DNA of 64,000 bases from assembly GCA_902500995.1 (NCBI GenBank), contig CABVSR010000007.1, positions 1 to 64,000 of the forward strand. Reading direction: 5' to 3'. Shown in pieces: positions 1-64,000 of this stretch. Below the pieces are notes generated by a model, which saw only the letters and a program-made list of their open reading frames with translations, was not told the origin of the DNA and ran no database searches. Within the stretch, counting starts at the first letter, position 1; each line of letters opens with the position of its first letter. This stretch comes from an uncultured Nitrospira sp. (lineage in GTDB: Bacteria > Nitrospirota > Nitrospiria > Nitrospirales > Nitrospiraceae). Position numbers and translations under genes: made by a program.

Positions 1-108
1 TTGCCGACCGGCGATTCGCGGATTCAGCCTCTCAGCGCAAGTGGATCGGGTGCACGTCAAGCCGAAGTGCTGCCCGAGCCGCAGGCGATTCCAACTGCCA
101 TGAAGTAA
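1..108 (+). CDS. C-terminal tail of a gene cut by the window edge
   Basis: Frame 1 is open from the first base and ends at TAA (106-108), giving 35 residues that end IPTAMK. The tail is rich in Pro, Ala, Gly and Ser and matches no family I can name. The stop is followed after 25 bases by a strong hairpin terminator, which supports a real gene end here. The start and the bulk of the protein lie outside the window. Confidence 0.45.
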   Translation: MPTGDSRIQPLSASGSGARQAEVLPEPQAIPTAMK

Positions 109-133
109 GCGGGTCAGTCATGGCGTAACACCG

Positions 134-178
134 GATGGGGGAGCTGCCTGTATCACGCAGCTCCCCCATCTCTGTTTT
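134..178 (+). terminator. Strong rho-independent terminator
   Basis: A perfect 14-bp stem (134-147 with 157-170, G-rich arm first) closes a 9-base loop and is followed by TCTGTTTT. It lies between the truncated upstream gene and the cupredoxin-like gene, so it probably ends the upstream transcript. Confidence 0.85.
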
Positions 179-269
179 GAGGGTGGAGAGGAAATAGGTG
201 AGGGGTTCCTTGTATGATCGAGGAATGTGTGTCGATCGTAACATGGACCCATCACAGAGGAGGCCGGAC

Positions 270-1259
270 GTGACACGTGGCATGACAATGCGGAGTACGC
301 AGTCGACGACGAAAGATCGTTGTGGTGCATGGTTGTTGGGGTTGGCGACGATCGCCCTCGCGTCTTCCGTCGCGGGTGGACCAACGTGGGCGTATGAAGA
401 AGGAACCGTGACGGATGGGGGAACGCTGTCGGGTGTGGTCAAGCTCGAAGGGGCGGTCCCGAAACCGAAGGGTTATAACCTCACCACCCTCCCTGATCCC
501 TTTTATTGCGGGCGTATTTCCGACGGCGAGGGCTGGCGCATTTTGCAGCCGTTTAATGTCGGACCGGGCGGGGAGTTTCGTGAAGTGGTCGTGTATCTCG
601 AAGGCATCGAGAAGGGGAAATCGTTCGCGGACAAAGAAGTGCCGCAGATCGAAGCCAAGGATTGCCTGTTCCTTCCGTTCACGACGGTCGTGCGTGACGA
701 TCAATCGGTGACGGTCGTCAATATGGATCCGGTCATGCACGATATTCAGGCCTACGAAACCTCGAACCTCGGCGCGCGAGTGTTGTTCAATGTTCCGCTT
801 CCCATGAATCCCCAGCATCCGCGCAATTTCAAAGACCGGACCGAAGCGGGGATGTATCACAAACATATGGCCGGTCCGCCCATGAAGGAATTGGTGAAGC
901 TGAGCAAAGGGCGGCGGATCTTTGTCATGCAATGCGGGTTTCATGCCTACATGGAAAGCTGGGGCGTCGCGATTACGAATCCGTATTTCGCCAAGACCGA
1001 CGACCAGGGCCGATTCACGCTGACCGATGTGCCGCCGGGCACCTACAAGCTGGTGATTTGGCACCCGTATATCAGGACTACGATCGAACAGACCGTCACG
1101 ATCGGTCCGAAGGGAACCAGTGATGTCACGATCGGCGTGCCGGCGCCGACTGGCCGGCTCTATGCGAACGAAGTGCTGGATCATGCGTACACGCGTTACA
1201 ACGTGACCGAAGAAGCGAAGAAAGAAATCGATCCCTTGCTGGAAAAGCAGGCGCACTGA
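270..1259 (+). CDS. Secreted cupredoxin-like / carboxypeptidase-regulatory-like protein
   Basis: Encodes 329 residues if GTG 270 is used; AGGAGG at 258-263 sits six bases before it, whereas the longer in-frame start at 198 has no ribosome site. Residues about 17-41 form a signal peptide ending PTWA. His157 in VMHDIQ and the run CGFHAYM (Cys222, His225, Met228) resemble type 1 copper ligands. The following segment, roughly 235-280 (GRFTLTDVPPGTYKLVIW), is typical of carboxypeptidase-regulatory-like beta domains. It probably acts in the periplasm and may bind copper, but no enzyme activity can be assigned. Two exported SUMF1-domain proteins follow on the same strand, suggesting a common unit. 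Confidence 0.75.
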   Translation: MTRGMTMRSTQSTTKDRCGAWLLGLATIALASSVAGGPTWAYEEGTVTDGGTLSGVVKLEGAVPKPKGYNLTTLPDPFYCGRISDGEGWRILQPFNVGPGGEFREVVVYLEGIEKGKSFADKEVPQIEAKDCLFLPFTTVVRDDQSVTVVNMDPVMHDIQAYETSNLGARVLFNVPLPMNPQHPRNFKDRTEAGMYHKHMAGPPMKELVKLSKGRRIFVMQCGFHAYMESWGVAITNPYFAKTDDQGRFTLTDVPPGTYKLVIWHPYIRTTIEQTVTIGPKGTSDVTIGVPAPTGRLYANEVLDHAYTRYNVTEEAKKEIDPLLEKQAH

Positions 1260-1342
1260 GAGGGAGAGTGTGAGAGCTGTCAGCGATCAGCCGCCAGTTC
1301 TCAGTGTAAGAATTCTGCGTCCGGCTGAAAACTGATGACTTC

Positions 1343-2272
1343 ATGCGCATGAATCGCAAGATGGGTTTCAAGATTCTCATGGCAGTGGTGCTGTCGATGT
1401 CGTTCACGGCCATTGAGCTGTCGCTTGCGGACCATGAGTTGCCCAAGCCGCCGCCTCTCTGGTCGCCGCTCGACGAAGCGGAACGGCTGGCGCTGATCGA
1501 GGTCCCGCAAGGGATGGCTGACGTGCCGGCCGGTCCCTTCTTGATGGGCAGCGACCCGAAGATGGATCGAGCCGCGGGACCGCAGGAGTTGCCTCAGCAT
1601 CAGGTCTATGTGGACGCATTCAGCATCGACCGCTACGAAGTCAGCAACGTGAACTATCTGCGGTATGTGTTGGCCACGGGCGCGGCTTGGCCCCATTATT
1701 GGCGCGCCCAGCCGTTTCCGGAGAAAATGGCGAAACATCCGGTGATCGGCGTCTCCTGGCGAGAGGCCGATGCCTATTGCCGCTGGCGCGGAGCGCGTCT
1801 GCCGACCGAAGCCGAATGGGAAAAAGCGGCGCGGGGGGAGGACGGGCGCATGTTCCCCTGGGGCAATGAGCCGGCCGGGTGGATCAAGAGCAACATCGCG
1901 CATCCTGGTTCCAAGCGAGGGGCGAAGTATCCGCCGCTGGCCAATGTGGATCGTTACGACAACGGCGTGAGTCCCTACGGGGTCCACCAGCTGGCCGGCA
2001 ACGTGAGCGAATGGGTCTCCGACTGGTTCGATCCGGAGTATTACCGGCGGCAGCAGAATCGCAACCCCCAGGGTCCTGCGTCCGGCCAGGACAAGGTCTT
2101 TCGGGGAGGATCGTGGAATGAAGATCCTGAAGTGGCCCGATCGGCCGGACGCAACGCCGGTGGATTGGATCACTGGAGTTATCTGACGGGGTTTCGTTGC
2201 GCAACATCAGGCGAGAGTGGTCGTCAACTTTCGTCCATCGATCCGGAGATTGTGCGGCATCCGGAGCGGTGA
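1343..2272 (+). CDS. Exported SUMF1/FGE-sulfatase-domain protein 1
   Basis: The 309 residues carry an N-terminal export signal (GFKILMAVVLSMSF) and then a SUMF1/FGE fold from about residue 53: VPAGPFLMGSD, LPTEAEWEKAARG, FPWGNE, GNVSEWVSDWF and VFRGGSWN...GFRCA. The paired active-site cysteines of true formylglycine-generating enzyme, which lie after the GGS motif, are absent, so sulfatase activation is unlikely. SUMF1 domains without them occur in other enzymes and in binding or scaffold roles. No strong ribosome site precedes ATG 1343; ATG 1361 is an alternative that keeps the signal. The neighbour downstream is a paralogue. Confidence 0.85.
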   Translation: MRMNRKMGFKILMAVVLSMSFTAIELSLADHELPKPPPLWSPLDEAERLALIEVPQGMADVPAGPFLMGSDPKMDRAAGPQELPQHQVYVDAFSIDRYEVSNVNYLRYVLATGAAWPHYWRAQPFPEKMAKHPVIGVSWREADAYCRWRGARLPTEAEWEKAARGEDGRMFPWGNEPAGWIKSNIAHPGSKRGAKYPPLANVDRYDNGVSPYGVHQLAGNVSEWVSDWFDPEYYRRQQNRNPQGPASGQDKVFRGGSWNEDPEVARSAGRNAGGLDHWSYLTGFRCATSGESGRQLSSIDPEIVRHPER

Positions 2273-2303
2273 CTCAGACGGCAGGACAATAAGGAGGCCA
2301 GAG

Positions 2304-3266
2304 ATGAGAAGACTACGGCAGGGTATCAGAAGGGCACGAATCCCACTGGCGCGGGCGATTGTGATCGGCGCCGCGCTGTTTGCGCTGGCTCCGTTGGCCC
2401 GGGCGCTGGATACGCAGGACATTGTGGTGGAATGGACGGAACAAGGGAAAAAAATCGCTCAGGAACGGGTGGAGAAATGGAAGACGAAAGAGGAAATGGT
2501 GCTCATTCCCGCCGGCGAGTTCCTCATGGGCAGCGATAAGAAGACGGATCGCCTCGCCTATCGGAGCGAGATTCCCCAGCGGTCGGTGTACCTCGATGCC
2601 TTCCTGATCGGGAAATATGAAGTCACCGCGCTCGAGTATCTCAAGTTCGTCCTGGCCACGGATCGCTTGCCGCAGTTGGATTGGCGCTACGACGGAGGCA
2701 ATTTTCAGGACACGATGGCGCATCATCCGATCATGCACGTGAGCTGGTACGATGCGGATGCCTATTGCCGATGGGCCGGCAAGCGATTGCCGACCGAGGC
2801 GGAGTGGGAAAAGGCGGCGCGCGGGGTGGACGGCAGACTGTTTCCCTGGGGCAGTGAGTATGCGGGTCCCACGCGGGCGAATTTCGGCAGAACCGGTTTG
2901 TCCGGCCCGGTGCGGGATCGCCCCGAGCGGTTGCTGCTCTATCCGCCGATCATCTCCGTCGACAAGTATGAGAATGCGCTGAGCCCCTATGGTCTCTATC
3001 AAACCATCGGCAACGTTGCCGAGTGGGTGTCCGATTGGTACGACCAGGACTATTACAGGACCTCGCCGGCCCGCAATCCGAAAGGACCGGAAACCGGCAC
3101 GCAGAAAGCCTTCCGGGGCGGCGGGTGGATGGATAGCACCACCACCATGCGGGCGGCCATGCGGAACGGGACAGATCCTAAGACGAAGATCAATTGGATG
3201 GGTTTCCGTTGCGCGCAGGATGCCAAGGAGGATGCAGGCGCGAAGGTTTCGCTGATAAAGGAGTAG
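2304..3266 (+). CDS. Exported SUMF1/FGE-sulfatase-domain protein 2
   Basis: A 320-residue paralogue of the preceding gene. AAGGAGG (2291-2297) six bases before ATG 2304 fixes the start; in-frame codons further upstream overlap the previous gene and lack a ribosome site. A hydrophobic stretch at about residues 15-32 ends in ARA and looks like a signal peptide or anchor. SUMF1 landmarks are IPAGEFLMGSD, LPTEAEWEKAARG, FPWGSE, GNVAEWVSDWYDQDYY and FRGGGWMD...GFRCA. Like its neighbour it lacks the formylglycine-enzyme cysteine pair. The two genes are 31 bases apart and probably cotranscribed. Confidence 0.85.
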   Translation: MRRLRQGIRRARIPLARAIVIGAALFALAPLARALDTQDIVVEWTEQGKKIAQERVEKWKTKEEMVLIPAGEFLMGSDKKTDRLAYRSEIPQRSVYLDAFLIGKYEVTALEYLKFVLATDRLPQLDWRYDGGNFQDTMAHHPIMHVSWYDADAYCRWAGKRLPTEAEWEKAARGVDGRLFPWGSEYAGPTRANFGRTGLSGPVRDRPERLLLYPPIISVDKYENALSPYGLYQTIGNVAEWVSDWYDQDYYRTSPARNPKGPETGTQKAFRGGGWMDSTTTMRAAMRNGTDPKTKINWMGFRCAQDAKEDAGAKVSLIKE

Positions 3267-3636
3267 GTGAGGAGGGCCGAAGGAAGAGATCTTCTTCTCA
3301 GGCAAACCAACAGCCGGTCTGTCTCCCGCTGGATCGGGGGACGACCGGCTCCCTGTCGCCCTGCTTGCGCGCCTGGATGCCGTCCCGGGCGGCTGCTTCC
3401 CATCCAATCTGCTTTCATCACTCGCGGCGGCATCTGTGCGAAGGGACCACTTGCCCGCACCGCTTGTCCGACCGTGGGCCCGCCTTGGACCGCGGGAATA
3501 AGTAGTCGTTCGCAGCATCCTATTGACGGCCGCGCTCGGATTGCGCTATTTCCTACCGCCAAGAACAGGGGTTCAGCAAGCTGAATCAATCTGTATTCGG
3601 TCGCACGGTCATGGGTCGTCTAGGAATCGGCAAATC
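3267..3636. other. Intergenic region before the Crp/Fnr gene
   Basis: About 370 bases lie between the second SUMF1 gene and the regulator. Several frames are open by chance in this GC-rich stretch, but none has a ribosome site or recognisable protein. It presumably holds the regulator promoter; I see no convincing -35/-10 pair or hairpin. Confidence 0.4.
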
Positions 3637-4347
3637 GTGAAACGGAAGCCCTGCCTCATCGAGAATTGCAGCACCTGCGGGCTTCGCGCAAAGGTCGTGT
3701 TGTGCGATATCGCAGGAAGCGACCTCGCCGAATTTGAACAAATCAAACGCACGCTTCAGTACGCGCCTCACCAGACCGTGTTCTACGAAGGGCATCTGTG
3801 CTTGGGCCTCTATGTGTTATGTTCAGGCAAGGTCAAGCTCACTCGCTCTTCGACGCGCGGCCGGCGGCAGATCGTCCGCATCTTAGGCCCGGGGGAATTG
3901 ATCGAGAAACACGTCTTCGGAGATCGAGCCCTCCATGAGGTCACCTGCGAGACCTTAGAGCCCTCTCAAGTCTGCGTCATCGATAAGGAACGGTACCTCG
4001 CCGTCATCCGCGGAAACCCTCAACTGGCGATCAAGCTGATCCAACTCCTCAGCAACGAAGTCGGAGTGAACATGGATCATCTCGACCAGTTCACCTTCAA
4101 AACCGCCCGCGAGCGATTAGCCGGCCTGTTGCTGGAACTCGGCGATCGATTCGGCAAACCGCACGACGATCATGTCCGGGTCGGACTCACCCTCAAGCGC
4201 GAAGAGGTCGCTGAGATGGCGGGAATCACGGTGGAAACCGCCATCCGCCTGCTCGGCATGTTTCGCGATGAGGGCGTCCTGACCCTCGATGGCCGAACCA
4301 TCACCTTGGTGAATCCGGACCGCCTCTCCAGAATTGCCCAGCGCTAG
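3637..4347 (+). CDS. Crp/Fnr-family regulator with N-terminal Cys cluster
   Basis: Encodes 236 residues from GTG 3637, chosen because homology begins here; the ribosome site (TAGGA, 3621-3625) is weak, so the start is uncertain. Residues about 30-140 form a cyclic-nucleotide-binding-type beta roll (LGLYVLCSGKVKL), followed by a dimer helix and a winged helix (LKREEVAEMAGITVETAIRLL is the recognition region). The N terminus has Cys6, Cys11, Cys14 and Cys23, resembling but not equal to the FNR iron-sulfur spacing. It could sense oxygen, nitric oxide or redox state. Targets are unknown; the adjacent hemerythrin gene fits a gas-sensing role. Confidence 0.88.
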   Translation: MKRKPCLIENCSTCGLRAKVVLCDIAGSDLAEFEQIKRTLQYAPHQTVFYEGHLCLGLYVLCSGKVKLTRSSTRGRRQIVRILGPGELIEKHVFGDRALHEVTCETLEPSQVCVIDKERYLAVIRGNPQLAIKLIQLLSNEVGVNMDHLDQFTFKTARERLAGLLLELGDRFGKPHDDHVRVGLTLKREEVAEMAGITVETAIRLLGMFRDEGVLTLDGRTITLVNPDRLSRIAQR

Positions 4348-4654
4348 GCGAACCAGTCGAACGTGATGCGTGAAGCGTCGTGCGTGACGCCCGGCAGGCG
4401 GAACACCACGCTCACGAGTGCAACGTCCACATTCCTCACCGCTTGAGCACGTCTCATTTCGTTCTCCTCATCCGGGCCGCTCATCCCGGGCGCGCGGATC
4501 CCCTCCCCGCAGCATAGGTCCAAAGACCTATCCGAAATCCTGAGATCCATCATACGGCAGACCAGCGGATCGCAGTGTGCGCCACGGGCTTGTCCGGTAC
4601 AGTGCGCGCGGGATTACGCGCAGGTTGGAGTCTTCGCCATGGGATTCTGGACCG

Positions 4655-5200
4655 ATGGTGTCTCCAGATAGCTCGAAAACGAGGGTCGCCGTCGATCCGA
4701 TGGCCTTGCTCAAGCGGGAACACCGAATGATTCTTGACCGACTGGTGATGGTCGAAACAGCCATGAGCTCCCCTTCCGCGCGGACGGGCGGGGTGAAGCG
4801 GACGAACCGGGAGACGCTGCGAGAACTGCTCGCATTTTTTACCGGGCCTGTGGACGTGCATTTCAAACGTGAGGCCATGCTGGTGGACGATCTCCGAAAG
4901 ACCTCCGACGGAAAGCGGGAGGAGGAGCAGTTTCAGAGCTTTTTGGATGAACACCGGGCGCTGAAAGCCGACGCGATGGCGGTGAAGAGACGGCTTGCGA
5001 GCAAGCAGGCCGGGGAGCTGAACGCGTCCGCGACAACAGGATCCGGCGGATTGCGCACGCTGACCGCAGCACTTCAGGCACTGATCCGCCGCTATCGTGA
5101 ACAGATTGCCTGCGAGGAGCGACTATTGTTCGCCTTGGCCGAGATGCGGTTGACCGCGGAGCAAAGACGGCAAATCGGCCGGCGCATGTTGCAAGTGTGA
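4655..5200 (+). CDS. Hemerythrin-like HHE domain protein
   Basis: Encodes 181 residues from ATG 4655 (no clear ribosome site; ATG 4700 is possible). Helical throughout, with spaced ligand-type residues: LLKREHRMI near the start, VHFKREAMLVDDL, FLDEHRALK and a late REQIACEERLLF, the usual layout of a four-helix HHE bundle with a di-iron site. The last helix uses Glu where many members have His, so the metal site may be variant. Likely a cytoplasmic oxygen, nitric oxide or iron sensor or store. Lies downstream of the Crp/Fnr gene after a 307-base gap. Confidence 0.7.
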   Translation: MVSPDSSKTRVAVDPMALLKREHRMILDRLVMVETAMSSPSARTGGVKRTNRETLRELLAFFTGPVDVHFKREAMLVDDLRKTSDGKREEEQFQSFLDEHRALKADAMAVKRRLASKQAGELNASATTGSGGLRTLTAALQALIRRYREQIACEERLLFALAEMRLTAEQRRQIGRRMLQV

Positions 5201-5436
5201 AGTCCCTCATGATCGGCCCTGGCGCGGAGCCGGCGAAGAGGGAGATTGGATGGGGGAGGCCGTTCCGAGCGCCGCAATGCGGGAGATCTCGACGTACGAC
5301 GATCGGAGGATGGTGACGATGTTCAGCCGAGTACGTCACAGGCTTGCGCAGCTCCTGCGCCAGACCGGTGAGGACATCATGGGAGGGCAACCCGAGCGCC
5401 GCTCAGGCGTGTCGGTGACACAGCAAGGAGGGGATT

Positions 5437-6138
5437 ATGATGGGGGTTCGGAGAGTCGCGCGGAATATTGGAATGTGGGGTGCAGCGGTTGCGATCGCCG
5501 CGGTGTGCGGTGTTGCTTCTGTGCAGCCGGCATCGGCTGAAGAAGGCACCGGCAACATGGTGTTCTTCAAGGGCGGGTTCATGAACTTGAACCAGGACCG
5601 CGGCGGGCAGATTTTTTCGGATACGGCCGGCATTGCGGGCGTCAATGGAAGTAATGCCGGATGGTACGCCGGGGCAGGGCTGGATCTGGTCTTGTCGAAA
5701 GATGTCTGGGGCGGAATGGACAAGACCTGGGTGCTCGGTGAAATCGGATTGCAATTCAACAGCCTCAATTCAAATCGGGTGAATAACGTTGCCGGGAGCA
5801 TCGCCACCAGAACCTTGAGCGATACGCTCGCGACCGATCTGCAAAAGGTGCAGCTCACCATGGTGACCATCGACGTGGCGCCGAAAATCAAGTTCATGGA
5901 AGGCAGCGCCTTCAGGCCGTGGATCATCCCGATCGGGTTGGACATCCATGTGATCAGCCCGCCTTCCAATCGCACCCAATATCTCGATCTCGGCGTGCAG
6001 TTCGGCGGAGGGTTTGAATTTGCGGTGTGGAAGGCGTTCAAAGTCGGCGTCGATGCGCGGTATCACCTGACGGCGCGTCTGACCAATACCAACAACGATT
6101 ACTTCCAGGTCGGTCCGTACATTGGGATTTCCTTCTAG
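5437..6138 (+). CDS. Outer-membrane beta-barrel protein
   Basis: Encodes 233 residues with a clear signal peptide ending ASA-EE at about residue 35. AAGGAGGGG (5425-5433) precedes ATG 5437; ATG 5440 is equally usable. The mature part alternates polar and hydrophobic residues (GWYAGAGLDLVL, VLGEIGLQFNSL, QYLDLGVQFGGGFEF, FKVGVDARYHLTARL) and ends in Phe (YIGISF), the usual C-terminal signal of Gram-negative barrels. Length fits an 8- to 10-strand barrel. Ligand or pore function unknown. A terminator follows at 6204-6257. Confidence 0.75.
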   Translation: MMGVRRVARNIGMWGAAVAIAAVCGVASVQPASAEEGTGNMVFFKGGFMNLNQDRGGQIFSDTAGIAGVNGSNAGWYAGAGLDLVLSKDVWGGMDKTWVLGEIGLQFNSLNSNRVNNVAGSIATRTLSDTLATDLQKVQLTMVTIDVAPKIKFMEGSAFRPWIIPIGLDIHVISPPSNRTQYLDLGVQFGGGFEFAVWKAFKVGVDARYHLTARLTNTNNDYFQVGPYIGISF

Positions 6139-6203
6139 GGACAGAAGAGCCGGGTAGGACGTCTCCCGGGAGATCGTCAACCCGGTCCGCAGTCAAAGAG
6201 TCT

Positions 6204-6257
6204 GAGGTGGCCATGCCGGTCGCTCTCCTGTGGTAGATCGGCATGGCGCCTCTTTTC
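6204..6257 (+). terminator. Hairpin terminator after the barrel gene
   Basis: A 9-bp perfect stem (GCCATGCCG 6210-6218 with 6239-6247), extended through a small internal loop by GAGG/CCTC, is followed by TCTTTTCCC. The loop is about 20 bases. It lies 66 bases after the stop of the barrel gene. Confidence 0.65.
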
Positions 6258-6411
6258 CCGCTCTCTCTTGCCGGTGATGCCTTCTTCCCCTATCCCTCCT
6301 GCATGGGCGGCCGTATCGAGCTGGTTTCGTAAACCGGTGCTGCCGCTCGCCTTGCGCCCGGTTCGTCCATCTGTCATGGTGCCCTGGTGACCGAGTAAGA
6401 AGGAGGCGCTT

Positions 6412-6885
6412 GTGTTCGCATTGGTCTGGATTCACGTGCTGGCGGCAGTGGTGTGGGTCGGCGGCATGGTGTTCTTGTCGGTCGTCCTGGTGCCGGTGCT
6501 CAAGCGGGATGGGGGATTGGCGCGGCACGCGGCGCTCTTTCGAACGGCTGCCTATCGATTCAGGGCGTTGGTGTGGGGGGCGATGGGGATCTTGGTCGGC
6601 ACCGGGTCGGTACTGGCGGTGGGGAGATCAATTCCCTTGACGGTTCCCTCGCAGTGGCCGTCTATCTTCATGGTGAAAATGGGGCTCGTGGCGTTATTGT
6701 TTACGCTGACCCTGCTGCACGACCTGGTGGTGGGGCCGCGAGTGCGACGGATTCTCGGCACGGATGAAGCCCTGCGGAGCGCCGGGGATCGCCTGCTCAT
6801 GCGTTATTCCGTGATCGTGCCGCGCGTCTCGCTGCTGGTAGCCTTGTTGGTGCTGTTGGCGGCGGTGGTGCTGGCCAGGACCTAG
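6412..6885 (+). CDS. Small four-helix membrane protein, CopD/DUF4149-like
   Basis: Encodes 157 residues from GTG 6412, with GAAGGAGG (6399-6406) five bases upstream. Four hydrophobic segments: about 2-25, 50-70, 82-103 and 130-154. The opening (WIHVLAAVVWVGGMVFLSVVLVP) with its His and GG pattern is typical of CopD-like and DUF4149/DUF2269 membrane proteins; a second His lies in TLLHDLVVGPRV. A role in heme or copper handling is possible but cannot be shown from sequence. It stands alone between a terminator and a convergent gene. Confidence 0.65.
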   Translation: MFALVWIHVLAAVVWVGGMVFLSVVLVPVLKRDGGLARHAALFRTAAYRFRALVWGAMGILVGTGSVLAVGRSIPLTVPSQWPSIFMVKMGLVALLFTLTLLHDLVVGPRVRRILGTDEALRSAGDRLLMRYSVIVPRVSLLVALLVLLAAVVLART

Positions 6886-7002
6886 CCTTCTCCAGCCGGA
6901 ACGCTCGACCATCTTGTCCGATCTTCCCGGGGCAGCTATTGCGGAACTATCAGTGAGGTTGGCACAGGGAATAGGGGGGCGATCAGGATCGTGCGGATAG
7001 GG

Positions 7003-7704
7003 TTAGCGTGCGGCTTGCGTCTCTGATGGATGCAACGCCTGCACCAGACGTTCGGCCTGTGCCTGGCTCGATAACGCCAGCTTTATCACGACGCCGCACA
7101 AGGTGAACACCACGGCGTTCAGCAGGAAAAACACGAGGGCCAAGGAGCCGGTCGTCAACGTCCAGGCTTCGGAGTCCGCCCGATTGCGGGCTAAGACCCG
7201 GGCTTCTTCGTCGCGGATTTGCCCGGCGATATCGTGAATCGTATCCATGGTCCGGTTTTGTCGATTCTGGGCCACGACCGATTTGGCAACCGGTAGCCCC
7301 TGGGTCTGTCGCGTGACAATGGCCCGGTCCATTTCTTCCGACCGCTGCCCGACCTGGGCGGCAAGGTACGCCAGCCGGTCTTGCTGGACCGTATTGTCTC
7401 TGGTCAGACCGCCGATGCGTCGAATCTGATCCTGCAGCGCGTCGATGGCGTCCCGATAGGGCCCTAGGAATTCATCGGAGCCGGTGATGATAAATCCGCG
7501 CTGATGGGTTTCCGCCCCGGCCACGGTGCTCCTCATCCGCTCGAGCTCAATCAAGACCTGCTCGCTTCTGGTGGCCCAGTTGTTCGAGGTCTTGGCGTGC
7601 ATGAGGCTGAGGAAACAGGCGGCGACGATGGACTCGACGGCCAGGAAGCCGGCGACGAGGGCAATGATGAGGCCTTTACCGGCCCATAGGCGCTGGAACC
7701 ACAT
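7003..7704 (-). CDS. Stand-alone CHASE3 membrane protein without a kinase
   Basis: Encodes 233 residues. A transmembrane helix (about 10-35) is followed by a helical periplasmic domain with CHASE3 hallmarks (ELERMRSTVAGAETHQRGFIITGSDEFLGPY), a second transmembrane helix (about 186-208) and a short cytoplasmic tail that stops at once. CHASE3 normally feeds a histidine kinase, cyclase or chemoreceptor domain; none is present and the next gene on this side is convergent. It may be a truncated sensor or may signal through a partner kinase, for example the large hybrid kinase at 16 kb. Divergent from the SQR gene. Confidence 0.8.
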   Translation of the reverse strand: MWFQRLWAGKGLIIALVAGFLAVESIVAACFLSLMHAKTSNNWATRSEQVLIELERMRSTVAGAETHQRGFIITGSDEFLGPYRDAIDALQDQIRRIGGLTRDNTVQQDRLAYLAAQVGQRSEEMDRAIVTRQTQGLPVAKSVVAQNRQNRTMDTIHDIAGQIRDEEARVLARNRADSEAWTLTTGSLALVFFLLNAVVFTLCGVVIKLALSSQAQAERLVQALHPSETQAAR

Positions 7705-8016
7705 ACAATCTTCCTACTTGATGAACTGTCTCTATTAGGACTACCCACCGCTGACCCCCTCTGTCAACCCGACAAAACCCTTAAGGGAACAAGCAAAGTG
7801 TCAAAATGTTCGAGTGAGACACAGGGACATGTTACGCGCCCGGTCGCGTTCCCTGGCTAGTCTCTCTCTCGAATGAATCCAATTCAGTCCTTCGTGCCTC
7901 TTAACGAATAATTGCAGGCCCACCTGCACAGGCTCAGGCGGCGGGCCATCCGCGGCTGCGGCAATCATCGCGTCAAGGGGTGCGCCAAGGCGGCGACTCA
8001 CCGAAGGAGGAACATT
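7705..8016. promoter_or_regulatory. Divergent promoter region, CHASE3 gene / SQR gene
   Basis: This 312-base region is the only place where promoters of the two divergent genes can lie. It holds a 10-bp palindrome CCCTTAAGGG (7778-7787). On the minus strand a perfect TTGACA (plus 7762-7767) could serve the CHASE3 gene, though the -10 (TAGTCC or TAATAG) is weak. GAAGGAGG (8003-8010) is the SQR ribosome site. No terminator is visible. Confidence 0.45.
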
Positions 8017-9264
8017 ATGGCGAGGGTAGTCATCATCGGGGCGTCGATCGGTGGATTACCGGCGGCCTACGAAGCGCGGGATCTGTTGGCCAAGAAACAC
8101 AAGGTGACGGTGATTTCGAATGTTGAGTCATTTCACTTCGTGCCGTCGAATCCGTGGGTTGCGGTCGGATGGCGGAGCCGGAAGGACATCAGTTTTGCGT
8201 TGGGGCCGGTGTTGGAGAAAAAGGGGGTGGAGTACATCCATGCGACGGCGGACCGGATCGAGGCGGAACACAATCGCGTGATCACCTCCAAGGGCGAAGT
8301 GCCCTACGATTACTTGATCATTGCGACGGGGCCAAAGCTCAATTTCGGCGCGGTGCCGGGGCTGGGGCCGAGCGGCTATACCCAGTCCGTCTGCAATGTG
8401 GACCATGCCGAGCAGGCCTGGGGGACCTATCAGGCATTTTTGAAGGACCCTGGCCCCATCGTCGTGGGGGCGGCGCAGGGGGCCTCTTGTTTCGGCCCGG
8501 CTTATGAAATGGCGTTTATCCTGGATGCCGATCTTCGCAAGAAAAAGCTTCGCAAGAAGGTGCCGATCTATTTTGTCACGCCGGAACCCTATATTGGCCA
8601 CATGGGATTGGCGGGGGTAGGCGCGTCTCGCCGGCTGATGGAAGATGAGTTCGCCGAGCATGCGATGAAGCCGATTTGTAATACCGCGATCAAGGAAGTG
8701 CAGCCGGGGAAGATGCTGCTGGAGGGAGGGGAAGAGATTCCCTTCCGATACTCGATGATTATTCCGCCCTTCGCCGGGGTCGATGCGGTCGCGTCCACGC
8801 CGGGACTGTGTAATCCGAAGGGATTCGTGAATATCGATGCCTATCAGGCCAATCCCAAGTATAAAAATATCTATTCGGTCGGCGTCTGCGTGGCTATTCC
8901 TCCGGTGGAGCAGACACCCATTCCAACCGGCGCGCCCAAGACCGGGTACATGATCGAGTCGATGGTGTCGGCGGCCGTGCATAACATCAAGGCCGATATC
9001 GACGGCGACCCGAAACGTGAAACGGCGACGTGGAATGCGATCTGTCTCGCCGATATGGGGGATACCGGGGTGGCTTTCGTGGCGCTGCCGCAAATGGCCC
9101 CGCGCAATGTAACCTGGGCGAAAAAGGGCAAATGGGTGCATCTTGCCAAAATTGCGCTGGAGAAGTATTTCTTGCGCAAGATGAAAAAAGGCGTGAGCGA
9201 ACCGTACTACGAAAAGGTCGTGCTGCAGGCCATGGGGATCGCAAAGTTGGAAGGCCCGGCGTAG
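8017..9264 (+). CDS. sqr: Sulfide:quinone oxidoreductase
   Basis: Encodes 415 residues; GAAGGAGG (8003-8010) six bases before ATG 8017 fixes the start. A flavin-binding Rossmann motif opens the protein (VVIIGASIGGLPAA). All three redox cysteines expected of SQR can be placed: Cys126 (QSVCNV), Cys158 (GASCFG) and Cys343 (AICLADMGDTG), matching the three-cysteine pattern of characterised bacterial enzymes; sulfide-inert type II NADH dehydrogenases lack it. FAD enzymes of this family oxidise sulfide to polysulfide and reduce quinone at the membrane surface. The next gene is a TSUP exporter. Flavocytochrome c sulfide dehydrogenase is a less likely alternative, since no signal peptide or cytochrome partner is adjacent. 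Confidence 0.85.
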   Translation: MARVVIIGASIGGLPAAYEARDLLAKKHKVTVISNVESFHFVPSNPWVAVGWRSRKDISFALGPVLEKKGVEYIHATADRIEAEHNRVITSKGEVPYDYLIIATGPKLNFGAVPGLGPSGYTQSVCNVDHAEQAWGTYQAFLKDPGPIVVGAAQGASCFGPAYEMAFILDADLRKKKLRKKVPIYFVTPEPYIGHMGLAGVGASRRLMEDEFAEHAMKPICNTAIKEVQPGKMLLEGGEEIPFRYSMIIPPFAGVDAVASTPGLCNPKGFVNIDAYQANPKYKNIYSVGVCVAIPPVEQTPIPTGAPKTGYMIESMVSAAVHNIKADIDGDPKRETATWNAICLADMGDTGVAFVALPQMAPRNVTWAKKGKWVHLAKIALEKYFLRKMKKGVSEPYYEKVVLQAMGIAKLEGPA

Positions 9265-9313
9265 CGGGCAAGGGGACGAGGGATCGCGTGGGAGCGATCG
9301 GGCAGGAACCGGC

Positions 9314-10099
9314 ATGATCGATCAGGCGCTCCGTTCTCTGCTCGCGGGTGTGCCCATCGGTCTGCAACTCGGCGCGACCGGAACAGGCGGCGCCATCCTG
9401 GGCATGCCGTTGATGGTCTATATCGCCGGCATGTCCCTGCAGCAGGCGGCGGCGATGTCGTTGATCATCGTCGCCGCTTCATCGCTCGTCGGCGCCTGGG
9501 AGTATGGCCGTCGGGGCCTGGTCAAAACCAAGGCGGCGGCGGCGTTCAGTTGGACCGGTATGGTCGGATCGTGGGGCGGGGCGTTCGGCCACCGCTTAGT
9601 CCGCGAAGAAGTGCTGCTGGTGCTGTTTGGCTGCCTGTTGTTGGTGGTGCGAGCCATCATGGCCCGCCGGCAAGGTCAACCGGCTGAGCCGGACGACGAG
9701 GAATCCTGCGCGGTGCAATTCCCGCGCACCTGCTGGCTCAAGGTCGGCGCGATCGGTCTTGTCGTGGGAACGATCAACGGGATTTTCGGTGTAGGCGGCG
9801 GATTCATGGTGGTGCCTGCCTTGATTCTGATCCTCCGCTTCCCGGCACGCGCCGCAATCGGCACCTCGCTGACGATCATCTCGCTCATCTCCCTCGGCGG
9901 CGTCATCGGCCATCTGCAGTTCGGCGGCATCGACTGGAATCTACTGGCCTATGTGCTGCTCGGCAGCCTCACCGGTATGTTGCTGGGGGTCCGGGCCGGC
10001 TCGTGGGTGCCGTCGGCCGTGATGAGCAGGGTCACCTCCGCCATCACCATTTCCATCGGGATCGTCCTCATTGTGGTAAACGGGATCAAGCTCTGGTGA
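9314..10099 (+). CDS. TSUP/TauE-SafE family anion exporter
   Basis: Encodes 261 residues with about eight hydrophobic segments in two halves, each with a glycine-rich entry motif: LGATGTGGAILGMPLMVY (near 20-37) and GTINGIFGVGGGFMVVPAL (near 153-172). This two-half layout is characteristic of the TSUP family, whose members move sulfite, sulfoacetate, taurine-derived anions or sulfur compounds across the inner membrane. It follows the SQR gene by 49 bases on the same strand, so export of a sulfur anion is the likely job. ATG 9314 has no strong ribosome site. Substrate not determined by sequence. Confidence 0.85.
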   Translation: MIDQALRSLLAGVPIGLQLGATGTGGAILGMPLMVYIAGMSLQQAAAMSLIIVAASSLVGAWEYGRRGLVKTKAAAAFSWTGMVGSWGGAFGHRLVREEVLLVLFGCLLLVVRAIMARRQGQPAEPDDEESCAVQFPRTCWLKVGAIGLVVGTINGIFGVGGGFMVVPALILILRFPARAAIGTSLTIISLISLGGVIGHLQFGGIDWNLLAYVLLGSLTGMLLGVRAGSWVPSAVMSRVTSAITISIGIVLIVVNGIKLW

Positions 10100-10242
10100 C
10101 GGATGAGTAAACCTTGTTGACAGAAGGGGGGAGTTGTCGGACGCTGAACGGTACATCAGGGCTTGCGTGGGAGCGTTGTCGCTCATGCACGCTCGGGTAA
10201 TGACTGTCCTATTGCATACCCCTATGGCCGCCTAGCTCGACG

Positions 10243-11265
10243 ATGCATGATCGACAGTGGTTCCGTTCCATCGGTGTTCGTGTGGGATTGTTGATCGCGG
10301 CCGGGCAGCTGATGCTGGTGCCCGATCCGCCGGCGCAGGCCCAATGGTCGGCGATCGCCGAACAGAAGACCAGCTACACGACCGATGCCTTCCAGTTTTC
10401 CTCGGCTCGCCGGCTCCGTCTGACGGAAGATCCCTCTCAACCGACGGTGGTCTCGGCCGACAAACCGCAGGATGTGATCTGGGAGCCGGCCCTGGAGGTC
10501 CTGCACTCCACGCCCACCATGCAGGGCACGAACATTCTGTCGGTGAAGGCCCAGGGCGCCATCTACACCAACAATCCCGTGTTCAACCATGCGGACTTTC
10601 GCATTCAGGATCGCTTTTCGCTGAATCGGGACACCGCGGTCCTGCTGCGATATCGTTACGTGCCCAATCTGTTTCTGGGTCCGAACTTCGAGCGTCGCAC
10701 CGGGACGCGCTCCATTCAGGAAGAACGGGTCAGTTCCCACCATTGGCGGGCCGAAGTCGAACGGCGCTTGTCGGATCTGGTCACCGGCACGCTCATCACC
10801 CGCTTCGGACTCCGCCGCTACAACGACGCGTTTGAGGAACGTAATACGAATTTCTGGACCGTCGGCCCGCGCCTGGACTATCACGCGAACAAGTGGCTGA
10901 CGCTCACGCTGTCCTATCTGTACGAGCGAGGCTTGGCGGACGGCCACAAGGAACCGCAGTTTGCGGATGACGTCTCCTACTATCTTCACATGGTGTCGGC
11001 TGGGACGGAGTTTCGGTTGCATGACCGGTGGGATCTCGGTTTGACCTATATCCATCGTCGGAAAACGTTTACCAGCGGCATCGCCGGCGACACCCACGTC
11101 GATCGCTTCGACACGACGAATCAGGGCATCGCGGAACTGCGGTATCACGTCGCGCCTGCCGCGACGGCGATGCTGTCGTTCCAGTACGGTAAACGGACCT
11201 CGACGAACGTGCTCAGGGAGTTTCAGGACTCGATCGTCTCCATCGGCGTGCAGTACCGGTTCTGA
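10243..11265 (+). CDS. Outer-membrane beta-barrel protein
   Basis: Encodes 340 residues with an N-terminal signal (SIGVRVGLLIAAGQLMLV, cleavage near AQA-QW, residue 34). The mature protein consists of alternating strands (ILSVKAQGAIYT, AVLLRYRYVPNLFLG, HWRAEVERRLSDL, LTLTLSYLYERGLAD, WDLGLTYIHRR, ATAMLSFQYGKR) and ends VQYRF, with the C-terminal Phe of outer-membrane barrels. About 14 strands fit. No family name can be given. It precedes the RND efflux genes but is not a TolC-type channel, so a direct part in efflux is not implied. Confidence 0.7.
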   Translation: MHDRQWFRSIGVRVGLLIAAGQLMLVPDPPAQAQWSAIAEQKTSYTTDAFQFSSARRLRLTEDPSQPTVVSADKPQDVIWEPALEVLHSTPTMQGTNILSVKAQGAIYTNNPVFNHADFRIQDRFSLNRDTAVLLRYRYVPNLFLGPNFERRTGTRSIQEERVSSHHWRAEVERRLSDLVTGTLITRFGLRRYNDAFEERNTNFWTVGPRLDYHANKWLTLTLSYLYERGLADGHKEPQFADDVSYYLHMVSAGTEFRLHDRWDLGLTYIHRRKTFTSGIAGDTHVDRFDTTNQGIAELRYHVAPAATAMLSFQYGKRTSTNVLREFQDSIVSIGVQYRF

Positions 11266-11345
11266 TGCCGTCCAGGCTGTACTCTGTACACTGCTGAATC
11301 CTTTCGCCCCTCCGGCACTCATATGCAGTAAGAAAGGAGGCGAGG

Positions 11346-11534
11346 ATGAGGCTCAATGAGTGGCTCCGATTGATCGCTGGACTGTTCGTGCTGGGCGCGG
11401 TGGTGCTGGGTGCGACGGTTCATCCCTACTTTCATTACTTCGCGGCGTTTGTCGCCGTGAATCTCATCCAGTCGGCGGTCACCGGCTGGTGTCCCATGAT
11501 GACGCTGTTGCGGAGGCTGGGTGTTCAAGAATAA
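11346..11534 (+). CDS. DUF2892-type small membrane protein
   Basis: Encodes 62 residues: LNEWLRLIAGLFVLGAVVL, a short loop, a second hydrophobic segment and the ending GWCPMMTLLRRLGV. That pattern, two helices followed by a CP-containing segment, is the DUF2892 (YgaP transmembrane-like) family. AAAGGAGG lies at 11333-11340, six bases before the start. It overlaps the next gene by 14 bases, implying translational coupling with the efflux adaptor. Function unknown; a second member of the family is at 38311. Confidence 0.75.
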   Translation: MRLNEWLRLIAGLFVLGAVVLGATVHPYFHYFAAFVAVNLIQSAVTGWCPMMTLLRRLGVQE

Positions 11535-12609
11535 CGCGAGTCGTCTCAGAAGGTGGATCATCGCCCTGGGGCTGTCGTTCGTAGCGGCATGCGGGCCGTC
11601 GCAGGATCCGACCAAAACCGGAGACGAGCGCTCGGTAGCCGCACAGCAACAGCCACTTCAGGTTGCCATGATCGAAGTGAAGACGAGTCACGTCCCGGTC
11701 AGCGTCGAGGTCACCGGGCAGGTCGCGCCGGTGTATCAGGCGACGTTGGCCAGCCGGATCCAGGGGACCATCGACAACCTGCTGGTCCGCGAAGGCAGCT
11801 TGGTGCGGAAAGGGCAGACCTTGGTGGTCTTGGACAATCGAGACCTGCAGGCCGAATTGTCGAGGGTCACGGCGGAACTCGACAATGCACTCGCGCAACG
11901 CGACCGCATGGAAGATCTGTATCACAAGGATGCGGTGTCCAAGCAGGAACTGGAGAATGCCACACGCACGTTCCGGGTTGCCGAAGCCGGCCACAGGTCG
12001 GTGCTGGCGCAGTTGAGTTACACCATCGTGAAGGCGCCGTTCGACGGCGTGATCACGGAGAAAAAAGTGGAGCGTGGTGAATTGGCTTCGCCTGGGCAGC
12101 CGCTCCTGAAGATGGAAGATCCCGGGCAGCTTCGGCTGGAAGCGACGGTGGCGGAAAGCGATGTGCGGGTCGTCTCCATCGGCTCAGCGGTGCCTGTGGT
12201 GATCGATGCGCTCGGGACGAGTCCGCTCAAGGGCACCGTGTCGCAGATCCTCCCGGCCGGCGATCCGCAGACCCACACCTTCACGATCAAAGTGGATTTG
12301 CCTACAACGGCGGGACTGAAGTCCGGCATGTTCGGCCGGCTCCGGCTTGACAAGGGAGTGAGCACGACCTTGCTCCTGCCGAAATCCGCCTTGATCGAGC
12401 GGGGAGAACTCGCCAGCCTGTTCGTTGTGGGGAACGATCAGACGGCGCGGCTTCGATGGGTCCGGATCGGCCGCACGCTGGAGCAGGGCGTCGAAATTCT
12501 GTCCGGTGTCGACGCGGGTGAACGGGTGATCGCCGACGGCAGCACAGGCCGTGACGGGGCCCTCGTGCAGGACATGACCGCCGTGGCGCTGCCACCGCAA
12601 GGATTGTGA
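11521..12609 (+). CDS. RND efflux periplasmic adaptor lipoprotein (HlyD/MFP)
   Basis: Encodes 362 residues from GTG 11521. The N terminus is a lipoprotein signal with lipobox FVAAC (Cys24). Then come a beta-barrel/lipoyl half (VSVEVTGQVAPVYQATLASRIQGTI, EGSLVRKGQTLVVLD), a short coiled-coil hairpin (about 100-140), the second lipoyl half (SYTIVKAPFDGVITEK) and a C-terminal barrel domain. This is the membrane fusion protein linking an RND pump to an outer-membrane channel. The pump gene follows after 94 bases; no TolC-like gene is adjacent, so the channel must come from elsewhere. Substrate class cannot be told. Confidence 0.9.
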   Translation: MFKNNASRLRRWIIALGLSFVAACGPSQDPTKTGDERSVAAQQQPLQVAMIEVKTSHVPVSVEVTGQVAPVYQATLASRIQGTIDNLLVREGSLVRKGQTLVVLDNRDLQAELSRVTAELDNALAQRDRMEDLYHKDAVSKQELENATRTFRVAEAGHRSVLAQLSYTIVKAPFDGVITEKKVERGELASPGQPLLKMEDPGQLRLEATVAESDVRVVSIGSAVPVVIDALGTSPLKGTVSQILPAGDPQTHTFTIKVDLPTTAGLKSGMFGRLRLDKGVSTTLLLPKSALIERGELASLFVVGNDQTARLRWVRIGRTLEQGVEILSGVDAGERVIADGSTGRDGALVQDMTAVALPPQGL

Positions 12610-12703
12610 GTGGCTGAAAGAGCCGATAGCAGATGGCTGATGGCAGGAGCAAGAACAGGCTGATCCTAAAATAACGTGATATCCCATTCGTACCTCTAGC
12701 CAT

Positions 12704-15700
12704 ATGCAATCAGCTCCCCTAGGCTCCCCGGCTTCTCTCGGCTTCAGCGGCCGCCTCGCCGCGCTGTTTGTCGGCAGCAAACTCACCCCCTTGATCATCG
12801 TCGCCAGCCTCCTGCTGGGACTGTTCGCGATCCTGGTGACCCCGCGCGAAGAGGAACCGCAGATCGTGGTGCCCATGGCCGACGTGTGGCTGCCGTTTCC
12901 GGGCGCCTCCGCGAAGGTGGTCGAAGAACAAGTCACCAAACCCATCGAACGCAAACTCTCTGAAATCAAATCCGTCGAGTACCTCTATTCGATTTCGCGC
13001 CCCGGCGGGGCGCTGATCATCGTGCGGTTTTATGTCGGGCAGCCGATGGAGCAAAGCCTGGTCGATCTCTACGATAAATTGATGTCGAACCAGGATCTCT
13101 TGCCGCCCGGCGCGGCGCCGTTTCAAGTCAAGCCGCGCGATGTGAACGAGGTGCCGATCGTCACGCTGACGCTGTCGAGTGCACGGTATTCTGATTTCCA
13201 ACTGCGGCAGTTGGCGGATCACGTGCTGGAGGACGCGAAGAAGGTCCCCGGCACGGCGAGCGGGTTCGTGGTGGGCGGCCGGGCTCGTGAACTGCGCGTG
13301 CAGATTGATCCCACGCGGTTGAAGGCCTACGGCCTGACGCCGTTGCGGGTGGCCGAGGTGATCCAAGGCGAAAATCTGGCTCTCCCGACAGGGCGATTCG
13401 AAAGCCGGAATGAGAGTTTTCTGGTGGAGACGGGACGCTTCATCCGTTCGAAGGACGATCTTGATGGCGTGGTGGTCGGCGTCAACGAACAACGGCCTGT
13501 CTATCTTCGCCAGGTGGCGGACGTGATCGATGGCCCGGCCGAAGCAACCAGTTATGTCTGGCATGGGGAACGCGCGCGTCGCTCGTCGCTCGTGAAAGGT
13601 GACACGAAGGAGCAGGCACGAGAGACGGTCCGCGAGGACCGCGTCACGGAGGAAGCTCCGGCCGTCACCGTGGCGATCGCCAAACAGGCCGGCACCAATG
13701 CGGTGGCGGTGGCCGAGGGCGTCATTCGGAAGGTCGATGAGATGAAAGGGCGGCTGATACCGGCCGACGTGCGCGTGACCGTTACGCGGGACTATGGAGA
13801 AACCGCGGATGAAAAAGCGAATGAGTTGCTCTGGCATCTCCTCATTGCCGTGATCGCGGTCGTCGTGTTTCTGGGGCTGACCCTGGGATTTCGTCCTGCG
13901 TTCGTCGTCTCGATCGCGATCCCGCTGACGCTGGCGCTGACCCTCTGCATTTCGATGCTGATCGGCTACAGCATCAACCGCGTCACCCTGTTCGCATTGA
14001 TCTTTTCCATCGGCATTCTGGTGGACGATGCCATTGTCGTTGTGGAGAACACCTATCGGCATCTGACGCTCCGGCTCCTCCCGCATCGCGAGGCCTCGCT
14101 CGTCGCCGTCGATGAAGTCGGTAATCCGACGATTCTGGCCACGTTGACGGTCATTGCCGCGCTCTTGCCCATGGCCTTCGTGTCGGGACTGATGGGGCCC
14201 TACATGCGGCCCATTCCGGTCAATGCGTCGATCGCCATGTTCGTCTCGCTGTTTGTCGCGTTCATCGTCATCCCCTGGTTCTGCCAGACCTGTTATCGGC
14301 CCGGGGTGCAGATGGCGGGCGCCGACCATGAATCGTTCGAGAGCCGCAGCAGTCGCCTCTATCGGCGGGCGCTTGGGCCGGTTTTGTCTCATCCGGTCAT
14401 CGCCTATCTGGTGCTGGCGGTCATTGCGCTCTTGCTGGCCGGTTCGCTGCTGCTCTTTTGGACACGTGGGGTGGTGGTCAAAATGCTGCCCTTCGACAAT
14501 AAAAGCGAACTGCAGCTCGTCATCGACATGCCGGAAGGTACGACGCTGGAGGGCACGGCGCGAGCCACCAAGGCCCTCACTGAGTACGTCCGCGCGATTC
14601 CCGAACTGCGGGACTATCAGGCCTACGTCGGGACGGCTTCGCCGTTCAACTTCAACGGATTGGTGCGGCACTATTATCTGCGCGATCAGCCGCATGAGGC
14701 CGACATACAAATCAACCTCGTCGCGAAGGATCGGCGGCAGGCGCAGAGCCACGACATTGCGCAACGGATTCGACCGGCCGTGCAGGAGATCGGGCGGAGC
14801 TACGGCGCGAACGTAAAGGTGGTGGAAGTGCCGCCGGGCCCTCCGGTGCAATCGGTGCTGGTCGCCGAGATCTACGGACCCGACTATGACCGGCAAATCG
14901 AGATTGCCAAAGACGTTCGCCGGATGTTTGAGACCACGCCCGGTGTGGTCGATGTCGATGATTATCTGGAAGCCGACCAGGTCAAGTACGTCTTCACGGT
15001 CGATCGCGCCAAGGCGGCCTTGGCGGGCATTCCGTCGGAGGAAATCGTCAGGACGCTGCGCCTCGCCCTGGAAGGAACGGATGCGGGGCTGGTGCACATT
15101 CCTCAGGAAAAGCAGCCGGTGCAGGTGAAGCTGCGCCTTCCGCTCATCGAACGGACCGGGCTCGAACATCTGGGAGAGCTCGCCTTGCGGACGGCCGGCG
15201 GGCACATGGTGCCCCTCTCCGAACTTGCGCGGGTGGAACAGACGGTCAGAGAGAAGGCGATCTATCACAAAAATCAGAAGCCGGTCGTGTATGTCATCGC
15301 CGATGTGGGCGGAACAGGCCCCGACCAGGGAGAAAGCCCTGTCTATGGCGTGATGGGCATCGGGAAGAAATTGGAGCAGTATGTGTTGCCGGAAGGATAC
15401 CGGTTAGAACAACAGTATGCCGTGCAGCCCTGGTCCGAACAGCGGTTCGCGATGAAGTGGGACGGGGAGTGGCAGATCACCTATGAAACGTTCCGCGACA
15501 TGGGCATCGCGTTTGCCGCGGCGCTCTTGCTGATCTATCTGCTGATCGTCGCGCAGTTCCAGTCGTTTCTGACGCCGGTTGTCATTATGGCGCCCATTCC
15601 TTTGACGCTGATCGGGATTCTTCCCGGCCATTGGCTGACGGGGTCCTATTTCACGGCCACGTCGATGATCGGATTTATCGCCCTGGCGGGCATCATCGTG

Positions 15701-16030
15701 CGCAATTCCATTCTGCTGGTCGATTTCATTCAGCATCAGGAACGCGAAGGCATTGCGCTGGAGGAGGCGGTCATTCGCGCGGGAGCTATCCGGACCCGTC
15801 CTATTCTGTTGACGGCCGCGGCCTTGATGGTCGGGGCCTTTGTCATCATCCTCGACCCGATCTTCCAGGGCTTGGCGGTATCGTTGCTGTTCGGCGTGGG
15901 CGCTTCGACTCTGCTGACGCTCATCGTGATCCCGCTGTTGTACTACCACCTCATCGGCGCGCGACCCGGCCGTCTACCGGTGGGCGATCAAGGCCCCTGC
16001 CCCCAGACCGTTCCCCTTCCATCTAAGTAG
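12704..16030 (+). CDS. RND efflux pump, AcrB-like inner-membrane transporter
   Basis: Encodes 1108 residues, slightly longer than usual, with the twelve-helix, two-docking-loop RND layout. Landmarks: TPREEEPQI near residue 50 and the TM4 motif GILVDDAIVVVENTYRHL near 435 with the proton-relay Asp pair; the C-terminal half repeats the fold (GIIVRNSILLVDFIQHQEREG, near 1000). The Asp-Asp relay and overall sequence favour the AcrB/HAE1-type or the related subgroup often paired with a lipoprotein adaptor, rather than a heavy-metal CzcA pump. A charged insertion near residues 290-320 (KGDTKEQARETVREDRVTEE) is unusual. ATG 12704 has no clear Shine-Dalgarno. Confidence 0.92.
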   Translation: MQSAPLGSPASLGFSGRLAALFVGSKLTPLIIVASLLLGLFAILVTPREEEPQIVVPMADVWLPFPGASAKVVEEQVTKPIERKLSEIKSVEYLYSISRPGGALIIVRFYVGQPMEQSLVDLYDKLMSNQDLLPPGAAPFQVKPRDVNEVPIVTLTLSSARYSDFQLRQLADHVLEDAKKVPGTASGFVVGGRARELRVQIDPTRLKAYGLTPLRVAEVIQGENLALPTGRFESRNESFLVETGRFIRSKDDLDGVVVGVNEQRPVYLRQVADVIDGPAEATSYVWHGERARRSSLVKGDTKEQARETVREDRVTEEAPAVTVAIAKQAGTNAVAVAEGVIRKVDEMKGRLIPADVRVTVTRDYGETADEKANELLWHLLIAVIAVVVFLGLTLGFRPAFVVSIAIPLTLALTLCISMLIGYSINRVTLFALIFSIGILVDDAIVVVENTYRHLTLRLLPHREASLVAVDEVGNPTILATLTVIAALLPMAFVSGLMGPYMRPIPVNASIAMFVSLFVAFIVIPWFCQTCYRPGVQMAGADHESFESRSSRLYRRALGPVLSHPVIAYLVLAVIALLLAGSLLLFWTRGVVVKMLPFDNKSELQLVIDMPEGTTLEGTARATKALTEYVRAIPELRDYQAYVGTASPFNFNGLVRHYYLRDQPHEADIQINLVAKDRRQAQSHDIAQRIRPAVQEIGRSYGANVKVVEVPPGPPVQSVLVAEIYGPDYDRQIEIAKDVRRMFETTPGVVDVDDYLEADQVKYVFTVDRAKAALAGIPSEEIVRTLRLALEGTDAGLVHIPQEKQPVQVKLRLPLIERTGLEHLGELALRTAGGHMVPLSELARVEQTVREKAIYHKNQKPVVYVIADVGGTGPDQGESPVYGVMGIGKKLEQYVLPEGYRLEQQYAVQPWSEQRFAMKWDGEWQITYETFRDMGIAFAAALLLIYLLIVAQFQSFLTPVVIMAPIPLTLIGILPGHWLTGSYFTATSMIGFIALAGIIVRNSILLVDFIQHQEREGIALEEAVIRAGAIRTRPILLTAAALMVGAFVIILDPIFQGLAVSLLFGVGASTLLTLIVIPLLYYHLIGARPGRLPVGDQGPCPQTVPLPSK

Positions 16031-16073
16031 TTCATCCTCGAGACTTGCGTGCAGCCCAGGCGCGGTCAGCGCC

Positions 16074-16095
16074 AAACTAGGGAAACCCCTAGTTT
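16074..16095. promoter_or_regulatory. Near-perfect palindrome upstream of the hybrid kinase
   Basis: AAACTAGGG (16074-16082) and CCCTAGTTT (16087-16095) form a 9-bp inverted repeat with a 4-base spacer. It lies 44 bases after the pump gene and 163 bases before the kinase start. No T-run follows, so an operator for a dimeric regulator is more likely than a terminator; it could serve the kinase promoter. Confidence 0.45.
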
Positions 16096-16258
16096 CGAAA
16101 TTGCGGGCCAAGCGGACACTTTACAACCGCGTGGGAGGGGCGTTTAATGCGGTTTCTGTATCGACTTGCGCCACGATTCTGCTTGCGCGGCGCCCCGGCC
16201 AATCGTCTCTCGTAAGCGGGGCCCTTCCCAAGCGTTCGTCATAAGAAAGGACATGACG

Positions 16259-19200
16259 ATGCCAAGCCCGGACCGTCCGGTTCGCCCGGACATTCCCTGG
16301 GATCGCCTGAGCGGCGGAGGCGAGATGGGGAGGATCGTGCGCGCCAAAGACTGGTCCAAAACGGCGCTTGGTCCATTCGACACCTGGCCCAAAAGCCTGC
16401 GGACAGCCGTAGGCATGGTGCTGAACTCCCGCTACCCGATGTTCATCGCGTGGGGCGAGGAGCTGACCTTTCTCTACAACGATGGATACGCGCCGATTTT
16501 CGGCGCGAAACATCCGGCTGCCTTGGGGCTTCCCTTCGCGCAAATTTGGGCGGAAATCTGGCACGATATTCGGCCGCTGGTGGACCAGGCCCTCAGCGGG
16601 ACCGCGACCTGGTCGGAAGACCTCCTCCTCTTCATGGAGCGCAGCGGCTATCCGGAGGAAACGTATTACACGTTTTCCTATAGCCCCTTGCCGGACGATA
16701 CCGCCGGCATCGGTGGAATGCTCTGCGTTTGCACGGAAACCACGGGGCGCGTCATCGGCAATCGTCAGTTGGCCGTCTTGCGCGAGATCGGCGCCCGCAC
16801 GGTTGAAGCGCGAACCTGGCAAGAGGCGGCCCTGTGGAGCGTCGAAGCGTTGAATGCCAATCCTCGCGATCTGCCGTTCGCGCTCCTGTACCTTGCCGAC
16901 CCCGAGACTGAGCAACTCACATTGGCCGGAGCGGCCGGCATCGAGCCGGGCCACGAAGCCGCGCCCACAAGAATTGGGTTCAATGGCGTGCCCTGGTCAC
17001 TGGGGGAGGCCATCCATCGACGCGAGCCCATGTTGATCGACGATCTCCCGCGGTTATTCGCGGACTCGTTGCCGAGCGGTCCCTGGCCGCAGCCCCCCGT
17101 CAAGGCCGCGGTGGTGCCGGTCTCAGCCGGCGGGCGCGCCGGAGCGTTGATCGTCGGTCTGAATCCCTATCGCCTGTTCGACAGTGGATATCGAAACTTT
17201 CTCACGCTGGTGGCCGGGCAGATCTCGGCCAGCATCGCCAGCGCGCAGGCCTATGAGGAGGAGAAAACACGCGCCGAATGGTTGGCCGAGCTGGATCGGG
17301 CCAAGACCGCGTTTTTCTCCAATGTGAGTCATGAGTTTCGGACTCCATTGACGCTGATGCTGGGCCCTATCGAGGACTTGCTGGCCAAGGGGGACGCTGA
17401 GCTCGCGCCGGCGACCAAAGACCAGTTGGAGCTCGTCAACCGGAATGGAGTGCGATTGCTTCGCCTGGTAAACAATCTGCTCGATTTCTCGCGGCTCGAA
17501 GCGGGACGGGCGCAGGCGCGCTACGAACCCACGGATCTCGGTTCTGTGACGGCGGAGTTGGCGAGCGGTTTCCAATCAGCCGTGGACCGGGCGGGATTGA
17601 AGTTGATCGTCGATTGCCCTCCGCTGTCGGAGCCGGTCTATGTCGATCGCGATATGTGGGAAAAGATCGTCCTGAATCTCCTCAGCAATGCCTTCAAATT
17701 CACCTTCGACGGTGAGATCGAAATCAGTGTGAAAACGGATTTCCGGAGCCAGGCAGGGCCGGATGACGCCTCCGCTCCCCGTGTCATCCTCACGGTGCGC
17801 GATACCGGGGTCGGCATACCGGCAGAGGCCATCCCGAGGCTGTTCGAACGATTCTACCGCGCCGAGAACATGCGAAGCCGGACCCATGAGGGAAGCGGAA
17901 TTGGCCTGGCGCTGGTGCAGGAGTTGATCAAGCTCCATGGCGGATCGGTGCGCGCCGAAAGCCGGATCGGGGAAGGCAGCCGGTTTACCGTCATGATGCC
18001 GTTCGGGACGGCACATCTGCCGGCGGAAAGCGTCGGGGCCCGCGCTGCTTTGTCGCCCCTCGCCGGAGGCGCCGAGTCCGTCGTCGAAGAGGTCCTGCGA
18101 TGGTTGCCTGAAACGGACCCGGCCCGGCCGTGGGCGGCCGATTCTAGGCTCAGAGGCCCGGAACCCCTGATTGGGGCCCGTCAGGAACAAGCCGGCGTTT
18201 TATCCGATCCACCGATACGCCTCGCGCCGGGCGCACCGCGTATCCTGGTGGCCGATGACAATGCCGACATGCGGCAATATCTCGTCCGACTGCTCGCAGA
18301 ACGGTATGTGGTGGAGGTGGTGCAGGACGGCCAGGCGGCATTGGCCGCCGCGCGGAGAGCGAGGCCGGATCTCATCCTGAGCGATATCATGATGCCGAAA
18401 CTGGACGGCCTCGGCTTGCTCCGCGAACTGCGCCGGGATCCCGCGCTGAAGACCGTTCCGGTCATTCTCCTGTCTGCCCGCGCCGGCGAGGAATCCCGTA
18501 TCGACGGAGCGGAGCAGGGCGCCGATGATTACCTCATCAAGCCGTTCAGCGCCCGCGAATTACTCGCGCGTATCCACGCGCACCTCATGATGGCGGGCGT
18601 TCGGCGGGATAGTGAAGCGCGCATGGCGGCCGAACTCGAGGCCATGACGCGATTGTATGAGGTGGGCAACAGGTGTGTTCAGGCCGGAGAGGATCTGCAA
18701 CGCTGCGCCAACGGCTTCGTAGAGGCCGCGATTGCATTGACGGGAGCGAATAAAGGCAATCTGCAGCTGCTCGACAGGCAGAGCGGCGCACTGATCATCG
18801 CGGCCCACCGGGGATTCGAGCGACCGTTTCTCGAGTTCTTTGCCGAAGTGCGACCGTCCGAAGCGGCGGCCTGCGGCGCAGCCATGCACGGCCAGGAGCG
18901 CGTCATCGTGGACGATATCACGCAGAGCCCGCTGTTCGCCGGGCGCCCGTCGCAGAAGGTGTTGCTGGATGCCGGCGTGCGCGCCGTGCAATCGACCCCC
19001 TTGATCAGCAGCACGGGAACGGTGCTGGGGATGATCTCGACGCATTTTGCGGAGGCGCATCGGCCCAGCGGGATCGAATTGCGCCTGATGGATCTGCTCG
19101 CGCGTCAAGCGGCCGACTACCTGGAGCGCAAAGAGGCGGAAGAGGCGCTGCGATCCGGCGAGGAGCGGCTCCGGGCCATGTTCGAACAAGCCGCCACCGG

Positions 19201-21544
19201 CATCGCGGTCGTGGATCTTGACGGGCGATTCCAGGAGGTCAACGATCGCATGTGCCAGATTGTGAGCCGCGGACGCGAGCAGTTGCTCACGTTGTCCTAT
19301 GCCGATCTGACCCATCCTGACGATTGGAGCGGCACCCGGGAGAAAATGGAAGGGGTCGCCTCGGGAACACTCGCGGAGTTCGATCTCGAAAAACGCTACA
19401 GCCGATCCGACGGAACCTGGGTTTGGGTGAATGTGGCGGTTTCCGCCCTGCGGGACGGAAACGGTCGGCCGCGGGGATTGCTCGCCGTCGTGCAGGACAT
19501 CGATGCACGCAAACGTGCCGAGCAAGCCTTGCGCGAAAGCGAAGCGCGCTTCCGCGAGATGGCCGACAACGCCCCCGTGATGGTCTGGGTCACCGACCCG
19601 GACGGCTACTGCAACTTTCTCAGTCAGTCGTGGTACGACTTCACTGGGCAGACGGCGGAAACCGGCCTGGGTTTCGGGTGGATTGACGCCGTGCATCCCG
19701 GCGACCGGGAGCGCACGCGGGAAGTGTTCGTCGGCGCCAGTGGCCGCAAAGAGTCGTTCCAACTCGAATACCGCCTTCGCGGCCGGGACGGCGAGTACCG
19801 CTGGGCCATCGATGCCGCCGCACCCCGGTGTTCTGAGTCGGGCGAATTCCTGGGCTACATCGGTTCGGTCATCGACATCACCGAACGGAAAGCGGCCGAG
19901 GAGCGGCTGTTCGAGGCCCACGCTCTCATCGACTCGCTCCTGTTGGGCGCGCCGATCGGCTTCTGTTACCTCAACCGCGAGTTGCGCTACGAGCGCATCA
20001 ACCCGCGTTTAGCCGAGCTGAACGGGCTGCCGGTGGAAGCGCATCTCGGCAAACACGTGTCGGAAATCGTACCGTCGCTCGCCGGCGCCGTCTATGACGT
20101 GACGAATCGCATCCTCTCCACGGGCCGGCCGATCATGAATCATGAGTTCAGCGGGGAAACGGCGGCGGCACCGGGCATGATCCGCTATTGGAATGAGAAC
20201 TGGTATCCCGTCTATGACCAGGGAGGAGAGATCCGCGGCTTCGGGGTGGTGGTGGAAGACGTGACTGAACGGAAGGGGGCCGAAGTCGCCTTGCGAGAGG
20301 CGCAACAGCGCTTGCAGGAATGGAACGTCAAGTTGGAGCAGGCGGTGAATCTCAAAACCGCCGAATTGATTCACTCGGAGGACCGGCTCCGGGCCATGGC
20401 GACCGAGCTGAACCTGGCCGAGCAACGGGAACGGAAACGCCTGGCGACCGAATTACACGATCACCTCCAGCAGACGTTGGTGCTGGGCAAGTTGAAGATG
20501 GGACAAGGGAAGCGGTTGGCGACCGCGATGCCCGCCTTAGCGCAAGTAATCGAGGAAACCGATGCCGTCTTCTCCGAGGCCTTGCACTATACCCGCACGC
20601 TCGTGGCGGAGTTGAGCCCGCCGGTGCTGCGGGACCACGGACTCGCCGCCGGGTTGAACTGGCTTGCCGACTACATGAAGAAACACGAGGTGTCGGTGAC
20701 CGTGATCCTGCCAAAGGATGACGGGTTGAGTTTGCCTGAGGACCAGTCCATGCTGCTGTTTCAGTCGGTCCGCGAACTGTTGATCAATTCCTGGAAACAT
20801 GGCGGAACGGGCCAAGCCACGGTGACGATGGAGCGGTCTGCCGGGCTGCTACGAATACAGGTCTGCGACGAGGGCGCGGGATTCGACGCGGCGGCGGTGG
20901 GGCTGGCCGCGGGTTCCGGAATCTCGTCCAAATTCGGACTGCTGAGCATCCGGGAGCGGATGCGGGCGCTGGGAGGTTCTTTCGAGATCGACTCGAATCC
21001 GAATCAAGGCACCAGGGCGACCCTGACCTTGCCGGTCGCCGGCGGCCAATGGAGAGCGCCGAGCGGCCGGCCCGGTGTGTCAGGCGAGGGCGCCACGGCC
21101 GGCCGTGCTGCGGTTCCCCCTGCCGATCCGTCGCTGCCGGCGGCAGGGATTCGAGTATTGCTGGTCGACGATCATGCCATGGTGCGGCAAGGGCTTCGTT
21201 CCGTGCTGGATGCCTACAGCGACATTCAGGTTGTCGGCGAAGCCCAAGACGGTTCGGAAGCCGTGAGGCTCGTCGGAGAGCTGTGGCCGCGCGTGGTGGT
21301 GATGGACATCAGTATGCCGAAGATGAACGGGATCGAGGCGACCGCGGAAATCAAGGGCCGGTATCCGGACACGACGGTCATCGGCCTGTCGGTGAACGCG
21401 GACAGTGAAAATGCCGAGGCGATGGCGCGCGCAGGCGCGATGCGTCTCCTGACGAAAGAAGCCGCCGTCGAATCTCTCTACGATGCGATTCGCGAAGCCG
21501 TCACGGTCACCGAACCGGGTTTGGAGCGCCTCTTCTCGGCCTGA
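16259..21544 (+). CDS. Giant hybrid sensor kinase: two kinase cores, two receivers
   Basis: Encodes 1761 residues; AAGAAAGGA (16243-16251) seven bases before ATG 16259 supports this start. Domain order: PAS-like (about 20-140), GAF (about 170-330), HisKA with His358 in SHEFRTPL and HATPase (NLLSNAFKF, DTGVGIP, GSGIGLAL), receiver with Asp709 (LILSDIMMPKLDG), GAF (about 800-950), three PAS/PAC units (about 970-1340), a short coiled coil, a HisKA_3 core with His1400 (ATELHDHLQQT) and its HATPase (VCDEGAGFD), and a C-terminal receiver with Asp1683 (VVVMDISMPKMNG). The final receiver resembles NarL/FixJ types but has no DNA-binding domain. One polypeptide therefore joins an EnvZ-class and a NarX-class phosphorelay. 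Output partner unknown; no response-regulator gene is adjacent. Confidence 0.93.
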   Translation: MPSPDRPVRPDIPWDRLSGGGEMGRIVRAKDWSKTALGPFDTWPKSLRTAVGMVLNSRYPMFIAWGEELTFLYNDGYAPIFGAKHPAALGLPFAQIWAEIWHDIRPLVDQALSGTATWSEDLLLFMERSGYPEETYYTFSYSPLPDDTAGIGGMLCVCTETTGRVIGNRQLAVLREIGARTVEARTWQEAALWSVEALNANPRDLPFALLYLADPETEQLTLAGAAGIEPGHEAAPTRIGFNGVPWSLGEAIHRREPMLIDDLPRLFADSLPSGPWPQPPVKAAVVPVSAGGRAGALIVGLNPYRLFDSGYRNFLTLVAGQISASIASAQAYEEEKTRAEWLAELDRAKTAFFSNVSHEFRTPLTLMLGPIEDLLAKGDAELAPATKDQLELVNRNGVRLLRLVNNLLDFSRLEAGRAQARYEPTDLGSVTAELASGFQSAVDRAGLKLIVDCPPLSEPVYVDRDMWEKIVLNLLSNAFKFTFDGEIEISVKTDFRSQAGPDDASAPRVILTVRDTGVGIPAEAIPRLFERFYRAENMRSRTHEGSGIGLALVQELIKLHGGSVRAESRIGEGSRFTVMMPFGTAHLPAESVGARAALSPLAGGAESVVEEVLRWLPETDPARPWAADSRLRGPEPLIGARQEQAGVLSDPPIRLAPGAPRILVADDNADMRQYLVRLLAERYVVEVVQDGQAALAAARRARPDLILSDIMMPKLDGLGLLRELRRDPALKTVPVILLSARAGEESRIDGAEQGADDYLIKPFSARELLARIHAHLMMAGVRRDSEARMAAELEAMTRLYEVGNRCVQAGEDLQRCANGFVEAAIALTGANKGNLQLLDRQSGALIIAAHRGFERPFLEFFAEVRPSEAAACGAAMHGQERVIVDDITQSPLFAGRPSQKVLLDAGVRAVQSTPLISSTGTVLGMISTHFAEAHRPSGIELRLMDLLARQAADYLERKEAEEALRSGEERLRAMFEQAATGIAVVDLDGRFQEVNDRMCQIVSRGREQLLTLSYADLTHPDDWSGTREKMEGVASGTLAEFDLEKRYSRSDGTWVWVNVAVSALRDGNGRPRGLLAVVQDIDARKRAEQALRESEARFREMADNAPVMVWVTDPDGYCNFLSQSWYDFTGQTAETGLGFGWIDAVHPGDRERTREVFVGASGRKESFQLEYRLRGRDGEYRWAIDAAAPRCSESGEFLGYIGSVIDITERKAAEERLFEAHALIDSLLLGAPIGFCYLNRELRYERINPRLAELNGLPVEAHLGKHVSEIVPSLAGAVYDVTNRILSTGRPIMNHEFSGETAAAPGMIRYWNENWYPVYDQGGEIRGFGVVVEDVTERKGAEVALREAQQRLQEWNVKLEQAVNLKTAELIHSEDRLRAMATELNLAEQRERKRLATELHDHLQQTLVLGKLKMGQGKRLATAMPALAQVIEETDAVFSEALHYTRTLVAELSPPVLRDHGLAAGLNWLADYMKKHEVSVTVILPKDDGLSLPEDQSMLLFQSVRELLINSWKHGGTGQATVTMERSAGLLRIQVCDEGAGFDAAAVGLAAGSGISSKFGLLSIRERMRALGGSFEIDSNPNQGTRATLTLPVAGGQWRAPSGRPGVSGEGATAGRAAVPPADPSLPAAGIRVLLVDDHAMVRQGLRSVLDAYSDIQVVGEAQDGSEAVRLVGELWPRVVVMDISMPKMNGIEATAEIKGRYPDTTVIGLSVNADSENAEAMARAGAMRLLTKEAAVESLYDAIREAVTVTEPGLERLFSA

Positions 21545-21695
21545 CTGCCGGATGTTTTTGGCGGACACACCCTCCTTGCCTCAAACCGGCCTTCCAGGAA
21601 TTCATAAGCCTGATGCAGCGGCAGGCCTGAGACACCGTAGAGCCTTGCTTGCCGATCCGGCAGAAGACAATCACTTTGATCCTATAGGAAGACGC

Positions 21696-23423
21696 ATGGC
21701 AGCTATGAATGTTCCTCCGTCACAGCTCGAAGCCAGTTCCCTGGCCTCCGCACCCAGACCCGCATGGACGGCACTCTGGGAGAACCCGGCCGTGGGTCGA
21801 TATGTGGAGATGTTGCTGCTGGTGCTCGTGGGAGGTTGGGCCTATTTTGCCAATCTGCATCTCTCGTTGTTGGAGGGCAGCGAAGGCCTGTATGCCGGTA
21901 TCGCGGGAGAAATGCGCCGGCGGCAGGAATTCTTCGACCTGACCTATCAGGGAGAGCCCTACTTCAATAAGCCGCCGCTGTTTTTCTGGTTGTTGAATCT
22001 CTCGACCTCGCTCTGGGGAGACCACGAGATCGCGCTGCGCCTTCCCGGCTCGCTGGCCGCGGCGGGAACCATTCTCCTGACTTACCTGCTGGGCACGCAG
22101 CTGATGTCGTCCCGGGCCGGATTTTGGGCCGCGCTCGTCGTGGCCACCACCCATGTCTTTCTCTGGTACGGGCGGCGCGTGTTGTTCGATTCGACCCTGA
22201 CGTTCCTGGTCACCCTGGCGCTCTTCGCCTGGATTCAAGTGCAGATCCTGGGCCGCAGTTCACGCTGGTATCTGCTCGCGTTTCTCAGTATGGCGCTCGG
22301 AGCCATGCTCAAGGAGATGCACGGATTTTTCCTGCCCCTGTTGATCATGGCCTTGTATGCTGTGATCCAGCGCGACGCCCGGATGGTGAAAGACCCATTC
22401 TTTTGGATCGGGCTGGCGGGGGCCGTCGCGATGCTCGCCTGGTACGCGCAATTGTTGAGCGCGGGGTACCAGCATCATTTCCTGGTGCGGAGCGCCGTCC
22501 AGTCCGTGTGGAACAGCGGCCTGTCGGGCGCTGCGGGCACCTCGAAGGACGGGCATCCGATCTATTGGTACCTGGGCATGATGTGGGCTGATTTTTTCCC
22601 CTGGTGCGCGCTGTTGCCCTCGGCGTTGATCTTACTCTGGGCGCAACGACCGTTGCGTTCGCATCCGACGGAACTCCTGCTGCTGGTGTGGGTGCTGGGT
22701 CTGTTCACGGCGTTCAGTTTGGCCACGCTCAAACGGGAGCCGTATCTGACCACCCTCGTGCCCGGCATCGGTCTGATGATCGGTTATTTCTATCATCGGT
22801 TGGGCTCGTCCGAGGAGACCGGCCGGAGCATGCCTCCATTGCTCAGACTGTTTCTGGTCATCCTCGCCCTGGTCTTTATCGGAGGCATGTTCTTTGGCGC
22901 CGCCCCGTTGCGCCGCCGTTGGCTCGTGTCCGCTCCGATCGTCTCGCCCGTCTTCGTGGTCATCATGGTCTCGCTCGCGGGGACGCTGCTGTATGCGGCC
23001 ATCACAGCACGCCTCCAGTTCGCGCTTCGCATGGTCGGAGTGTTGGCGGTGGCCTACGTGGTCCTGGTGGTGAATTACGTGTTTCCCGCGATCGATCAGG
23101 CTGCCTCACCGCGGAAGGCCACCGAGGAAATCACAACCATGGCGAGAGACGCGGGACAGCCGATGTTTCTCTACATTCCGGGCTGGCCGAAAAACGAAGA
23201 TGCGGTGTACTACCTGAAACGTGACTCCTTGCTGCGCGACCTGCCGGATCAGGAAGCGGTGCAGCAAGCGGTGTTGGCGCAGGGGCCGATCCGGGTCATC
23301 ACCGAAGAACAGCATAGGCGTGCTCTCCAGCAGCAGGCCGGTCTGGCCGTTGAAACCCTCCAGGAGTTTCTGCAACCGGGCCGCAAGCACCTGTATCTGC
23401 TGTCCGTTCAAGCGCGAGGCTGA
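21696..23423 (+). CDS. GT-C glycosyltransferase, ArnT/PMT-like
   Basis: Encodes 575 residues; TAGGAAG (21685-21691) precedes ATG 21696. About eleven to twelve transmembrane segments. The first periplasmic loop (LLEGSEGLYAGIAGEM, then GEPYFNKPPLFFWL) is the acidic catalytic loop seen in ArnT-type and other family 39/83 lipid-linked sugar transferases, though a Glu occupies the usual Asp. A hydrophilic C-terminal domain begins near residue 480. Such enzymes move a sugar from undecaprenyl phosphate to lipid A, protein or a glycolipid outside the inner membrane. The acceptor is unknown, as no sugar-modification cluster surrounds it. Lies 151 bases after the hybrid kinase. Confidence 0.82.
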   Translation: MAAMNVPPSQLEASSLASAPRPAWTALWENPAVGRYVEMLLLVLVGGWAYFANLHLSLLEGSEGLYAGIAGEMRRRQEFFDLTYQGEPYFNKPPLFFWLLNLSTSLWGDHEIALRLPGSLAAAGTILLTYLLGTQLMSSRAGFWAALVVATTHVFLWYGRRVLFDSTLTFLVTLALFAWIQVQILGRSSRWYLLAFLSMALGAMLKEMHGFFLPLLIMALYAVIQRDARMVKDPFFWIGLAGAVAMLAWYAQLLSAGYQHHFLVRSAVQSVWNSGLSGAAGTSKDGHPIYWYLGMMWADFFPWCALLPSALILLWAQRPLRSHPTELLLLVWVLGLFTAFSLATLKREPYLTTLVPGIGLMIGYFYHRLGSSEETGRSMPPLLRLFLVILALVFIGGMFFGAAPLRRRWLVSAPIVSPVFVVIMVSLAGTLLYAAITARLQFALRMVGVLAVAYVVLVVNYVFPAIDQAASPRKATEEITTMARDAGQPMFLYIPGWPKNEDAVYYLKRDSLLRDLPDQEAVQQAVLAQGPIRVITEEQHRRALQQQAGLAVETLQEFLQPGRKHLYLLSVQARG

Positions 23424-23601
23424 GACGCGCCGTATACAGCCCGGTCTGTTGCATTCTGCCACAGGCCGGCCGGTTCCTTCTGTAGCAGACCTCCCCGATT
23501 CTGATCCTCACATCTCAATCTCCGGCCCGTGATCCCGTTAGGCAGGAGAGACCGTAGAGCTTGCCCGCCTCCAGACCCACTCAGGGCGCCATCCTTGCAC
23601 C

Positions 23602-24831
23602 GTGGTGATGCTGTTTTCCGGCGCGGAGTTTCGCTTGATGCGGATCATCGGCTCAACCATTCTGCTCATTCTGGTCATGCTCATGAGGCTCGGTCCGGTC
23701 CCCGCCTTTGCCGACCAGGACGAGGGACCCTCGCCGCTGGTCGGAAGAGCGTTGTTGCGCGAGGGACAAGTCTTTAACGGCGACTATGTGGCGTTCGGTC
23801 CGCTGGTGGAGATTTCCGGGATCGTCAACGGCGATCTCTATGCCGCGGGCGGTGAAGTGAGGGTGACGGGTGTCGTCAACGGGGATGTGATTGTGGCTGG
23901 GGCCAAGGTTGTCCTGTCCGGCACGGTCACCCAGGATGCCCGCGTGGCCGGAGGGCATGTCACCATCAGCGGCCGCATCGGCCGGAACGCGACGATCGGA
24001 GCGGGTGAGCTGGACCTGACGGACCAGGCCCAGGTGCGGGACAACCTGCTGGCGGGGGGCGGCCACGTGGAGCTGGCGGGCAGGGTGGGCCACGATGCGC
24101 GGATCGGGGCGTGGCGCCTCATCGTCGCGAGCGAGATTGCGCGCGATCTGGTCGTGGCCGCCGAGTCCGTGCGTGTGACATCTAAGGCGTCGGTCGGCGG
24201 CCGCTTGCGATATTGGAGCGAGGCCGCTCCTTCGATCGACGAGCAGGCCAAGATTCACGGGCCGATCACGCGCCGCCCCTTGCCGGAGGGGTGGAGTCTC
24301 GAACGGGCTCGCCAGGGCCTGATCGGGATGCGATTGCTGGCGGCCTTCGTCAGCTTTTTCTCCACCTTGATTCTGGGGCTGCTGCTCTTGCGATGGTTCC
24401 CGTGGTTTGCGGGAGAGGTCACGGCGGCGATCCGCGAGCGGCCCGGGCCTTCGCTGGGATGGGGACTGGCCGCCTCCATCATCACGCCCGTCGTCGCCGC
24501 GAGTTTCGTGATCACGCTGCTGGTATTGCCGGCGGGCGTCATGCTGTTTGCCCTGTACGGCGTGACGCTGTATCTGGCAAGGATCTTTGCCGTCACCCGG
24601 GCGGGACAATTTCTGCTTCGCCGGCCGGCCGACTCGCCTGCGTCTGCCCAGCCCTTTGTCGTGGGGTTGGTCGTCTATTCACTGCTGGCGCTCATCCCGT
24701 TCGTCGGAGGCTTGGTGACCTTCATCGCCGTGATGACGGGCATGGGCGGCTTGTTGATAGCCGGGAGGGAACGTCTCGCGCGCTCGCAAGAACAGGACGC
24801 AGCGGAAGAGATGCACGCAAGCAGGCTATGA
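23602..24831 (+). CDS. Bactofilin-like beta-helix protein with membrane domain
   Basis: Encodes up to 409 residues (GTG 23602; ATG 23638, starting MRIIGSTILL, is an alternative that leaves a cleaner signal peptide ending AFA). Residues about 60-215 are short repeats of a right-handed beta-helix (EISGIVNGDLYAAGGEVRVTG is typical), as in polymer-forming bactofilins. The second half has four to five transmembrane segments (about 235-390). Such fusions are found in many bacteria as exported or membrane-anchored scaffold proteins. It overlaps the mlaE-like start by ATGA, so it is cotranslated with the lipid-transport operon and may organise it. Confidence 0.75.
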   Translation: MVMLFSGAEFRLMRIIGSTILLILVMLMRLGPVPAFADQDEGPSPLVGRALLREGQVFNGDYVAFGPLVEISGIVNGDLYAAGGEVRVTGVVNGDVIVAGAKVVLSGTVTQDARVAGGHVTISGRIGRNATIGAGELDLTDQAQVRDNLLAGGGHVELAGRVGHDARIGAWRLIVASEIARDLVVAAESVRVTSKASVGGRLRYWSEAAPSIDEQAKIHGPITRRPLPEGWSLERARQGLIGMRLLAAFVSFFSTLILGLLLLRWFPWFAGEVTAAIRERPGPSLGWGLAASIITPVVAASFVITLLVLPAGVMLFALYGVTLYLARIFAVTRAGQFLLRRPADSPASAQPFVVGLVVYSLLALIPFVGGLVTFIAVMTGMGGLLIAGRERLARSQEQDAAEEMHASRL

Positions 24832-25967
24832 ATCGCCCTCACACAACGGACCCACGGGGGCAGTCGGCGGCGGTGACCTTCGTAGACGGTCGGACCCTGC
24901 GTTGTCTCGGATCGTGGACGATGTCCGATGTGGGGCCGGCTGAACGGGCCTTGAGAGGAATGGAGTGGCCTCCCGGTGGTTCCTTGCGCGTTGAGGGAAG
25001 CGGCATCGCCGCCTTCGATACGGGAGGCGCCGTCGTGTTGTCCCGGGCGGTGATGGAAGCCCGGCGGCGAGGCTGCGAGGTGACGATCGAAGGGTTGCGC
25101 GCCGAACATGCCCAATTGATGAGTCTGGTGTCGGCCAATTGGAACGCCATGATGGCGCATGTCGCTGCGCGGCGGAGCAGGAGGGCGCGTCTCCAGTCTT
25201 CGATGGACAGTCTGGCCGCGCAGCTTCTGCGGGGCTTGGATTTTGTCGGTGAAAGTTCGCTGGCGCTCCTGCGCGCCGGCTTGTCGCCGGCCCGTCTGCG
25301 CTGGCGCAGCGCCTTGAACAGTCTCCGGCTCGACGGCGTCAATGCGTTGCCGATTACCGGGCTGCTGACCTTTCTGATCGGGGTGGTCATCGCCTATCAG
25401 GGCGCCGAGCAGTTGCGGAAGTTCGGCACGAATATTTTTATCGTGGACCTGGTGGGGATTTCGCTGTTGCGAGAAATTGCGCCGCTGATCGTGGCCATTT
25501 TGATCGCCGGTCGGTCCGGGTCTGCCTATGCGGCGCACATCGGGACGATGAAGGTCACGGAGGAGCTGGACGCGTTACGCACGTTCGGCTTGTCGCCCAC
25601 CGAACTGCTGGTCTTGCCGAGGGTCCTGGCGCTGGTCGTGGCCTTGCCGCTGCTGACCGTCTATGCCGATGCACTGGGAGTGTTCGGCGGCATGTTGATC
25701 GCGTCGAACCAGCTGAACGTGAGCTTCACCGCCTTCCTCTCGCGGTTCGAGGAAGCGGTGGCTTTGCGCCATTTCCTGATCGGCATTGCCAAGGCGCCCT
25801 GTTTTGCCGTCATCATCGCGCTTGTCGGATGTTATCAGGGCTTCCAGATCAGGGGCGGCGTGGACGATGTGGGTCGGCACACGACGCTCAGCGTGGTGCA
25901 AAGCATTTTTCTCGTCATCATGTTTGATGCCCTGTGCAGCATCATCCTGAACTGGTGGAACCTCTAG
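24828..25967 (+). CDS. mlaE: MlaE-type ABC permease with N-terminal STAS domain
   Basis: Encodes 379 residues from ATG 24828, which overlaps the previous stop (ATGA). Residues about 10-110 form a STAS-like domain (GSGIAAFDTGGAVVLSRAV), and about 140-379 the MlaE/YrbE permease with its conserved core (LREIAPLIVAILIAGRSGSAYAAHIG is split by position 240-265; EELDALRTFGLSP follows). The fusion of STAS to the permease replaces the separate MlaB found in enteric bacteria. The protein is the inner-membrane part of an MCE lipid transporter that moves phospholipid between the two membranes. Confidence 0.93.
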   Translation: MNRPHTTDPRGQSAAVTFVDGRTLRCLGSWTMSDVGPAERALRGMEWPPGGSLRVEGSGIAAFDTGGAVVLSRAVMEARRRGCEVTIEGLRAEHAQLMSLVSANWNAMMAHVAARRSRRARLQSSMDSLAAQLLRGLDFVGESSLALLRAGLSPARLRWRSALNSLRLDGVNALPITGLLTFLIGVVIAYQGAEQLRKFGTNIFIVDLVGISLLREIAPLIVAILIAGRSGSAYAAHIGTMKVTEELDALRTFGLSPTELLVLPRVLALVVALPLLTVYADALGVFGGMLIASNQLNVSFTAFLSRFEEAVALRHFLIGIAKAPCFAVIIALVGCYQGFQIRGGVDDVGRHTTLSVVQSIFLVIMFDALCSIILNWWNL

Positions 25968-25985
25968 CGGGGCGAGGGAGGCGAC

Positions 25986-26792
25986 ATGGCTCTCGCCGTG
26001 CAGACAGAAACCCCCGTGATCGAGGTGAGCCATGTCTTTACGCGGTTCGGGCCGGCGGTGGTGCACCAGGATGTGAGCCTTACGGTAGTGAAGGGCGAGG
26101 TGTTTGCCATCGCCGGAGGCAACGGGTGTGGAAAATCCACGCTGCTGCGGGAGATCATTGGGCTGCTGGCTCCGACGGCCGGGAAGATCACGCTGCTGGG
26201 TGTGGACAGCCGCGAACTGCAACGAGCCGACGGGGGCGCCTTACACCGCCGGTTCGGCGTCATGTTCCAACATGGGGCGCTGTTCAGTTCCATGACGCTG
26301 GCGCAAAACGTGGCCGTCCCCTTGCGGGAGCACACGGCGTTGAGCGCGGGGCTTATCCGGGATATCGTGGCTTTAAAAATCGCGCTCGTCGGCCTGCCTC
26401 CAGACAGCGCCGCGAAATTTCCGCGCGAACTCAGCGGGGGCATGAGACGGCGGGCCGCCCTGGCGCGCGCCATCGTGATGGATCCGGAGCTGTTGTTCCT
26501 GGACGAACCCACCGCGGGCTTGGATCCCATGATTGCCGCCGGCTTTGATGATCTGGTGCTTGATTTGAAGCGCATGCTGGGCCTGACGGTGGTGATGGTC
26601 ACCCATGATCTGGATTCGTTGTGGCGCATTGCGGACCGCGTGGCCCTGCTGGGGGACGGGCGGCTGCTGGGAATGGGAACCATGGAACAGTTGGCCGCCT
26701 CGGACGACCCCGCTCTCCGGGAGTATTTTCGCGGTCCCCGCGGGCGCGCCGCGCAGCTGAATCACGGCGAACGCGAGTCGCCTCGCGATTGA
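25986..26792 (+). CDS. mlaF: MlaF-type ABC transporter ATPase
   Basis: Encodes 268 residues. Walker A is GGNGCGKSTLL (near 41-51), the signature LSGGMRRRAALARAI (near 145-159), Walker B LLFLDEPTAGLDP (near 166-178) and the H-loop VMVTHDLDSL. These match the Mla/Ttg2A ATPase group, including the GMRRRA signature variant typical of it. It energises lipid movement through the adjacent permease. The gene starts 19 bases after the permease and ends 11 bases before the MCE gene, so the three form one operon. Confidence 0.95.
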   Translation: MALAVQTETPVIEVSHVFTRFGPAVVHQDVSLTVVKGEVFAIAGGNGCGKSTLLREIIGLLAPTAGKITLLGVDSRELQRADGGALHRRFGVMFQHGALFSSMTLAQNVAVPLREHTALSAGLIRDIVALKIALVGLPPDSAAKFPRELSGGMRRRAALARAIVMDPELLFLDEPTAGLDPMIAAGFDDLVLDLKRMLGLTVVMVTHDLDSLWRIADRVALLGDGRLLGMGTMEQLAASDDPALREYFRGPRGRAAQLNHGERESPRD

Positions 26793-26802
26793 GAGGTGCC
26801 GG

Positions 26803-27765
26803 ATGGAACCGAGGGTGAACTATATCGTGGTCGGCGCATTCGTGCTCTTGCTGGGCGCGACGGTACTTGGGACGGTGCTCTGGTTGGGAAAAACCGATTA
26901 CCGCGGCATCTATGATCGGTACTACGTCTACACGAGGGAATCCGTCGCCGGACTCAGCGTCGATTCAACCGTCAAGTATCGCGGGGTGGATGTCGGGCGA
27001 GTGAAAGAGGTCATCCTCAACCCAGAGAATGCCGAGGAGGTCCGGGTGACGCTGGACATCGTCGGCGGAACGCCGGTCAAGACGGACACGCAAGCGGTGC
27101 TGGTGACGCAAGGCCTCACGGGATTAGTGACGCTGAACCTGACGGGAGGAACAAAGGATGCGCCGCCCCTGACGCCCGCTGCGGGACAGACGTACCCCGT
27201 CATCAAGAGCGCTCCTTCCTTGTTCGGCCGCCTGGACGGCACAGTGGAGGCGCTGTTATCCGAGCAGGGGCTGCCGACTCTCGTGGCCAATGTGACCGGC
27301 CTTGCGCGCAATGCGTCTCTCGTGCTGGACGAAGACAACCGCGCGCAGTTCAGGCAGATCCTGAAAGATCTGGGAGAAGTGACGAAGGTGCTGGCGGCCC
27401 GGAGCGGCCAGGTCGATCGCGGCGCACAACATGCGGCGGAAGCGGCCGAACGGACGGCGCGGCTGACGGAGCACCTCGGCACACAGCTGCCGGCGTTGTT
27501 GGATCGCATGGGCAAAAGCGCCGCCGCATTGCAGCAGATGACGGTGGAGGTGGCGCGTACGAGCCGCGAGGTCGGAGAAATGGTCGGTGCCGGCAAGCCG
27601 GGCATCGAGCAGTTTTCACGGCAGACGCTGGCGGACGTCGGGTTGCTCATCAGCGAATTGCGGCAATTGGCGGCGACGATGAATCGCGTGGCGCTGCAAG
27701 TCGAACGGCAGCCGAATGTGCTGGTGCTCGGACGACCGGGGCAGCCCAAGGGACCGGGTGAGTAG
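26803..27765 (+). CDS. mlaD: MlaD-type MCE-domain lipid-binding protein
   Basis: Encodes 320 residues. One N-terminal transmembrane helix (about 7-28) is followed by a single MCE domain (about 40-120) with the typical GLSVDSTVKYRGVDVGRV and VLVTQGLTGLVTLNLTGG. Residues about 140-290 are helical with many Ala/Glu repeats and probably form a periplasmic helical extension, longer than in E. coli MlaD (about 180 residues). It should sit in the periplasm as a hexamer on the MlaE/MlaF complex and carry lipid. GAGGTGCC lies just before ATG 26803. Confidence 0.92.
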   Translation: MEPRVNYIVVGAFVLLLGATVLGTVLWLGKTDYRGIYDRYYVYTRESVAGLSVDSTVKYRGVDVGRVKEVILNPENAEEVRVTLDIVGGTPVKTDTQAVLVTQGLTGLVTLNLTGGTKDAPPLTPAAGQTYPVIKSAPSLFGRLDGTVEALLSEQGLPTLVANVTGLARNASLVLDEDNRAQFRQILKDLGEVTKVLAARSGQVDRGAQHAAEAAERTARLTEHLGTQLPALLDRMGKSAAALQQMTVEVARTSREVGEMVGAGKPGIEQFSRQTLADVGLLISELRQLAATMNRVALQVERQPNVLVLGRPGQPKGPGE

Positions 27766-27775
27766 AGAACCGACC

Positions 27776-28438
27776 ATGGACCTTCGTCGCATCGTGGCCT
27801 ACGTAGGGATGGTCGTGGCGGCAAGCGCCATGACTGCCTGCTTGCTGCCGAAACCGGACGACAATCCGGTCCGCACCTTCGTGCTGGCGGGCGGGGAGAC
27901 AGATCGCGTGGAAGTCTCGGCTGCCGCGCAGACCGGCGCTCACGGTGTCTTGGTGGTCGGCGTGCCGCAGGCAGCGCCAGGCTTCGACCAGCCGCGCATG
28001 GCCTATCTGCGGTGGCCGTCGGAAGTCAGTTATTACGCGACGCATCTGTGGGTCGATACGCCGTCGCGCATGTTGATGCCATTGATGATCCGATCTTTGG
28101 AATCCACGGGAGTCTGGCGGGTCGTGGTGCCGATGCCGACCGTGATCAGAGGCGATTACCGGTTGGATCTCTCCGGCTTCTTGGTGCAGCAGGAGTTTCT
28201 GCAGCAGCCGAGCCGGAGCCGGGTGCAGCTGCGCGCGAGCCTGACGGATGTCAACCGGCAGCTCATCCTGGGCGCGAGGAATTTCGAGGCGGTCGAGCAG
28301 GCGCCGACCGAAGATGCCTATGGGGGTGTGCTGGCCGCCAACCGCGCGACCGAGACGATGCTCCGGGCCATGATGCAATGGGTGACGGCCTGTATGGGCG
28401 GCACAAAGGACGGGGCGGTGGAATGCGCACCTCACTAA
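27776..28438 (+). CDS. ABC-type transport auxiliary lipoprotein (PqiC/DUF330-like)
   Basis: Encodes 220 residues from ATG 27776, ten bases after the MCE gene. The N terminus is a lipoprotein signal with lipobox SAMTAC (Cys22). The rest follows the ABC-type transport auxiliary (PF03886-type) pattern: YLRWPSEVSYYATHLWVDTPSRML, then a long stretch ending in a C-terminal helix with RATETMLRAMMQWV. In other MCE systems this lipoprotein (PqiC, LetB partners, Ttg2-linked proteins) sits at the outer membrane and completes the lipid path. It ends 16 bases inside the next gene. Confidence 0.8.
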   Translation: MDLRRIVAYVGMVVAASAMTACLLPKPDDNPVRTFVLAGGETDRVEVSAAAQTGAHGVLVVGVPQAAPGFDQPRMAYLRWPSEVSYYATHLWVDTPSRMLMPLMIRSLESTGVWRVVVPMPTVIRGDYRLDLSGFLVQQEFLQQPSRSRVQLRASLTDVNRQLILGARNFEAVEQAPTEDAYGGVLAANRATETMLRAMMQWVTACMGGTKDGAVECAPH

Positions 28439-28899
28439 AAACGGGCTTCAGTTTCGGCCTGACGTCCGGTGTCATCACCACGGTGGGGCTGATGGTGGGG
28501 TTGCATGCGGGGACACATTCGAAGGCCGTCGTGCTGGGCGGCATCTTGACCATCGCGGTGGCGGATGCCATGTCGGATGCGCTGGGGATTCACATCGCAG
28601 AGGAATCGAAAAACCATGGCAGCGAGGCGGAAATCTGGGAATCGACGCTGGCGGCGTTCGCGGCCAAATTTGTGATCGCGGGAACCTTTGTCCTGCCGGT
28701 CCTTTTCCTGCCGCTGGATCAGGCCATCCTTGCCAGCCTGGGCTGGGGTCTCTCATTGCTGGCGGTGTTGAGTTATTACCTGGCGCGGGCACAACGGATT
28801 TCCCCATGGAAGGTCATCGGCGAACATGTGCTGATCGGGCTCTTTGTCGTGGCGATCACGCATTATCTCGGCCTCTGGGTGCGCGACCGCTTTACGTAA
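28423..28899 (+). CDS. VIT1/CCC1-like small membrane protein
   Basis: Encodes 158 residues from ATG 28423, overlapping the lipoprotein gene by 16 bases. Four to five transmembrane segments. The segment VADAMSDALGIHIAEES resembles the first-helix metal-binding region of VIT1/CCC1 iron/manganese transporters (conserved Asp, Ser, Gly and the Glu-Ser ending). The protein is shorter than classical members (about 230). Metal transport is a reasonable guess only. Codon use and tight spacing tie it to the operon. Confidence 0.65.
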   Translation: MRTSLKTGFSFGLTSGVITTVGLMVGLHAGTHSKAVVLGGILTIAVADAMSDALGIHIAEESKNHGSEAEIWESTLAAFAAKFVIAGTFVLPVLFLPLDQAILASLGWGLSLLAVLSYYLARAQRISPWKVIGEHVLIGLFVVAITHYLGLWVRDRFT

Positions 28900-28910
28900 A
28901 CGAGGTGCAT

Positions 28911-30653
28911 GTGGACGGAAGGCTCCCCCCGCCGCCGGCTCAAGTGGCGTACTTTTCGATGGAGATCGGGCTCGATCCCCTGATGCCCACCTATGCCGGA
29001 GGACTCGGTGTGCTGGCGGGGGATACGTTACGGTCTGCGGCGGACTTGGACCTGCCCATGGTCGGAGTGACGCTTCTCCACCGGCGGGGATACTTCTACC
29101 AGCGCCTCGACCGGACGGGGCTTCAATCGGAAGAGTCCGTGGCCTGGACGGTCCATGACTTCCTCGACCCGCTGGATCAACGGGTGCCGGTGGAGATCGA
29201 AGGGCGCACGGTGCAGATCCGCGCCTGGCGCTATCTGGTCAAGGGCATGTCGGGGCATGTGGTGCCGGTCTATCTGCTGGACAGCGACCTGCCGGAAAAC
29301 AGCCCCTTCGATCGCTCGATCACCGACTCGCTTTACGGCGGTGATGCCTACTACCGGCTGTGCCAGGAAGTGGTGCTGGGATTCGGCGGTCTCGCGATGT
29401 TGCGGGCCTTGGGATATGGCACGATCTTCCGGTATCACCTGAACGAAGGCCATGCGGCGCTCATCGTACTGGCTCTCCTGGAGGATGAACTCGCATCACG
29501 GCCGCATAACGGCGAGGTGCCGCCAGACGTGATCGAGAAGGTGCGGGAGCAATGCATCTTCACGACCCATACGCCGGTGCCGGCGGGACATGACCAATTC
29601 CCTGCGGAGCTGGCCCATCGTGTGCTCGGGAAGCGCCGGTGCGACCTCATCGAGGCCTGCCAGCATCAAGGCGCGTTGAATATGACCCTGCTGGCGCTAC
29701 GGGGATCACGTTATGTGAACGGGGTGGCGATGCGGCATGGCGAAGTGTCCCACTCCTTGTATCCCGGTTATCCGATCCATTCGATCACCAACGGCGTGCA
29801 TGCCGTCACCTGGACCGCGCCTTCCTTTCAAAATCTCTATGACCGCTATTTGCCGGAATGGCGCTTCGATCAGCTCTCGCTCCGGTATGCCATCAGCATT
29901 CCGGGGGCGGAGATCTGGGCCGCCCATCGCGAAGCCAAGATGGCGCTCGTGGACCTCGTCAACCGCGAAACCAATGCCGGATTCGATCGCGACCACCTGA
30001 CCATCGGCTTTGCGCGCCGCGCCACGGCGTACAAGCGCGGGACGTTGATCTTTCACGATCTCGATCGATTGCAGCGGATGGCCAAGCAGGTCGGCCCGAT
30101 CCAGTTCGTGTTTGCGGGAAAGGCGCATCCCCAGGACCAGGCCGGCAAGGAACTGATCCGGCGCATTCATGACGTGCGGGGCCAGGTGCCGGTGGCCTAT
30201 CTCTCGAACTACGACATGGGGATGGCCCGCCTGTTGTGCGCGGGGGTGGACGTGTGGCTGAATACGCCGCTCCCGCCGATGGAGGCGTCGGGTACCAGCG
30301 GCATGAAGGCAGCCATGAACGGCGTGCCGAGTTTGAGTGTGCTGGACGGGTGGTGGGTCGAAGGCCATATCGAGGGTGTGACGGGCTGGGCGATCGGTTC
30401 GGGTAACGAGTCCCGCGCGAGCCAGAAGTCGGATCTAGACCTGGTCCATGCGGCGTCGCTGTACGAGAGTCTGGAGCGGCGCGTGTTGCCGCTCTTCTAC
30501 CGCGATCGCGAGGGATACATCGAGGTGATGAAACACGCCATCGCGATCAACGGGGCGTTCTTCAATACGCAACGCATGGTGGGCCAATATCTCCGCAACG
30601 CCTATCGCCTGGCGGCACTCTCCGGCAATGGAGCCCCGGTCCATGAACCTTGA
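28911..30653 (+). CDS. glgP: Short-form alpha-glucan (glycogen) phosphorylase
   Basis: Encodes 580 residues from GTG 28911, with GAGG (28902-28905) five bases upstream and 12 bases after the previous stop. Family 35 hallmarks are FSMEIGLDPLMPTYAGGLGVLAGD at the start (here split by positions 14-37), FTTHTPVPAGHDQF, RRATAYKRGTL and the pyridoxal-phosphate site EASGTSGMKAAMNG with Lys466. The protein belongs to the compact group of bacterial/archaeal phosphorylases (about 550-850 residues) lacking the N-terminal regulatory part. It releases glucose-1-phosphate from stored glucan. A link with the lipid-transport genes is not obvious; the shared trait may be stress or starvation. Confidence 0.93.
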   Translation: MDGRLPPPPAQVAYFSMEIGLDPLMPTYAGGLGVLAGDTLRSAADLDLPMVGVTLLHRRGYFYQRLDRTGLQSEESVAWTVHDFLDPLDQRVPVEIEGRTVQIRAWRYLVKGMSGHVVPVYLLDSDLPENSPFDRSITDSLYGGDAYYRLCQEVVLGFGGLAMLRALGYGTIFRYHLNEGHAALIVLALLEDELASRPHNGEVPPDVIEKVREQCIFTTHTPVPAGHDQFPAELAHRVLGKRRCDLIEACQHQGALNMTLLALRGSRYVNGVAMRHGEVSHSLYPGYPIHSITNGVHAVTWTAPSFQNLYDRYLPEWRFDQLSLRYAISIPGAEIWAAHREAKMALVDLVNRETNAGFDRDHLTIGFARRATAYKRGTLIFHDLDRLQRMAKQVGPIQFVFAGKAHPQDQAGKELIRRIHDVRGQVPVAYLSNYDMGMARLLCAGVDVWLNTPLPPMEASGTSGMKAAMNGVPSLSVLDGWWVEGHIEGVTGWAIGSGNESRASQKSDLDLVHAASLYESLERRVLPLFYRDREGYIEVMKHAIAINGAFFNTQRMVGQYLRNAYRLAALSGNGAPVHEP

Positions 30654-31188
30654 ACAGGAGCGCGATCGGCTGCACTCCGAGTATGCCCATCTGCTCACGC
30701 TCTGGACCGCGGGCGTGCGCGATTATCACACCATGTTGTCGGATTATCTGACGGCCAATTCGATCTTCGTCGCGGTCATCGGCCTGCTCGTGTCGCGTGA
30801 ATCCCTGGCCTTGCCCTTCACGCTGGTGATCGTGTTGCTGAGCACCATCGGGATTCTCATGAGCGTCCAGATGGCAATTGTGCTGGGCCGATTCTCACGC
30901 CAGAATGCGATGTGGGAATGGCAGCTGCGGGGCATCGAAGCCCTGCCGGGCTGGCAGGAACGGAAGCCGGTGAGCATGCTCTATCGGCTGCGCGAGCACC
31001 GGGAGACGATTGTGGATGAGACCAATGAACCGCGCAGCTTCGAGCCCTCCTGGGCCTTTCGCCAACACCGGCAATGGTGGGCCCACCGAGCGGTGAGTTT
31101 CCCCTGGTTCTTCGGAACCGTGTACGGGCTCTTCCTGCTGTGGGGCCTGACCCAGCTGGTGCGGTCGATCATGCTGCCCTTCGGATAA
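30643..31188 (+). CDS. Membrane protein, unknown function
   Basis: Encodes 181 residues from ATG 30643, overlapping the phosphorylase stop by 11 bases (ATG 30628 is also in frame). An N-terminal helix (LEQERDRLHSEYAHLLTLW) is followed by two hydrophobic segments (about 38-52 and 56-80), a polar helical stretch and a last membrane segment (about 152-175). The layout resembles RipA/YhhN-size bacterial membrane proteins annotated only as hypothetical. I do not recognise it. It is the last gene of the run that begins at 23.6 kb. Confidence 0.7.
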   Translation: MNLEQERDRLHSEYAHLLTLWTAGVRDYHTMLSDYLTANSIFVAVIGLLVSRESLALPFTLVIVLLSTIGILMSVQMAIVLGRFSRQNAMWEWQLRGIEALPGWQERKPVSMLYRLREHRETIVDETNEPRSFEPSWAFRQHRQWWAHRAVSFPWFFGTVYGLFLLWGLTQLVRSIMLPFG

Positions 31189-31293
31189 GCCGCGGGCCCG
31201 CCTCGCCACATCGCGGCGAGCATGATCAGCACCAGCACCGTGAGCAGTAGCATCGCTTCTCCTTTCTGCTGCTGAACTGCGCCCTCGTCTCCT

Positions 31294-31381
31294 TCATACC
31301 ACGCGAAGATGAACCGGAGATGAAGGCTCGGTGAAGAAGCCTTCATGGAGCGGAAACATTCGGCGAGTCCCTGGTATGATC
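31294..31381 (+). promoter_or_regulatory. Promoter with 11-bp-spaced operator repeats before the OmpR-type regulator
   Basis: TGAA occurs at 31311, 31322 and 31333, exactly 11 bases apart, on the opposite strand sense to TTCAT at 31294 and 31343. ATGAAGGCT (31321-31329) and AGCCTTCAT (31339-31347) also form a 9-bp inverted repeat. A good -10 (TATGAT, 31376-31381) follows, 33 bases before the start codon; no -35 is visible, as expected for an activated promoter. OmpR-family regulators bind direct repeats with an 11-bp period, so autoregulation by the adjacent gene is likely. Confidence 0.55.
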
Positions 31382-31414
31382 GGGCGTCCCAGGCCCATTC
31401 ACGCGAGGCATACC

Positions 31415-32089
31415 ATGCGAATTCTGGTCGTCGAAGACGATGCCGATCTGGCGCAATTCCTTCGGAAAGGATTGGAAGAAGAGCGGCATACGGTGGAAGT
31501 GGTCGCCGACGGCGAAACGGGGCTCATGCTGGCCCTGGACGACGGGTACGATCTGTTGATCGTGGATGTGATGTTGCCCAAGCTGGACGGGCTGACCCTC
31601 TGCCGGCGCCTTCGCGAACGGGGGAACCGTTCTCCGATCCTCCTGCTGACCGCGCGCGATTCGGTGGAGGATAAGGTGGCCGGCTTGGATGCCGGGGCCG
31701 ACGATTATCTGACCAAGCCGTTTGCGTTTACGGAACTGGTCGCGCGCATCAGAGCGCTGCTGCGACGAGGGGGCCCGCATGTCGGCAGCCGCCTGAAGGC
31801 GCGGGATCTCGAAATGGATCCGGCCTCTCGCCGGGTCTGGCGAGGCGGGAAGGAAATTACCCTCACGAGCAAGGAATTCGCGCTGCTGGAATTTCTCCTT
31901 CGGAACCGCGATATCGTGCTCACCCGAACAGCGATTCTGGAGCGCGTGTGGGGATTGAACTATGATCCGATGACGAACGTGGTGGATGTCTACATCCGTT
32001 CCTTACGCGTGAAGATCGACCGGGATTTCGCGGTGCCCTTGATCGCCACGGTACGCGGCGTGGGCTACAAGCTGGAGGCGAGTGAGTGA
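31415..32089 (+). CDS. OmpR-family response regulator
   Basis: Encodes 224 residues from ATG 31415. The receiver (1-120) has the acidic pair Asp8/Asp9, phosphoacceptor Asp51 (LLIVDVMLPKLDG), the Thr at LLTARD and Lys at LTKPF. The C-terminal winged helix (about 125-222) shows LTSKEFALLEFLLRNRDIVLTRTAI and the ending VRGVGYKLE. It overlaps its kinase by GTGA. Sequence style resembles the CusR/CopR/QseB group of metal or envelope regulators, but the signal is not known. Candidate binding sites lie at 31294-31347 and 33769-33808. Confidence 0.95.
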   Translation: MRILVVEDDADLAQFLRKGLEEERHTVEVVADGETGLMLALDDGYDLLIVDVMLPKLDGLTLCRRLRERGNRSPILLLTARDSVEDKVAGLDAGADDYLTKPFAFTELVARIRALLRRGGPHVGSRLKARDLEMDPASRRVWRGGKEITLTSKEFALLEFLLRNRDIVLTRTAILERVWGLNYDPMTNVVDVYIRSLRVKIDRDFAVPLIATVRGVGYKLEASE

Positions 32090-33510
32090 GCAGCTTCCGC
32101 GCCCAGTTCCGGCTGTATACGGTGGCCTTGGTCGCAGCGCTCCTGGGCGGATTCAACGTGGTCGTCTACACCGCGTTTCATAGCCTGCTGCAGCAATATG
32201 TGGACGGCCGCTTGTACGGCTTCGCCGATACCCTCGCTGAATTGATCGAACAACGGCCGGAACTGCTGAAGCGGTCGGACCACGAAATCGTCGTGCCGCG
32301 CGGCGCGCAGGTGGCCGACGACCGGATGAAGGAACTTCGAGAAGTTTCCCACTCCGTCCATATCCTGGCTCTCGATGGCACGGTGGTCTGGCAGGGGAGT
32401 GCCGTGGTACCCAGACCGTCGGTGGATGAGGCGGTCCTGGCCCGAGGCAAGCGGGGAGAAGTGGTCTATCAGACGCTCGAAATGGACTCGGGCGCTTCGG
32501 TGCGCCAGGTCTTCGTGCCGATTCGGCAACAGGAGGACGTGCGATACCTGCTGCAGGCGGAAGAGTCCTTGGCCTTTTTTCGCCGGACACACCGCAGCCT
32601 CATGGGCTTGCTCATGCTCGGATCGGTGGCCGTGCTGGCCGCCTCCTGGTTCGGCAGCGGGTGGTTGGCGAGAAAGGTGCTCGACCCGGTGGGAGCCTTG
32701 AGTCGCACCGCCGAGAGTATTTCCGAGTCAGCCCTCCGCTCGCGGGTGAATCTGAATGCGCCGTTCGAGGAATTCGAGCGGCTGGCCCAGGCCTTCAATG
32801 CGATGCTGGACCGGCTCCAGCGGGCCTCCGAGAGCCAGCGCCGGTTTACCGACTATGCGGCGCACGAGATGAAAACACCGCTGACCGTGATGCAAGGCAA
32901 CCTGGAAGTCGCCCTGCAGCGCTCGCGGTCTGCGGACGACTACCGCGAGGTGCTGGTCTCAAATCTGGAACAGGTGCAGCGCCTCATCGTCTTGACTCGT
33001 TCGCTGTTGACCCTCGCGCGGTTTGCCGGCGAGCGGCCGCCGGTGGAGCTCTCGGTCCTGTCGCTCCAGCCGCTGTTGAAAGAATTGATCGAAGACCTCA
33101 CGCCGGTGGCGGAGGATCGGCATGTGACACTCGTGCTGGAAGAGGAACCGGTGCAGCCGGTGTTGGGTGATGCCGAACGGCTCAAGCAAGTCTTCATCAA
33201 CTTGCTCGACAACGCTATGCGCTACACCGATCCGGGCGGCACCGTGGCCCTCTGCCTCAGCAGCGGGAACAATCAGGTGCAGGTCGCGGTTCGAGACACG
33301 GGGCAAGGCATTGCCCGCGAACATCTGCCGCATCTCTTCGAACCCTTTTACCGGACCGATCCGGCTCGCGCCAGGGATTCGGGCGGGCATGGTCTCGGCC
33401 TTCCCATCGTGAAAGAAATCGTGGAGGCTCACCATGGCGCCATTACCGTGGAGAGCGAAGTGGGCAAAGGCTCGATCTTCAGGCTGACGTTCCCCGCCAT
33501 CCATCCCTAG
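32086..33510 (+). CDS. EnvZ/CusS-type sensor histidine kinase
   Basis: Encodes 474 residues from GTG 32086, overlapping the regulator stop. Transmembrane helices lie at about 8-30 and 170-192, enclosing a periplasmic domain of about 140 residues. A HAMP linker (DPVGALSRTAESISESAL) follows, then HisKA with His260 (YAAHEMKTPLTVM), and HATPase boxes N (INLLDNAMRYT), G1 (DTGQGI), F (FEPFYR) and G2 (GHGLGLPIV). The periplasmic part has no recognisable ligand motif and no metal-binding His/Cys cluster, so a copper role is not supported by itself. Confidence 0.95.
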   Translation: MSSFRAQFRLYTVALVAALLGGFNVVVYTAFHSLLQQYVDGRLYGFADTLAELIEQRPELLKRSDHEIVVPRGAQVADDRMKELREVSHSVHILALDGTVVWQGSAVVPRPSVDEAVLARGKRGEVVYQTLEMDSGASVRQVFVPIRQQEDVRYLLQAEESLAFFRRTHRSLMGLLMLGSVAVLAASWFGSGWLARKVLDPVGALSRTAESISESALRSRVNLNAPFEEFERLAQAFNAMLDRLQRASESQRRFTDYAAHEMKTPLTVMQGNLEVALQRSRSADDYREVLVSNLEQVQRLIVLTRSLLTLARFAGERPPVELSVLSLQPLLKELIEDLTPVAEDRHVTLVLEEEPVQPVLGDAERLKQVFINLLDNAMRYTDPGGTVALCLSSGNNQVQVAVRDTGQGIAREHLPHLFEPFYRTDPARARDSGGHGLGLPIVKEIVEAHHGAITVESEVGKGSIFRLTFPAIHP

Positions 33511-33687
33511 CCCGGACTATTCATGAACACCCGCTGCGTCGTCCGATCCTCTCGCCCGGCGGGGCTTTTCTCGTTCGGCCTCCTCAACGGACTGAAGGTA
33601 CGCCTGCGTCGGCCTCATCTGCGAGAAGCCCCGGCGGGCTTCGGTCTCGAACGCCTCGCGGAGGCATTCATGAATAGTCCGGGCTAG
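33507..33687. repeat. 181-bp element bounded by perfect 21-bp inverted repeats
   Basis: Bases 33507-33527 and 33667-33687 are exact reverse complements (each holds CCGGACTATTCATGAA or its complement) and enclose 139 bases. Inside, a G/C-rich arm near 33549-33569 (GGCGGGGCTTTTCTCG) faces a nearly complementary arm near 33631-33650 (GCGAGAAGCCCCGG), so the whole element can fold into a long interrupted hairpin. It begins at the stop codon of the kinase. Size and symmetry suggest a MITE-like or REP/BIME-like dispersed element; no flanking target duplication is obvious. Confidence 0.7.
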
Positions 33688-33768
33688 CCGGCTGTCACGG
33701 CGGCCCGCCTCTCCTATCGTCCTGTCCTTGTTCGTACGACGGTCGCTTTTGACACAGGGCTTTCGCAA

Positions 33769-33824
33769 GCATGAAGAATTCTTCATGCGCCGCTCATCGG
33801 CACTTCATCTTGCCGGGCTAGAGT
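33769..33824 (+). promoter_or_regulatory. Palindrome plus 11-bp TTCAT repeats and -10 element
   Basis: A perfect 20-bp palindrome (33769-33788, centre GAATTC) overlaps TTCAT at 33782, followed by CTCAT at 33793 and TTCAT at 33804: three half-sites exactly 11 bases apart. A -10-like TAGAGT (33819-33824) begins 10 bases after the last repeat, the spacing used by PhoB/OmpR-type activators that replace the -35. The motif is the complement of the TGAA repeats ahead of the regulator at 31415. The promoter would drive the 36-residue membrane peptide at 33877. Confidence 0.55.
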
Positions 33825-33876
33825 GGGTGACGGCAGGGAGCGGTGCGATGAACTCAGCTGAAAGAGGGACATTGTG

Positions 33877-33987
33877 ATGAAACAGGTCATCATCTTGGCG
33901 CCGGCTACGTTACTGATGGTCCTGGTCGTGGCCGCAATCGGGATCATGGTTTTCTGGGGCCTGTCCCTGCTCGACTTGTCCGAATAA
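33877..33987 (+). CDS. Single-helix membrane peptide, 36 residues
   Basis: ATG 33877 (AGAGGG at 33863-33868, eight bases upstream; GTG 33874 is also possible) opens MKQVIILAPATLLMVLVVAA, continues through IGIMVFWGL and ends SLLDLSE with TAA at 33985-33987. Nearly the whole peptide is one transmembrane helix. It is preceded by the operator repeats described above, suggesting control by the neighbouring OmpR-type regulator. Small peptides of this kind often modulate sensor kinases or transporters. No family is recognised. Confidence 0.55.
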   Translation: MKQVIILAPATLLMVLVVAAIGIMVFWGLSLLDLSE

Positions 33988-34094
33988 GACCGTCCCTTGA
34001 CCGGCAATGACAGGGCCCGCGATCCGCGGCTCCTCGTGAAGGAAAAGGAATCATCCGGCGGCGAAGGATCGGGCGTCGCGAAGGGCGAGAAGGC

Positions 34095-35108
34095 ATGATG
34101 CGAGCAGCAGGAGATCAACTCGGGCGGCGGTGGTCGATCGTCCTCGCCGGTGGGGATGGCGTCCGGATGCAACCGGTCGTGAAGCGGTGGTTAGGCCGGA
34201 CGATCCCCATCCACTACTGCCGATTTCTCGGGACGAGGTCAGTCTTCCAACATAGCCTCGACCGCGCGCTCAGCGTCACGAGCCCTGCTCGCACTCTGGT
34301 GGTGGTCGGGCGTGGTCATCAGGAGGCCTGGAGGCAGATCGGCGAGCGGAATCCGGGCATGGTCCTCGTCCAGCCGCGCAACGCCGGCACCGCAGCCGGG
34401 TTGTTTCTGCCGTTGACCTATATCCGCGCGCGAGACCCGGAGGCAACCGTGTTGATCGCTCCGGCCAACCAGTTCGTGTATCCCGAAGAGCGCTTTCTCG
34501 GGGAAATGTTGTATGCGGTGCGAGCGGCGGAGAAACTGCCGTCGCATGTGGTGATCCTTGCCGCGCGCCCGGATGGGCCGGATGGAGAGTATGGCTGGAT
34601 TGCATGCGATCGGGAGCTGGAGAAGATCGGTCTCCGTTCGATCCGGGCCGTCAGAACCTTGTTGCACAAGCCTGAGCCGGAACTGGCGCGGCTGGCCTAT
34701 GCGTCCGCCGCCATGTGGAATACGCAGGTGATGGCAGCACATGTCGACACGTTATGGCGCCTGGGCCGGCGGGTGCTGCCGGAAGTGATGGCACCCTTCG
34801 AACGGCTCGCTGCCGTGATCGATACCGTGGAAGAATCACAGGTGCTTCGCGACATCTACGAGCGCATGCCGGTCCGCTGCCTGTCGCGAGATTTTCTGGC
34901 GCAGGTGCCCCATGCGGCAGCGGTGATGGACATGCCGGGACTCTGGTGGAGCGAGTGGAGCAGACCCGATCGCATCATGCACACGCTGACGAGGTTGGGA
35001 CGGGAAACGGCGTCGGTCATGCGCCATCTGAGAGCGGCAACGGCTGAGTTCTCCTCGTCGCAGTCGCTCAATGTGGCCACGGCGCAACATGCGATGGACG
35101 ACCAGTAG
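34095..35108 (+). CDS. Mannose-1-phosphate guanylyltransferase-like nucleotidyltransferase
   Basis: Encodes 337 residues (ATG 34095; ATG 34098 has better spacing from AGAAGG). The nucleotide-binding opening WSIVLAGGDGVRMQPVV matches the GGxGxR motif of sugar nucleotidyltransferases, and LVQPRNAGTAAGLFLPLTYI and VLIAPANQFVYPEERF match the mannose-1-phosphate guanylyltransferase core. The Lys of the usual PKQF motif is missing (here IPIHYCRF), and ANQ replaces the common sugar-phosphate-site residues, so activity or substrate may have changed. No mannose pathway gene is nearby. GTP-mannose synthesis is the family default; I cannot confirm it here. Confidence 0.72.
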   Translation: MMRAAGDQLGRRWSIVLAGGDGVRMQPVVKRWLGRTIPIHYCRFLGTRSVFQHSLDRALSVTSPARTLVVVGRGHQEAWRQIGERNPGMVLVQPRNAGTAAGLFLPLTYIRARDPEATVLIAPANQFVYPEERFLGEMLYAVRAAEKLPSHVVILAARPDGPDGEYGWIACDRELEKIGLRSIRAVRTLLHKPEPELARLAYASAAMWNTQVMAAHVDTLWRLGRRVLPEVMAPFERLAAVIDTVEESQVLRDIYERMPVRCLSRDFLAQVPHAAAVMDMPGLWWSEWSRPDRIMHTLTRLGRETASVMRHLRAATAEFSSSQSLNVATAQHAMDDQ

Positions 35109-35404
35109 GAGCGATTGAGCGTGGTGTATCGCCTCACCAGCCCGGGAGCCGCTGCCGCAAATGGCAACAATCGGATCGCATCGCGGACGGGCCGGCTCTG
35201 CAACTCCGCGACGGCTGCGCACTTCCGACAGCAGCATGCGGGACAGGGCGTGGCACCTCTCTTGCGTGACACCATCCGTCAAGTAGTCGCGATCGTCTAA
35301 CACCGTCCATGACTTTGCCCAGCCTCCGGTCAACGGCCGGCGGCTCCTCCGGTGAAGTCCTCGGCCATCTGGAACTATCCTGTCTATCGTGTGAGGACTC
35401 AGCC

Positions 35405-36379
35405 ATGACCACACCATTATTGAAACGCATCTTATTGGCCACGGATTTTTCAGATGATGCCCGTCGTGCCCAGGACTACGCGATAGATCTCGCCAAGGCC
35501 TGGAAGGCGGAGTTGGAGATCCTGCATGTGATCGAGCCCAAGCGGACGGTCGACGAGGATGCGGAATCCTTCGCCATGGCGGGACGCTCGCGGACAGACG
35601 CAGCGCGGCAGCTGGAAGCGGTGCGGGATGATGTGGCGCGCCGGGGCATTACAGCCAGACCCCGCTTACTGTTGGGAAATCCCGCGGAGCACATTCATCA
35701 GGTCGTCCGGGAACAAGGCATCGACTTGATTGTGCTGGGCCTGCAAGGACGGAACAACCTGGTCTATGGACTGATCGGCAGGACAGCCCAGCGGTTGGTT
35801 CATGACGGGCCTTGTCCGATCCTGGCGGTGCCCGGATTGCGGAAAGACGCCCTTGAATCGTTGCCGCCGGACACACCGGCCGTGATCAGCCGTATTCTGG
35901 CGCCGGTGGATTTTTCGGCGCCCTCCATGGATGCGGTTGAATATGCCGTTCACCTCACAAAGAGGGCCGGCGCGACGCTCATGCTGGTGCATGTATTGGA
36001 GCCGAACTCATATGATCTGGATTGCGGCCTCGGGGTGATCGAAGACGAATGCTCGAAGCGAGAGTACTGGGATCGGCAGTTGCTGGAACTCCGGGACATC
36101 ATTTCCGCAGCTGGAATCCCGGCCGATGTGGAAATTTCCGGCGGTCTGCCCGCCGATGTTATTCTGGCTTGTGCGTTACGCTCTCAGGCCGATCTGATCG
36201 TGATGGGAACCCATGGACGGCGAGGCCGGTCACCGGAGCGATTCGGCAGTGTCGCAGAGGCGGTCTTGCGCCGGGCGACCCGTCCCGTGTTGACGGTGAA
36301 GACCGCACGGTTCACACCGGACCACCGCCGGGTCGTACCGCTCGCGCTGGATCGGCAAACCGCTACAGGAGAGAAATGA
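35405..36379 (+). CDS. Tandem-domain universal stress protein
   Basis: Encodes 324 residues from ATG 35405, with two UspA domains: about 8-150 (RILLATDFSDDARRAQDYAIDLA ... LGLQGRNNLVYGLIGRTAQRL, shown here only by ends) and about 160-305 (RILAPVDFSAPSM ... VMGTHGRRGRSPERFGSVAEAVL, likewise). Both keep the ATP-binding G-2x-G-9x-G-S/T type segment, though the first reads GLQGRNN. Stress proteins of this size bind ATP and act in starvation and redox stress. The rnk-like start overlaps its stop, so they are coexpressed. Another tandem Usp lies at 56539. Confidence 0.9.
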   Translation: MTTPLLKRILLATDFSDDARRAQDYAIDLAKAWKAELEILHVIEPKRTVDEDAESFAMAGRSRTDAARQLEAVRDDVARRGITARPRLLLGNPAEHIHQVVREQGIDLIVLGLQGRNNLVYGLIGRTAQRLVHDGPCPILAVPGLRKDALESLPPDTPAVISRILAPVDFSAPSMDAVEYAVHLTKRAGATLMLVHVLEPNSYDLDCGLGVIEDECSKREYWDRQLLELRDIISAAGIPADVEISGGLPADVILACALRSQADLIVMGTHGRRGRSPERFGSVAEAVLRRATRPVLTVKTARFTPDHRRVVPLALDRQTATGEK

Positions 36380-36792
36380 TGAATGCCCATACGCTGTATA
36401 TGACTGAATTAGACTTGTCTCGTCTGAGGGATGTGTTGCAAGCTCGTACAAGCGCGGGTCGCGATCGAGACCACCTGGATAGTTTGGAGCAGGAGCTGGA
36501 TCGGGCCCATGTCGTGGACGCATCGGCCATTCCTCGTGACGTGGTCACGATGAATTCGCAAGTGCGGATCGAGGATGTGGATTCCGGTCTGGAGAATGTC
36601 TACACGCTGGTGTTCCCTTCGGATGCCAGCATCCCGGAGAAGAAAATTTCCATTCTCGCGCCGATCGGCACGGCGTTATTGGGTACCCGGGTCGGGACGA
36701 CGGTCGATTGGCCGGTGCCGGCGGGCAGGCGGACCGTGCGCATCAAAGACGTGCTGTATCAACCGGAGGCCGCCGGCGATTATCATCTCTAG
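36379..36792 (+). CDS. rnk: Rnk-type GreA/GreB-domain RNA polymerase regulator
   Basis: Encodes 137 residues from ATG 36379 (AGGAG 36367-36371, seven bases upstream; ATG 36376 directly adjoins). An N-terminal helical pair (MTELDLSRLRDVLQAR, LDSLEQELDRA) is followed by the GreA/B C-terminal domain (VTMNSQVRIEDVDSG, VFPSDASIPEKKISILAPIGTALLG). The length equals Rnk (about 136) and is shorter than GreA, which has a longer coiled coil, so the protein should bind the RNA polymerase secondary channel without transcript cleavage. It is translated with the upstream Usp gene. The name nucleoside diphosphate kinase regulator is historical. Confidence 0.85.
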   Translation: MNAHTLYMTELDLSRLRDVLQARTSAGRDRDHLDSLEQELDRAHVVDASAIPRDVVTMNSQVRIEDVDSGLENVYTLVFPSDASIPEKKISILAPIGTALLGTRVGTTVDWPVPAGRRTVRIKDVLYQPEAAGDYHL

Positions 36793-36807
36793 CAAGAGGC
36801 TGAAACA

Positions 36808-36952
36808 GGCCGCCAGCGGCGTTCTCGCGGCGCTCAGGAGCTCAACGTACCGCCAGGGTACGCCTCGCCCCTTCGCTCAGCTGCGGCCTTGCTGGACAGC
36901 CTGTATGAGCCTCCTGCCCGGCGATTAAGATGGCCGCCGGCGGCGTTCTCGC
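36808..36952. repeat. Intergenic repeat with near-identical 21-base ends
   Basis: Bases 36808-36828 and 36932-36952 are direct repeats differing at one base (both contain GGCGTTCTCGC). Between them are palindromic words such as TACCGCCAGGGTA (36848-36860) and GAGCTC. The 145-base block fills most of the gap between the rnk-like gene and the OsmC gene. No protein is encoded. It looks like a dispersed intergenic element of the genome rather than a regulatory site. Confidence 0.55.
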
Positions 36953-36998
36953 ATCGGGGATTGTTTCACTCGGGGACAATACACATCCGGAGGGATTC

Positions 36999-37433
36999 AT
37001 GGACGTACGCAGTAAGGTCTACACCTATCGAACGGCCGTCACGTGGACGGAGCAGAAAAAAGGCACGATCACGAGCGAAGGCAAACCGGAGATCCAGGTG
37101 GCGACACCGCCTGAATTCAAGGGACATGCAGGGATCTGGTCGCCGGAGGATTTGTACGTGGCGTCGGCCAATGTCTGCCTCATGACCACATTTCTGGCCG
37201 TGGCGGAGCGGGGAGGATTGGCGTTCACGGCCTACCACTGTGAGGCAGAGGGGCGCTTGGAGCTGGTGGATGGGAAGTTTCAGGTCACCAACATCACCTT
37301 GCGCCCGCACATCACGCTGGCTCCAGGAGGCGATGCCGCGAAAGCCAGGGAGCTGATAGAAAAAGCGGAGGCCAACTGCTTGATTTCCAATTCGATGAAA
37401 ACCAGCATCACCCTGGAACCTGCCATCGATTGA
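36999..37433 (+). CDS. OsmC-family peroxiredoxin-like protein
   Basis: Encodes 144 residues from ATG 36999, with GGAGGG (36989-36994) four bases upstream. It has the OsmC layout: SPEDLYVASANVCLMTTFLA with the first redox Cys, and KAEANCLISNSMK with the second, separated by about 70 residues. OsmC/Ohr proteins reduce organic hydroperoxides with this cysteine pair. It opens the redox island. A second, more divergent OsmC protein is at 42052. Confidence 0.88.
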   Translation: MDVRSKVYTYRTAVTWTEQKKGTITSEGKPEIQVATPPEFKGHAGIWSPEDLYVASANVCLMTTFLAVAERGGLAFTAYHCEAEGRLELVDGKFQVTNITLRPHITLAPGGDAAKARELIEKAEANCLISNSMKTSITLEPAID

Positions 37434-37672
37434 TAGGTTTGGCTGTGGCATCTTGCGCCAGGGCGGCGTCCGCGCTGGGGTGATTCTCTCCAGTTCCGCC
37501 GGTGCTGTCCCGGTCCTCCTGCGTGAGCCGTCTCCTTGCAGAGCCATTGAATGAACCCCCTGCGGTCCAGTTGGCATGGGGATCGCATTGTCATGAATGG
37601 CAACGGTCGTAGACGTATCGGTCTGGAGAGAGGCGGCGAGCAGCAATCTTCACATGGTGGAATAAGACGTCC

Positions 37673-38140
37673 ATGAAATGGCGCATCTTCGGGTGGGGAA
37701 TCGCGGCGCTCTGGGTGATCACGATCGTCATCATGTCGACGTTCCTCGTGCAAGGCCATACCAGACCGGGCAATGACGGGCGCACAGAAATCATCCTCGC
37801 GCCGTCGGAGCGGGATCTGGTGCTGGCGGAGATGCGGGGCTTATTAAAGGCGGTGCATGGAGTGGTCACCGCGCTTGGAACCCCGGATCAGCCGCTCAAA
37901 GCAGCGGAAGCCTCAGCCCGCGCGGCGGGCATGGCGATGGCGGCGGACGTCAATCCTGCCATCATGCTCAAACTGCCCTTGCCGTTTAAGCAAATGGGGA
38001 TGTCCATTCATAAAGACATGGATCATTTGGCGGATGCGATTGCCCAAGGTGAATCCCCACCACAGATTCTCAACCGCCTCTCAAGCATGACGGCCCGCTG
38101 CACGACGTGCCACGATATGTATCGATTTGGGACGAAGTAG
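37673..38140 (+). CDS. Membrane-anchored monoheme cytochrome c, c-prime-like
   Basis: Encodes 155 residues. A single N-terminal transmembrane segment (about 7-27) is followed by a helical periplasmic domain, and the only heme site lies close to the C terminus (TARCTTCHDMYRFGTK). A C-terminal CxxCH in an all-helical domain is the class II (cytochrome c-prime/c556) arrangement. Such proteins bind NO or pass electrons. ATG 37673 has no clear ribosome site. It precedes the DUF2892 and Rieske/cytochrome b genes. Confidence 0.82.
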   Translation: MKWRIFGWGIAALWVITIVIMSTFLVQGHTRPGNDGRTEIILAPSERDLVLAEMRGLLKAVHGVVTALGTPDQPLKAAEASARAAGMAMAADVNPAIMLKLPLPFKQMGMSIHKDMDHLADAIAQGESPPQILNRLSSMTARCTTCHDMYRFGTK

Positions 38141-38310
38141 CGATCAGGGTTCAGCCCTCAGCTGTCAGCAGCATGAGACACGAGAATTGTGAGAGGCTCT
38201 GAGGCCTGAAAGTTGAATCTATTCACGCGGACGATGACTCATACTCATCAGGATGCTGATAACTGGACGCTGACTACTGATCGCCTGATTGCCACGAAGG
38301 AGGTGCGGTG

Positions 38311-38529
38311 ATGGCATGCAACGTCGGCGGAATCGAACGACCGGTGCGGATCGTGCTGGGCATTCTGTTGATTGGAATCGGCGCGTTTGCGGCGCTTCCT
38401 CCCGTGGGTGTGGGCATCGCCTTGGCGATGGGATCCATTGCCCTGATTACGGGAGCCTTGGGATTCTGCCCGCTCTGGAGCCTCTTCGGTATCAACACCT
38501 GTGCCGTCGGCGCCGCCAAAAAAACCTGA
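38311..38529 (+). CDS. DUF2892-type small membrane protein
   Basis: Encodes 72 residues from ATG 38311 with GAAGGAGG (38296-38303) seven bases upstream. The opening ACNVGGIERPVRIVLG, two hydrophobic helices and the ending GFCPLWSLFGINTC are classic DUF2892/YgaP-transmembrane features. Two C-terminal cysteines (FCP and NTC) are conserved in the family and may be redox active or bind sulfur. It lies 22 bases before the Rieske gene, so it may be made with the bc-type complex. Confidence 0.85.
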   Translation: MACNVGGIERPVRIVLGILLIGIGAFAALPPVGVGIALAMGSIALITGALGFCPLWSLFGINTCAVGAAKKT

Positions 38530-38551
38530 TCGCCGGGGCACGAGAGACACT

Positions 38552-39103
38552 ATGGGGCATGTAGAACAGCCTGATGAGCAGCCGGGCGGCGGCTTTTCAA
38601 CCCCGGTCGGGTCGCGGCGAACGTTTTTCCACTGGGTGACGGCGGCGGCCGCCGGGCTGGTGGGCCTGGGGCTGGCCATTCCCTTGTTCAGCACGCTGAT
38701 CTCGCCGGCCCTCCGGCGTCGGCGCCGCGACTGGGTCGATGTCGGGGCAATCGATGACTTGCCGTCGGGTCAGCCCCGGCAACTGGACCATGTGACGTCG
38801 ATCCGCGACGGCTGGTTGGAGACCACCTCGCGTAAGGCCGTCTGGGCGGTCAAGCAACCGCAGGGCGGCATCACGGTGTTCTCGCCCATCTGCACACACT
38901 TGGGCTGCGGTTACCGGTGGGACGACAGCGAACAGAAATTTCTCTGCCCCTGCCATGGAAGTTCCTTTGACGTGAACGGGCAGGTGGTGGGGGGGCCCGC
39001 TCCGCGCCCGCTCGATACCCTGCCTTCGAAAGTCGAAGGAGGGCGGCTCCTCGTCATGTACAAGGACTTCAAGTCGGGCCTCCCGCGTAGTGTAGAAACC
39101 TAA
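38552..39103 (+). CDS. Rieske iron-sulfur protein of a bc-type complex
   Basis: Encodes 183 residues. One N-terminal transmembrane helix (about 28-52; RRTFFHW ahead of it resembles a Tat-type signal) anchors the domain. The [2Fe-2S] site is intact: CTHLGC (first Cys and His) and CPCHGSSFD (second pair), with the usual Pro loop GGPAPRPL. It should take electrons from quinol and pass them to a cytochrome c. It lies 36 bases before the cytochrome b gene. Length is typical of b6f-type Rieske proteins. Confidence 0.95.
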   Translation: MGHVEQPDEQPGGGFSTPVGSRRTFFHWVTAAAAGLVGLGLAIPLFSTLISPALRRRRRDWVDVGAIDDLPSGQPRQLDHVTSIRDGWLETTSRKAVWAVKQPQGGITVFSPICTHLGCGYRWDDSEQKFLCPCHGSSFDVNGQVVGGPAPRPLDTLPSKVEGGRLLVMYKDFKSGLPRSVET

Positions 39104-39139
39104 GGGCTGCGGGATTCATTCCTCACCAGTGGATAGGAC

Positions 39140-40465
39140 ATGCCGTCACGCATTTACGAGTGGCTTGATACCCGCCTGAATCTGAAACCGGTTCAACGCA
39201 CCCTGCTCGATGAGCCGATTCCAGGCGGGGCCAGCTGGATCTATGTCTTCGGTTCCGTGACGCTGTTCCTGTTCGTCCTGCAGGCCGCCACGGGCATGTT
39301 CCTCGCGCTGTATTACGCGCCCACACCGGACCATGCCTACGACAGTGTCCGGTTTATTGAAACCGAGGTGACCTTGGGGTGGCTGGTGCGAGGCCTTCAC
39401 CACTGGGGCGCTTCGGCGATGGTCGTGGCGATCGGTCTGCACATGCTCCAGACATTTCTTTACGGCGCTTATAAATCCCCGCGTGAAGTGATGTGGATGG
39501 TCGGGGTGATGCTGTTTCTGCTCGTGATGACCTTCGCGTTCACCGGCTATCTCCTGCCATGGGATCAAACGGCCTATTGGGCGACGCAGATCGGCATCAA
39601 TATGGTCGGTACCGTTCCGCTCATGGGGGACTTCGCATCGCGCGTGCTGCGTGGGGGTGAAATCCTCGGCGCGCTCACACTGTCGCGATTTTTTGCCATC
39701 CATGTGCTGTTCCTGCCCGCTATCCTGATTGCGGGCATCGCCATACACCTGTTCGTCCTGCGGCGAGTCGGGCCGGCCGGACCCTGGACCGACGAACGGG
39801 CGTCATTAAGCGCCGAGACCTTTGCCCCGCGGCAGGTGTACATGGACGCCGTCGTGATCGCCGGCGTCTTTCTGGCCGTCGCGGCTCTCGCCATCAGCAT
39901 TCCCTTGCCCCTCACCGACAAAGCGAATCCCTCCGATACGAGTTTTGTGCCGGTGCCTGAGTGGTACTTCCTGTTTTATTACGAATTGCTCAAGTATGTT
40001 CACGGGCCGCTTGAACCGGTGGCAACCTGGGTGCTGCCGCTCTGTGTCATCTTGATCATGCTGTTCTGGCCGTTCATCGATCGCAACCCGGTGCGAAATC
40101 CGATCCGGCGACCCGTGGCGCTCGGCGGCGGCATCCTGTTCCTCCTAGTCGTGTTCGGGTTGCTGGGTATTTCGATCAAGAACCTGTATGCGGTGCCGAG
40201 GGCCGATCCCTCCGTGGCCCGTGGGCGCGCGATCTATGCACAACTGGGTTGCGTCGGCTGCCATCGGATTCACGGGGAAGGAGGCGCGGTGGCGCCGGAC
40301 CTGTCGGCGGTGGGCGACACGAGGCCTGATCGCGAGTGGCACGTGAAACATTTCCGGGACCCGCAGTCCGTTTCGCCGGGGACGTTCATGCCGAAATTTC
40401 CGCTCAGCGATGAGCAGCTGCACGACCTGACGAGCTATATGCTGAGTTTAAAACGCGCCACCTGA
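39140..40465 (+). CDS. Cytochrome b (b6/subunit IV type) fused to cytochrome c
   Basis: Encodes 441 residues. Heme b ligands can be placed at His87/His101 and His188/His203; the 14- and 15-residue spacings are those of cytochrome b6 rather than mitochondrial cytochrome b. The quinol-site motif PEWY is present (VPEWYFLFYYELLKY). About eight membrane helices are followed by a C-terminal heme c domain, CVGCH with Cys371, Cys374 and His375, and an axial Met candidate in TFMPKFPL. One polypeptide thus holds cytochrome b6, subunit IV and a cytochrome c1 substitute. With the Rieske protein it forms a quinol:cytochrome c oxidoreductase. Confidence 0.95.
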   Translation: MPSRIYEWLDTRLNLKPVQRTLLDEPIPGGASWIYVFGSVTLFLFVLQAATGMFLALYYAPTPDHAYDSVRFIETEVTLGWLVRGLHHWGASAMVVAIGLHMLQTFLYGAYKSPREVMWMVGVMLFLLVMTFAFTGYLLPWDQTAYWATQIGINMVGTVPLMGDFASRVLRGGEILGALTLSRFFAIHVLFLPAILIAGIAIHLFVLRRVGPAGPWTDERASLSAETFAPRQVYMDAVVIAGVFLAVAALAISIPLPLTDKANPSDTSFVPVPEWYFLFYYELLKYVHGPLEPVATWVLPLCVILIMLFWPFIDRNPVRNPIRRPVALGGGILFLLVVFGLLGISIKNLYAVPRADPSVARGRAIYAQLGCVGCHRIHGEGGAVAPDLSAVGDTRPDREWHVKHFRDPQSVSPGTFMPKFPLSDEQLHDLTSYMLSLKRAT

Positions 40466-40511
40466 GACGAGACGCGATGACGCTGGTTCTCGCAATCTGA
40501 ACGAGGAGATC

Positions 40512-40871
40512 ATGATGCGCATGGGGGTCAATCCAGGATTGATGGTGATGGTGTGGGTATTGCTGGGCACGATTCCGGCCGGTCTGGCTGCTTCCAGCAA
40601 GGCAAATCCGGTGACGGGACAAAAGCTTTACCGCGAGAGTTGCCAGAACTGCCATGGGGCGACGGGAAAAGGCGATAGCGACATGGCCGCCTATCTCTCG
40701 CCGGCACCGGCCAATCTCGCCTCCAAAGCGACACAGGACAAAACGGATGCGCAGCTGCGCAAGGTGATTCAAGAGGGGCGTCCCGGCACGGCCATGACCG
40801 GATATGCCGTGACCTTCAATGAGGACGCATTGAACGATCTGATCGCGTTTATTCGCTCGCTCAAGCCGTAA
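40512..40871 (+). CDS. Monoheme periplasmic cytochrome c
   Basis: Encodes 119 residues with a signal peptide ending GLAAS at about residue 22. One heme site (CQNCHGATGKGDSD) opens a class I domain, and an axial Met lies in GTAMTGYAVTF. GAGGAG (40503-40508) precedes ATG 40512. It is 46 bases downstream of the cytochrome b gene and is the natural soluble electron acceptor for the complex. Similar small cytochromes recur through this island. Confidence 0.9.
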   Translation: MMRMGVNPGLMVMVWVLLGTIPAGLAASSKANPVTGQKLYRESCQNCHGATGKGDSDMAAYLSPAPANLASKATQDKTDAQLRKVIQEGRPGTAMTGYAVTFNEDALNDLIAFIRSLKP

Positions 40872-41113
40872 ACGAACTATCGGCTTGAGCGCGGTGGCAC
40901 GCCCGCGAATCCTTTTTCTCGCTCCTGTCCCTAATCGGCAGAATTCACGGCCCTCCCGCGAGCCCGCTGTAGCACGATGCCGCAGGCCGGGCGGGAAACT
41001 GGGGCTTTTGTCCTCACGGGTGCCGGCGGGCATTTTTCCATGCGCCTATCGAAGGGCGATTCATTCCGATGCGCCGGCTTCGGCGTGGTATGCAGTTTGC
41101 GAGACGAATACGT

Positions 41114-41959
41114 ATGCGCTCTTTTCTGTTGAGCATCCTCATGATAGCCGTGGTGATGGCCGGTTGTGTCGAGTCGAAAGATTCGCGCGGCGGCGCGTCT
41201 GCGGGTGCACGTCATTCTGAAGCCACCGGGCTTGACGCCCTGTTCAGCCATCCTTCTCCGGATTCCATCCCCGGCGGGCAGCGCGGCGAACAGATCCGCC
41301 TGGGGTATGAAATGGTGGTCCATACGCAGGAATTCGCCGCCGCCTACGTAGGCAACCGCCTCACCTGCGCCAATTGCCATTTGGACGCGGGACTCGATCC
41401 CAATTCGGCCTCCTTTGTCGGCCTGTCGCGGGTCTATCCGGAATATCGCGCGCGGGCCGGGAAAGTGCTGACGCTGGCGGACCGGATCAACGAATGTGTT
41501 GAGCGTGGCTTAAACGGGAAGCCGATTCCGCCGGACAGTCACAAGCTCCAGGCGATCGTCGCGTACATCGAGTGGTTGTCGAAGGATGTGCCGCCGGGAA
41601 GCCGGATGGCCTGGCGCGGGATTCCGTCTCTGCCTTCGGCTAAGCCGCCCGATGGCCTGAACGGCGCGAAGGTGTTCACCGCCCGCTGCGCCTTCTGTCA
41701 CGGCGCCGATGGGCAAGGCACTATGGCAGCGCCGCCCGTCTGGGGCGCGCAATCCTACGGCATCGGCTCGGAGATGGCTCGTGTGCCGGTGGCCGCTTCA
41801 TTCATCAAGTCAAACATGCCACGGACGCGCGGATGGGCTCTGTCGGATCAAGACGCCTACGACGTGGCCGCCTATATCAACGCGCAACCGCGGCCGGATT
41901 TTGCGGGGAGGGCCGGCGATTGGCCGAAGGGCGGGAAGCCGGCGGATGCGCGCTACTGA
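41114..41959 (+). CDS. tsdA: Diheme cytochrome c, thiosulfate dehydrogenase (TsdA)-like lipoprotein
   Basis: Encodes 281 residues from ATG 41114 with a lipoprotein signal (lipobox VMAGC, Cys18). Two heme sites are present: CANCH (Cys85-His89) and CAFCH (from Cys192). The region YVGNRLTCANCHLDAG, followed by YPEYRARAGKVLTLADRINEC and MNG-like ERGLNGKPIP, closely follows the conserved core of TsdA, which joins two thiosulfates into tetrathionate or runs in reverse. TsdA normally has a Cys as distal ligand of heme 1; the candidate is the Cys of INECVERG, which is present. A diheme cytochrome of other function remains possible. Signal peptide type differs from most TsdA. Confidence 0.75.
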   Translation: MRSFLLSILMIAVVMAGCVESKDSRGGASAGARHSEATGLDALFSHPSPDSIPGGQRGEQIRLGYEMVVHTQEFAAAYVGNRLTCANCHLDAGLDPNSASFVGLSRVYPEYRARAGKVLTLADRINECVERGLNGKPIPPDSHKLQAIVAYIEWLSKDVPPGSRMAWRGIPSLPSAKPPDGLNGAKVFTARCAFCHGADGQGTMAAPPVWGAQSYGIGSEMARVPVAASFIKSNMPRTRGWALSDQDAYDVAAYINAQPRPDFAGRAGDWPKGGKPADARY

Positions 41960-42051
41960 GTGTGTGAAGTCAGACATGGATCGCGGCAAGAAGCGTTGAG
42001 GCATCAGAGGCGTTCAGATGCGAAGCGAGAGCCGGGCAGAGGAGCGGTAGG

Positions 42052-42450
42052 ATGAAGCTCAGTGTGGCCTATCAAGGCGGAACCCGCTACGACATCCTCA
42101 GCGAGCGCCATCGCGTCGTGACCGATCAGCCGGCGGACGAAGGCGGGGCCGATGCCGGCATGACGCCGGTGGAACTGTTCGTCGGATCGGTCGCGAGTTG
42201 CGTGGGGTATTTTGTCGGCCAGTTTTGCGCCCGGCACGACATCTCGCGGGATGGCCTGAAGGTCGACGCCGAGTGGGCGATTGTCGAAGGGCCGCATCGT
42301 GTCGGGCAAATCCAGCTCTCGATCCGCCTCCCCCACCGCATCACCCCGGAATTGAAAGAACGGCTGTTGAAAGTCGCTCACGGCTGCACCGTGCATCAAT
42401 CGATCGTCGTGCCGGTACAGGTGGCGATCGAGTTAAATCCCCATACGTAG
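42052..42450 (+). CDS. OsmC-like protein
   Basis: Encodes 132 residues. The OsmC fold is indicated by TPVELFVGSVASCVGYFVGQF with one Cys and KVAHGCTVHQSIV with the second. Compared with the protein at 36999 the sequence is shorter and belongs to the YhfA/SufE-like branch often found beside sulfur genes. It sits between the TsdA-like and molybdoenzyme genes, 30 bases before the latter. It could act on a sulfur carrier or hydroperoxide. Confidence 0.85.
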   Translation: MKLSVAYQGGTRYDILSERHRVVTDQPADEGGADAGMTPVELFVGSVASCVGYFVGQFCARHDISRDGLKVDAEWAIVEGPHRVGQIQLSIRLPHRITPELKERLLKVAHGCTVHQSIVVPVQVAIELNPHT

Positions 42451-42480
42451 AGGGTGCTGCAGCGTGACGAAAGGGCGAGC

Positions 42481-43662
42481 ATGGCGGTGACAAGGCGGGC
42501 GTTGTTCGCACGGGTGCTGCAAGGCATCGGAATGGCGGTGGCGGCAGGCCGTCTCGATCGAGCCTCAGCCGCCAATCAGGTCGAAGCGACCGGGCAGGCG
42601 ATCGGCCCGCTCACCGTGCGCGTGTCCCGGCCCTTCGACGCGGAAACGCCGGTGCGCGAGTTCACCTCCGCGCTGACTCCCAACGAGCGGTTTTTTGTCA
42701 GGAGCCATTTCGGCCCGCCCAGTGCGGAGGCCGTTCAGCCGGAGACGTGGCGCCTCACGGTGAAGGGACTCGTGAAGGGTGAGTTAACCCTGAGCCTGCC
42801 CGAGCTCAAGAAGTTTGAGCCGCTCACGCTGACGGCCGTGCTGCAATGCAGCGGCAACGGCCGCGCGCACCATCGCCCTCAAGTGCCGGGTGTGCAGTGG
42901 GAGCGCGGCGCGGTCGGCAATGCGCAATGGACGGGCCTTCGGTTGCGCGACCTGTTGCAGCAGGCGGGAATCAAGCCGCAGGCTGTACACGTGCAGTTTC
43001 AAGGCGCGGACCGCCCGGCCCTGCCCACCGTGCCCCTGTTCACCCGCAGCATTCCCATTCACAAGGCCCTGCATCCCGATACGCTGTTGGCCTATGAGAT
43101 GAACGGCCGGCCCTTGCCGCTGTTGCACGGCGCGCCGTTGCGCGTCATCACTCCCGGCTGGATGGCGGAATCCTGCATGAAGTGGCTGACGGAGATCACG
43201 GTCCGGGCCGATGAAACGCCGGGATACTACATGCAGCAGGCCTATCGCATACCCGAGACGTCGATTCAGCCCGGGTCCGGGTTGCCCGGGTCGGTCATGG
43301 TACCGGTCGAACAGATGCCGGTGAAATCGCTGATTGCCGCGCCCGCTGAAGGGGATGTGCTGAAGCCCGGCCCGGTGACCGTTCAAGGCGTGGCCTGGGC
43401 GGGTGAGTCGCCTGTCGCGCGGGTGGAAGTTTCTTGCGACGACGGGAAGACCTGGGAGCCGGCTCGTTTGCTGGGTGAGGAACAACCCTATGCCTGGCGA
43501 CAATGGCAATATCTGTGGAGCGCCCGCCATGTGGGGCCGACAGCCATTCTCTGCCGGGCCACGGATGCGCAAGGTGTTCAGCAACCGGAGAAGAGCCCGT
43601 GGAATCCAGGCGGGTTTTTGTGGAGCGGGTGGGACCGACTGACGGTTACGGTGGCGGCATGA
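42481..43662 (+). CDS. Sulfite-oxidase-type molybdopterin enzyme
   Basis: Encodes 393 residues from ATG 42481. The N terminus (TRRALFARVLQGIGMAVAAG) has a twin Arg and hydrophobic stretch like a Tat signal. The oxidoreductase molybdopterin domain includes the Mo ligand Cys123 in LQCSGNGR, the conserved HGAPLRVITPGW and the SCMKWLTEI core. A dimerisation domain (about 280-390) follows. This pattern fits periplasmic SorA/SoxC-type sulfite oxidases and sulfane dehydrogenases. It is cotranslated with a diheme cytochrome (ATGA overlap), the arrangement of SorAB. Plant-type or nitrate reductase activity is less likely. Substrate is inferred. Confidence 0.85.
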   Translation: MAVTRRALFARVLQGIGMAVAAGRLDRASAANQVEATGQAIGPLTVRVSRPFDAETPVREFTSALTPNERFFVRSHFGPPSAEAVQPETWRLTVKGLVKGELTLSLPELKKFEPLTLTAVLQCSGNGRAHHRPQVPGVQWERGAVGNAQWTGLRLRDLLQQAGIKPQAVHVQFQGADRPALPTVPLFTRSIPIHKALHPDTLLAYEMNGRPLPLLHGAPLRVITPGWMAESCMKWLTEITVRADETPGYYMQQAYRIPETSIQPGSGLPGSVMVPVEQMPVKSLIAAPAEGDVLKPGPVTVQGVAWAGESPVARVEVSCDDGKTWEPARLLGEEQPYAWRQWQYLWSARHVGPTAILCRATDAQGVQQPEKSPWNPGGFLWSGWDRLTVTVAA

Positions 43663-44288
43663 GCATGCCGCGGCGGGTCTCCCGTTTCGTCTTCGCCGCC
43701 TTGCTGAGCCTGACGCTGAGCCTGGCCGTCTTCACCGCGGCCCAGGAGGAGGACCGCGCGTCCCTGAGTCCTGCAGAATCGCGCAAGGCTGCGACCTTGA
43801 TCATGGCCCGATGCGCGGTCTGCCATACCACTGATCTCATCTCTCAGCAGCGTTTGCCGGAAGACCGGTGGATCGTCACCGTTGAAAAAATGGTGCATTG
43901 GGGCGCGGAGTTGTCCAAGGAAGAGGCGGCCGTGGTCCTACGTTACTTGGTGGCTCGAAATCATCCAGGTGCCGCCGCGGAACTGCCGACGATCGAACAG
44001 GAACTGGCGATGAGCCAACCGGCTTCCGATCCTGGCGCAGCGGGTGATGGTCCGCTGACGGGCCTTTCCGCGCGAGGGGCAGGCTTGTATGCGCGGAACT
44101 GCCAGGCCTGTCACGGCGAAGGCGCGACGGGCGGCGTCGGGCCGAAATTGGCGCGCAATATGATTTTGAAGAATGAAGGGGCGTTTTGGGAAACCGTGCT
44201 GCATGGGCGCGGGCCGATGCCGGCCTGGGGCGCGGCGCTGAGTCATCAGGATATCGCGGATATTCATGCCTGGCTCGCGGCGCGGTAG
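43659..44288 (+). CDS. Diheme cytochrome c, partner of the molybdoenzyme
   Basis: Encodes 209 residues from ATG 43659, overlapping the molybdoenzyme stop by ATGA. A signal peptide precedes about residue 28. Heme sites are CAVCH (near 52) and CQACHGEGATGG (near 148). The first domain (MARCAVCHTTDLISQQRLPEDRW) resembles SorB-type cytochrome subunits, the second a class I cytochrome c. It should take electrons from sulfite oxidation. Compared with SorB (about 80-100 residues) this protein has an extra C-terminal cytochrome domain. Confidence 0.88.
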   Translation: MSMPRRVSRFVFAALLSLTLSLAVFTAAQEEDRASLSPAESRKAATLIMARCAVCHTTDLISQQRLPEDRWIVTVEKMVHWGAELSKEEAAVVLRYLVARNHPGAAAELPTIEQELAMSQPASDPGAAGDGPLTGLSARGAGLYARNCQACHGEGATGGVGPKLARNMILKNEGAFWETVLHGRGPMPAWGAALSHQDIADIHAWLAAR

Positions 44289-44325
44289 GCGAGCATCACG
44301 GGTGAGTGAACGAAAGGGGTGCCTC

Positions 44326-45738
44326 ATGGGTCACAGACGGATGGTGATGGTCGGGTGCGCGTTGGTCATCATGGTGGGGTTGATGTCCTTCCCGCGCCTG
44401 CTTTTGGGAAGCGACCAGGCCCAAGTGAAACAGCTGATCCAGACCAATTGCGCGGGCTGCCACCGGTTGGAAGGCAAGGCGGATTCCCGGTTCAACCTGA
44501 AGGCGCCTGATTTGATCTGGGCGGGCAGTAAGTATCAGCGCGCGTGGTTGCTGCGGTACCTGACGGGAAAAGAAGCGCCGCTTTATCCCAAGGGGTATCG
44601 GTGGGATCTCGCTGAAGGGCCGGTGCGGCATCCGGTCGTGAGCGAAGACGAGGCGACGGCGATTGCGGAATATTTTGCGCAACACAACAAGGATTCACGG
44701 GTCACCGTCGGCGCCTTCGACCTGTCGAAAGTGAGTAAGTTCGACGCGGCGTTCGGCGGGATGGCCTACAAGGCCCATGCCTGTCTCGGCTGCCACCTGA
44801 TCGAGGAAAACGGTCAACTCATCGGCGGACCGCAGAGCGCCTCGCTGGTGGCGGCCGGTCAACGCTACGATAAGGACTGGCTGTTCCGGTTCGGGTTGAA
44901 TCCGCAAGACTTCGTGCCCCACAGCGGCGAATTCCTGGCCGATGCGACCGAACCGCAGCTTCGCGCCGTCATCGGGTTCCTCATGGTTCAGGGCGTGAAG
45001 GACTTCAAGTATTACGAGCCCTGGACGGCGCCTGAGTTCGGGATGGCCAGTGTCGATCGCGGTAAAGTGCTCTACAAGGAATATTGCTCGCAATGCCACG
45101 GGGCGACCGGCAAGGGTGATGGACCGGCCGCATCCGGGCTCATTCCCAAGCCGGCGATTCACGCCAACATTCCGTTTGAGAAGTTGCCGACCGAATACCT
45201 CTACAACGTGATCAATCACGGTGGCGCGGCGATGGGAAAATCCCCGAACATGCCGTACTGGGGCTTAACGATTGGGCAGCAGGGTGTGGCCGATGTCATG
45301 GCCTACTTGAAAGCGACCTTCAAGGGCGGAGCCGACGTCGCGCAGGCACCCAGCGGCGGTGACGGTCCGAGCGGCGTGTGCCCGCAGCCGAGGAAAACGG
45401 CGAAGGCGCCGGCGGACTTCCTCTCCAAGACCAATCCATTACCGCACTCGGATGCCACGATCCAGGCAGGCAAGACGTTGTTCCTGCAGACGGCCCAGCC
45501 CGTGGCTTGCGCGATGTGCCATGGAGAAAAGGGCAATGGCCAAGGGTTCATGGGCGCGGCGCTGATTCCCCCGCCGAGAAACTTTACCTGCGGCTCGCTG
45601 ATGAAGGATTTGCCCGACGGCCAGCTGTTCTGGATCATCAAGAATGGCTCGCCCGGCACGGGTATGATGTCGTTCGCCGCGTTACCGGATGAGCAGGTGT
45701 GGCAGTTGATTGCCTATGTCAGAAGTTTGGCAAAGTAA
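44326..45738 (+). CDS. Tetraheme cytochrome c of tandem class I domains
   Basis: Encodes 470 residues from ATG 44326 with GAAAGGGG (44312-44319) upstream. After a signal peptide (cleavage near LLLGS, residue 28) come four heme sites: CAGCHRLEG, CLGCHLIEE, CSQCHGATGKGDG and CAMCHGEKGNGQG, each in its own class I-like domain. The last domain (AGKTLFLQTAQP to the end) is clearly related to the small cytochrome at 47400, sharing PPPRNF and the GTGM motif. No enzyme domain is visible, so it acts as an electron wire or the cytochrome part of a larger complex. A low-complexity repeat follows. Confidence 0.9.
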   Translation: MGHRRMVMVGCALVIMVGLMSFPRLLLGSDQAQVKQLIQTNCAGCHRLEGKADSRFNLKAPDLIWAGSKYQRAWLLRYLTGKEAPLYPKGYRWDLAEGPVRHPVVSEDEATAIAEYFAQHNKDSRVTVGAFDLSKVSKFDAAFGGMAYKAHACLGCHLIEENGQLIGGPQSASLVAAGQRYDKDWLFRFGLNPQDFVPHSGEFLADATEPQLRAVIGFLMVQGVKDFKYYEPWTAPEFGMASVDRGKVLYKEYCSQCHGATGKGDGPAASGLIPKPAIHANIPFEKLPTEYLYNVINHGGAAMGKSPNMPYWGLTIGQQGVADVMAYLKATFKGGADVAQAPSGGDGPSGVCPQPRKTAKAPADFLSKTNPLPHSDATIQAGKTLFLQTAQPVACAMCHGEKGNGQGFMGAALIPPPRNFTCGSLMKDLPDGQLFWIIKNGSPGTGMMSFAALPDEQVWQLIAYVRSLAK

Positions 45739-45740
45739 GA

Positions 45741-45889
45741 ACGTGAAGCGTATCTCGTGAAGCGCATTCGGACGAACGACGAGATACGAGAGACGAGCGA
45801 CGAAACGCGTGAAGCGTTCCGGACGAATCACGAGAGACGAACGACGAGATACGAGATACGCTCGACAAGCGACGAGAGACGAACGACGA
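45741..45889. repeat. Intergenic GA/CG-rich direct-repeat block
   Basis: A 21-base word is repeated exactly at 45771-45791 and 45836-45856 (contains GACGAACGACGAGATACGAG), and a 17-base word (CGAGAGACGAACGACGA) at 45831-45847 and 45873-45889. The 9-mer CGTGAAGCG occurs at 45742-45750, 45756-45764 and 45808-45816. No coding potential. The same 9-mer appears in other gaps (4369, 63136, 63143). Looks like an expanding genome-specific intergenic repeat. Confidence 0.75.
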
Positions 45890-45905
45890 AAGGATGGAGG
45901 ATTCG

Positions 45906-46265
45906 ATGGCGACGTTTATGATTTCGGGCAGCCGCGGGACGGATGATCCGACGATGGCAACCCTCCCGTTTATGGCGGCCAAGACCGCCAAGGAGCAAGG
46001 GCATGAGGTGGTGCTCTGGTTGTGGAACGAGGCCGTGACGCTGGGACGCAAGGGGACGGCGGATCATGTCGTTGGCGTGAATCTCACGCCGCTGAAAGAC
46101 TTGCTCGCGGCCGTGCAGGCGGCCAACATTCCCATCTGGGTCTGCGGCGCCTGTGCCGTCGCCAGACAGATCGGCCAGGGCGATCTGGTGTCAGGGGCGG
46201 TGATCAAGGGTATGCCGGATTACATCAAGGCCGTGGCGGAACGGGATCGGAACGTGGCGTTTTGA
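45906..46265 (+). CDS. DsrE-family protein
   Basis: Encodes 119 residues from ATG 45906, with GGAGG (45896-45900) five bases upstream. It has the Rossmann-like DsrE/TusD fold: TFMISGSRGTDDPTMATLPF near the start, HEVVLWLWNEAVTLGRKG, and WVCGACAVAR near residue 80 with two cysteines, one placed like the active Cys of DsrE/TusD sulfur carriers. A sulfur-carrier or small redox role is possible; many DsrE proteins of unknown function look like this. It is 23 bases before the PPK2 gene. Confidence 0.85.
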   Translation: MATFMISGSRGTDDPTMATLPFMAAKTAKEQGHEVVLWLWNEAVTLGRKGTADHVVGVNLTPLKDLLAAVQAANIPIWVCGACAVARQIGQGDLVSGAVIKGMPDYIKAVAERDRNVAF

Positions 46266-46288
46266 AACAGGCGGCGGGAGGAGCTTGT

Positions 46289-47344
46289 ATGGCAGCTGAC
46301 GGACAATCGAACGGCAAATCGAAGAGCAAAAAAGATCGCGCAGCGTCAATGGAGACAGGCGGACAGTTGAACGGTGAGCCTGGCGGGGATGATCTGGAAA
46401 TCATTCCGACGGCCGTGCCCAGGGCCGGAGACGGATACCCGTCTGCTGCCCAGGCCGCCGGAGAAACGGCGCTCGGACTGATCGGCGAGGCGGGCCGCAC
46501 TCTGACCGAGGAGGACCTCCGGCGGATCAATACGCCGAGAGGTCTCATTCAATTGATCAAGAGCAAAAATGTCGATCTCGAAGAGGTGCGCAAAACGCTG
46601 CTGTACGAGCAGGAATTGCGGCAATTGCAGGTGGAACTGGTCCGTCTGCAGCGCTGGGTGCAGGCCGATGGTCAGCGCATCGCGATTCTCGTCGAAGGGC
46701 GGGATGCCGCCGGAAAGGGCGGCACGATTCGGCGGTTCACCGAACACCTCAATCCACGGGCCATGCGGGTGGTCGCCCTACCCAAGCCCACGGATGACGA
46801 ACGGGGACAATGGTATTTCCAGCGCTACATCCGCCAACTGCCCAACAAGGGGGAAATCGTCTTTTTCGACCGGAGTTGGTACAACCGCGCGGTGGTGGAG
46901 CCGGTCATGGGTTTTTGCAGTAAGAAGGAACACCAGCGCTTCCTGCAGCAGGTCACGGAATTCGAGCACATGCTCTACGAGGACGGGGTGACCATCATCA
47001 AGTTCTGGTTTTCCATCTCCAAGGAAGAGCAGGCCAAGCGATTCGACGCGCGCCGGCAAAATCCGCTCAAGCAATGGAAGTTGAGCCCGGTCGATGAGAA
47101 GGCGCAGGAGATGTGGGATTCCTACACCCGGTTCAAGGAAGAAATGTTCAGCAAGACGCATACGACCTTCAGTCCCTGGATCATCGTCAAGGCCAACGAC
47201 AAACAGGCCGCACGGTTGGAAAGTCTGAGGTATGTCTTGAACCTGCTTCCCTACACGGGGAAGGATGAGGCGCACATTCGGCTGACGCCCGACCCCAACG
47301 TGATCACCCGGTTTCATCGTAAGATGGCAGAGTTGGACTTCTGA
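46289..47344 (+). CDS. ppk2: Polyphosphate kinase 2
   Basis: Encodes 351 residues from ATG 46289 (GGGAGGAG 46276-46283). A polar, probably disordered N-terminal 60 residues precede the PPK2 domain. Walker A is EGRDAAGKGGTIRRF near residue 137, and the Walker B/lid region reads VFFDRSWYNRAVVEPVMGF. The enzyme uses polyphosphate to phosphorylate nucleoside mono- or diphosphates or makes the reverse reaction. The core belongs to the one-domain class I-like group (LQVELVRLQRWVQ). The set of Usp, glucan phosphorylase and PPK2 in this window suits energy storage under limitation. Confidence 0.95.
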   Translation: MAADGQSNGKSKSKKDRAASMETGGQLNGEPGGDDLEIIPTAVPRAGDGYPSAAQAAGETALGLIGEAGRTLTEEDLRRINTPRGLIQLIKSKNVDLEEVRKTLLYEQELRQLQVELVRLQRWVQADGQRIAILVEGRDAAGKGGTIRRFTEHLNPRAMRVVALPKPTDDERGQWYFQRYIRQLPNKGEIVFFDRSWYNRAVVEPVMGFCSKKEHQRFLQQVTEFEHMLYEDGVTIIKFWFSISKEEQAKRFDARRQNPLKQWKLSPVDEKAQEMWDSYTRFKEEMFSKTHTTFSPWIIVKANDKQAARLESLRYVLNLLPYTGKDEAHIRLTPDPNVITRFHRKMAELDF

Positions 47345-47399
47345 CGGCAGGGGAGCAGGTCGATCCGATCACCGGGCAATCTCCGCACTGGAGGCGGCG

Positions 47400-47987
47400 A
47401 TGAAGCGGACCATCCTCGCAGTCGCACTCGTGCTGGCGACCACAGCGGTGCTCTCGTCCGCATCGGTCAGCGCTTCCGATCGCATGGGGAAGGGACATGG
47501 TGCCATGCGGCCGCGGGTCCCGGCGGACCAGTTGGCGGAGGCGCGGCAACTGACAAGTCCTCTGCCGCATTCGCCCGAGACGATTGAACGCGGGAAAGCG
47601 CTGTACGCCGGCAAGGGCACGTGCATCAATTGCCATGGGCCGGAAGGCGCCGGGAACGGGCCGACCGCAGCGCAGTTGAACCCGCCGCCCCGGAACTTCC
47701 AGCATCGAGGATTCTGGTGCCATCGCACGGAAGGAGAACTCTTCTGGGTCGTCAAGCACGGCTCTGCGGGTACCGGCATGATCGGATTTGGAGTCCAATT
47801 GACGGACGAAGAGATCTGGGCGCTGATCCACTATGAGCGCACCTTTGCGAAGGGGTCTGGTCACCGGCGAGGGATGGGGCGGCAGGGAGGAATGGGACAT
47901 CGGGATGCACGAGGAGATCAGGACGGCATGCAGCAGGGCATGGGAAGCGGGGGCGGGAGGTGTGAAGGTGCACCCTGCGATCGGTAA
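47400..47987 (+). CDS. Monoheme cytochrome c with Gly/His/Met-rich tail
   Basis: Encodes 195 residues with a signal peptide ending SVSA (residue 25) and GGAGG just ahead of ATG 47400. One heme site, CINCHGPEGAGNG, lies in a class I domain (about 60-145) with PPPRNF and SAGTGMIGF as in the tetraheme neighbour. The last 45 residues (HRRGMGRQGGMGHRDARGDQ, then a second Gly/Met stretch and two Cys) resemble metal-binding or flexible tails and are unusual for a small cytochrome. Located between PPK2 and thioredoxin. Confidence 0.88.
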   Translation: MKRTILAVALVLATTAVLSSASVSASDRMGKGHGAMRPRVPADQLAEARQLTSPLPHSPETIERGKALYAGKGTCINCHGPEGAGNGPTAAQLNPPPRNFQHRGFWCHRTEGELFWVVKHGSAGTGMIGFGVQLTDEEIWALIHYERTFAKGSGHRRGMGRQGGMGHRDARGDQDGMQQGMGSGGGRCEGAPCDR

Positions 47988-48020
47988 GGGAGCGGCCTCT
48001 CGCAGGAAGCCAGGGATGCC

Positions 48021-48455
48021 GTGACGGACACGATTCATCTCGTGTGCCCCCATTGCCGGAGTCGTAATCGGGTGCCGGCCGCTCGTCTGGCGCAGCATCC
48101 CCGTTGCGGCCAGTGCCATGGGCCGCTATTTTCCGGTCATCCGATCCCCCTCACGGCGACGGATTTCGATCTGCATGCGCAGCGGGCGGACATCCCCCTG
48201 CTGGTCGATTTCTGGGCCTCTTGGTGCGGTCCCTGCCGGATGATGGCCCCGGCCTATGAGCAGGCCGCGCAGATGTTGGAACCTCACGTCAGGCTGGGCA
48301 AAGTGAACACGGAGGAAGAGCAGACGTTGGCCGCCAGGTTCGGCATTTCCAGTATCCCCACGTTGGTGCTGTTGCGAGGAGGGCGTGAACTTGCTCGCCA
48401 GCCGGGGGCCTTAGGAGTTCAAGACATCGTCCAGTGGGTTCGCAGCAAGATCTGA
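48021..48455 (+). CDS. trxC: Thioredoxin 2 (TrxC-like) with N-terminal zinc ribbon
   Basis: Encodes 144 residues from GTG 48021. The first 35 residues carry two CxxC pairs (CPHC near 10 and CGQC near 31), the zinc-binding ribbon that marks TrxC. The thioredoxin fold follows with active site WASWCGPCRMM (Cys69/Cys72) and the cis-Pro IPTLVL. Cytosolic disulfide reductase; TrxC is often induced by oxidative stress. It lies 33 bases after the preceding cytochrome gene, although their cellular locations differ. Confidence 0.92.
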   Translation: MTDTIHLVCPHCRSRNRVPAARLAQHPRCGQCHGPLFSGHPIPLTATDFDLHAQRADIPLLVDFWASWCGPCRMMAPAYEQAAQMLEPHVRLGKVNTEEEQTLAARFGISSIPTLVLLRGGRELARQPGALGVQDIVQWVRSKI

Positions 48456-48691
48456 CGGAGCAAGCTGGCGCATTTTGCGACAGCGCCGGCACTTACCCGG
48501 TTCTGTAATTCCCCATCGTGAAGCGTCGCTCAGCCGTTTCCTCCCGGCACCCGCTTCAACCCCTTGTCAAAATTGTGACTTGACGGCTGCTTCTCGGCCA
48601 TCGCCTGGCACGCCCTCTGCTTTCGACACCTGCAGGTTGCCGCGGGGCGGGTGAGGGTTCACATAACGGTCAGGCGGGAAGGAGAATCATC

Positions 48692-49000
48692 ATGGCGGAT
48701 CACGATCATGAGTGTTCGGGACTCGGGGTGTCGATGGCCTTTATCAGCGGTGCGATGCTCGGCGCGATGGCCGCCATTCTGTATGCGCCCCATTCCGGGG
48801 AGGAGATTCGCCGGGCGATCAAGGGATATGCGCGGCGGACGGAAGAGGATGTGCTGGAGAAGGCCAAAGAAATCCGCGCGGATATTGCCCAGACGATGGA
48901 AGAGGCGAAACGGTACCTGAAGGAAACGGAAGCCACGATTGCCGCCGCGCTGGCGGCAGGAAAAGAAGCCTTCAAGAAGGAAAAGGCCGATCGAGCCTGA
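48692..49000 (+). CDS. YtxH-type small membrane protein
   Basis: Encodes 102 residues. After a polar start (DHDHECSGLG) comes one hydrophobic segment with the YtxH pattern (FISGAMLGAMAAILYAPHSGEEIRR), then a long amphipathic helix of about 60 residues (VLEKAKEIRADIAQTMEEAKR). YtxH proteins are stress-linked membrane-tethered coiled coils. AAGGAG lies just upstream of ATG 48692. Function unknown. Confidence 0.85.
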   Translation: MADHDHECSGLGVSMAFISGAMLGAMAAILYAPHSGEEIRRAIKGYARRTEEDVLEKAKEIRADIAQTMEEAKRYLKETEATIAAALAAGKEAFKKEKADRA

Positions 49001-49059
49001 GCGGCTCCGATCGCCTGTCAGCTGAATTGGCGCCGCCGCGCATAACAAGGAGAAACTGC

Positions 49060-49542
49060 ATGTCCGATGCGAAGATCAGCATCACGTTCGAGCAGGATCA
49101 CGACCGCCTCGATGCTCTGTTGACATCCTTCCAGCAGCAGAAACGAATCGATTTTGCCAAGGCCGCCGCGGCATTCGTGGAGTTTAAATCAGGACTTCAG
49201 CGCCACATCGTGTGGGAAGAAGATGTGTTGTTCCCGAAGTGGGAAGAGAACTCAGGCATGGCGGAAGGGGGGCCCACGCAGGTCATGCGGACGGAGCATC
49301 GCATCATCGGTGAGTGCCTGGAGGCGATTCATCAGAAAGTGCAGGCGAACAATCCCGACAGCGACCAGGAAGAACAGCGCCTGATCGACGTGTTGAAGAC
49401 GCATAACATGAAAGAAGAGCGCATTCTCTATCCCTCAATCGATCAGGTGATCAGCGATCAGGAACGAACGGAGCTGTATCAAGCCATGAAGGAGATTCCC
49501 GAAGAACGGTATCGAACCTGTTGCGGGAGCGAACGATCATGA
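49060..49542 (+). CDS. Hemerythrin HHE domain protein
   Basis: Encodes 160 residues from ATG 49060 (AAGGAG 49047-49052 seven bases upstream). The HHE pattern is well formed: FEQDHDRLDALL, FKSGLQRHIVWEEDVLFPKWE, RTEHRIIGECLEAIH and THNMKEERILYPSID provide His and Glu ligands for a di-iron site. The last residues include a CC pair. It overlaps the next gene (diheme cytochrome) by ATGA. Likely iron/oxygen/NO handling. Clearer than the HHE protein at 4655. Confidence 0.9.
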   Translation: MSDAKISITFEQDHDRLDALLTSFQQQKRIDFAKAAAAFVEFKSGLQRHIVWEEDVLFPKWEENSGMAEGGPTQVMRTEHRIIGECLEAIHQKVQANNPDSDQEEQRLIDVLKTHNMKEERILYPSIDQVISDQERTELYQAMKEIPEERYRTCCGSERS

Positions 49543-49925
49543 CAGGGCGGTGGCTCGCCGCCCTCTGCGGCCTGGCGGCCTTGCTCGTCGCGGGGGGTGC
49601 GCCCGAGGGAGCGGAGACATCGGCTGATCATGGCAGTCGCTCGCCGCAGCGGGAGTGGCTGCGCCCGGCGATGACCATCGCCGATAGCGGCGGGACGATG
49701 CCCAATCCTCACAGTGATTTGATCTTCCGGGCGACGGGCGCCACGAAATGTGTGGATTGTCATCGCACCGGCAAGGAAGGGCAGATCACGGGACTGATGC
49801 CAGACAACGCACTCGTTCAAGAGCTCAAGGCCAAGGCGAAGGGCATTCACGGGCCCGGCCGATTTGCGGACTGTTTGCGGTGCCATGCCGGAGGCAGCAA
49901 GGGAGTCGAGAAATACCGGAAGTAG
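49539..49925 (+). CDS. Small diheme cytochrome c, module A of the cassette
   Basis: Encodes 128 residues from ATG 49539, coupled to the hemerythrin gene. A signal peptide (about 1-26) is followed by two heme sites, CVDCHRTGKEG (near 78) and CLRCHAGG (near 116). The region NPHSDLIFRATGATKCVDCH and the later LVQELKAKAKGIHGPGRFADC has a clear match in the C-terminal half of the pentaheme protein at 50543, showing a shared two-heme unit. I do not recognise a named family. Together with the next two genes it forms a compact electron-transfer cassette. Confidence 0.85.
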   Translation: MTGRWLAALCGLAALLVAGGAPEGAETSADHGSRSPQREWLRPAMTIADSGGTMPNPHSDLIFRATGATKCVDCHRTGKEGQITGLMPDNALVQELKAKAKGIHGPGRFADCLRCHAGGSKGVEKYRK

Positions 49926-49951
49926 CCGTGGATGAGGAAGGGCGGGGGCTC

Positions 49952-50539
49952 ATGACGGGGGCGCGGGCGCGTCTCATCGCGGTGGTGGCGGCGACGATCG
50001 GCGCGGTCGTTAGTGCGCTGGCCTTTGAAGCGTTGCTCAGTCTGGACCAGGTGACCCCCTTCGGCCATACGCGGTACGGGCATGGCGTCGGCTGGGCAGG
50101 ACTCGCCGTCACGCTCTTCGTGTCCGGGTATCCGCTCATCAAGCGGCTTCGACCATCGCACCGGTGGCCGCGCAGGTGGTTCCGGGTCCATATGGTGGCA
50201 GGCGTGCTGGGGCCGCTGCTGATTTTCCTCCATTCCGGCGCCCACTATCATGCGATCGTTCCTATCCTGGCCATGCTGTCCATGGTCGTCGTGGTACTCA
50301 GTGGAATCATCGGGCAACTGGTGCACGCGTTCAGCCTGCGCGCGCTCAACGATCAACGCCGGGAGCTCCAGCACCAAGGGCTGTCCGAAGGCGATATCGA
50401 TGCGCATGTGCATGCCATGGCCTCTCAAGAAGTGGCGTTCCGCCTTTGGCAGGCGATCCATGCGCCGATGACGCTGATGTTCCTTGTCTTTACCCTGCTG
50501 CATGTTGCGGGGGCGTTATTCTTTGCGGGAATCTCGTGA
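49952..50539 (+). CDS. Membrane b-type cytochrome-like protein, module B
   Basis: Encodes 195 residues (ATG 49952; GTG 49928 is in frame but has no ribosome site). Four transmembrane segments: about 7-27, 43-60, 75-97 (VHMVAGVLGPLLIFLHSGAHY) and 155-190 (RLWQAIHAPMTLMFLVFTLLH is its core). Histidines at both ends of helices 3 and 4 are spaced like heme b ligands in FdhI/NarI/cytochrome b561-type subunits. It sits between two multiheme periplasmic cytochromes and could pass quinol electrons to them. Not a known NapC/NrfH protein. Confidence 0.75.
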   Translation: MTGARARLIAVVAATIGAVVSALAFEALLSLDQVTPFGHTRYGHGVGWAGLAVTLFVSGYPLIKRLRPSHRWPRRWFRVHMVAGVLGPLLIFLHSGAHYHAIVPILAMLSMVVVVLSGIIGQLVHAFSLRALNDQRRELQHQGLSEGDIDAHVHAMASQEVAFRLWQAIHAPMTLMFLVFTLLHVAGALFFAGIS

Positions 50540-50542
50540 GCC

Positions 50543-51106
50543 ATGCGCTACCTTCCGCTGCCGAGAACTGCGGTGCCGGTGGTCGCGCTGTCCACGCTGG
50601 TGCTGGTGATCTGGATCGGTTGGGGATCAGTGAGAAGTCCGGCGTCCTTTTGGGCTCCGGGCGATCTGAGTCGATACCATGTCGATACGGCCGGCTGTAC
50701 CTCTTGCCACGAGCCGTTTCGCGGACCGAGCGCCGCCCGTTGCGCCGGTTGCCACTCAGAACGATCGTTCGAGACCGGCACCACTCCTGCGAGCGGTGGC
50801 TGGCACCGGGATCTGATCACACGGCAGACGGCCTGTACAGGCTGCCACACGGAACATCGCGGGGCCTTGGCTCAGATCACCGAGCAGGCACGCAATAATC
50901 CACACGGTGAGTTTATCTTTCTCGCGACCGGGACGAATTCCTGCCTGGCGTGCCATGAGTTTGGAACGAGGGTGGCGATCAAACCGACGCTGCGAGATGA
51001 GCCGATCGTGCGGCAATTGTATGAGAAGGGGCGCGGCGCCCATCAATCGGGCCGGATGGGCACTTGTCTCGCCTGCCATGGCGGGGGTAGTAGTGAACGG
51101 AGGTGA
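50543..51106 (+). CDS. Pentaheme cytochrome c with N-terminal anchor, module C
   Basis: Encodes 187 residues, starting 4 bases after the preceding gene. A single N-terminal transmembrane helix (about 9-28) anchors a periplasmic domain with five heme sites: CTSCH, CAGCH, CTGCH, CLACH and CLACH. The last two, with NPHGEFIFLATGTNSCLACH and QLYEKGRGAHQSGRMGTC, repeat the diheme unit of the gene at 49539; the first three form a NapC/cytochrome c3-like triheme part. This is a small multiheme electron conduit. Exact relatives are not recognised. Confidence 0.85.
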   Translation: MRYLPLPRTAVPVVALSTLVLVIWIGWGSVRSPASFWAPGDLSRYHVDTAGCTSCHEPFRGPSAARCAGCHSERSFETGTTPASGGWHRDLITRQTACTGCHTEHRGALAQITEQARNNPHGEFIFLATGTNSCLACHEFGTRVAIKPTLRDEPIVRQLYEKGRGAHQSGRMGTCLACHGGGSSERR

Positions 51107-51207
51107 CCCGGTATACCTATCGAGAATCCGTTATTCGAATCATCGGCGCCGGTTACTGGTGAAAAGGAAAGGCTGTCTATGAGCATGAAAATAAGATATC
51201 GCGATGA
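51103..51207 (+). pseudogene. Remnant of a BrnT-type toxin gene
   Basis: Frame 51103 reads RYTYRESVIRIIGAGYW, then TGA (51160-51162), then KGKAVYEHENKISR and TGA (51205-51207). The VIRII...GYWRKGKxVYE ending is typical of BrnT-family RNase toxins; here the Arg codon (CGA) is TGA. Only the last 35 codons remain; the rest is missing upstream, where the pentaheme gene ends. The antitoxin start at 51179 overlaps it, as in intact brnTA operons. Confidence 0.7.
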
Positions 51208-51475
51208 GCCTTTGGGTGAGATTCGGGTCGTCCCGGATTTCCTGCCTTCTCCTGCCGAATTGGCGTTTCGCGATGAGGGGATCAAAGTGACGTTGGCCCT
51301 GAGCAAAAAGAGCGTGGACTTTTTCAAGGCTGAAGCCACCCGGCATCACACACAATATCAGCGTATGATTCGCCGTTTGCTCGATGCCTATGTCGAAAGG
51401 CAGCCGCAGAACCTGTCCACACGTTCGCCGCGGACCGCACGGGGGCGAGCGGCTCGTAAACGCAGCGCCGTGTAA
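51179..51475 (+). CDS. CopG/BrnA-type antitoxin, orphan
   Basis: Encodes 98 residues from ATG 51179 (AAGGAAAGG 51164-51172 upstream). The core RDEPLGEIRVVPDFLPSPAEL, then IKVTLALSKKSVDFFKAEA and HHTQYQRMIRRLLDAYVERQ is a ribbon-helix-helix antitoxin of the kind paired with BrnT. The C-terminal 25 residues are basic (RTARGRAARKRSAV) and could bind DNA or be an extension. The partner toxin is degraded just upstream, so this antitoxin now stands alone. Confidence 0.85.
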   Translation: MSMKIRYRDEPLGEIRVVPDFLPSPAELAFRDEGIKVTLALSKKSVDFFKAEATRHHTQYQRMIRRLLDAYVERQPQNLSTRSPRTARGRAARKRSAV

Positions 51476-51565
51476 GTTACGCCGTACCGTGTTCGATGTC
51501 AGTTGTTGTGACGCCTGTTCTTCCCTCTTGGCTTGCGCTATACTTTACCCACTGGAGTGCACTGC

Positions 51566-51805
51566 ATGCCAAAGATAGTTCCTACTCCTCCTCCTGGATT
51601 TGACGATCTCTCAGTTGATGAACGAATCGATTTCATCCAATCGCTCTGGGACCGGATCGCGGCGACTCCTGAGCAAGTACCTGTGCCCGAATGGCACCGG
51701 CGAATTATTCGCGAACGGCTTGAGGCATACCGCGAGAATCCCATGGCCGGTCGGTCCTGGACGGAAGTCCGGTCGGAGATTGAACGCAAGTTGCGGGAGC
51801 GTTGA
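51566..51805 (+). CDS. Addiction-module antitoxin (TIGR02574-type)
   Basis: Encodes 79 residues from ATG 51566 (GGAG 51554-51557 upstream). LSVDERIDFIQSLWDRIAATPEQVPVPEWHRRII and RSWTEVRSEIERKL match the short antitoxins, often called addiction-module component or stability-determinant proteins, that precede ParE/RelE toxins. It ends 8 bases before the broken toxin gene. Intact, so it remains as an orphan antitoxin. Confidence 0.85.
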   Translation: MPKIVPTPPPGFDDLSVDERIDFIQSLWDRIAATPEQVPVPEWHRRIIRERLEAYRENPMAGRSWTEVRSEIERKLRER

Positions 51806-51813
51806 TCCCCTGG

Positions 51814-52087
51814 ATGGCACGGCGGATCGTCGTCCAAGCTCAGTCTGACCTCGACATTCAAGCTGCGGCTGTATGGTATGAAGACCAACGATCCGGCTTG
51901 GGTGTGAGATTTCTGGACGAACTCGATCTCTTGTTTCAGCGGATCGATTCCAATCCTCGGCAATTTCCGTCGTGCGCTCCTCCGACACTTTCCTTATGGT
52001 GTGTATTTCATCGAAGCGGATGCCATCACAGTACTAGCGGTCCTTCACCTTCATCGAGAACCGGATATGTGGAAAAACCGTAGTTGA
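51814..52087 (+). pseudogene. Frameshifted ParE/RelE-type toxin
   Basis: From ATG 51814 the frame gives RRIVVQAQSDLDIQAAAVWY, EDQRSGLGVRFLDELD and QRIDSNPRQFP, a typical ParE/RelE start. At about 51963-51970 the homology jumps to a second frame: RRALLRHFPYGVYFIEAD, then AITVLAVLHLHREPDMW, ending at TGA 52085-52087, the usual ParE C terminus. About six residues (of the form FPVVxxxF) are missing and the frame shifts, so the gene is broken. Confidence 0.8.
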
Positions 52088-52155
52088 TTTGCCTTGAGAC
52101 GAGACGCATCTGAGTCCGACTCGAGCGCTGGTGGGGAGGCTATTTGAGAAAGTTG

Positions 52156-54906
52156 CTAACTCGCCGATCTCAGCGTATTGGCCCCCACCCTGATCCTCGC
52201 GTCCACGATCCGGCAGCCCTGCCCCGGCGGTAAGGCCATAATCGGGTTCAGATCGAGCTCCACAATCTCCGGCACCTCTTCGACCAGGCGCGACAGCCGC
52301 AGGAGCAGTTCCTGAATGGCATCCACGTCGCCCGGTGGATGGCCACGATACCCCTGCAGCAGACGGTAGCCTTTGATGCTGCGTATCAGGTCGGCCGCGT
52401 CCAGCTCCGTCAACGGCGTAATCCTGAAGCGCACGTCTCCGAGAATTTCGACGTGGATTCCGCCCAGTCCGAATCCGATCAAGGGTCCGAACGACGCATC
52501 CTGCACCATCCCGGCCATCACCTCAACCCCGCCCGTGATCATCGGTTGAACGAGCACTCCCTGCATGGCGTCTAAGGTCTGATCCTGCGCGAGCCGCGCC
52601 GCGATGTCGTCATAGGCGCGGCGCACGTCGGCCTTACTCATCAGATTCAGGTGCACGCCGCCCACCTCGGTCTTATGAACCAGGGTATGGGAGGCCAGTT
52701 TGACGGCGACGGGAAATCCGATCTCCGCGGCGAGCGTGGCGGCTTCCTCGGAGCTGCTGGCCAGGCCGCCGGGCGGCAAGGGGATTGCCATGGCGGACAA
52801 GACCGCGCGCGTTTCCATGACGGTTAACCAACCGGCTCCACGAGCGGCGAGTGCGTCCCGGCAGATCCGGTTGATGGCCGGGATGTCCAGATCATCGAAC
52901 TCGGGCACCATGCCCAGGGGGCGCTCGCGCCAGTGGACGTAGCCGGCGATTTTCCCCAGGACGCGCGCGGGAAGCTCAGGCAAGCCATAGGTAGGAATGG
53001 TTTCCTGATGAAGGGTGAACGTGCGGTCGCGGTCTGTCTCTACCATCCATCCGATGGAGACAGGTTTGCTGATCGTCTCTTGCGCCCGCGCCGCCGCAAT
53101 CCCCCGCGCAATCCCGTCGGCGATGGGACCGGCATCGGTGGCCGTCACCGCGATGTAGAGGATGATGAGCGCATCGATATCGTCGGAGGCCAGCAGCGTG
53201 ACGATCGCTTGCTCGTATTGCTCCGGAGTGGCTGAGGCGATCAAGTCGACCGGATTGTGCAGCGAGGCGGCGGCGGGAAGAAACGGCGAGAGCCGCGTCA
53301 CCGTGGCTTGCGACAATTCCGGCACCTCGAGGCCGGCTGCTTCACAGGCATCCGCGCAGAGAATGGCGGGCCCGCCTGCGTTGGTCAGAATGCCGGTGCG
53401 CCGCCCCTTCGGCAACGGTTGGCCGGAAAGGCCGGCGGCCAGGGCGAACATTTCCTCCAGCGTGTCCGCGCGCAGGATCCCGGTCTGTTGAAACAGCGCG
53501 TCCACGGCCACATCGTTGGCGGCCAGCGCCGCGGTGTGTGAGCCGGCGGCGCGTTTGCCCGACGAGGTGCGCCCGGCTTTGAGCACGACGACCGGCTTAT
53601 TCCGGCTGACCCGGCGGGCGATCTGCGCAAATCGCCTCGGGTTGCCGAACGATTCGACGTAGAGGAGGATCACATTCGTAGCGGAGTCCTGTTCCCAGTA
53701 TTGCAGGAGATCGTTCACCGACACATCGGCCTTGTTGCCGACGCTCACGAAGGTCGAAAGGCCGAGGTGCAATCGGGTGGAGGCAGCGACCAGCGCGAGC
53801 CCCAAGGCGCCGCTTTGTGAGGACATGGCGATCGATCCCGCGCGCGGAAAGGTGGTTGTGAACGTCGCATTGAGCCGCACGGCGGGATCGGTATTCAGGA
53901 TGCCGAAGCAATTCGGTCCTACCATGCGCATCCCATGTTGTCGGACTTTCTCGAGCAACTGATCCTGCAGTCGCCGCCCTTCCTCGCCGACCTCCGCAAA
54001 TCCGGCGGTGATGACGACCAGTGCGCGGACTCCGATGGCGGCGCATTCGTCCACCACCGCCAGGACGGCGTCTTTCGGGACGGCGATGACGACAAGATCA
54101 ATCGGTGCCGGCAGGCGGCGCACATTCGGGAATGCCTCGACGCCCGCAATCGCAGAGGCGTGCGGATTGACCGCATAACAGCGGCCTTGAAATCCGTTGT
54201 CGTGGAGGGCTTCGAGCAAGCGGTAGCCGATACTCTGCGGGGAGCGCGAGGCGCCGACCACCGCGACGGCGCGCGGGTGAAACAGAGGGTGCAGCGACGC
54301 GATGGTGGCGAGTCGCTCACGCCATTCGGATTGCCGCACGCTGTGGTCGGTCGGTGTCAGCGACAGTTCGACTTCCATGTCGCCCCCCTCGACATGTTCC
54401 TCCATGCTGAAGCCGGAGGTGGCAAACACTTCGCGCATGGCCAGATTGTCGGCATGGGTGATGGCCCAGAGTCTTGAGAAGCCCTGCCGGATCGCCAGCA
54501 GCGCCAGCCGTTCAAGCAGGATCGTGCCGAGCCCATGCCCGTGGAGTTGATCGTCCACCGCCATCGCCACTTCCGCTTCATGCGGTCCCCGCGCATGGTA
54601 AGAGCCGGAGGCGATGATGCGCAGCGTATCGTCCAGCCGGCGCAGGACGATCACGGTCAGGCTGCGTTCCGGATGCGAGGTATCGCAGAGCGAACGAATG
54701 ACCTCGGTTGGCGGAGCGGATTCCGAAAAGAAGCGGTGCCGTGTGGCTGCCGGGGACAGCCGCTCAACGAAGCGCTGCAGCTCATCCGCATCGACCGGTT
54801 GGGCAATGCGGAGGAGGGCCGTGGTGCCATCGCGCAGGATGGTATAGGCCGCATCGGGACCCTCATCCCGTAACGGTGGCATGTGGCGGGGGCGAATGCG
54901 TTGCAT
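52156..54906 (-). CDS. GNAT acetyltransferase fused to ADP-forming acyl-CoA synthetase (Pat-like)
   Basis: Encodes 916 residues. Residues about 20-190 form a GNAT domain (GHGLGTILLERLALLAIRQG is the acetyl-CoA site). Then come a CoA-binding domain (about 205-330; AVAVVGASRSPQSIGY), ligase-CoA domain with a His likely phosphorylated (GSHTAALA, His457), and an ATP-grasp domain (about 690-900). The order GNAT first resembles one of the two Pat arrangements; in E. coli Pka/PatZ the GNAT lies last. It may acetylate protein lysines or make acetyl-CoA. Related proteins in stress-linked clusters of other bacteria suggest a regulatory role. Ends near the convergent broken toxin. Confidence 0.93.
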   Translation of the reverse strand: MQRIRPRHMPPLRDEGPDAAYTILRDGTTALLRIAQPVDADELQRFVERLSPAATRHRFFSESAPPTEVIRSLCDTSHPERSLTVIVLRRLDDTLRIIASGSYHARGPHEAEVAMAVDDQLHGHGLGTILLERLALLAIRQGFSRLWAITHADNLAMREVFATSGFSMEEHVEGGDMEVELSLTPTDHSVRQSEWRERLATIASLHPLFHPRAVAVVGASRSPQSIGYRLLEALHDNGFQGRCYAVNPHASAIAGVEAFPNVRRLPAPIDLVVIAVPKDAVLAVVDECAAIGVRALVVITAGFAEVGEEGRRLQDQLLEKVRQHGMRMVGPNCFGILNTDPAVRLNATFTTTFPRAGSIAMSSQSGALGLALVAASTRLHLGLSTFVSVGNKADVSVNDLLQYWEQDSATNVILLYVESFGNPRRFAQIARRVSRNKPVVVLKAGRTSSGKRAAGSHTAALAANDVAVDALFQQTGILRADTLEEMFALAAGLSGQPLPKGRRTGILTNAGGPAILCADACEAAGLEVPELSQATVTRLSPFLPAAASLHNPVDLIASATPEQYEQAIVTLLASDDIDALIILYIAVTATDAGPIADGIARGIAAARAQETISKPVSIGWMVETDRDRTFTLHQETIPTYGLPELPARVLGKIAGYVHWRERPLGMVPEFDDLDIPAINRICRDALAARGAGWLTVMETRAVLSAMAIPLPPGGLASSSEEAATLAAEIGFPVAVKLASHTLVHKTEVGGVHLNLMSKADVRRAYDDIAARLAQDQTLDAMQGVLVQPMITGGVEVMAGMVQDASFGPLIGFGLGGIHVEILGDVRFRITPLTELDAADLIRSIKGYRLLQGYRGHPPGDVDAIQELLLRLSRLVEEVPEIVELDLNPIMALPPGQGCRIVDARIRVGANTLRSAS

Positions 54907-54910
54907 CGAG

Positions 54911-56107
54911 TCACCTCGTCAGCAGGCCCGGTGTACAGATCAGCAGGAGCCCCAGCGCGATCATGACCGCGCCGCTGATGAGTTTCAACCACCGGCCTTC
55001 GCGTTCCTCCAACCTGCGGCGGCCCAATGTCACGACCGCGAGCGTGGCCATCAAGGCATCGTCGGCCATATAGGCGAGATTGTAGAGTCCGAGATAGGCG
55101 TAATAGTGCCAGGCGGGCAGGCGGTAGGTCGCCAACACCTGGGTATAGAGGGCGGGGAATCCGGCGGTGCACAGTAGCTCGACCACGTTGACCAGGCCCG
55201 CCAGCACAATCACCCCCGCCAGAGCACCGCCTCGATGTTCAGCCTGGACGATGCGGCGAATCCTCGCATAGAGCCCGGGCTTGGCGGCGTCGGGAATGGT
55301 CAAGGAGAATCCTCGCCGGAACGCGAAAAAGTCTTTCACGTTCACCAGGCCGATTCCGATCGCCAAGGTTCCCAAGATGAACTGAACGGTATGAGACAGG
55401 CCGATCAGCAGGAACAGGTTCAGCCAGGCCGCCATGAAGGCAAAGTAGATGAGCCCGCTGACCAGCACGAAGGTGCCGGCGAGGAGCGCCATGGCGAAAC
55501 GGTCGTGCAGCGTGACCAGCAGCGAGAGGAGAAACAAGAGCACCCACATCGCGCAGGGGTTGAATCCGTCGAGCAGGCCGATCGCGAGCGTGAACAGCGG
55601 AAGACCCGATTCAGCGGCGCTGATGCGGCCCAGCCAGGGAAAGAGGATACTGTCTTCTTCTGTGCGCGGGGCTGCGGTAGCGCAAGCCTCCTTAGCGGCG
55701 CGGCAGGCGGCGATCGAGTCGGCAGCGGGTGGGGTGGAGGAAGGGGCGAGCATGGCGCGCAGGCGGGCGCCGGTGGTCTGATCATCCTGATATCCGATGA
55801 GCAGTTCTCCGTTCACGTAAAACGCCGGCACTCCGACCACCGGTGCGGAGCGGGCCTGCGCGAGCCTTTCGAGACGGGCCAGGGCATCCCGGTCGCGGGA
55901 GATGTCATGAAACACAATCCGCAGCTCAGGACGAGCCCGCTGAAGATCGGCGAGAAAAACCTTGGCCGCCTCGCAATGCGGGCAGCCGCTGCGCACGAAA
56001 ACTTCCAGATCGGGAGCCGGCTCCGAGGCCCTGCCGACTCCCTGCCCGATGAGCAGACAGAAGAAAAAGAGGAGCAGGCAGGTCTGTCGGCGTTCACGGG
56101 CAACCAT
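54911..56107 (-). CDS. Glutaredoxin-like domain fused to DsbD/CcdA-like membrane domain
   Basis: Encodes 398 residues. A signal peptide (about 1-27) is followed by a glutaredoxin/thioredoxin-like domain with CPHC (RSGCPHCEAAKVFLADL, near 42-45) and a cis-Pro (VGVPAFYV). Residues about 165-398 hold six or more transmembrane helices with Cys in FNPCAMWVLLF and LLCTAGFPALYT, the paired positions used by CcdA/DsbD to carry electrons across the membrane. It should supply reducing power to the periplasm, useful for cytochrome c maturation in a heme-rich cell. The next gene starts 4 bases after its end on the minus strand. Confidence 0.88.
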   Translation of the reverse strand: MVARERRQTCLLLFFFCLLIGQGVGRASEPAPDLEVFVRSGCPHCEAAKVFLADLQRARPELRIVFHDISRDRDALARLERLAQARSAPVVGVPAFYVNGELLIGYQDDQTTGARLRAMLAPSSTPPAADSIAACRAAKEACATAAPRTEEDSILFPWLGRISAAESGLPLFTLAIGLLDGFNPCAMWVLLFLLSLLVTLHDRFAMALLAGTFVLVSGLIYFAFMAAWLNLFLLIGLSHTVQFILGTLAIGIGLVNVKDFFAFRRGFSLTIPDAAKPGLYARIRRIVQAEHRGGALAGVIVLAGLVNVVELLCTAGFPALYTQVLATYRLPAWHYYAYLGLYNLAYMADDALMATLAVVTLGRRRLEEREGRWLKLISGAVMIALGLLLICTPGLLTR

Positions 56108-56127
56108 GCCGCCCCCGGTCCGCGCGG

Positions 56128-56490
56128 CTAACTCACGAAATCAGGCGTGGCGACCGACCGGATGTACGACAACACGTCCAGCATCTGTTGGTCCGTCAGT
56201 TTCCCGCGATAGCCGTGCATGGGGCTGAACAGCGCCCCGTTGGCGATGGTGATCAACAATTCCCAATCGGTCTTGGCGCGAGAATTCACCGACTGAAAAT
56301 TGGCGGGCCTCACGATCAGATACTGGCCGTCCGGCCCGTTGCCGTCCAATTTGTCGCCATGGCAGCGGAGGCACTGCTTTTCGTAAATGGCCTGGCCCTC
56401 GCGCGGATTGCCGCGGTTCGTTTGTCCGGCGGCCCAGGAACTTCCGAGGACGACGAGGCAGAGGGCAAAGAGAACGCTGAAGGTTTTCAT
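56128..56490 (-). CDS. Monoheme cytochrome c
   Basis: Encodes 120 residues with a signal peptide (SVLFALCLVVLGSSWAAG, cleavage near 21-22). One heme site, CLRCHGDKLDGNG, opens a class I domain; an axial Met is likely in FSPMHGYRG. It lies 20 bases upstream (minus-strand sense) of the DsbD-like gene, which could reduce its heme-binding cysteines. Its redox partner is not shown by the sequence. Confidence 0.9.
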   Translation of the reverse strand: MKTFSVLFALCLVVLGSSWAAGQTNRGNPREGQAIYEKQCLRCHGDKLDGNGPDGQYLIVRPANFQSVNSRAKTDWELLITIANGALFSPMHGYRGKLTDQQMLDVLSYIRSVATPDFVS

Positions 56491-56538
56491 GCGCAGGCTC
56501 CTTTATGGTTCAAATATGACTTCCGGGCGGACGTCTGC

Positions 56539-57396
56539 TTATCGTACCAGTAATACGGGGCACGGCACCTGGTGCAAGAGCGCATGGGAAATGCTCCCCA
56601 GCAGGAAACGCTCCAGTCGCTTCCGCCCGTGAGAGCCGATGATCAACAGGTCTGCCGAACGAGCGCGCTCAGTGAGGATTTCAGTCGGGTCGCCCACGGC
56701 CACGTGTGTCCCGACGGAATAACGATGGTTCATCACCGACGCGGCCAGGTTTTTCACCAGGTCCTCAGCCGATCGCACCGCGATGCCGGTCCAATCTTGA
56801 AGCGGAAATAAACTGAACGGATCGGTGGCCGGGATCGGTCGCACGACACTGACAATCGTGAGATCGACAGGATTCTTGAACGGATGGGCGAGCAACCAGG
56901 CTTTGATGCGATCGGCGTCCTCATGCCCTTCGACGGCGACCGTGACTCGCTTGACCGGTCCCTCTCGTTCCTTGACGATCAGGGTGGTGCAATCCGCGTG
57001 GAGGGCGACACGGTGAGACACGCTGCCGAGGACGAATTCGCCGACGCGGCCTCTGCCGCGCGCTCCGATCACGATCAACTCCGCCCGCAGGTCGCGAGCC
57101 TTGTCTAGCACCAGCGACGCCGGCTTGGCAAATTCGCAGACGCGCGTCATCGCCAACCCTTGCGAAGGCAACAGCGTGGCGGTGTGATCCAACAATTGCT
57201 GGCCCGCTCGTTCCATCGCCTTGCGGAAGTCGTCGTAGCCTTGCATGTTGCTCACTTCGGCAACGATCGGATATTGAAACATGCCTAGATCGATCCCATG
57301 AACCAGAATGACCTCCTGCAGATCGTAGAGATACGAGACTTCTCGAACGGCTGCGAACGTCTGTTCCGACCAATCGAGTGCAATCAGGACACGCAT
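56539..57396 (-). CDS. Tandem-domain universal stress protein
   Basis: Encodes 285 residues with two UspA-like domains: about 1-143 (RVLIALDWSEQTFAAVREVSY, ending GARGRGRVGEFVLGSVSHRV in part) and about 150-285 (LLIIGSHGRKRLERFLLGSI near the end). The second domain keeps the ATP-binding glycine pattern with SHG; the first has GARG. It is a minus-strand neighbour of the NTF2-like, BCAM0308 and phosphoribosyltransferase genes. Paralogue of the gene at 35405, but shorter. Confidence 0.92.
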   Translation of the reverse strand: MRVLIALDWSEQTFAAVREVSYLYDLQEVILVHGIDLGMFQYPIVAEVSNMQGYDDFRKAMERAGQQLLDHTATLLPSQGLAMTRVCEFAKPASLVLDKARDLRAELIVIGARGRGRVGEFVLGSVSHRVALHADCTTLIVKEREGPVKRVTVAVEGHEDADRIKAWLLAHPFKNPVDLTIVSVVRPIPATDPFSLFPLQDWTGIAVRSAEDLVKNLAASVMNHRYSVGTHVAVGDPTEILTERARSADLLIIGSHGRKRLERFLLGSISHALLHQVPCPVLLVR

Positions 57397-57409
57397 AGGC
57401 CTCCTCTCC

Positions 57410-57961
57410 CTAAAACAACGGATGCGGCGACGTGCCGAAGGGCATCAACCGCGGAGAATCGCCGACGTTGCCTCGAATGCGCCACTGTCCGTCTTCGAAG
57501 GTCATGTAATGGACTTCCTCATACCAACTGTCGATCGGCACGCGTAAGCCACCGGTCTTGGAGCGCCCGGTCAAGCTGCCGGTGCAGGTGACTTCGATGA
57601 TGGTCTTGGACCCGCTGCCGACCTTGGTCAGCCGGGAAAAGTAATGGACATCGGTGAGGTCCTGAAATTCGTCGAACAGATTGGCCCACACCTTGCCCAT
57701 ATCCGACTTGTTCAATCCGTGATAGTCGTACTGTTCTGAATAGAGGGCCATCAGGCGGGTGAGGTCGCGTGCCCGGATCGCTTCATCGGCTGCGCGAAAG
57801 GTGCTCATGACCGCCTCCGTCGTCGCCTGATCGAGATCCGCCGCTGCGCCAGGCGCCAATCGCGATTCGCCCCTCGCGGCCGGGAGCATGACCGCGAGGA
57901 CCAGAATTCCACCGGTCAGCAGCCCGCTCCATTGCATCCCTCTCCGCCGTCCTTCACCCAT
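57410..57961 (-). CDS. Exported SnoaL/NTF2-like protein
   Basis: Encodes 183 residues from ATG at plus 57959-57961 (GAGGTGG precedes it on the minus strand). A signal peptide (LLTGGILVLAVMLPAARG) is followed by a single NTF2-like fold: VMSTFRAADEAIRARDLTRLMALYSEQYDYHG, where the pattern spans about residues 48-79, then VTCTGSLTGRS and EDGQWRIRGN at the end. Such domains bind small ligands or form scaffolds in the periplasm. No catalytic residues can be assigned. It lies between two stress-type genes. Confidence 0.72.
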   Translation of the reverse strand: MGEGRRRGMQWSGLLTGGILVLAVMLPAARGESRLAPGAAADLDQATTEAVMSTFRAADEAIRARDLTRLMALYSEQYDYHGLNKSDMGKVWANLFDEFQDLTDVHYFSRLTKVGSGSKTIIEVTCTGSLTGRSKTGGLRVPIDSWYEEVHYMTFEDGQWRIRGNVGDSPRLMPFGTSPHPLF

Positions 57962-58023
57962 GACCACCTCGCCTGAATTGCTCCCCTCGCTGTGTGGGCC
58001 GCTCGGGCCCTGCCCGGCGGTGC

Positions 58024-58518
58024 TTACCCGGTCCACATGATCCGGATAAACTCTTCGTCCTGGTCGTATTGAATATCCAGCTCACCATGGTGTGAATGTT
58101 TCAACGCTTCGCCGATGCGCCGGGGCAAGTGTGCATCCGTGGTCAGGACGACCAACCCCTCGGCCCGGTCCTCGATCGTCATAATGCGAGCCATCGGGTG
58201 AGATTTCTTTTCCTGTGCCTCGGTATTCCGAATCAAGCCCATCACCTGATCGCGATGCTGCGCGGGGTATGGGCCTTTCAGCGTGACGTATCCCTTGGGA
58301 TTTTTGTCCTGGATGCGCAGGCAGGCCGGGCAGACGATGCGCTCGGCGTCCGCCGCCACGGCGCCCCACGTCCAGCGACCTTTCTGGTACAGGGCGCCGC
58401 ATGTCGTGCACACCGTCGGCTCCTTCAACTTGCCCGGCATCTTGTATGAATCGTGTTTGTAATCTTCAATGAATCGATCGCGGCGCGCGCCGCGGCCGCC
58501 TGCTGTCTGTTTGTTCAT
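58024..58518 (-). CDS. BCAM0308-family zinc-ribbon protein
   Basis: Encodes 164 residues. Two CxxC pairs, CTTCGALYQKGRW (near 37) and CPACLRIQDKNPKGYVTL (near 63), form a zinc ribbon; the rest resembles the NMD3-like BCAM0308 family found in stress gene clusters. The C-terminal half (MARIMTIEDRAEGLVVLTTD) may bind nucleic acid or a nucleotide. The family takes its name from a gene in the low-oxygen-activated locus of Burkholderia cenocepacia, whose members include Usp and phosphoribosyltransferase genes like those here. Function not known. Confidence 0.85.
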   Translation of the reverse strand: MNKQTAGGRGARRDRFIEDYKHDSYKMPGKLKEPTVCTTCGALYQKGRWTWGAVAADAERIVCPACLRIQDKNPKGYVTLKGPYPAQHRDQVMGLIRNTEAQEKKSHPMARIMTIEDRAEGLVVLTTDAHLPRRIGEALKHSHHGELDIQYDQDEEFIRIMWTG

Positions 58519-58572
58519 GGCACGAGGTCCTTTTCCTGGCCTGATCGCCGGTCGTCGGCGCCAGGCCGGTTC

Positions 58573-59226
58573 TTATGACTTCGTCAAAAATGCTTCTTCC
58601 GCGAGGTTGAGATACTGCAAGACTTCGCGGTCTTCCACCTGTTCGAAATCCCGGTAGAAATTGCCGACGGCGTAAAAGGGGTCGGGAACGTGGAGCACGA
58701 CGAATTGATCGACCAGGCGGCGGGCCTCCTCCACGGTACTGCGAGGGCCGACCGGGACCGCGCCGATGAGACGGCGCGGGTGGGCCTGACGCACGGTGGC
58801 GACCGAGGCAAAGAAGGTGGCGCCGGTGGCCAGACCGTCGTCCACGATGATGACGGTCCGGTCCTTCACATTCGGAAAGGGCCGCCCTTGGCGGTACAAA
58901 GCCACCCGCCGGGACACTTCTTTCTGTTGCGCCTGCACGGCGGCTGCACGGTCGCGTTCCGAAACTAACAGGCCGGACAGCGCCTCCTGATTCCAGTAGA
59001 CCGCGCCCGTTTCACTGACCGCGCCCAGCGCATATTCAGGATTGTCCGGCGCGCCGATTTTGCGCGTAATCAGCACATCGAGCGGCAGATGCAGGGCCAG
59101 GCTCAATTGATAGGCGACGGCCACCCCTCCGCGCGGGAGCGCGAGCAGGATCCCGTCGGGGTCGTTGCGGTAGGCGGCCAATTCCTGCGCCAGGAGTTCG
59201 CCGGCTTCTTCACGGTTTCTGAACAT
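58573..59226 (-). CDS. Phosphoribosyltransferase-domain protein
   Basis: Encodes 217 residues. The PRPP-binding motif VIIVDDGLATGATFFA is intact, and an upstream LLALPRGGVAVAYQLSLAL with a basic region matches type I phosphoribosyltransferases of the ComF/erythromycin-cluster-like group common in stress loci. The base or alcohol acceptor is unknown. It shares the minus-strand run with the BCAM0308 and Usp genes. Confidence 0.9.
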   Translation of the reverse strand: MFRNREEAGELLAQELAAYRNDPDGILLALPRGGVAVAYQLSLALHLPLDVLITRKIGAPDNPEYALGAVSETGAVYWNQEALSGLLVSERDRAAAVQAQQKEVSRRVALYRQGRPFPNVKDRTVIIVDDGLATGATFFASVATVRQAHPRRLIGAVPVGPRSTVEEARRLVDQFVVLHVPDPFYAVGNFYRDFEQVEDREVLQYLNLAEEAFLTKS

Positions 59227-59280
59227 TATCTGTCTTGCCCCTACGCCGGTGCCGATCGGCCGTCGATGCCGTCAGCCCCA

Positions 59281-59430
59281 TTACCATAACCCGCTGGTCA
59301 CGCCGACCCCGATCAGAAACAGCGCCGCGATGATGACCAGGATCATCAACAGCCAGTGATGGCGGGACGCGTCTTCCGGGTGCCAATGCATTTCCCAGGG
59401 AATGTCCAGATAACGCGGATGCTTGAACAT
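59281..59430 (-). CDS. Single-helix membrane peptide, 49 residues
   Basis: ATG is at plus 59428-59430 with AAAGGAG just upstream on the minus strand. The peptide has a His-rich polar part (DIPWEMHWHPEDASRHHW) followed by one transmembrane helix (LLMILVIIAALFLIGVGV). It starts the minus-strand run 55 bases before the phosphoribosyltransferase. The MHWHPED-HH region could bind metal. No family recognised. Confidence 0.65.
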   Translation of the reverse strand: MFKHPRYLDIPWEMHWHPEDASRHHWLLMILVIIAALFLIGVGVTSGLW

Positions 59431-60444
59431 GGTCGCTCCTTTCATCGAAGGGACCTTCACCGTGACCATTCATGTCTCTGCATACCTGCCTCAACCTCCT
59501 GCAGGCTCGATGCCAGGACCTCTCGTGAAGCACCCGGCCTGCTGGGCCGCAGAAGTTCAGTGCCGGCCTGTAAAGCCACGTTGAGTCGCGGTTCCGGTGG
59601 GGCGATACGGGACAGCAGGGTGGTAGCCGAATGGTGCCAATTACCTCATTGATTTCCGATCGGCCGTGCTTACATGAGAAGTGAAAGGAGGGCGAACCAG
59701 GATAAGGTCACAATCCCCGCTTCCGTGCAGCGAAGAGTTGGGTCGGAGATTGCGCCTGTGCCGGTTTCGGGATCAGTTCTGAAGGGACGCGCTTCCATCT
59801 CGGTGCCAGTATGAGGCACGGCTCCCCAGGGAGCCCGATGAACGGGAGGCGCGGGACATCCGGTGTGAGTGTTGCGCCGGGATGTTCAGATGGGTCTCGC
59901 TCGGTCGGCAGGTCTGGTCTCTACACGGAAGCGGGCTCTTTTTCTCTCCTGTCTTACCAAGCCAACCTCATGTGCTGAAAAGTGTGCCTGCCGTTTTTCC
60001 AATTCCCGTGATCCTGCTGAGCGCCAGGCCGGTTGAGAGTGAGGCCGAACTCTCTCTTCCGGGGGAATATGTACTGAGCGATCGACTGCTTCTGCGACGA
60101 GCATTGTTGCACTGAGCAACACAAGAGTCGCCTAGCTTGGGGCAGATGGGGGCAGCTTTGGAACGAGGTGGATGGCTCCCTTTTTTGAAGGCGCCACCAT
60201 CGTGAACGCTCCGGTGGAAAGCCGCTGCATTATCACCAAATTTCTGTCGAAGGAAGCCGGAGGGCCCCGGTCATGGTGCAAGCGTCGGCATCAGTAGGCA
60301 GGCATATGCGTTGCACCTAGAAGAGGTGCGTCGTACCTGTGGCCGAGACGCTGGAAGAAGGGCGGCTCATGGGGCCGGGTCATAGAGAAGTCCTCCGCAT
60401 TCAGCGACGGCAGTCGCATTCACTACCAACCGGAGGAGGGCACT
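59431..60444. other. Coding-poor region of about 1 kb
   Basis: This is the longest gap in the window. Short open frames occur (for example 46 codons from ATG 59673 and 56 codons from ATG 59811) but none combines a ribosome site with a protein-like sequence. Base composition is locally less G/C-biased, with T-rich patches near 59936-59945 and 60179-60186. No tRNA, hairpin terminator or repeat array was recognised. It may hold divergent promoters, a small RNA, or decayed sequence. Confidence 0.4.
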
Positions 60445-60921
60445 ATGAAACGATCAGGTCACACATTGGGCGGCTTCTTAGTCCCGTTCGCGGCGGGCAC
60501 CGTGCTGCTTGCGGGGCTCGGTGTCGGAACACCTCTCAGCGCGCAGGCGGATGAGGGAAAAATCGAAGTGACGATCAAGGATGACGGCTATCATGTCAAA
60601 GGCCACACCACACCCGGAGCGGTGACGAGGATCCTGCTCCGCAACGAAGGGACCATGACCCACGGGTTCAGCTCGCGCATCATGAAGGATGTCCCGGTTC
60701 GCGCAGAGGGTGACGCGAAGCAAGTAGTCGCGCATGGAGTGAAATCGTTCCATGTGGACGCCGGAAAGAGTGCGACGCTGGTCTTCACGAAACCGGTGAA
60801 ACATGACGCCGCGACGGGAATCAGCGAGACCGAACAATATGGTTTCTGGTGCGACCTTCACCCCCACATGAAGGGCGAGTTTTTGATCGTCGAGACCAGA
60901 GGCGAAGTGGGTGGTGGCTGA
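60445..60921 (+). CDS. Cupredoxin-like copper protein
   Basis: Encodes 158 residues. A signal peptide (TVLLAGLGVGTPLSAQA, cleavage near residue 35) is followed by a beta-rich cupredoxin domain. Candidate type 1 copper ligands are His73 (MTHGF), Cys136, His139 and Met142 in WCDLHPHM; the C-x2-H-x2-M spacing is close to that of plastocyanin-like proteins. It probably carries electrons in the periplasm. The same spacing occurs in the protein at 270. GGAGGAGGG precedes ATG 60445. Terminator follows. Confidence 0.85.
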   Translation: MKRSGHTLGGFLVPFAAGTVLLAGLGVGTPLSAQADEGKIEVTIKDDGYHVKGHTTPGAVTRILLRNEGTMTHGFSSRIMKDVPVRAEGDAKQVVAHGVKSFHVDAGKSATLVFTKPVKHDAATGISETEQYGFWCDLHPHMKGEFLIVETRGEVGGG

Positions 60922-60944
60922 TTCTGCGGTCTGTCCCTGCGGGG

Positions 60945-60972
60945 AAGGGGCGTCCGACTCCGGGCGTCCCTT
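60945..60972. terminator. Hairpin terminator between convergent genes
   Basis: AAGGGGCGTCCG (60945-60956) pairs with CGGGCGTCCCTT (60961-60972) over 12 bp with two G-U pairs and a 4-base loop, followed by TTC. On the minus strand the A-rich start gives a T-run. It lies between the plus-strand cupredoxin and the minus-strand nucleotidyltransferase, so it may stop transcripts from both sides. Confidence 0.6.
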
Positions 60973-61017
60973 TCACGAGATGGTTCAGGCGACCGGTAGC
61001 CACGGAGGACGCTTCGC

Positions 61018-61698
61018 TTATCGGAGGAAGGCCTTGCGGATTTTGAGGAGGAAGGCGTCGGCTATTTCGGGATGGGCTTGTTGGGAGCAAGCGCGTAATC
61101 GGCGGGCGGCTTCTTCTTTCCAATGTTCTCCCATATCGATTACTTCCCCGGGCCGATAGTGCCCGGCCTTGATTTTGAGCACCGCTTCACCGACCGGGGT
61201 TTCCGAAATCCTGATGCTGAAGGTGCCTCGTTCCAGCAACTCACAGAGGTTGAACAGCACCCGCACGTAGGCCGCGGCATACTTCGCCGGTCGGCCATCC
61301 TTTTTCTCCAGCATCTTTTTGCGTTGATTGTCGCAGTAATTCACAAAGGCATCATAGGCCGCTTGCGCGGACCAGAGGCGAGGAAAAAGTTGCCGGAGCT
61401 CCGCGCCCCAGTCATCCATCGCGACGACCGGGGCGACCAGCGTTTCCAGCACCAGCGGATGGCCTTGTCGCGCGAGCTGGAGAAAGTGCCCGATTTCCCA
61501 GGCGGTCTCGTCGTCTTCCTCTTTCATCATTCTCGAACCCTGGTATTTGAAGCCGACGCGGAACAGGTCTGCGGTCGGCAACACGAAGACGCTGCGAAAG
61601 TCTTTGTCGCTATCCGGTCCGGCCAGGCCGTGCGCATGCGAACCGACGACGACTTTCAAGATGCAGGTGTCGGCCGGTGGTGAATCGGGGGTGGTCAT
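61018..61698 (-). CDS. RlaP-type nucleotidyltransferase
   Basis: Encodes 226 residues. The motif GSHAHGLAGPDSDKDFRSVF near residue 19 is the polymerase-beta-like nucleotide transferase site (GS...SDxD) of the RlaP/YcgL (PF10127) family. A helical C-terminal part follows. Family members are predicted to modify RNA or other substrates with nucleotides; the substrate is not known. Its start overlaps the ACP stop by ATGA, so it is cotranslated with the E2 and ACP genes, which is unexpected for this family. Confidence 0.88.
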   Translation of the reverse strand: MTTPDSPPADTCILKVVVGSHAHGLAGPDSDKDFRSVFVLPTADLFRVGFKYQGSRMMKEEDDETAWEIGHFLQLARQGHPLVLETLVAPVVAMDDWGAELRQLFPRLWSAQAAYDAFVNYCDNQRKKMLEKKDGRPAKYAAAYVRVLFNLCELLERGTFSIRISETPVGEAVLKIKAGHYRPGEVIDMGEHWKEEAARRLRACSQQAHPEIADAFLLKIRKAFLR

Positions 61699-61952
61699 GT
61701 TCGTGAGGCCGCAACCTGGGCGGCGCAGCCGTTCAACGTCAGGTATTTGGGATAATCGGATTCCGGAATCTCGATGTGGAACGTGTTGTGAAGCGCCACC
61801 ACGAAGTTAAGGAAGTCCATTGAGTCGAGATCGAGCTGGTCTCGAAAACTGACATCGGGGTTGAGCGCGGCCAGGTCGGCTTCGGGGGCAATCTCGCCCA
61901 AGAGGCGGAGGATCTGCGCGCGAGTGTCGGCGTCGGATGGTGTGGGCGTCAT
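61695..61952 (-). CDS. Acyl carrier protein
   Basis: Encodes 85 residues; its ATG (plus 61950-61952) overlaps the E2 stop. The phosphopantetheine site is Ser44 in [12 protein letters not shown], within an ordinary three- to four-helix ACP fold. A carrier protein next to a dehydrogenase E2 component is unusual; lipoyl domains already carry the acyl group there. It could feed octanoate or lipoate synthesis, or an acyl transfer linked to the nucleotidyltransferase. No ketosynthase or other fatty-acid gene is nearby. Confidence 0.9.
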
Positions 61953-63124
61953 AGCGCGTGGGGCTCCTGTAAGAGGCGATCGAGTTCCGCCAGAAACAAT
62001 CCTCCGCGATGGCCGTCGCTGACACGATGATCGGCGGACAACGACGCGGTCACGACCGGCCGCGGGACGACCAGCCCGTCCGCCACCCAGGGCCGTTCGA
62101 CCACCTTGCCGAAGCCCACCAAAGCCACTTGCGGAGGATAAATGACCCCGAACACGGTTTCCACCCCTTGTTCGCCCAGGCTGGTGACGGTGATGGTGGG
62201 GTCCGACAGTTCCGAACTCCGTAACGAACCGGCGCGGGTCCGTTTGACGAGATCCTGGAATCGTTGCATCAGCTCGCTGAGGCCGGCACGGTCGGCATCG
62301 TGCAGGGCAGGCGCCACGAGGCCTCCCTGGCGGAGGGAAATCGCCGTGCCGATATGAATCCGCTCGCTCCTGACCGCCTCGCCTTCTTTCCACAGCGCAT
62401 TGAGTTCGGGGACCTGCCTGAGTGCGAGGGCGACTGCTTTGATGAACAGGACGCTCACGAGCAGCCGTTCTGTCACCGGGCGGCGCCCATTCTCCGCGGT
62501 GAGCCACGCCAAGGCACGGCTCAGGTCGATGGTGGTGCTGAGATAATAGTGCGGGATCTCGCGTTTGGAGCGAGCCATGGCGGCGGCGATGGTTTGACGC
62601 ATGCGCGCCTGGCGATCAGCCGCGTTGGCCGATGTGGCGACGCCCACGGCGCCCTTGGCAGCGCGGGTGATATCGTCCAGCGTGATGGCTCCTTCCGGCC
62701 CTGTACCCCGAAGCCCCGTCGGGTCAATCCCTCGCTCGGCGGCCAGCGTTCTGGCTGCGGGAGAGATGCGCAGGCGGCTGCCTGGCAGCGGTGAGGCGGC
62801 CGTTCCGGTATCGGGCTGGAGGACGGGTTGGGTGGACACCGGCTGCGGCGTGAAGAGTTGTGGCCGGGATGGGGCGGCTGCCGGTTGCCCTTCCTCGCGA
62901 ATGACGGCCATCACCGTGCCGACCGGGATCTTGTCTCCGGGCTTGGCCAGCAACCGTTCGATGATCCCGGTGGCATGGCATTCGACCTCGATGGCCGCCT
63001 TGTCCGTATCGACCTCCGCGATGATGTCCCCCTTGGTGACCCGCTCGCCGACCCGCTTTTTCCATTGCACCAAGGTCCCCTCGGTCATGTCCGCGCCGAG
63101 GGTGGGCATGACAAAGTCAGCCAT
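61949..63124 (-). CDS. pdhC: Dihydrolipoamide acyltransferase (E2) of a pyruvate-dehydrogenase-type complex
   Basis: Encodes 391 residues from ATG at plus 63122-63124. The lipoyl domain has Lys42 in [12 protein letters not shown] linker leads to an E3-binding domain ([20 protein letters not shown] near 128-150) and the catalytic domain (about 170-391) with the active His in SADHRVSDG near 362. The acyl specificity cannot be read; pyruvate, acetoin or branched-chain types share this layout, though one lipoyl domain and an E1 beta neighbour favour pyruvate or acetoin. E3 is not in the window. Confidence 0.93.
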
Positions 63125-63212
63125 GAGAGAGACTCCGTGAAGCGTGAAGCGCGAAAGGTGAAACGTACAATGGAACGGGCGATGCGTGACAGAGCAACAG
63201 CCGATCCATCGA

Positions 63213-64000
63213 TTATCCCAGCAACCTGCGAACCGCCCGCACGATCTTTTCTGCCGACGGCAGCGCCGCCTCTTCCAAATGTTTCGGGTAGGGGATCGGC
63301 ACCTCCTCACTGCAGACTCGTACGACCGGGGCGTCCAACTCGTAAAACGCCTGCTCCATGATCACGGCGGAGACTTCCGCGGCGAAACTCCCGGTGCGCC
63401 AGGCTTCATCGATGACGACGGCTCGGTGCGTTTTCCGGACCGAGCTCAGTATCGTGTCGCGATCAAGCGGGCGTAGGATCCGCAGATCCACTACTTCGGC
63501 CTCGATGCCCTCCTGCGCCAGACGTGCGGCGGCGGCCAACGTTTTCCAGAGGCTGCCGCCGAAGGTCAGCAGGCTCATATCCTTGCCGGGACGACGGACG
63601 GCCGCATGCGAGATGTCCACCGCAACCGGGTTCGTTTCCAAAGGCCCTTCCATGGCATAGAGATAGGCGTGTTCGAAGATAAACACGGGGTCCGGTTGTT
63701 CCAGGGCCGTCAGCAGCATGCCTCGCGCATCGGTGACCGTCGCGGGTGTCAGGACGGTGATGCCGGGGATATGCGCGTACCAGCCCTCCAAGCTGTGGGA
63801 ATGTTGCGCAGCCACCTGCCGACCGGCTCCCGTGGCCATGCGGACCACCAACGGCACGCTGAATTGCCCGCCGGACATGTGCCGGAGCGTGGCGGCATTG
63901 TTCATGATTTGATCCAGCGCCAGCAGGCTGAAGTTGACGGTCATGACCTCCACGATCGGACGCATGCCGCCGAGCGCAGCGCCGATGCCTGCCCCGACGA
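63213..64000 (-). CDS. pdhB: Pyruvate-dehydrogenase-type E1 beta subunit, partial
   Basis: The frame stays open to the window edge, so the N terminus is missing; 262 codons are visible. The core includes [41 protein letters not shown] and the C-terminal domain [16 protein letters not shown] with [16 protein letters not shown] at the end. This is the transketolase-like beta half of E1, which binds thiamine diphosphate with the alpha half; the alpha gene should lie just beyond the edge. The E2 gene starts 88 bases after its stop. Confidence 0.93.

Follow-up and report, generated by a model that had tools for sequence, protein, structure and literature searches.

A proposed cytochrome b-pentaheme cytochrome c conduit with a separable hemerythrin-diheme cytochrome module in Nitrospira

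In Geobacter, the inner-membrane bc-type menaquinol dehydrogenases CbcL and CbcBA supply small multiheme cytochromes of the periplasm with electrons (PMC12307469). A gene set found in an uncultured Nitrospira is likened to these systems by its proposed function, in which a secreted diheme cytochrome c (DH) would take the role of PpcA. The composition differs: here the b- and c-type hemes are assigned to separate subunits, a membrane cytochrome (MB) and an anchored pentaheme cytochrome (PH), while DH has two hemes and is a paralogue of the PH tail. With the tetraheme NapC/NrfH/CymA proteins PH has in common the membrane anchor, the multiheme c-type character and the presumed transfer from quinol to the periplasm, but its diheme b partner is a separate subunit, and PH scored far below the cut-offs of both NapC (10.4 against 24.1 bits, PF03264) and NrfH (16.9 against 134.2 bits, TIGR03153). 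The PH head (residues 41–111) matches in sequence the class III cytochromes (c3, c7 and small tetraheme c), from which the protein is set apart by three head hemes, an N-terminal anchor, a diheme tail and the constant pairing with MB. The sequence-only reading that preceded this analysis knew of no named system with the same gene order, and indeed the searches gave neither a close NapC/NrfH-type match nor a characterised system that combines these partners, while a literature search returned no description of this gene set. The MB-PH pair thus fits a bc-type inner-membrane conduit of a known kind, but with its own components. PH is not equated here with one of the two pentaheme cytochromes of the NXR-linked cluster NITMOv2_3614-3631 (PMC12342949), as no NxrC or TorD neighbours were seen around the examined loci.

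The window, i.e., the whole 64,000-nucleotide stretch of DNA analysed, belongs to a Nitrospira genome with N. defluvii and related MAGs as the nearest named relatives. DH, MB and PH were confirmed as adjacent genes at the previously proposed positions (Table 1), and the suggested translational coupling of the upstream gene of a hemerythrin-domain protein (HHE) to DH was borne out by an ATGA overlap. The gap between MB and PH is 3 bp, and the start of MB in the relatives corresponds to the downstream one of the two candidate positions. HHE was the best conserved member of the operon (78–91% identity within the genus) and can be assigned to the hemerythrin family both by its Pfam score and by the conserved ligand residues H14, H49, E53, H80, H115 and E119. 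By synteny, the YtxH-like gene is located 5' of HHE throughout the genus. Genes flanking the operon encode a class I cytochrome c, thioredoxin 2, an ADP-forming acyl-CoA synthetase, a universal stress protein and PPK2, the latter assigned by ORF similarity and not by a family search. The interval between PH and the acyl-CoA synthetase gene (51179–52083) contains small ORFs with homologues at varying distance in the sister species; one of them (51179–51475) gave a sub-threshold match to the BrnA antitoxin.

Table 1. Features of the operon region in the window (+, forward strand).
Feature	Coordinates	Strand	Evidence or remark
CTGGCGCATTTTGCGACAG, inverted repeat and candidate upstream activator site	48465..48483	+	third-ranked conserved block; putative function
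Sigma-54-type -24/-12 promoter CTGGCACGCCCTCTGCTTT (GG-N10-GC)	48605..48623	+	conserved in 18/18 distinct upstream regions
YtxH-like gene	48692..49000	+	first gene of the operon; Pfam YtxH 48 bits
HHE, cytosolic hemerythrin-domain protein	49060..49542	+	Pfam Hemerythrin 69.5 bits, cut-off 25.3
DH, secreted diheme cytochrome c	49539..49925	+	two CxxCH
MB, putative five-helix diheme b-type membrane cytochrome	49952..50539	+	alternative GTG start at 49928
PH, membrane-anchored pentaheme cytochrome c	50543..51106	+	five CxxCH; triheme head and diheme tail
Region of PH homologous to DH (diheme unit)	50894..51094	+	DH/PH alignment, shuffle test, tree

All three cytochromes would bind heme, judging from their conserved ligand motifs. 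MB had been described as a four-helix protein; the AlphaFold model (pLDDT 82) predicted five transmembrane helices instead. Among 35 diverse homologues, with identities down to approximately 22%, the only invariant histidines were H80, H94, H170 and H184, which form two H-x13-H pairs in the predicted helices 3 and 5. Such a two-helix layout of diheme ligands is that of transmembrane b cytochromes, e.g., NOX/FRD or cytochrome b of the bc1 complex. The invariant pattern, which includes the ligand arrangement of NOX/ferric reductases in all 35 sequences, gives good support to the assignment of these residues as heme b ligands and, with it, to the membrane-to-periplasm conduit proposed in the sequence-only reading. 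Judging from the loop charges of MB (seven K/R in loop 2 and none in loop 3), H80 and H170 lie towards the cytoplasm, while H94 and H184 lie towards the periplasm.

No characterised cytochrome b family could clearly claim MB as a member by sequence. Unlike NOX and ferric reductases, it had no fused dehydrogenase domain, and Ferric_reduct was absent among the family matches of the 35 MB members at E 0.01. The score against the prokaryotic cytochrome b561/HydC family (Ni_hydr_CYTB, PF01292) was 19.8 bits, below the Pfam gathering cut-off of 30.1; weak matches to the same family were present in 24 of the 35 homologues, also under the cut-off (e.g., 27.8 bits in L053). Against DUF4405 (PF14358), with its cut-off of 26.7 bits, MB scored 25.6 with one of the two candidate starts and 26.7 with the other. 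No match to solved structures was obtained by single-sequence or profile searches, and Foldseek alone gave no significant match for the model, mostly returning helical bundles. Structure comparison of the MB model ranked cytochrome b561 (Z 10.0), cytochrome b6 (9.8), SpNOX (9.2) and a hydrogenase cytochrome b (8.2) high and also showed similarity to NOX5. The natural membrane proteins near the top were mostly diheme b cytochromes; designed helical bundles scored equally well, and Z values of 8–10 are within the range of unrelated helical bundles. The fold match to the diheme b cytochromes, including NOX/ferric reductase and b561/HydC, is thus supportive only.

In PH, all five CxxCH motifs and exactly five further histidines (H46, H88, H105, H121 and H167) were invariant in 34 homologues, and in DH the two CxxCH motifs were accompanied by two further invariant histidines, H58 and H104 (17 homologues). 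With one additional invariant histidine for each heme, both proteins are likely to contain bis-His electron-transfer hemes. The N-terminal helix of PH (residues 10–31) was predicted with high confidence, while the model of the full protein was poor (pLDDT 59). The PH head exceeded the Pfam cut-offs (in brackets) of Cytochrom_CIII with 26.6 (22.9), Cytochrome_C7 with 26.5 (24.8) and Cytochrom_c3_2 with 25.5 (25) and aligned with c3, flavocytochrome c3 and small tetraheme cytochromes. Residues 56–121 of DH were 42% identical to residues 119–184 of PH (E 9e-18). The real DH-PH score of 157 originated from the C-terminal part of PH and was 14 SD above that of shuffled DH with the CxxCH positions held fixed (45 +/- 8, maximum 87 of 3000). 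A tree built from 59 diheme units, with only 61 columns, separated the free from the PH-embedded units across a single branch (support 100/98), which indicates one old duplication predating the genus; the origin of DH from this single ancient event, as a paralogue of the PH tail, is therefore well supported at the sequence level. The earlier description of PH as a triheme part (hemes I–III) fused to a duplicated diheme unit related to DH is well supported in both respects, except that the order of one motif has to be reversed: the Gly-rich stretch comes after, and not before, the second CxxCH. In L017 and in L042 (N. defluvii FP929003.1), the PH gene contains an internal tandem repeat (about 250 versus 187 residues), which would give seven heme motifs.

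The idea that the cassette might be missing from relatives was not substantiated, as MB was present in 24 of the 28 same-genus relatives, HHE in 27 and DH in 26. MB and PH were adjacent wherever both were intact, in Nitrospira as well as in order-level relatives, and in the 67 loci with both matches (some representing the same genome twice) PH was on the strand of MB, usually starting from -3 to +3 bp after it. Other families of the order had MB-PH without HHE and DH. Three same-genus genomes that are at least 99% complete (G007, G012 and G015) lacked MB and an intact PH, indicating that the pair is dispensable; two of them, G012 and G015, have kept HHE and DH, and in G015 a C-terminal pseudogene remnant of PH, 71% identical over 41 residues, was located 3' of the intact DH (L076, about 8790–8915). 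MB-PH and HHE-DH, therefore, occur without each other, and the single DH-MB-PH cassette of the sequence-only reading has to be replaced by an MB-PH core pair with a separable HHE-DH module. In G021 (L020 and L045), the MB gene is apparently interrupted by an in-frame TAA, possibly as a pseudogene or through an assembly error.

The partners of distant MB paralogues were cytochromes with 7, 10 or 27 hemes, and several of these paralogues also adjoined NAD(P)H/FAD/2Fe-2S reductases or a Pyr_redox/Fer4 flavoprotein. The PH homologues of the distant pairs have mainly the head in common, which makes the head a likely contact surface for MB. Class I cytochromes also adjoin MB-PH. In L021 (4248–7665; the same contig as L050), a di-heme cytochrome c peroxidase (CCP_MauG) and a class I cytochrome c are encoded immediately 5' of MB-PH. 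L031 (3755–8731) and L033 (3754–9209) contain a three-gene set of a flavoprotein, an MB paralogue and an FHA-domain decaheme cytochrome; the flavoprotein has Pyr_redox, two cNMP-binding and Fer4 domains, according to a domain search on L031 only. In L029 (3595–8762), the MB paralogue has a 27-CxxCH protein as its neighbour, and another protein, with 21 such motifs, is encoded nearby.

In most sister species, three 2-oxoacid:ferredoxin oxidoreductase genes and a cytochrome c'-like gene are located between YtxH and HHE. In the window genome no cytochrome c' homologue and only about 30% identical oxidoreductase paralogues were found, so both have apparently been lost, and the oxidoreductase was also lost in several relatives that keep MB-PH. 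The low-O2-induced ferredoxin oxidoreductase of N. marina was considered as its counterpart and rejected: that enzyme is reported to be absent from other Nitrospira except for Ca. N. alkalitolerans (PMC8115632), and the operon's enzyme was treated as distinct. The operon also adjoins the genes of the ADP-forming acyl-CoA synthetase and Usp. In the region 5' of YtxH, conservation was highest at the sigma-54-type box CTGGCACRTCCTCTGCTTT, with a 16-column identity of 0.95 against a mean of 0.40; the corresponding value for the inverted repeat was 0.77, and its sole exact match in the genome was this site. RpoN is present in the window genome, and 26 strong AAA domains of sigma-54 activators are encoded there as well. 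In order-level relatives, a PAS-containing sigma-54 activator is encoded 3' of MB-PH, and four of these relatives have a TGGCAC-type box 5' of the pair; the top full-length match of the activator in the window genome was G000:C23:399-1751. Its PAS region carries conserved cysteines (CxxC ... C) in that protein and in L022, L023, L054, L055, L057 and L058, possibly as a redox or metal sensor. The same promoter is also present 5' of operons without MB-PH (L075 and L076), so the regulation is not tied to MB-PH alone. With 3 mismatches allowed, matches to the sigma-54 box were no more numerous genome-wide than those of a reversed control, and no regulon is claimed. FNR-type boxes TTGAYNNNNRTCAA were considered as well and rejected (7 in the window against 4.3 expected, none 5' of the operon). 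From this context, the operon would be a sigma-54-controlled response to low oxygen or redox stress.

With a probability of roughly one half, MB-PH is read here as a two-subunit inner-membrane conduit that passes electrons from menaquinol to periplasmic c-type hemes and is switched on through sigma-54 under low oxygen or stress. The ligand pattern, the gene pairing, the paralogy and the conserved promoter box, on which this reading builds, are all evident at the sequence level. The two b hemes of MB would be stacked across the membrane, one held by H80-H170 close to the cytoplasm and the other by H94-H184 close to the periplasm. MB would draw electrons, most likely from menaquinol, and hand them over to the triheme head of PH anchored alongside, from which they would proceed through the diheme tail to its soluble paralogue, DH, or to further c cytochromes of the periplasm. 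Quinol is a plausible donor, although a quinone site was not readable from the MB sequence. Induction would occur together with hemerythrin from the sigma-54 promoter, when oxygen is low or in response to redox/NO stress, joined in the sister species by the 2-oxoacid:ferredoxin oxidoreductase and the cytochrome c'-like protein, and the pair would act as an electron outlet while normal respiration is limited. Heme binding, the donor, the direction, the inducing signal and the final acceptor are what we infer from this arrangement.

MB might instead be reduced directly from the cytoplasm by a ferredoxin or a flavoprotein encoded elsewhere, as part of an NAD(P)H- or ferredoxin-to-periplasm conduit resembling NOX and ferric reductases. 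The H-x13-H pairs in helices 3 and 5 and the structural likeness to SpNOX and NOX5 speak for such a donor, as do the FAD/NAD/Fer2 reductases adjoining distant MB pairs (L032, L034, L067 and L068) and the Pyr_redox-Fer4 flavoprotein beside the pair in L031 and, by position, in L033; the NAD(P)H-flavin-2Fe2S reductases beside some paralogues suggest an ability of the family to take electrons from cytosolic flavins. The ferredoxin would come from the oxidoreductase of the same operon in the sister species. However, the loss of that enzyme in the window species and in several relatives retaining MB-PH, together with the lack of an adjacent flavoprotein gene in the Nitrospira and order-level MB-PH loci examined, makes a cytoplasmic donor rather doubtful. 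A function in detoxification, with the electrons used for periplasmic removal of peroxide or NO and hemerythrin buffering O2/NO in the cytosol, is unlikely: cytochrome c peroxidase and the cytochrome c'-like protein would be the candidate periplasmic removers, and the operon does include a cytochrome c'-like gene together with hemerythrin, but the peroxidase directly 5' of MB-PH in L021/L050 represents one contig only, the search of the window genome gave no cytochrome c'-like gene, and hemerythrin was found without MB-PH.

It is distinctly unlikely that the whole set is a sigma-54-switched survival operon in which pyruvate oxidation, by the 2-oxoacid:ferredoxin oxidoreductase and the ADP-forming acyl-CoA synthetase, feeds the conduit and, further, the periplasm-facing nitrite oxidoreductase running in reverse, resulting in nitrate respiration without oxygen. 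Flow in the inward direction, from nitrite-reduced periplasmic cytochromes through MB to quinone at the expense of the membrane potential, would suit the reverse electron transport that Nitrospira must run for CO2 fixation (PMC12342949), and a transmembrane heme pair is reversible in principle. Such a role is highly improbable, however, since the operon context looks low-oxygen or fermentation-like and sigma-54-controlled, not constitutive, and since the pair is dispensable, as judged from its absence in G007, G012 and G015.

How electrons exit from the quinone pool to the periplasm in oxygen-short nitrite oxidisers is poorly understood, although N. moscoviensis has been documented to reduce nitrate with its nitrite oxidoreductase working in reverse (PMC12342949). 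The operon, read as a menaquinol-to-periplasm conduit, offers a concrete and testable candidate for such an exit in the N. defluvii group. The analysis also defines a little-described family in which MB proteins are paired with multiheme c cytochromes, some of them together with NAD(P)H reductases.
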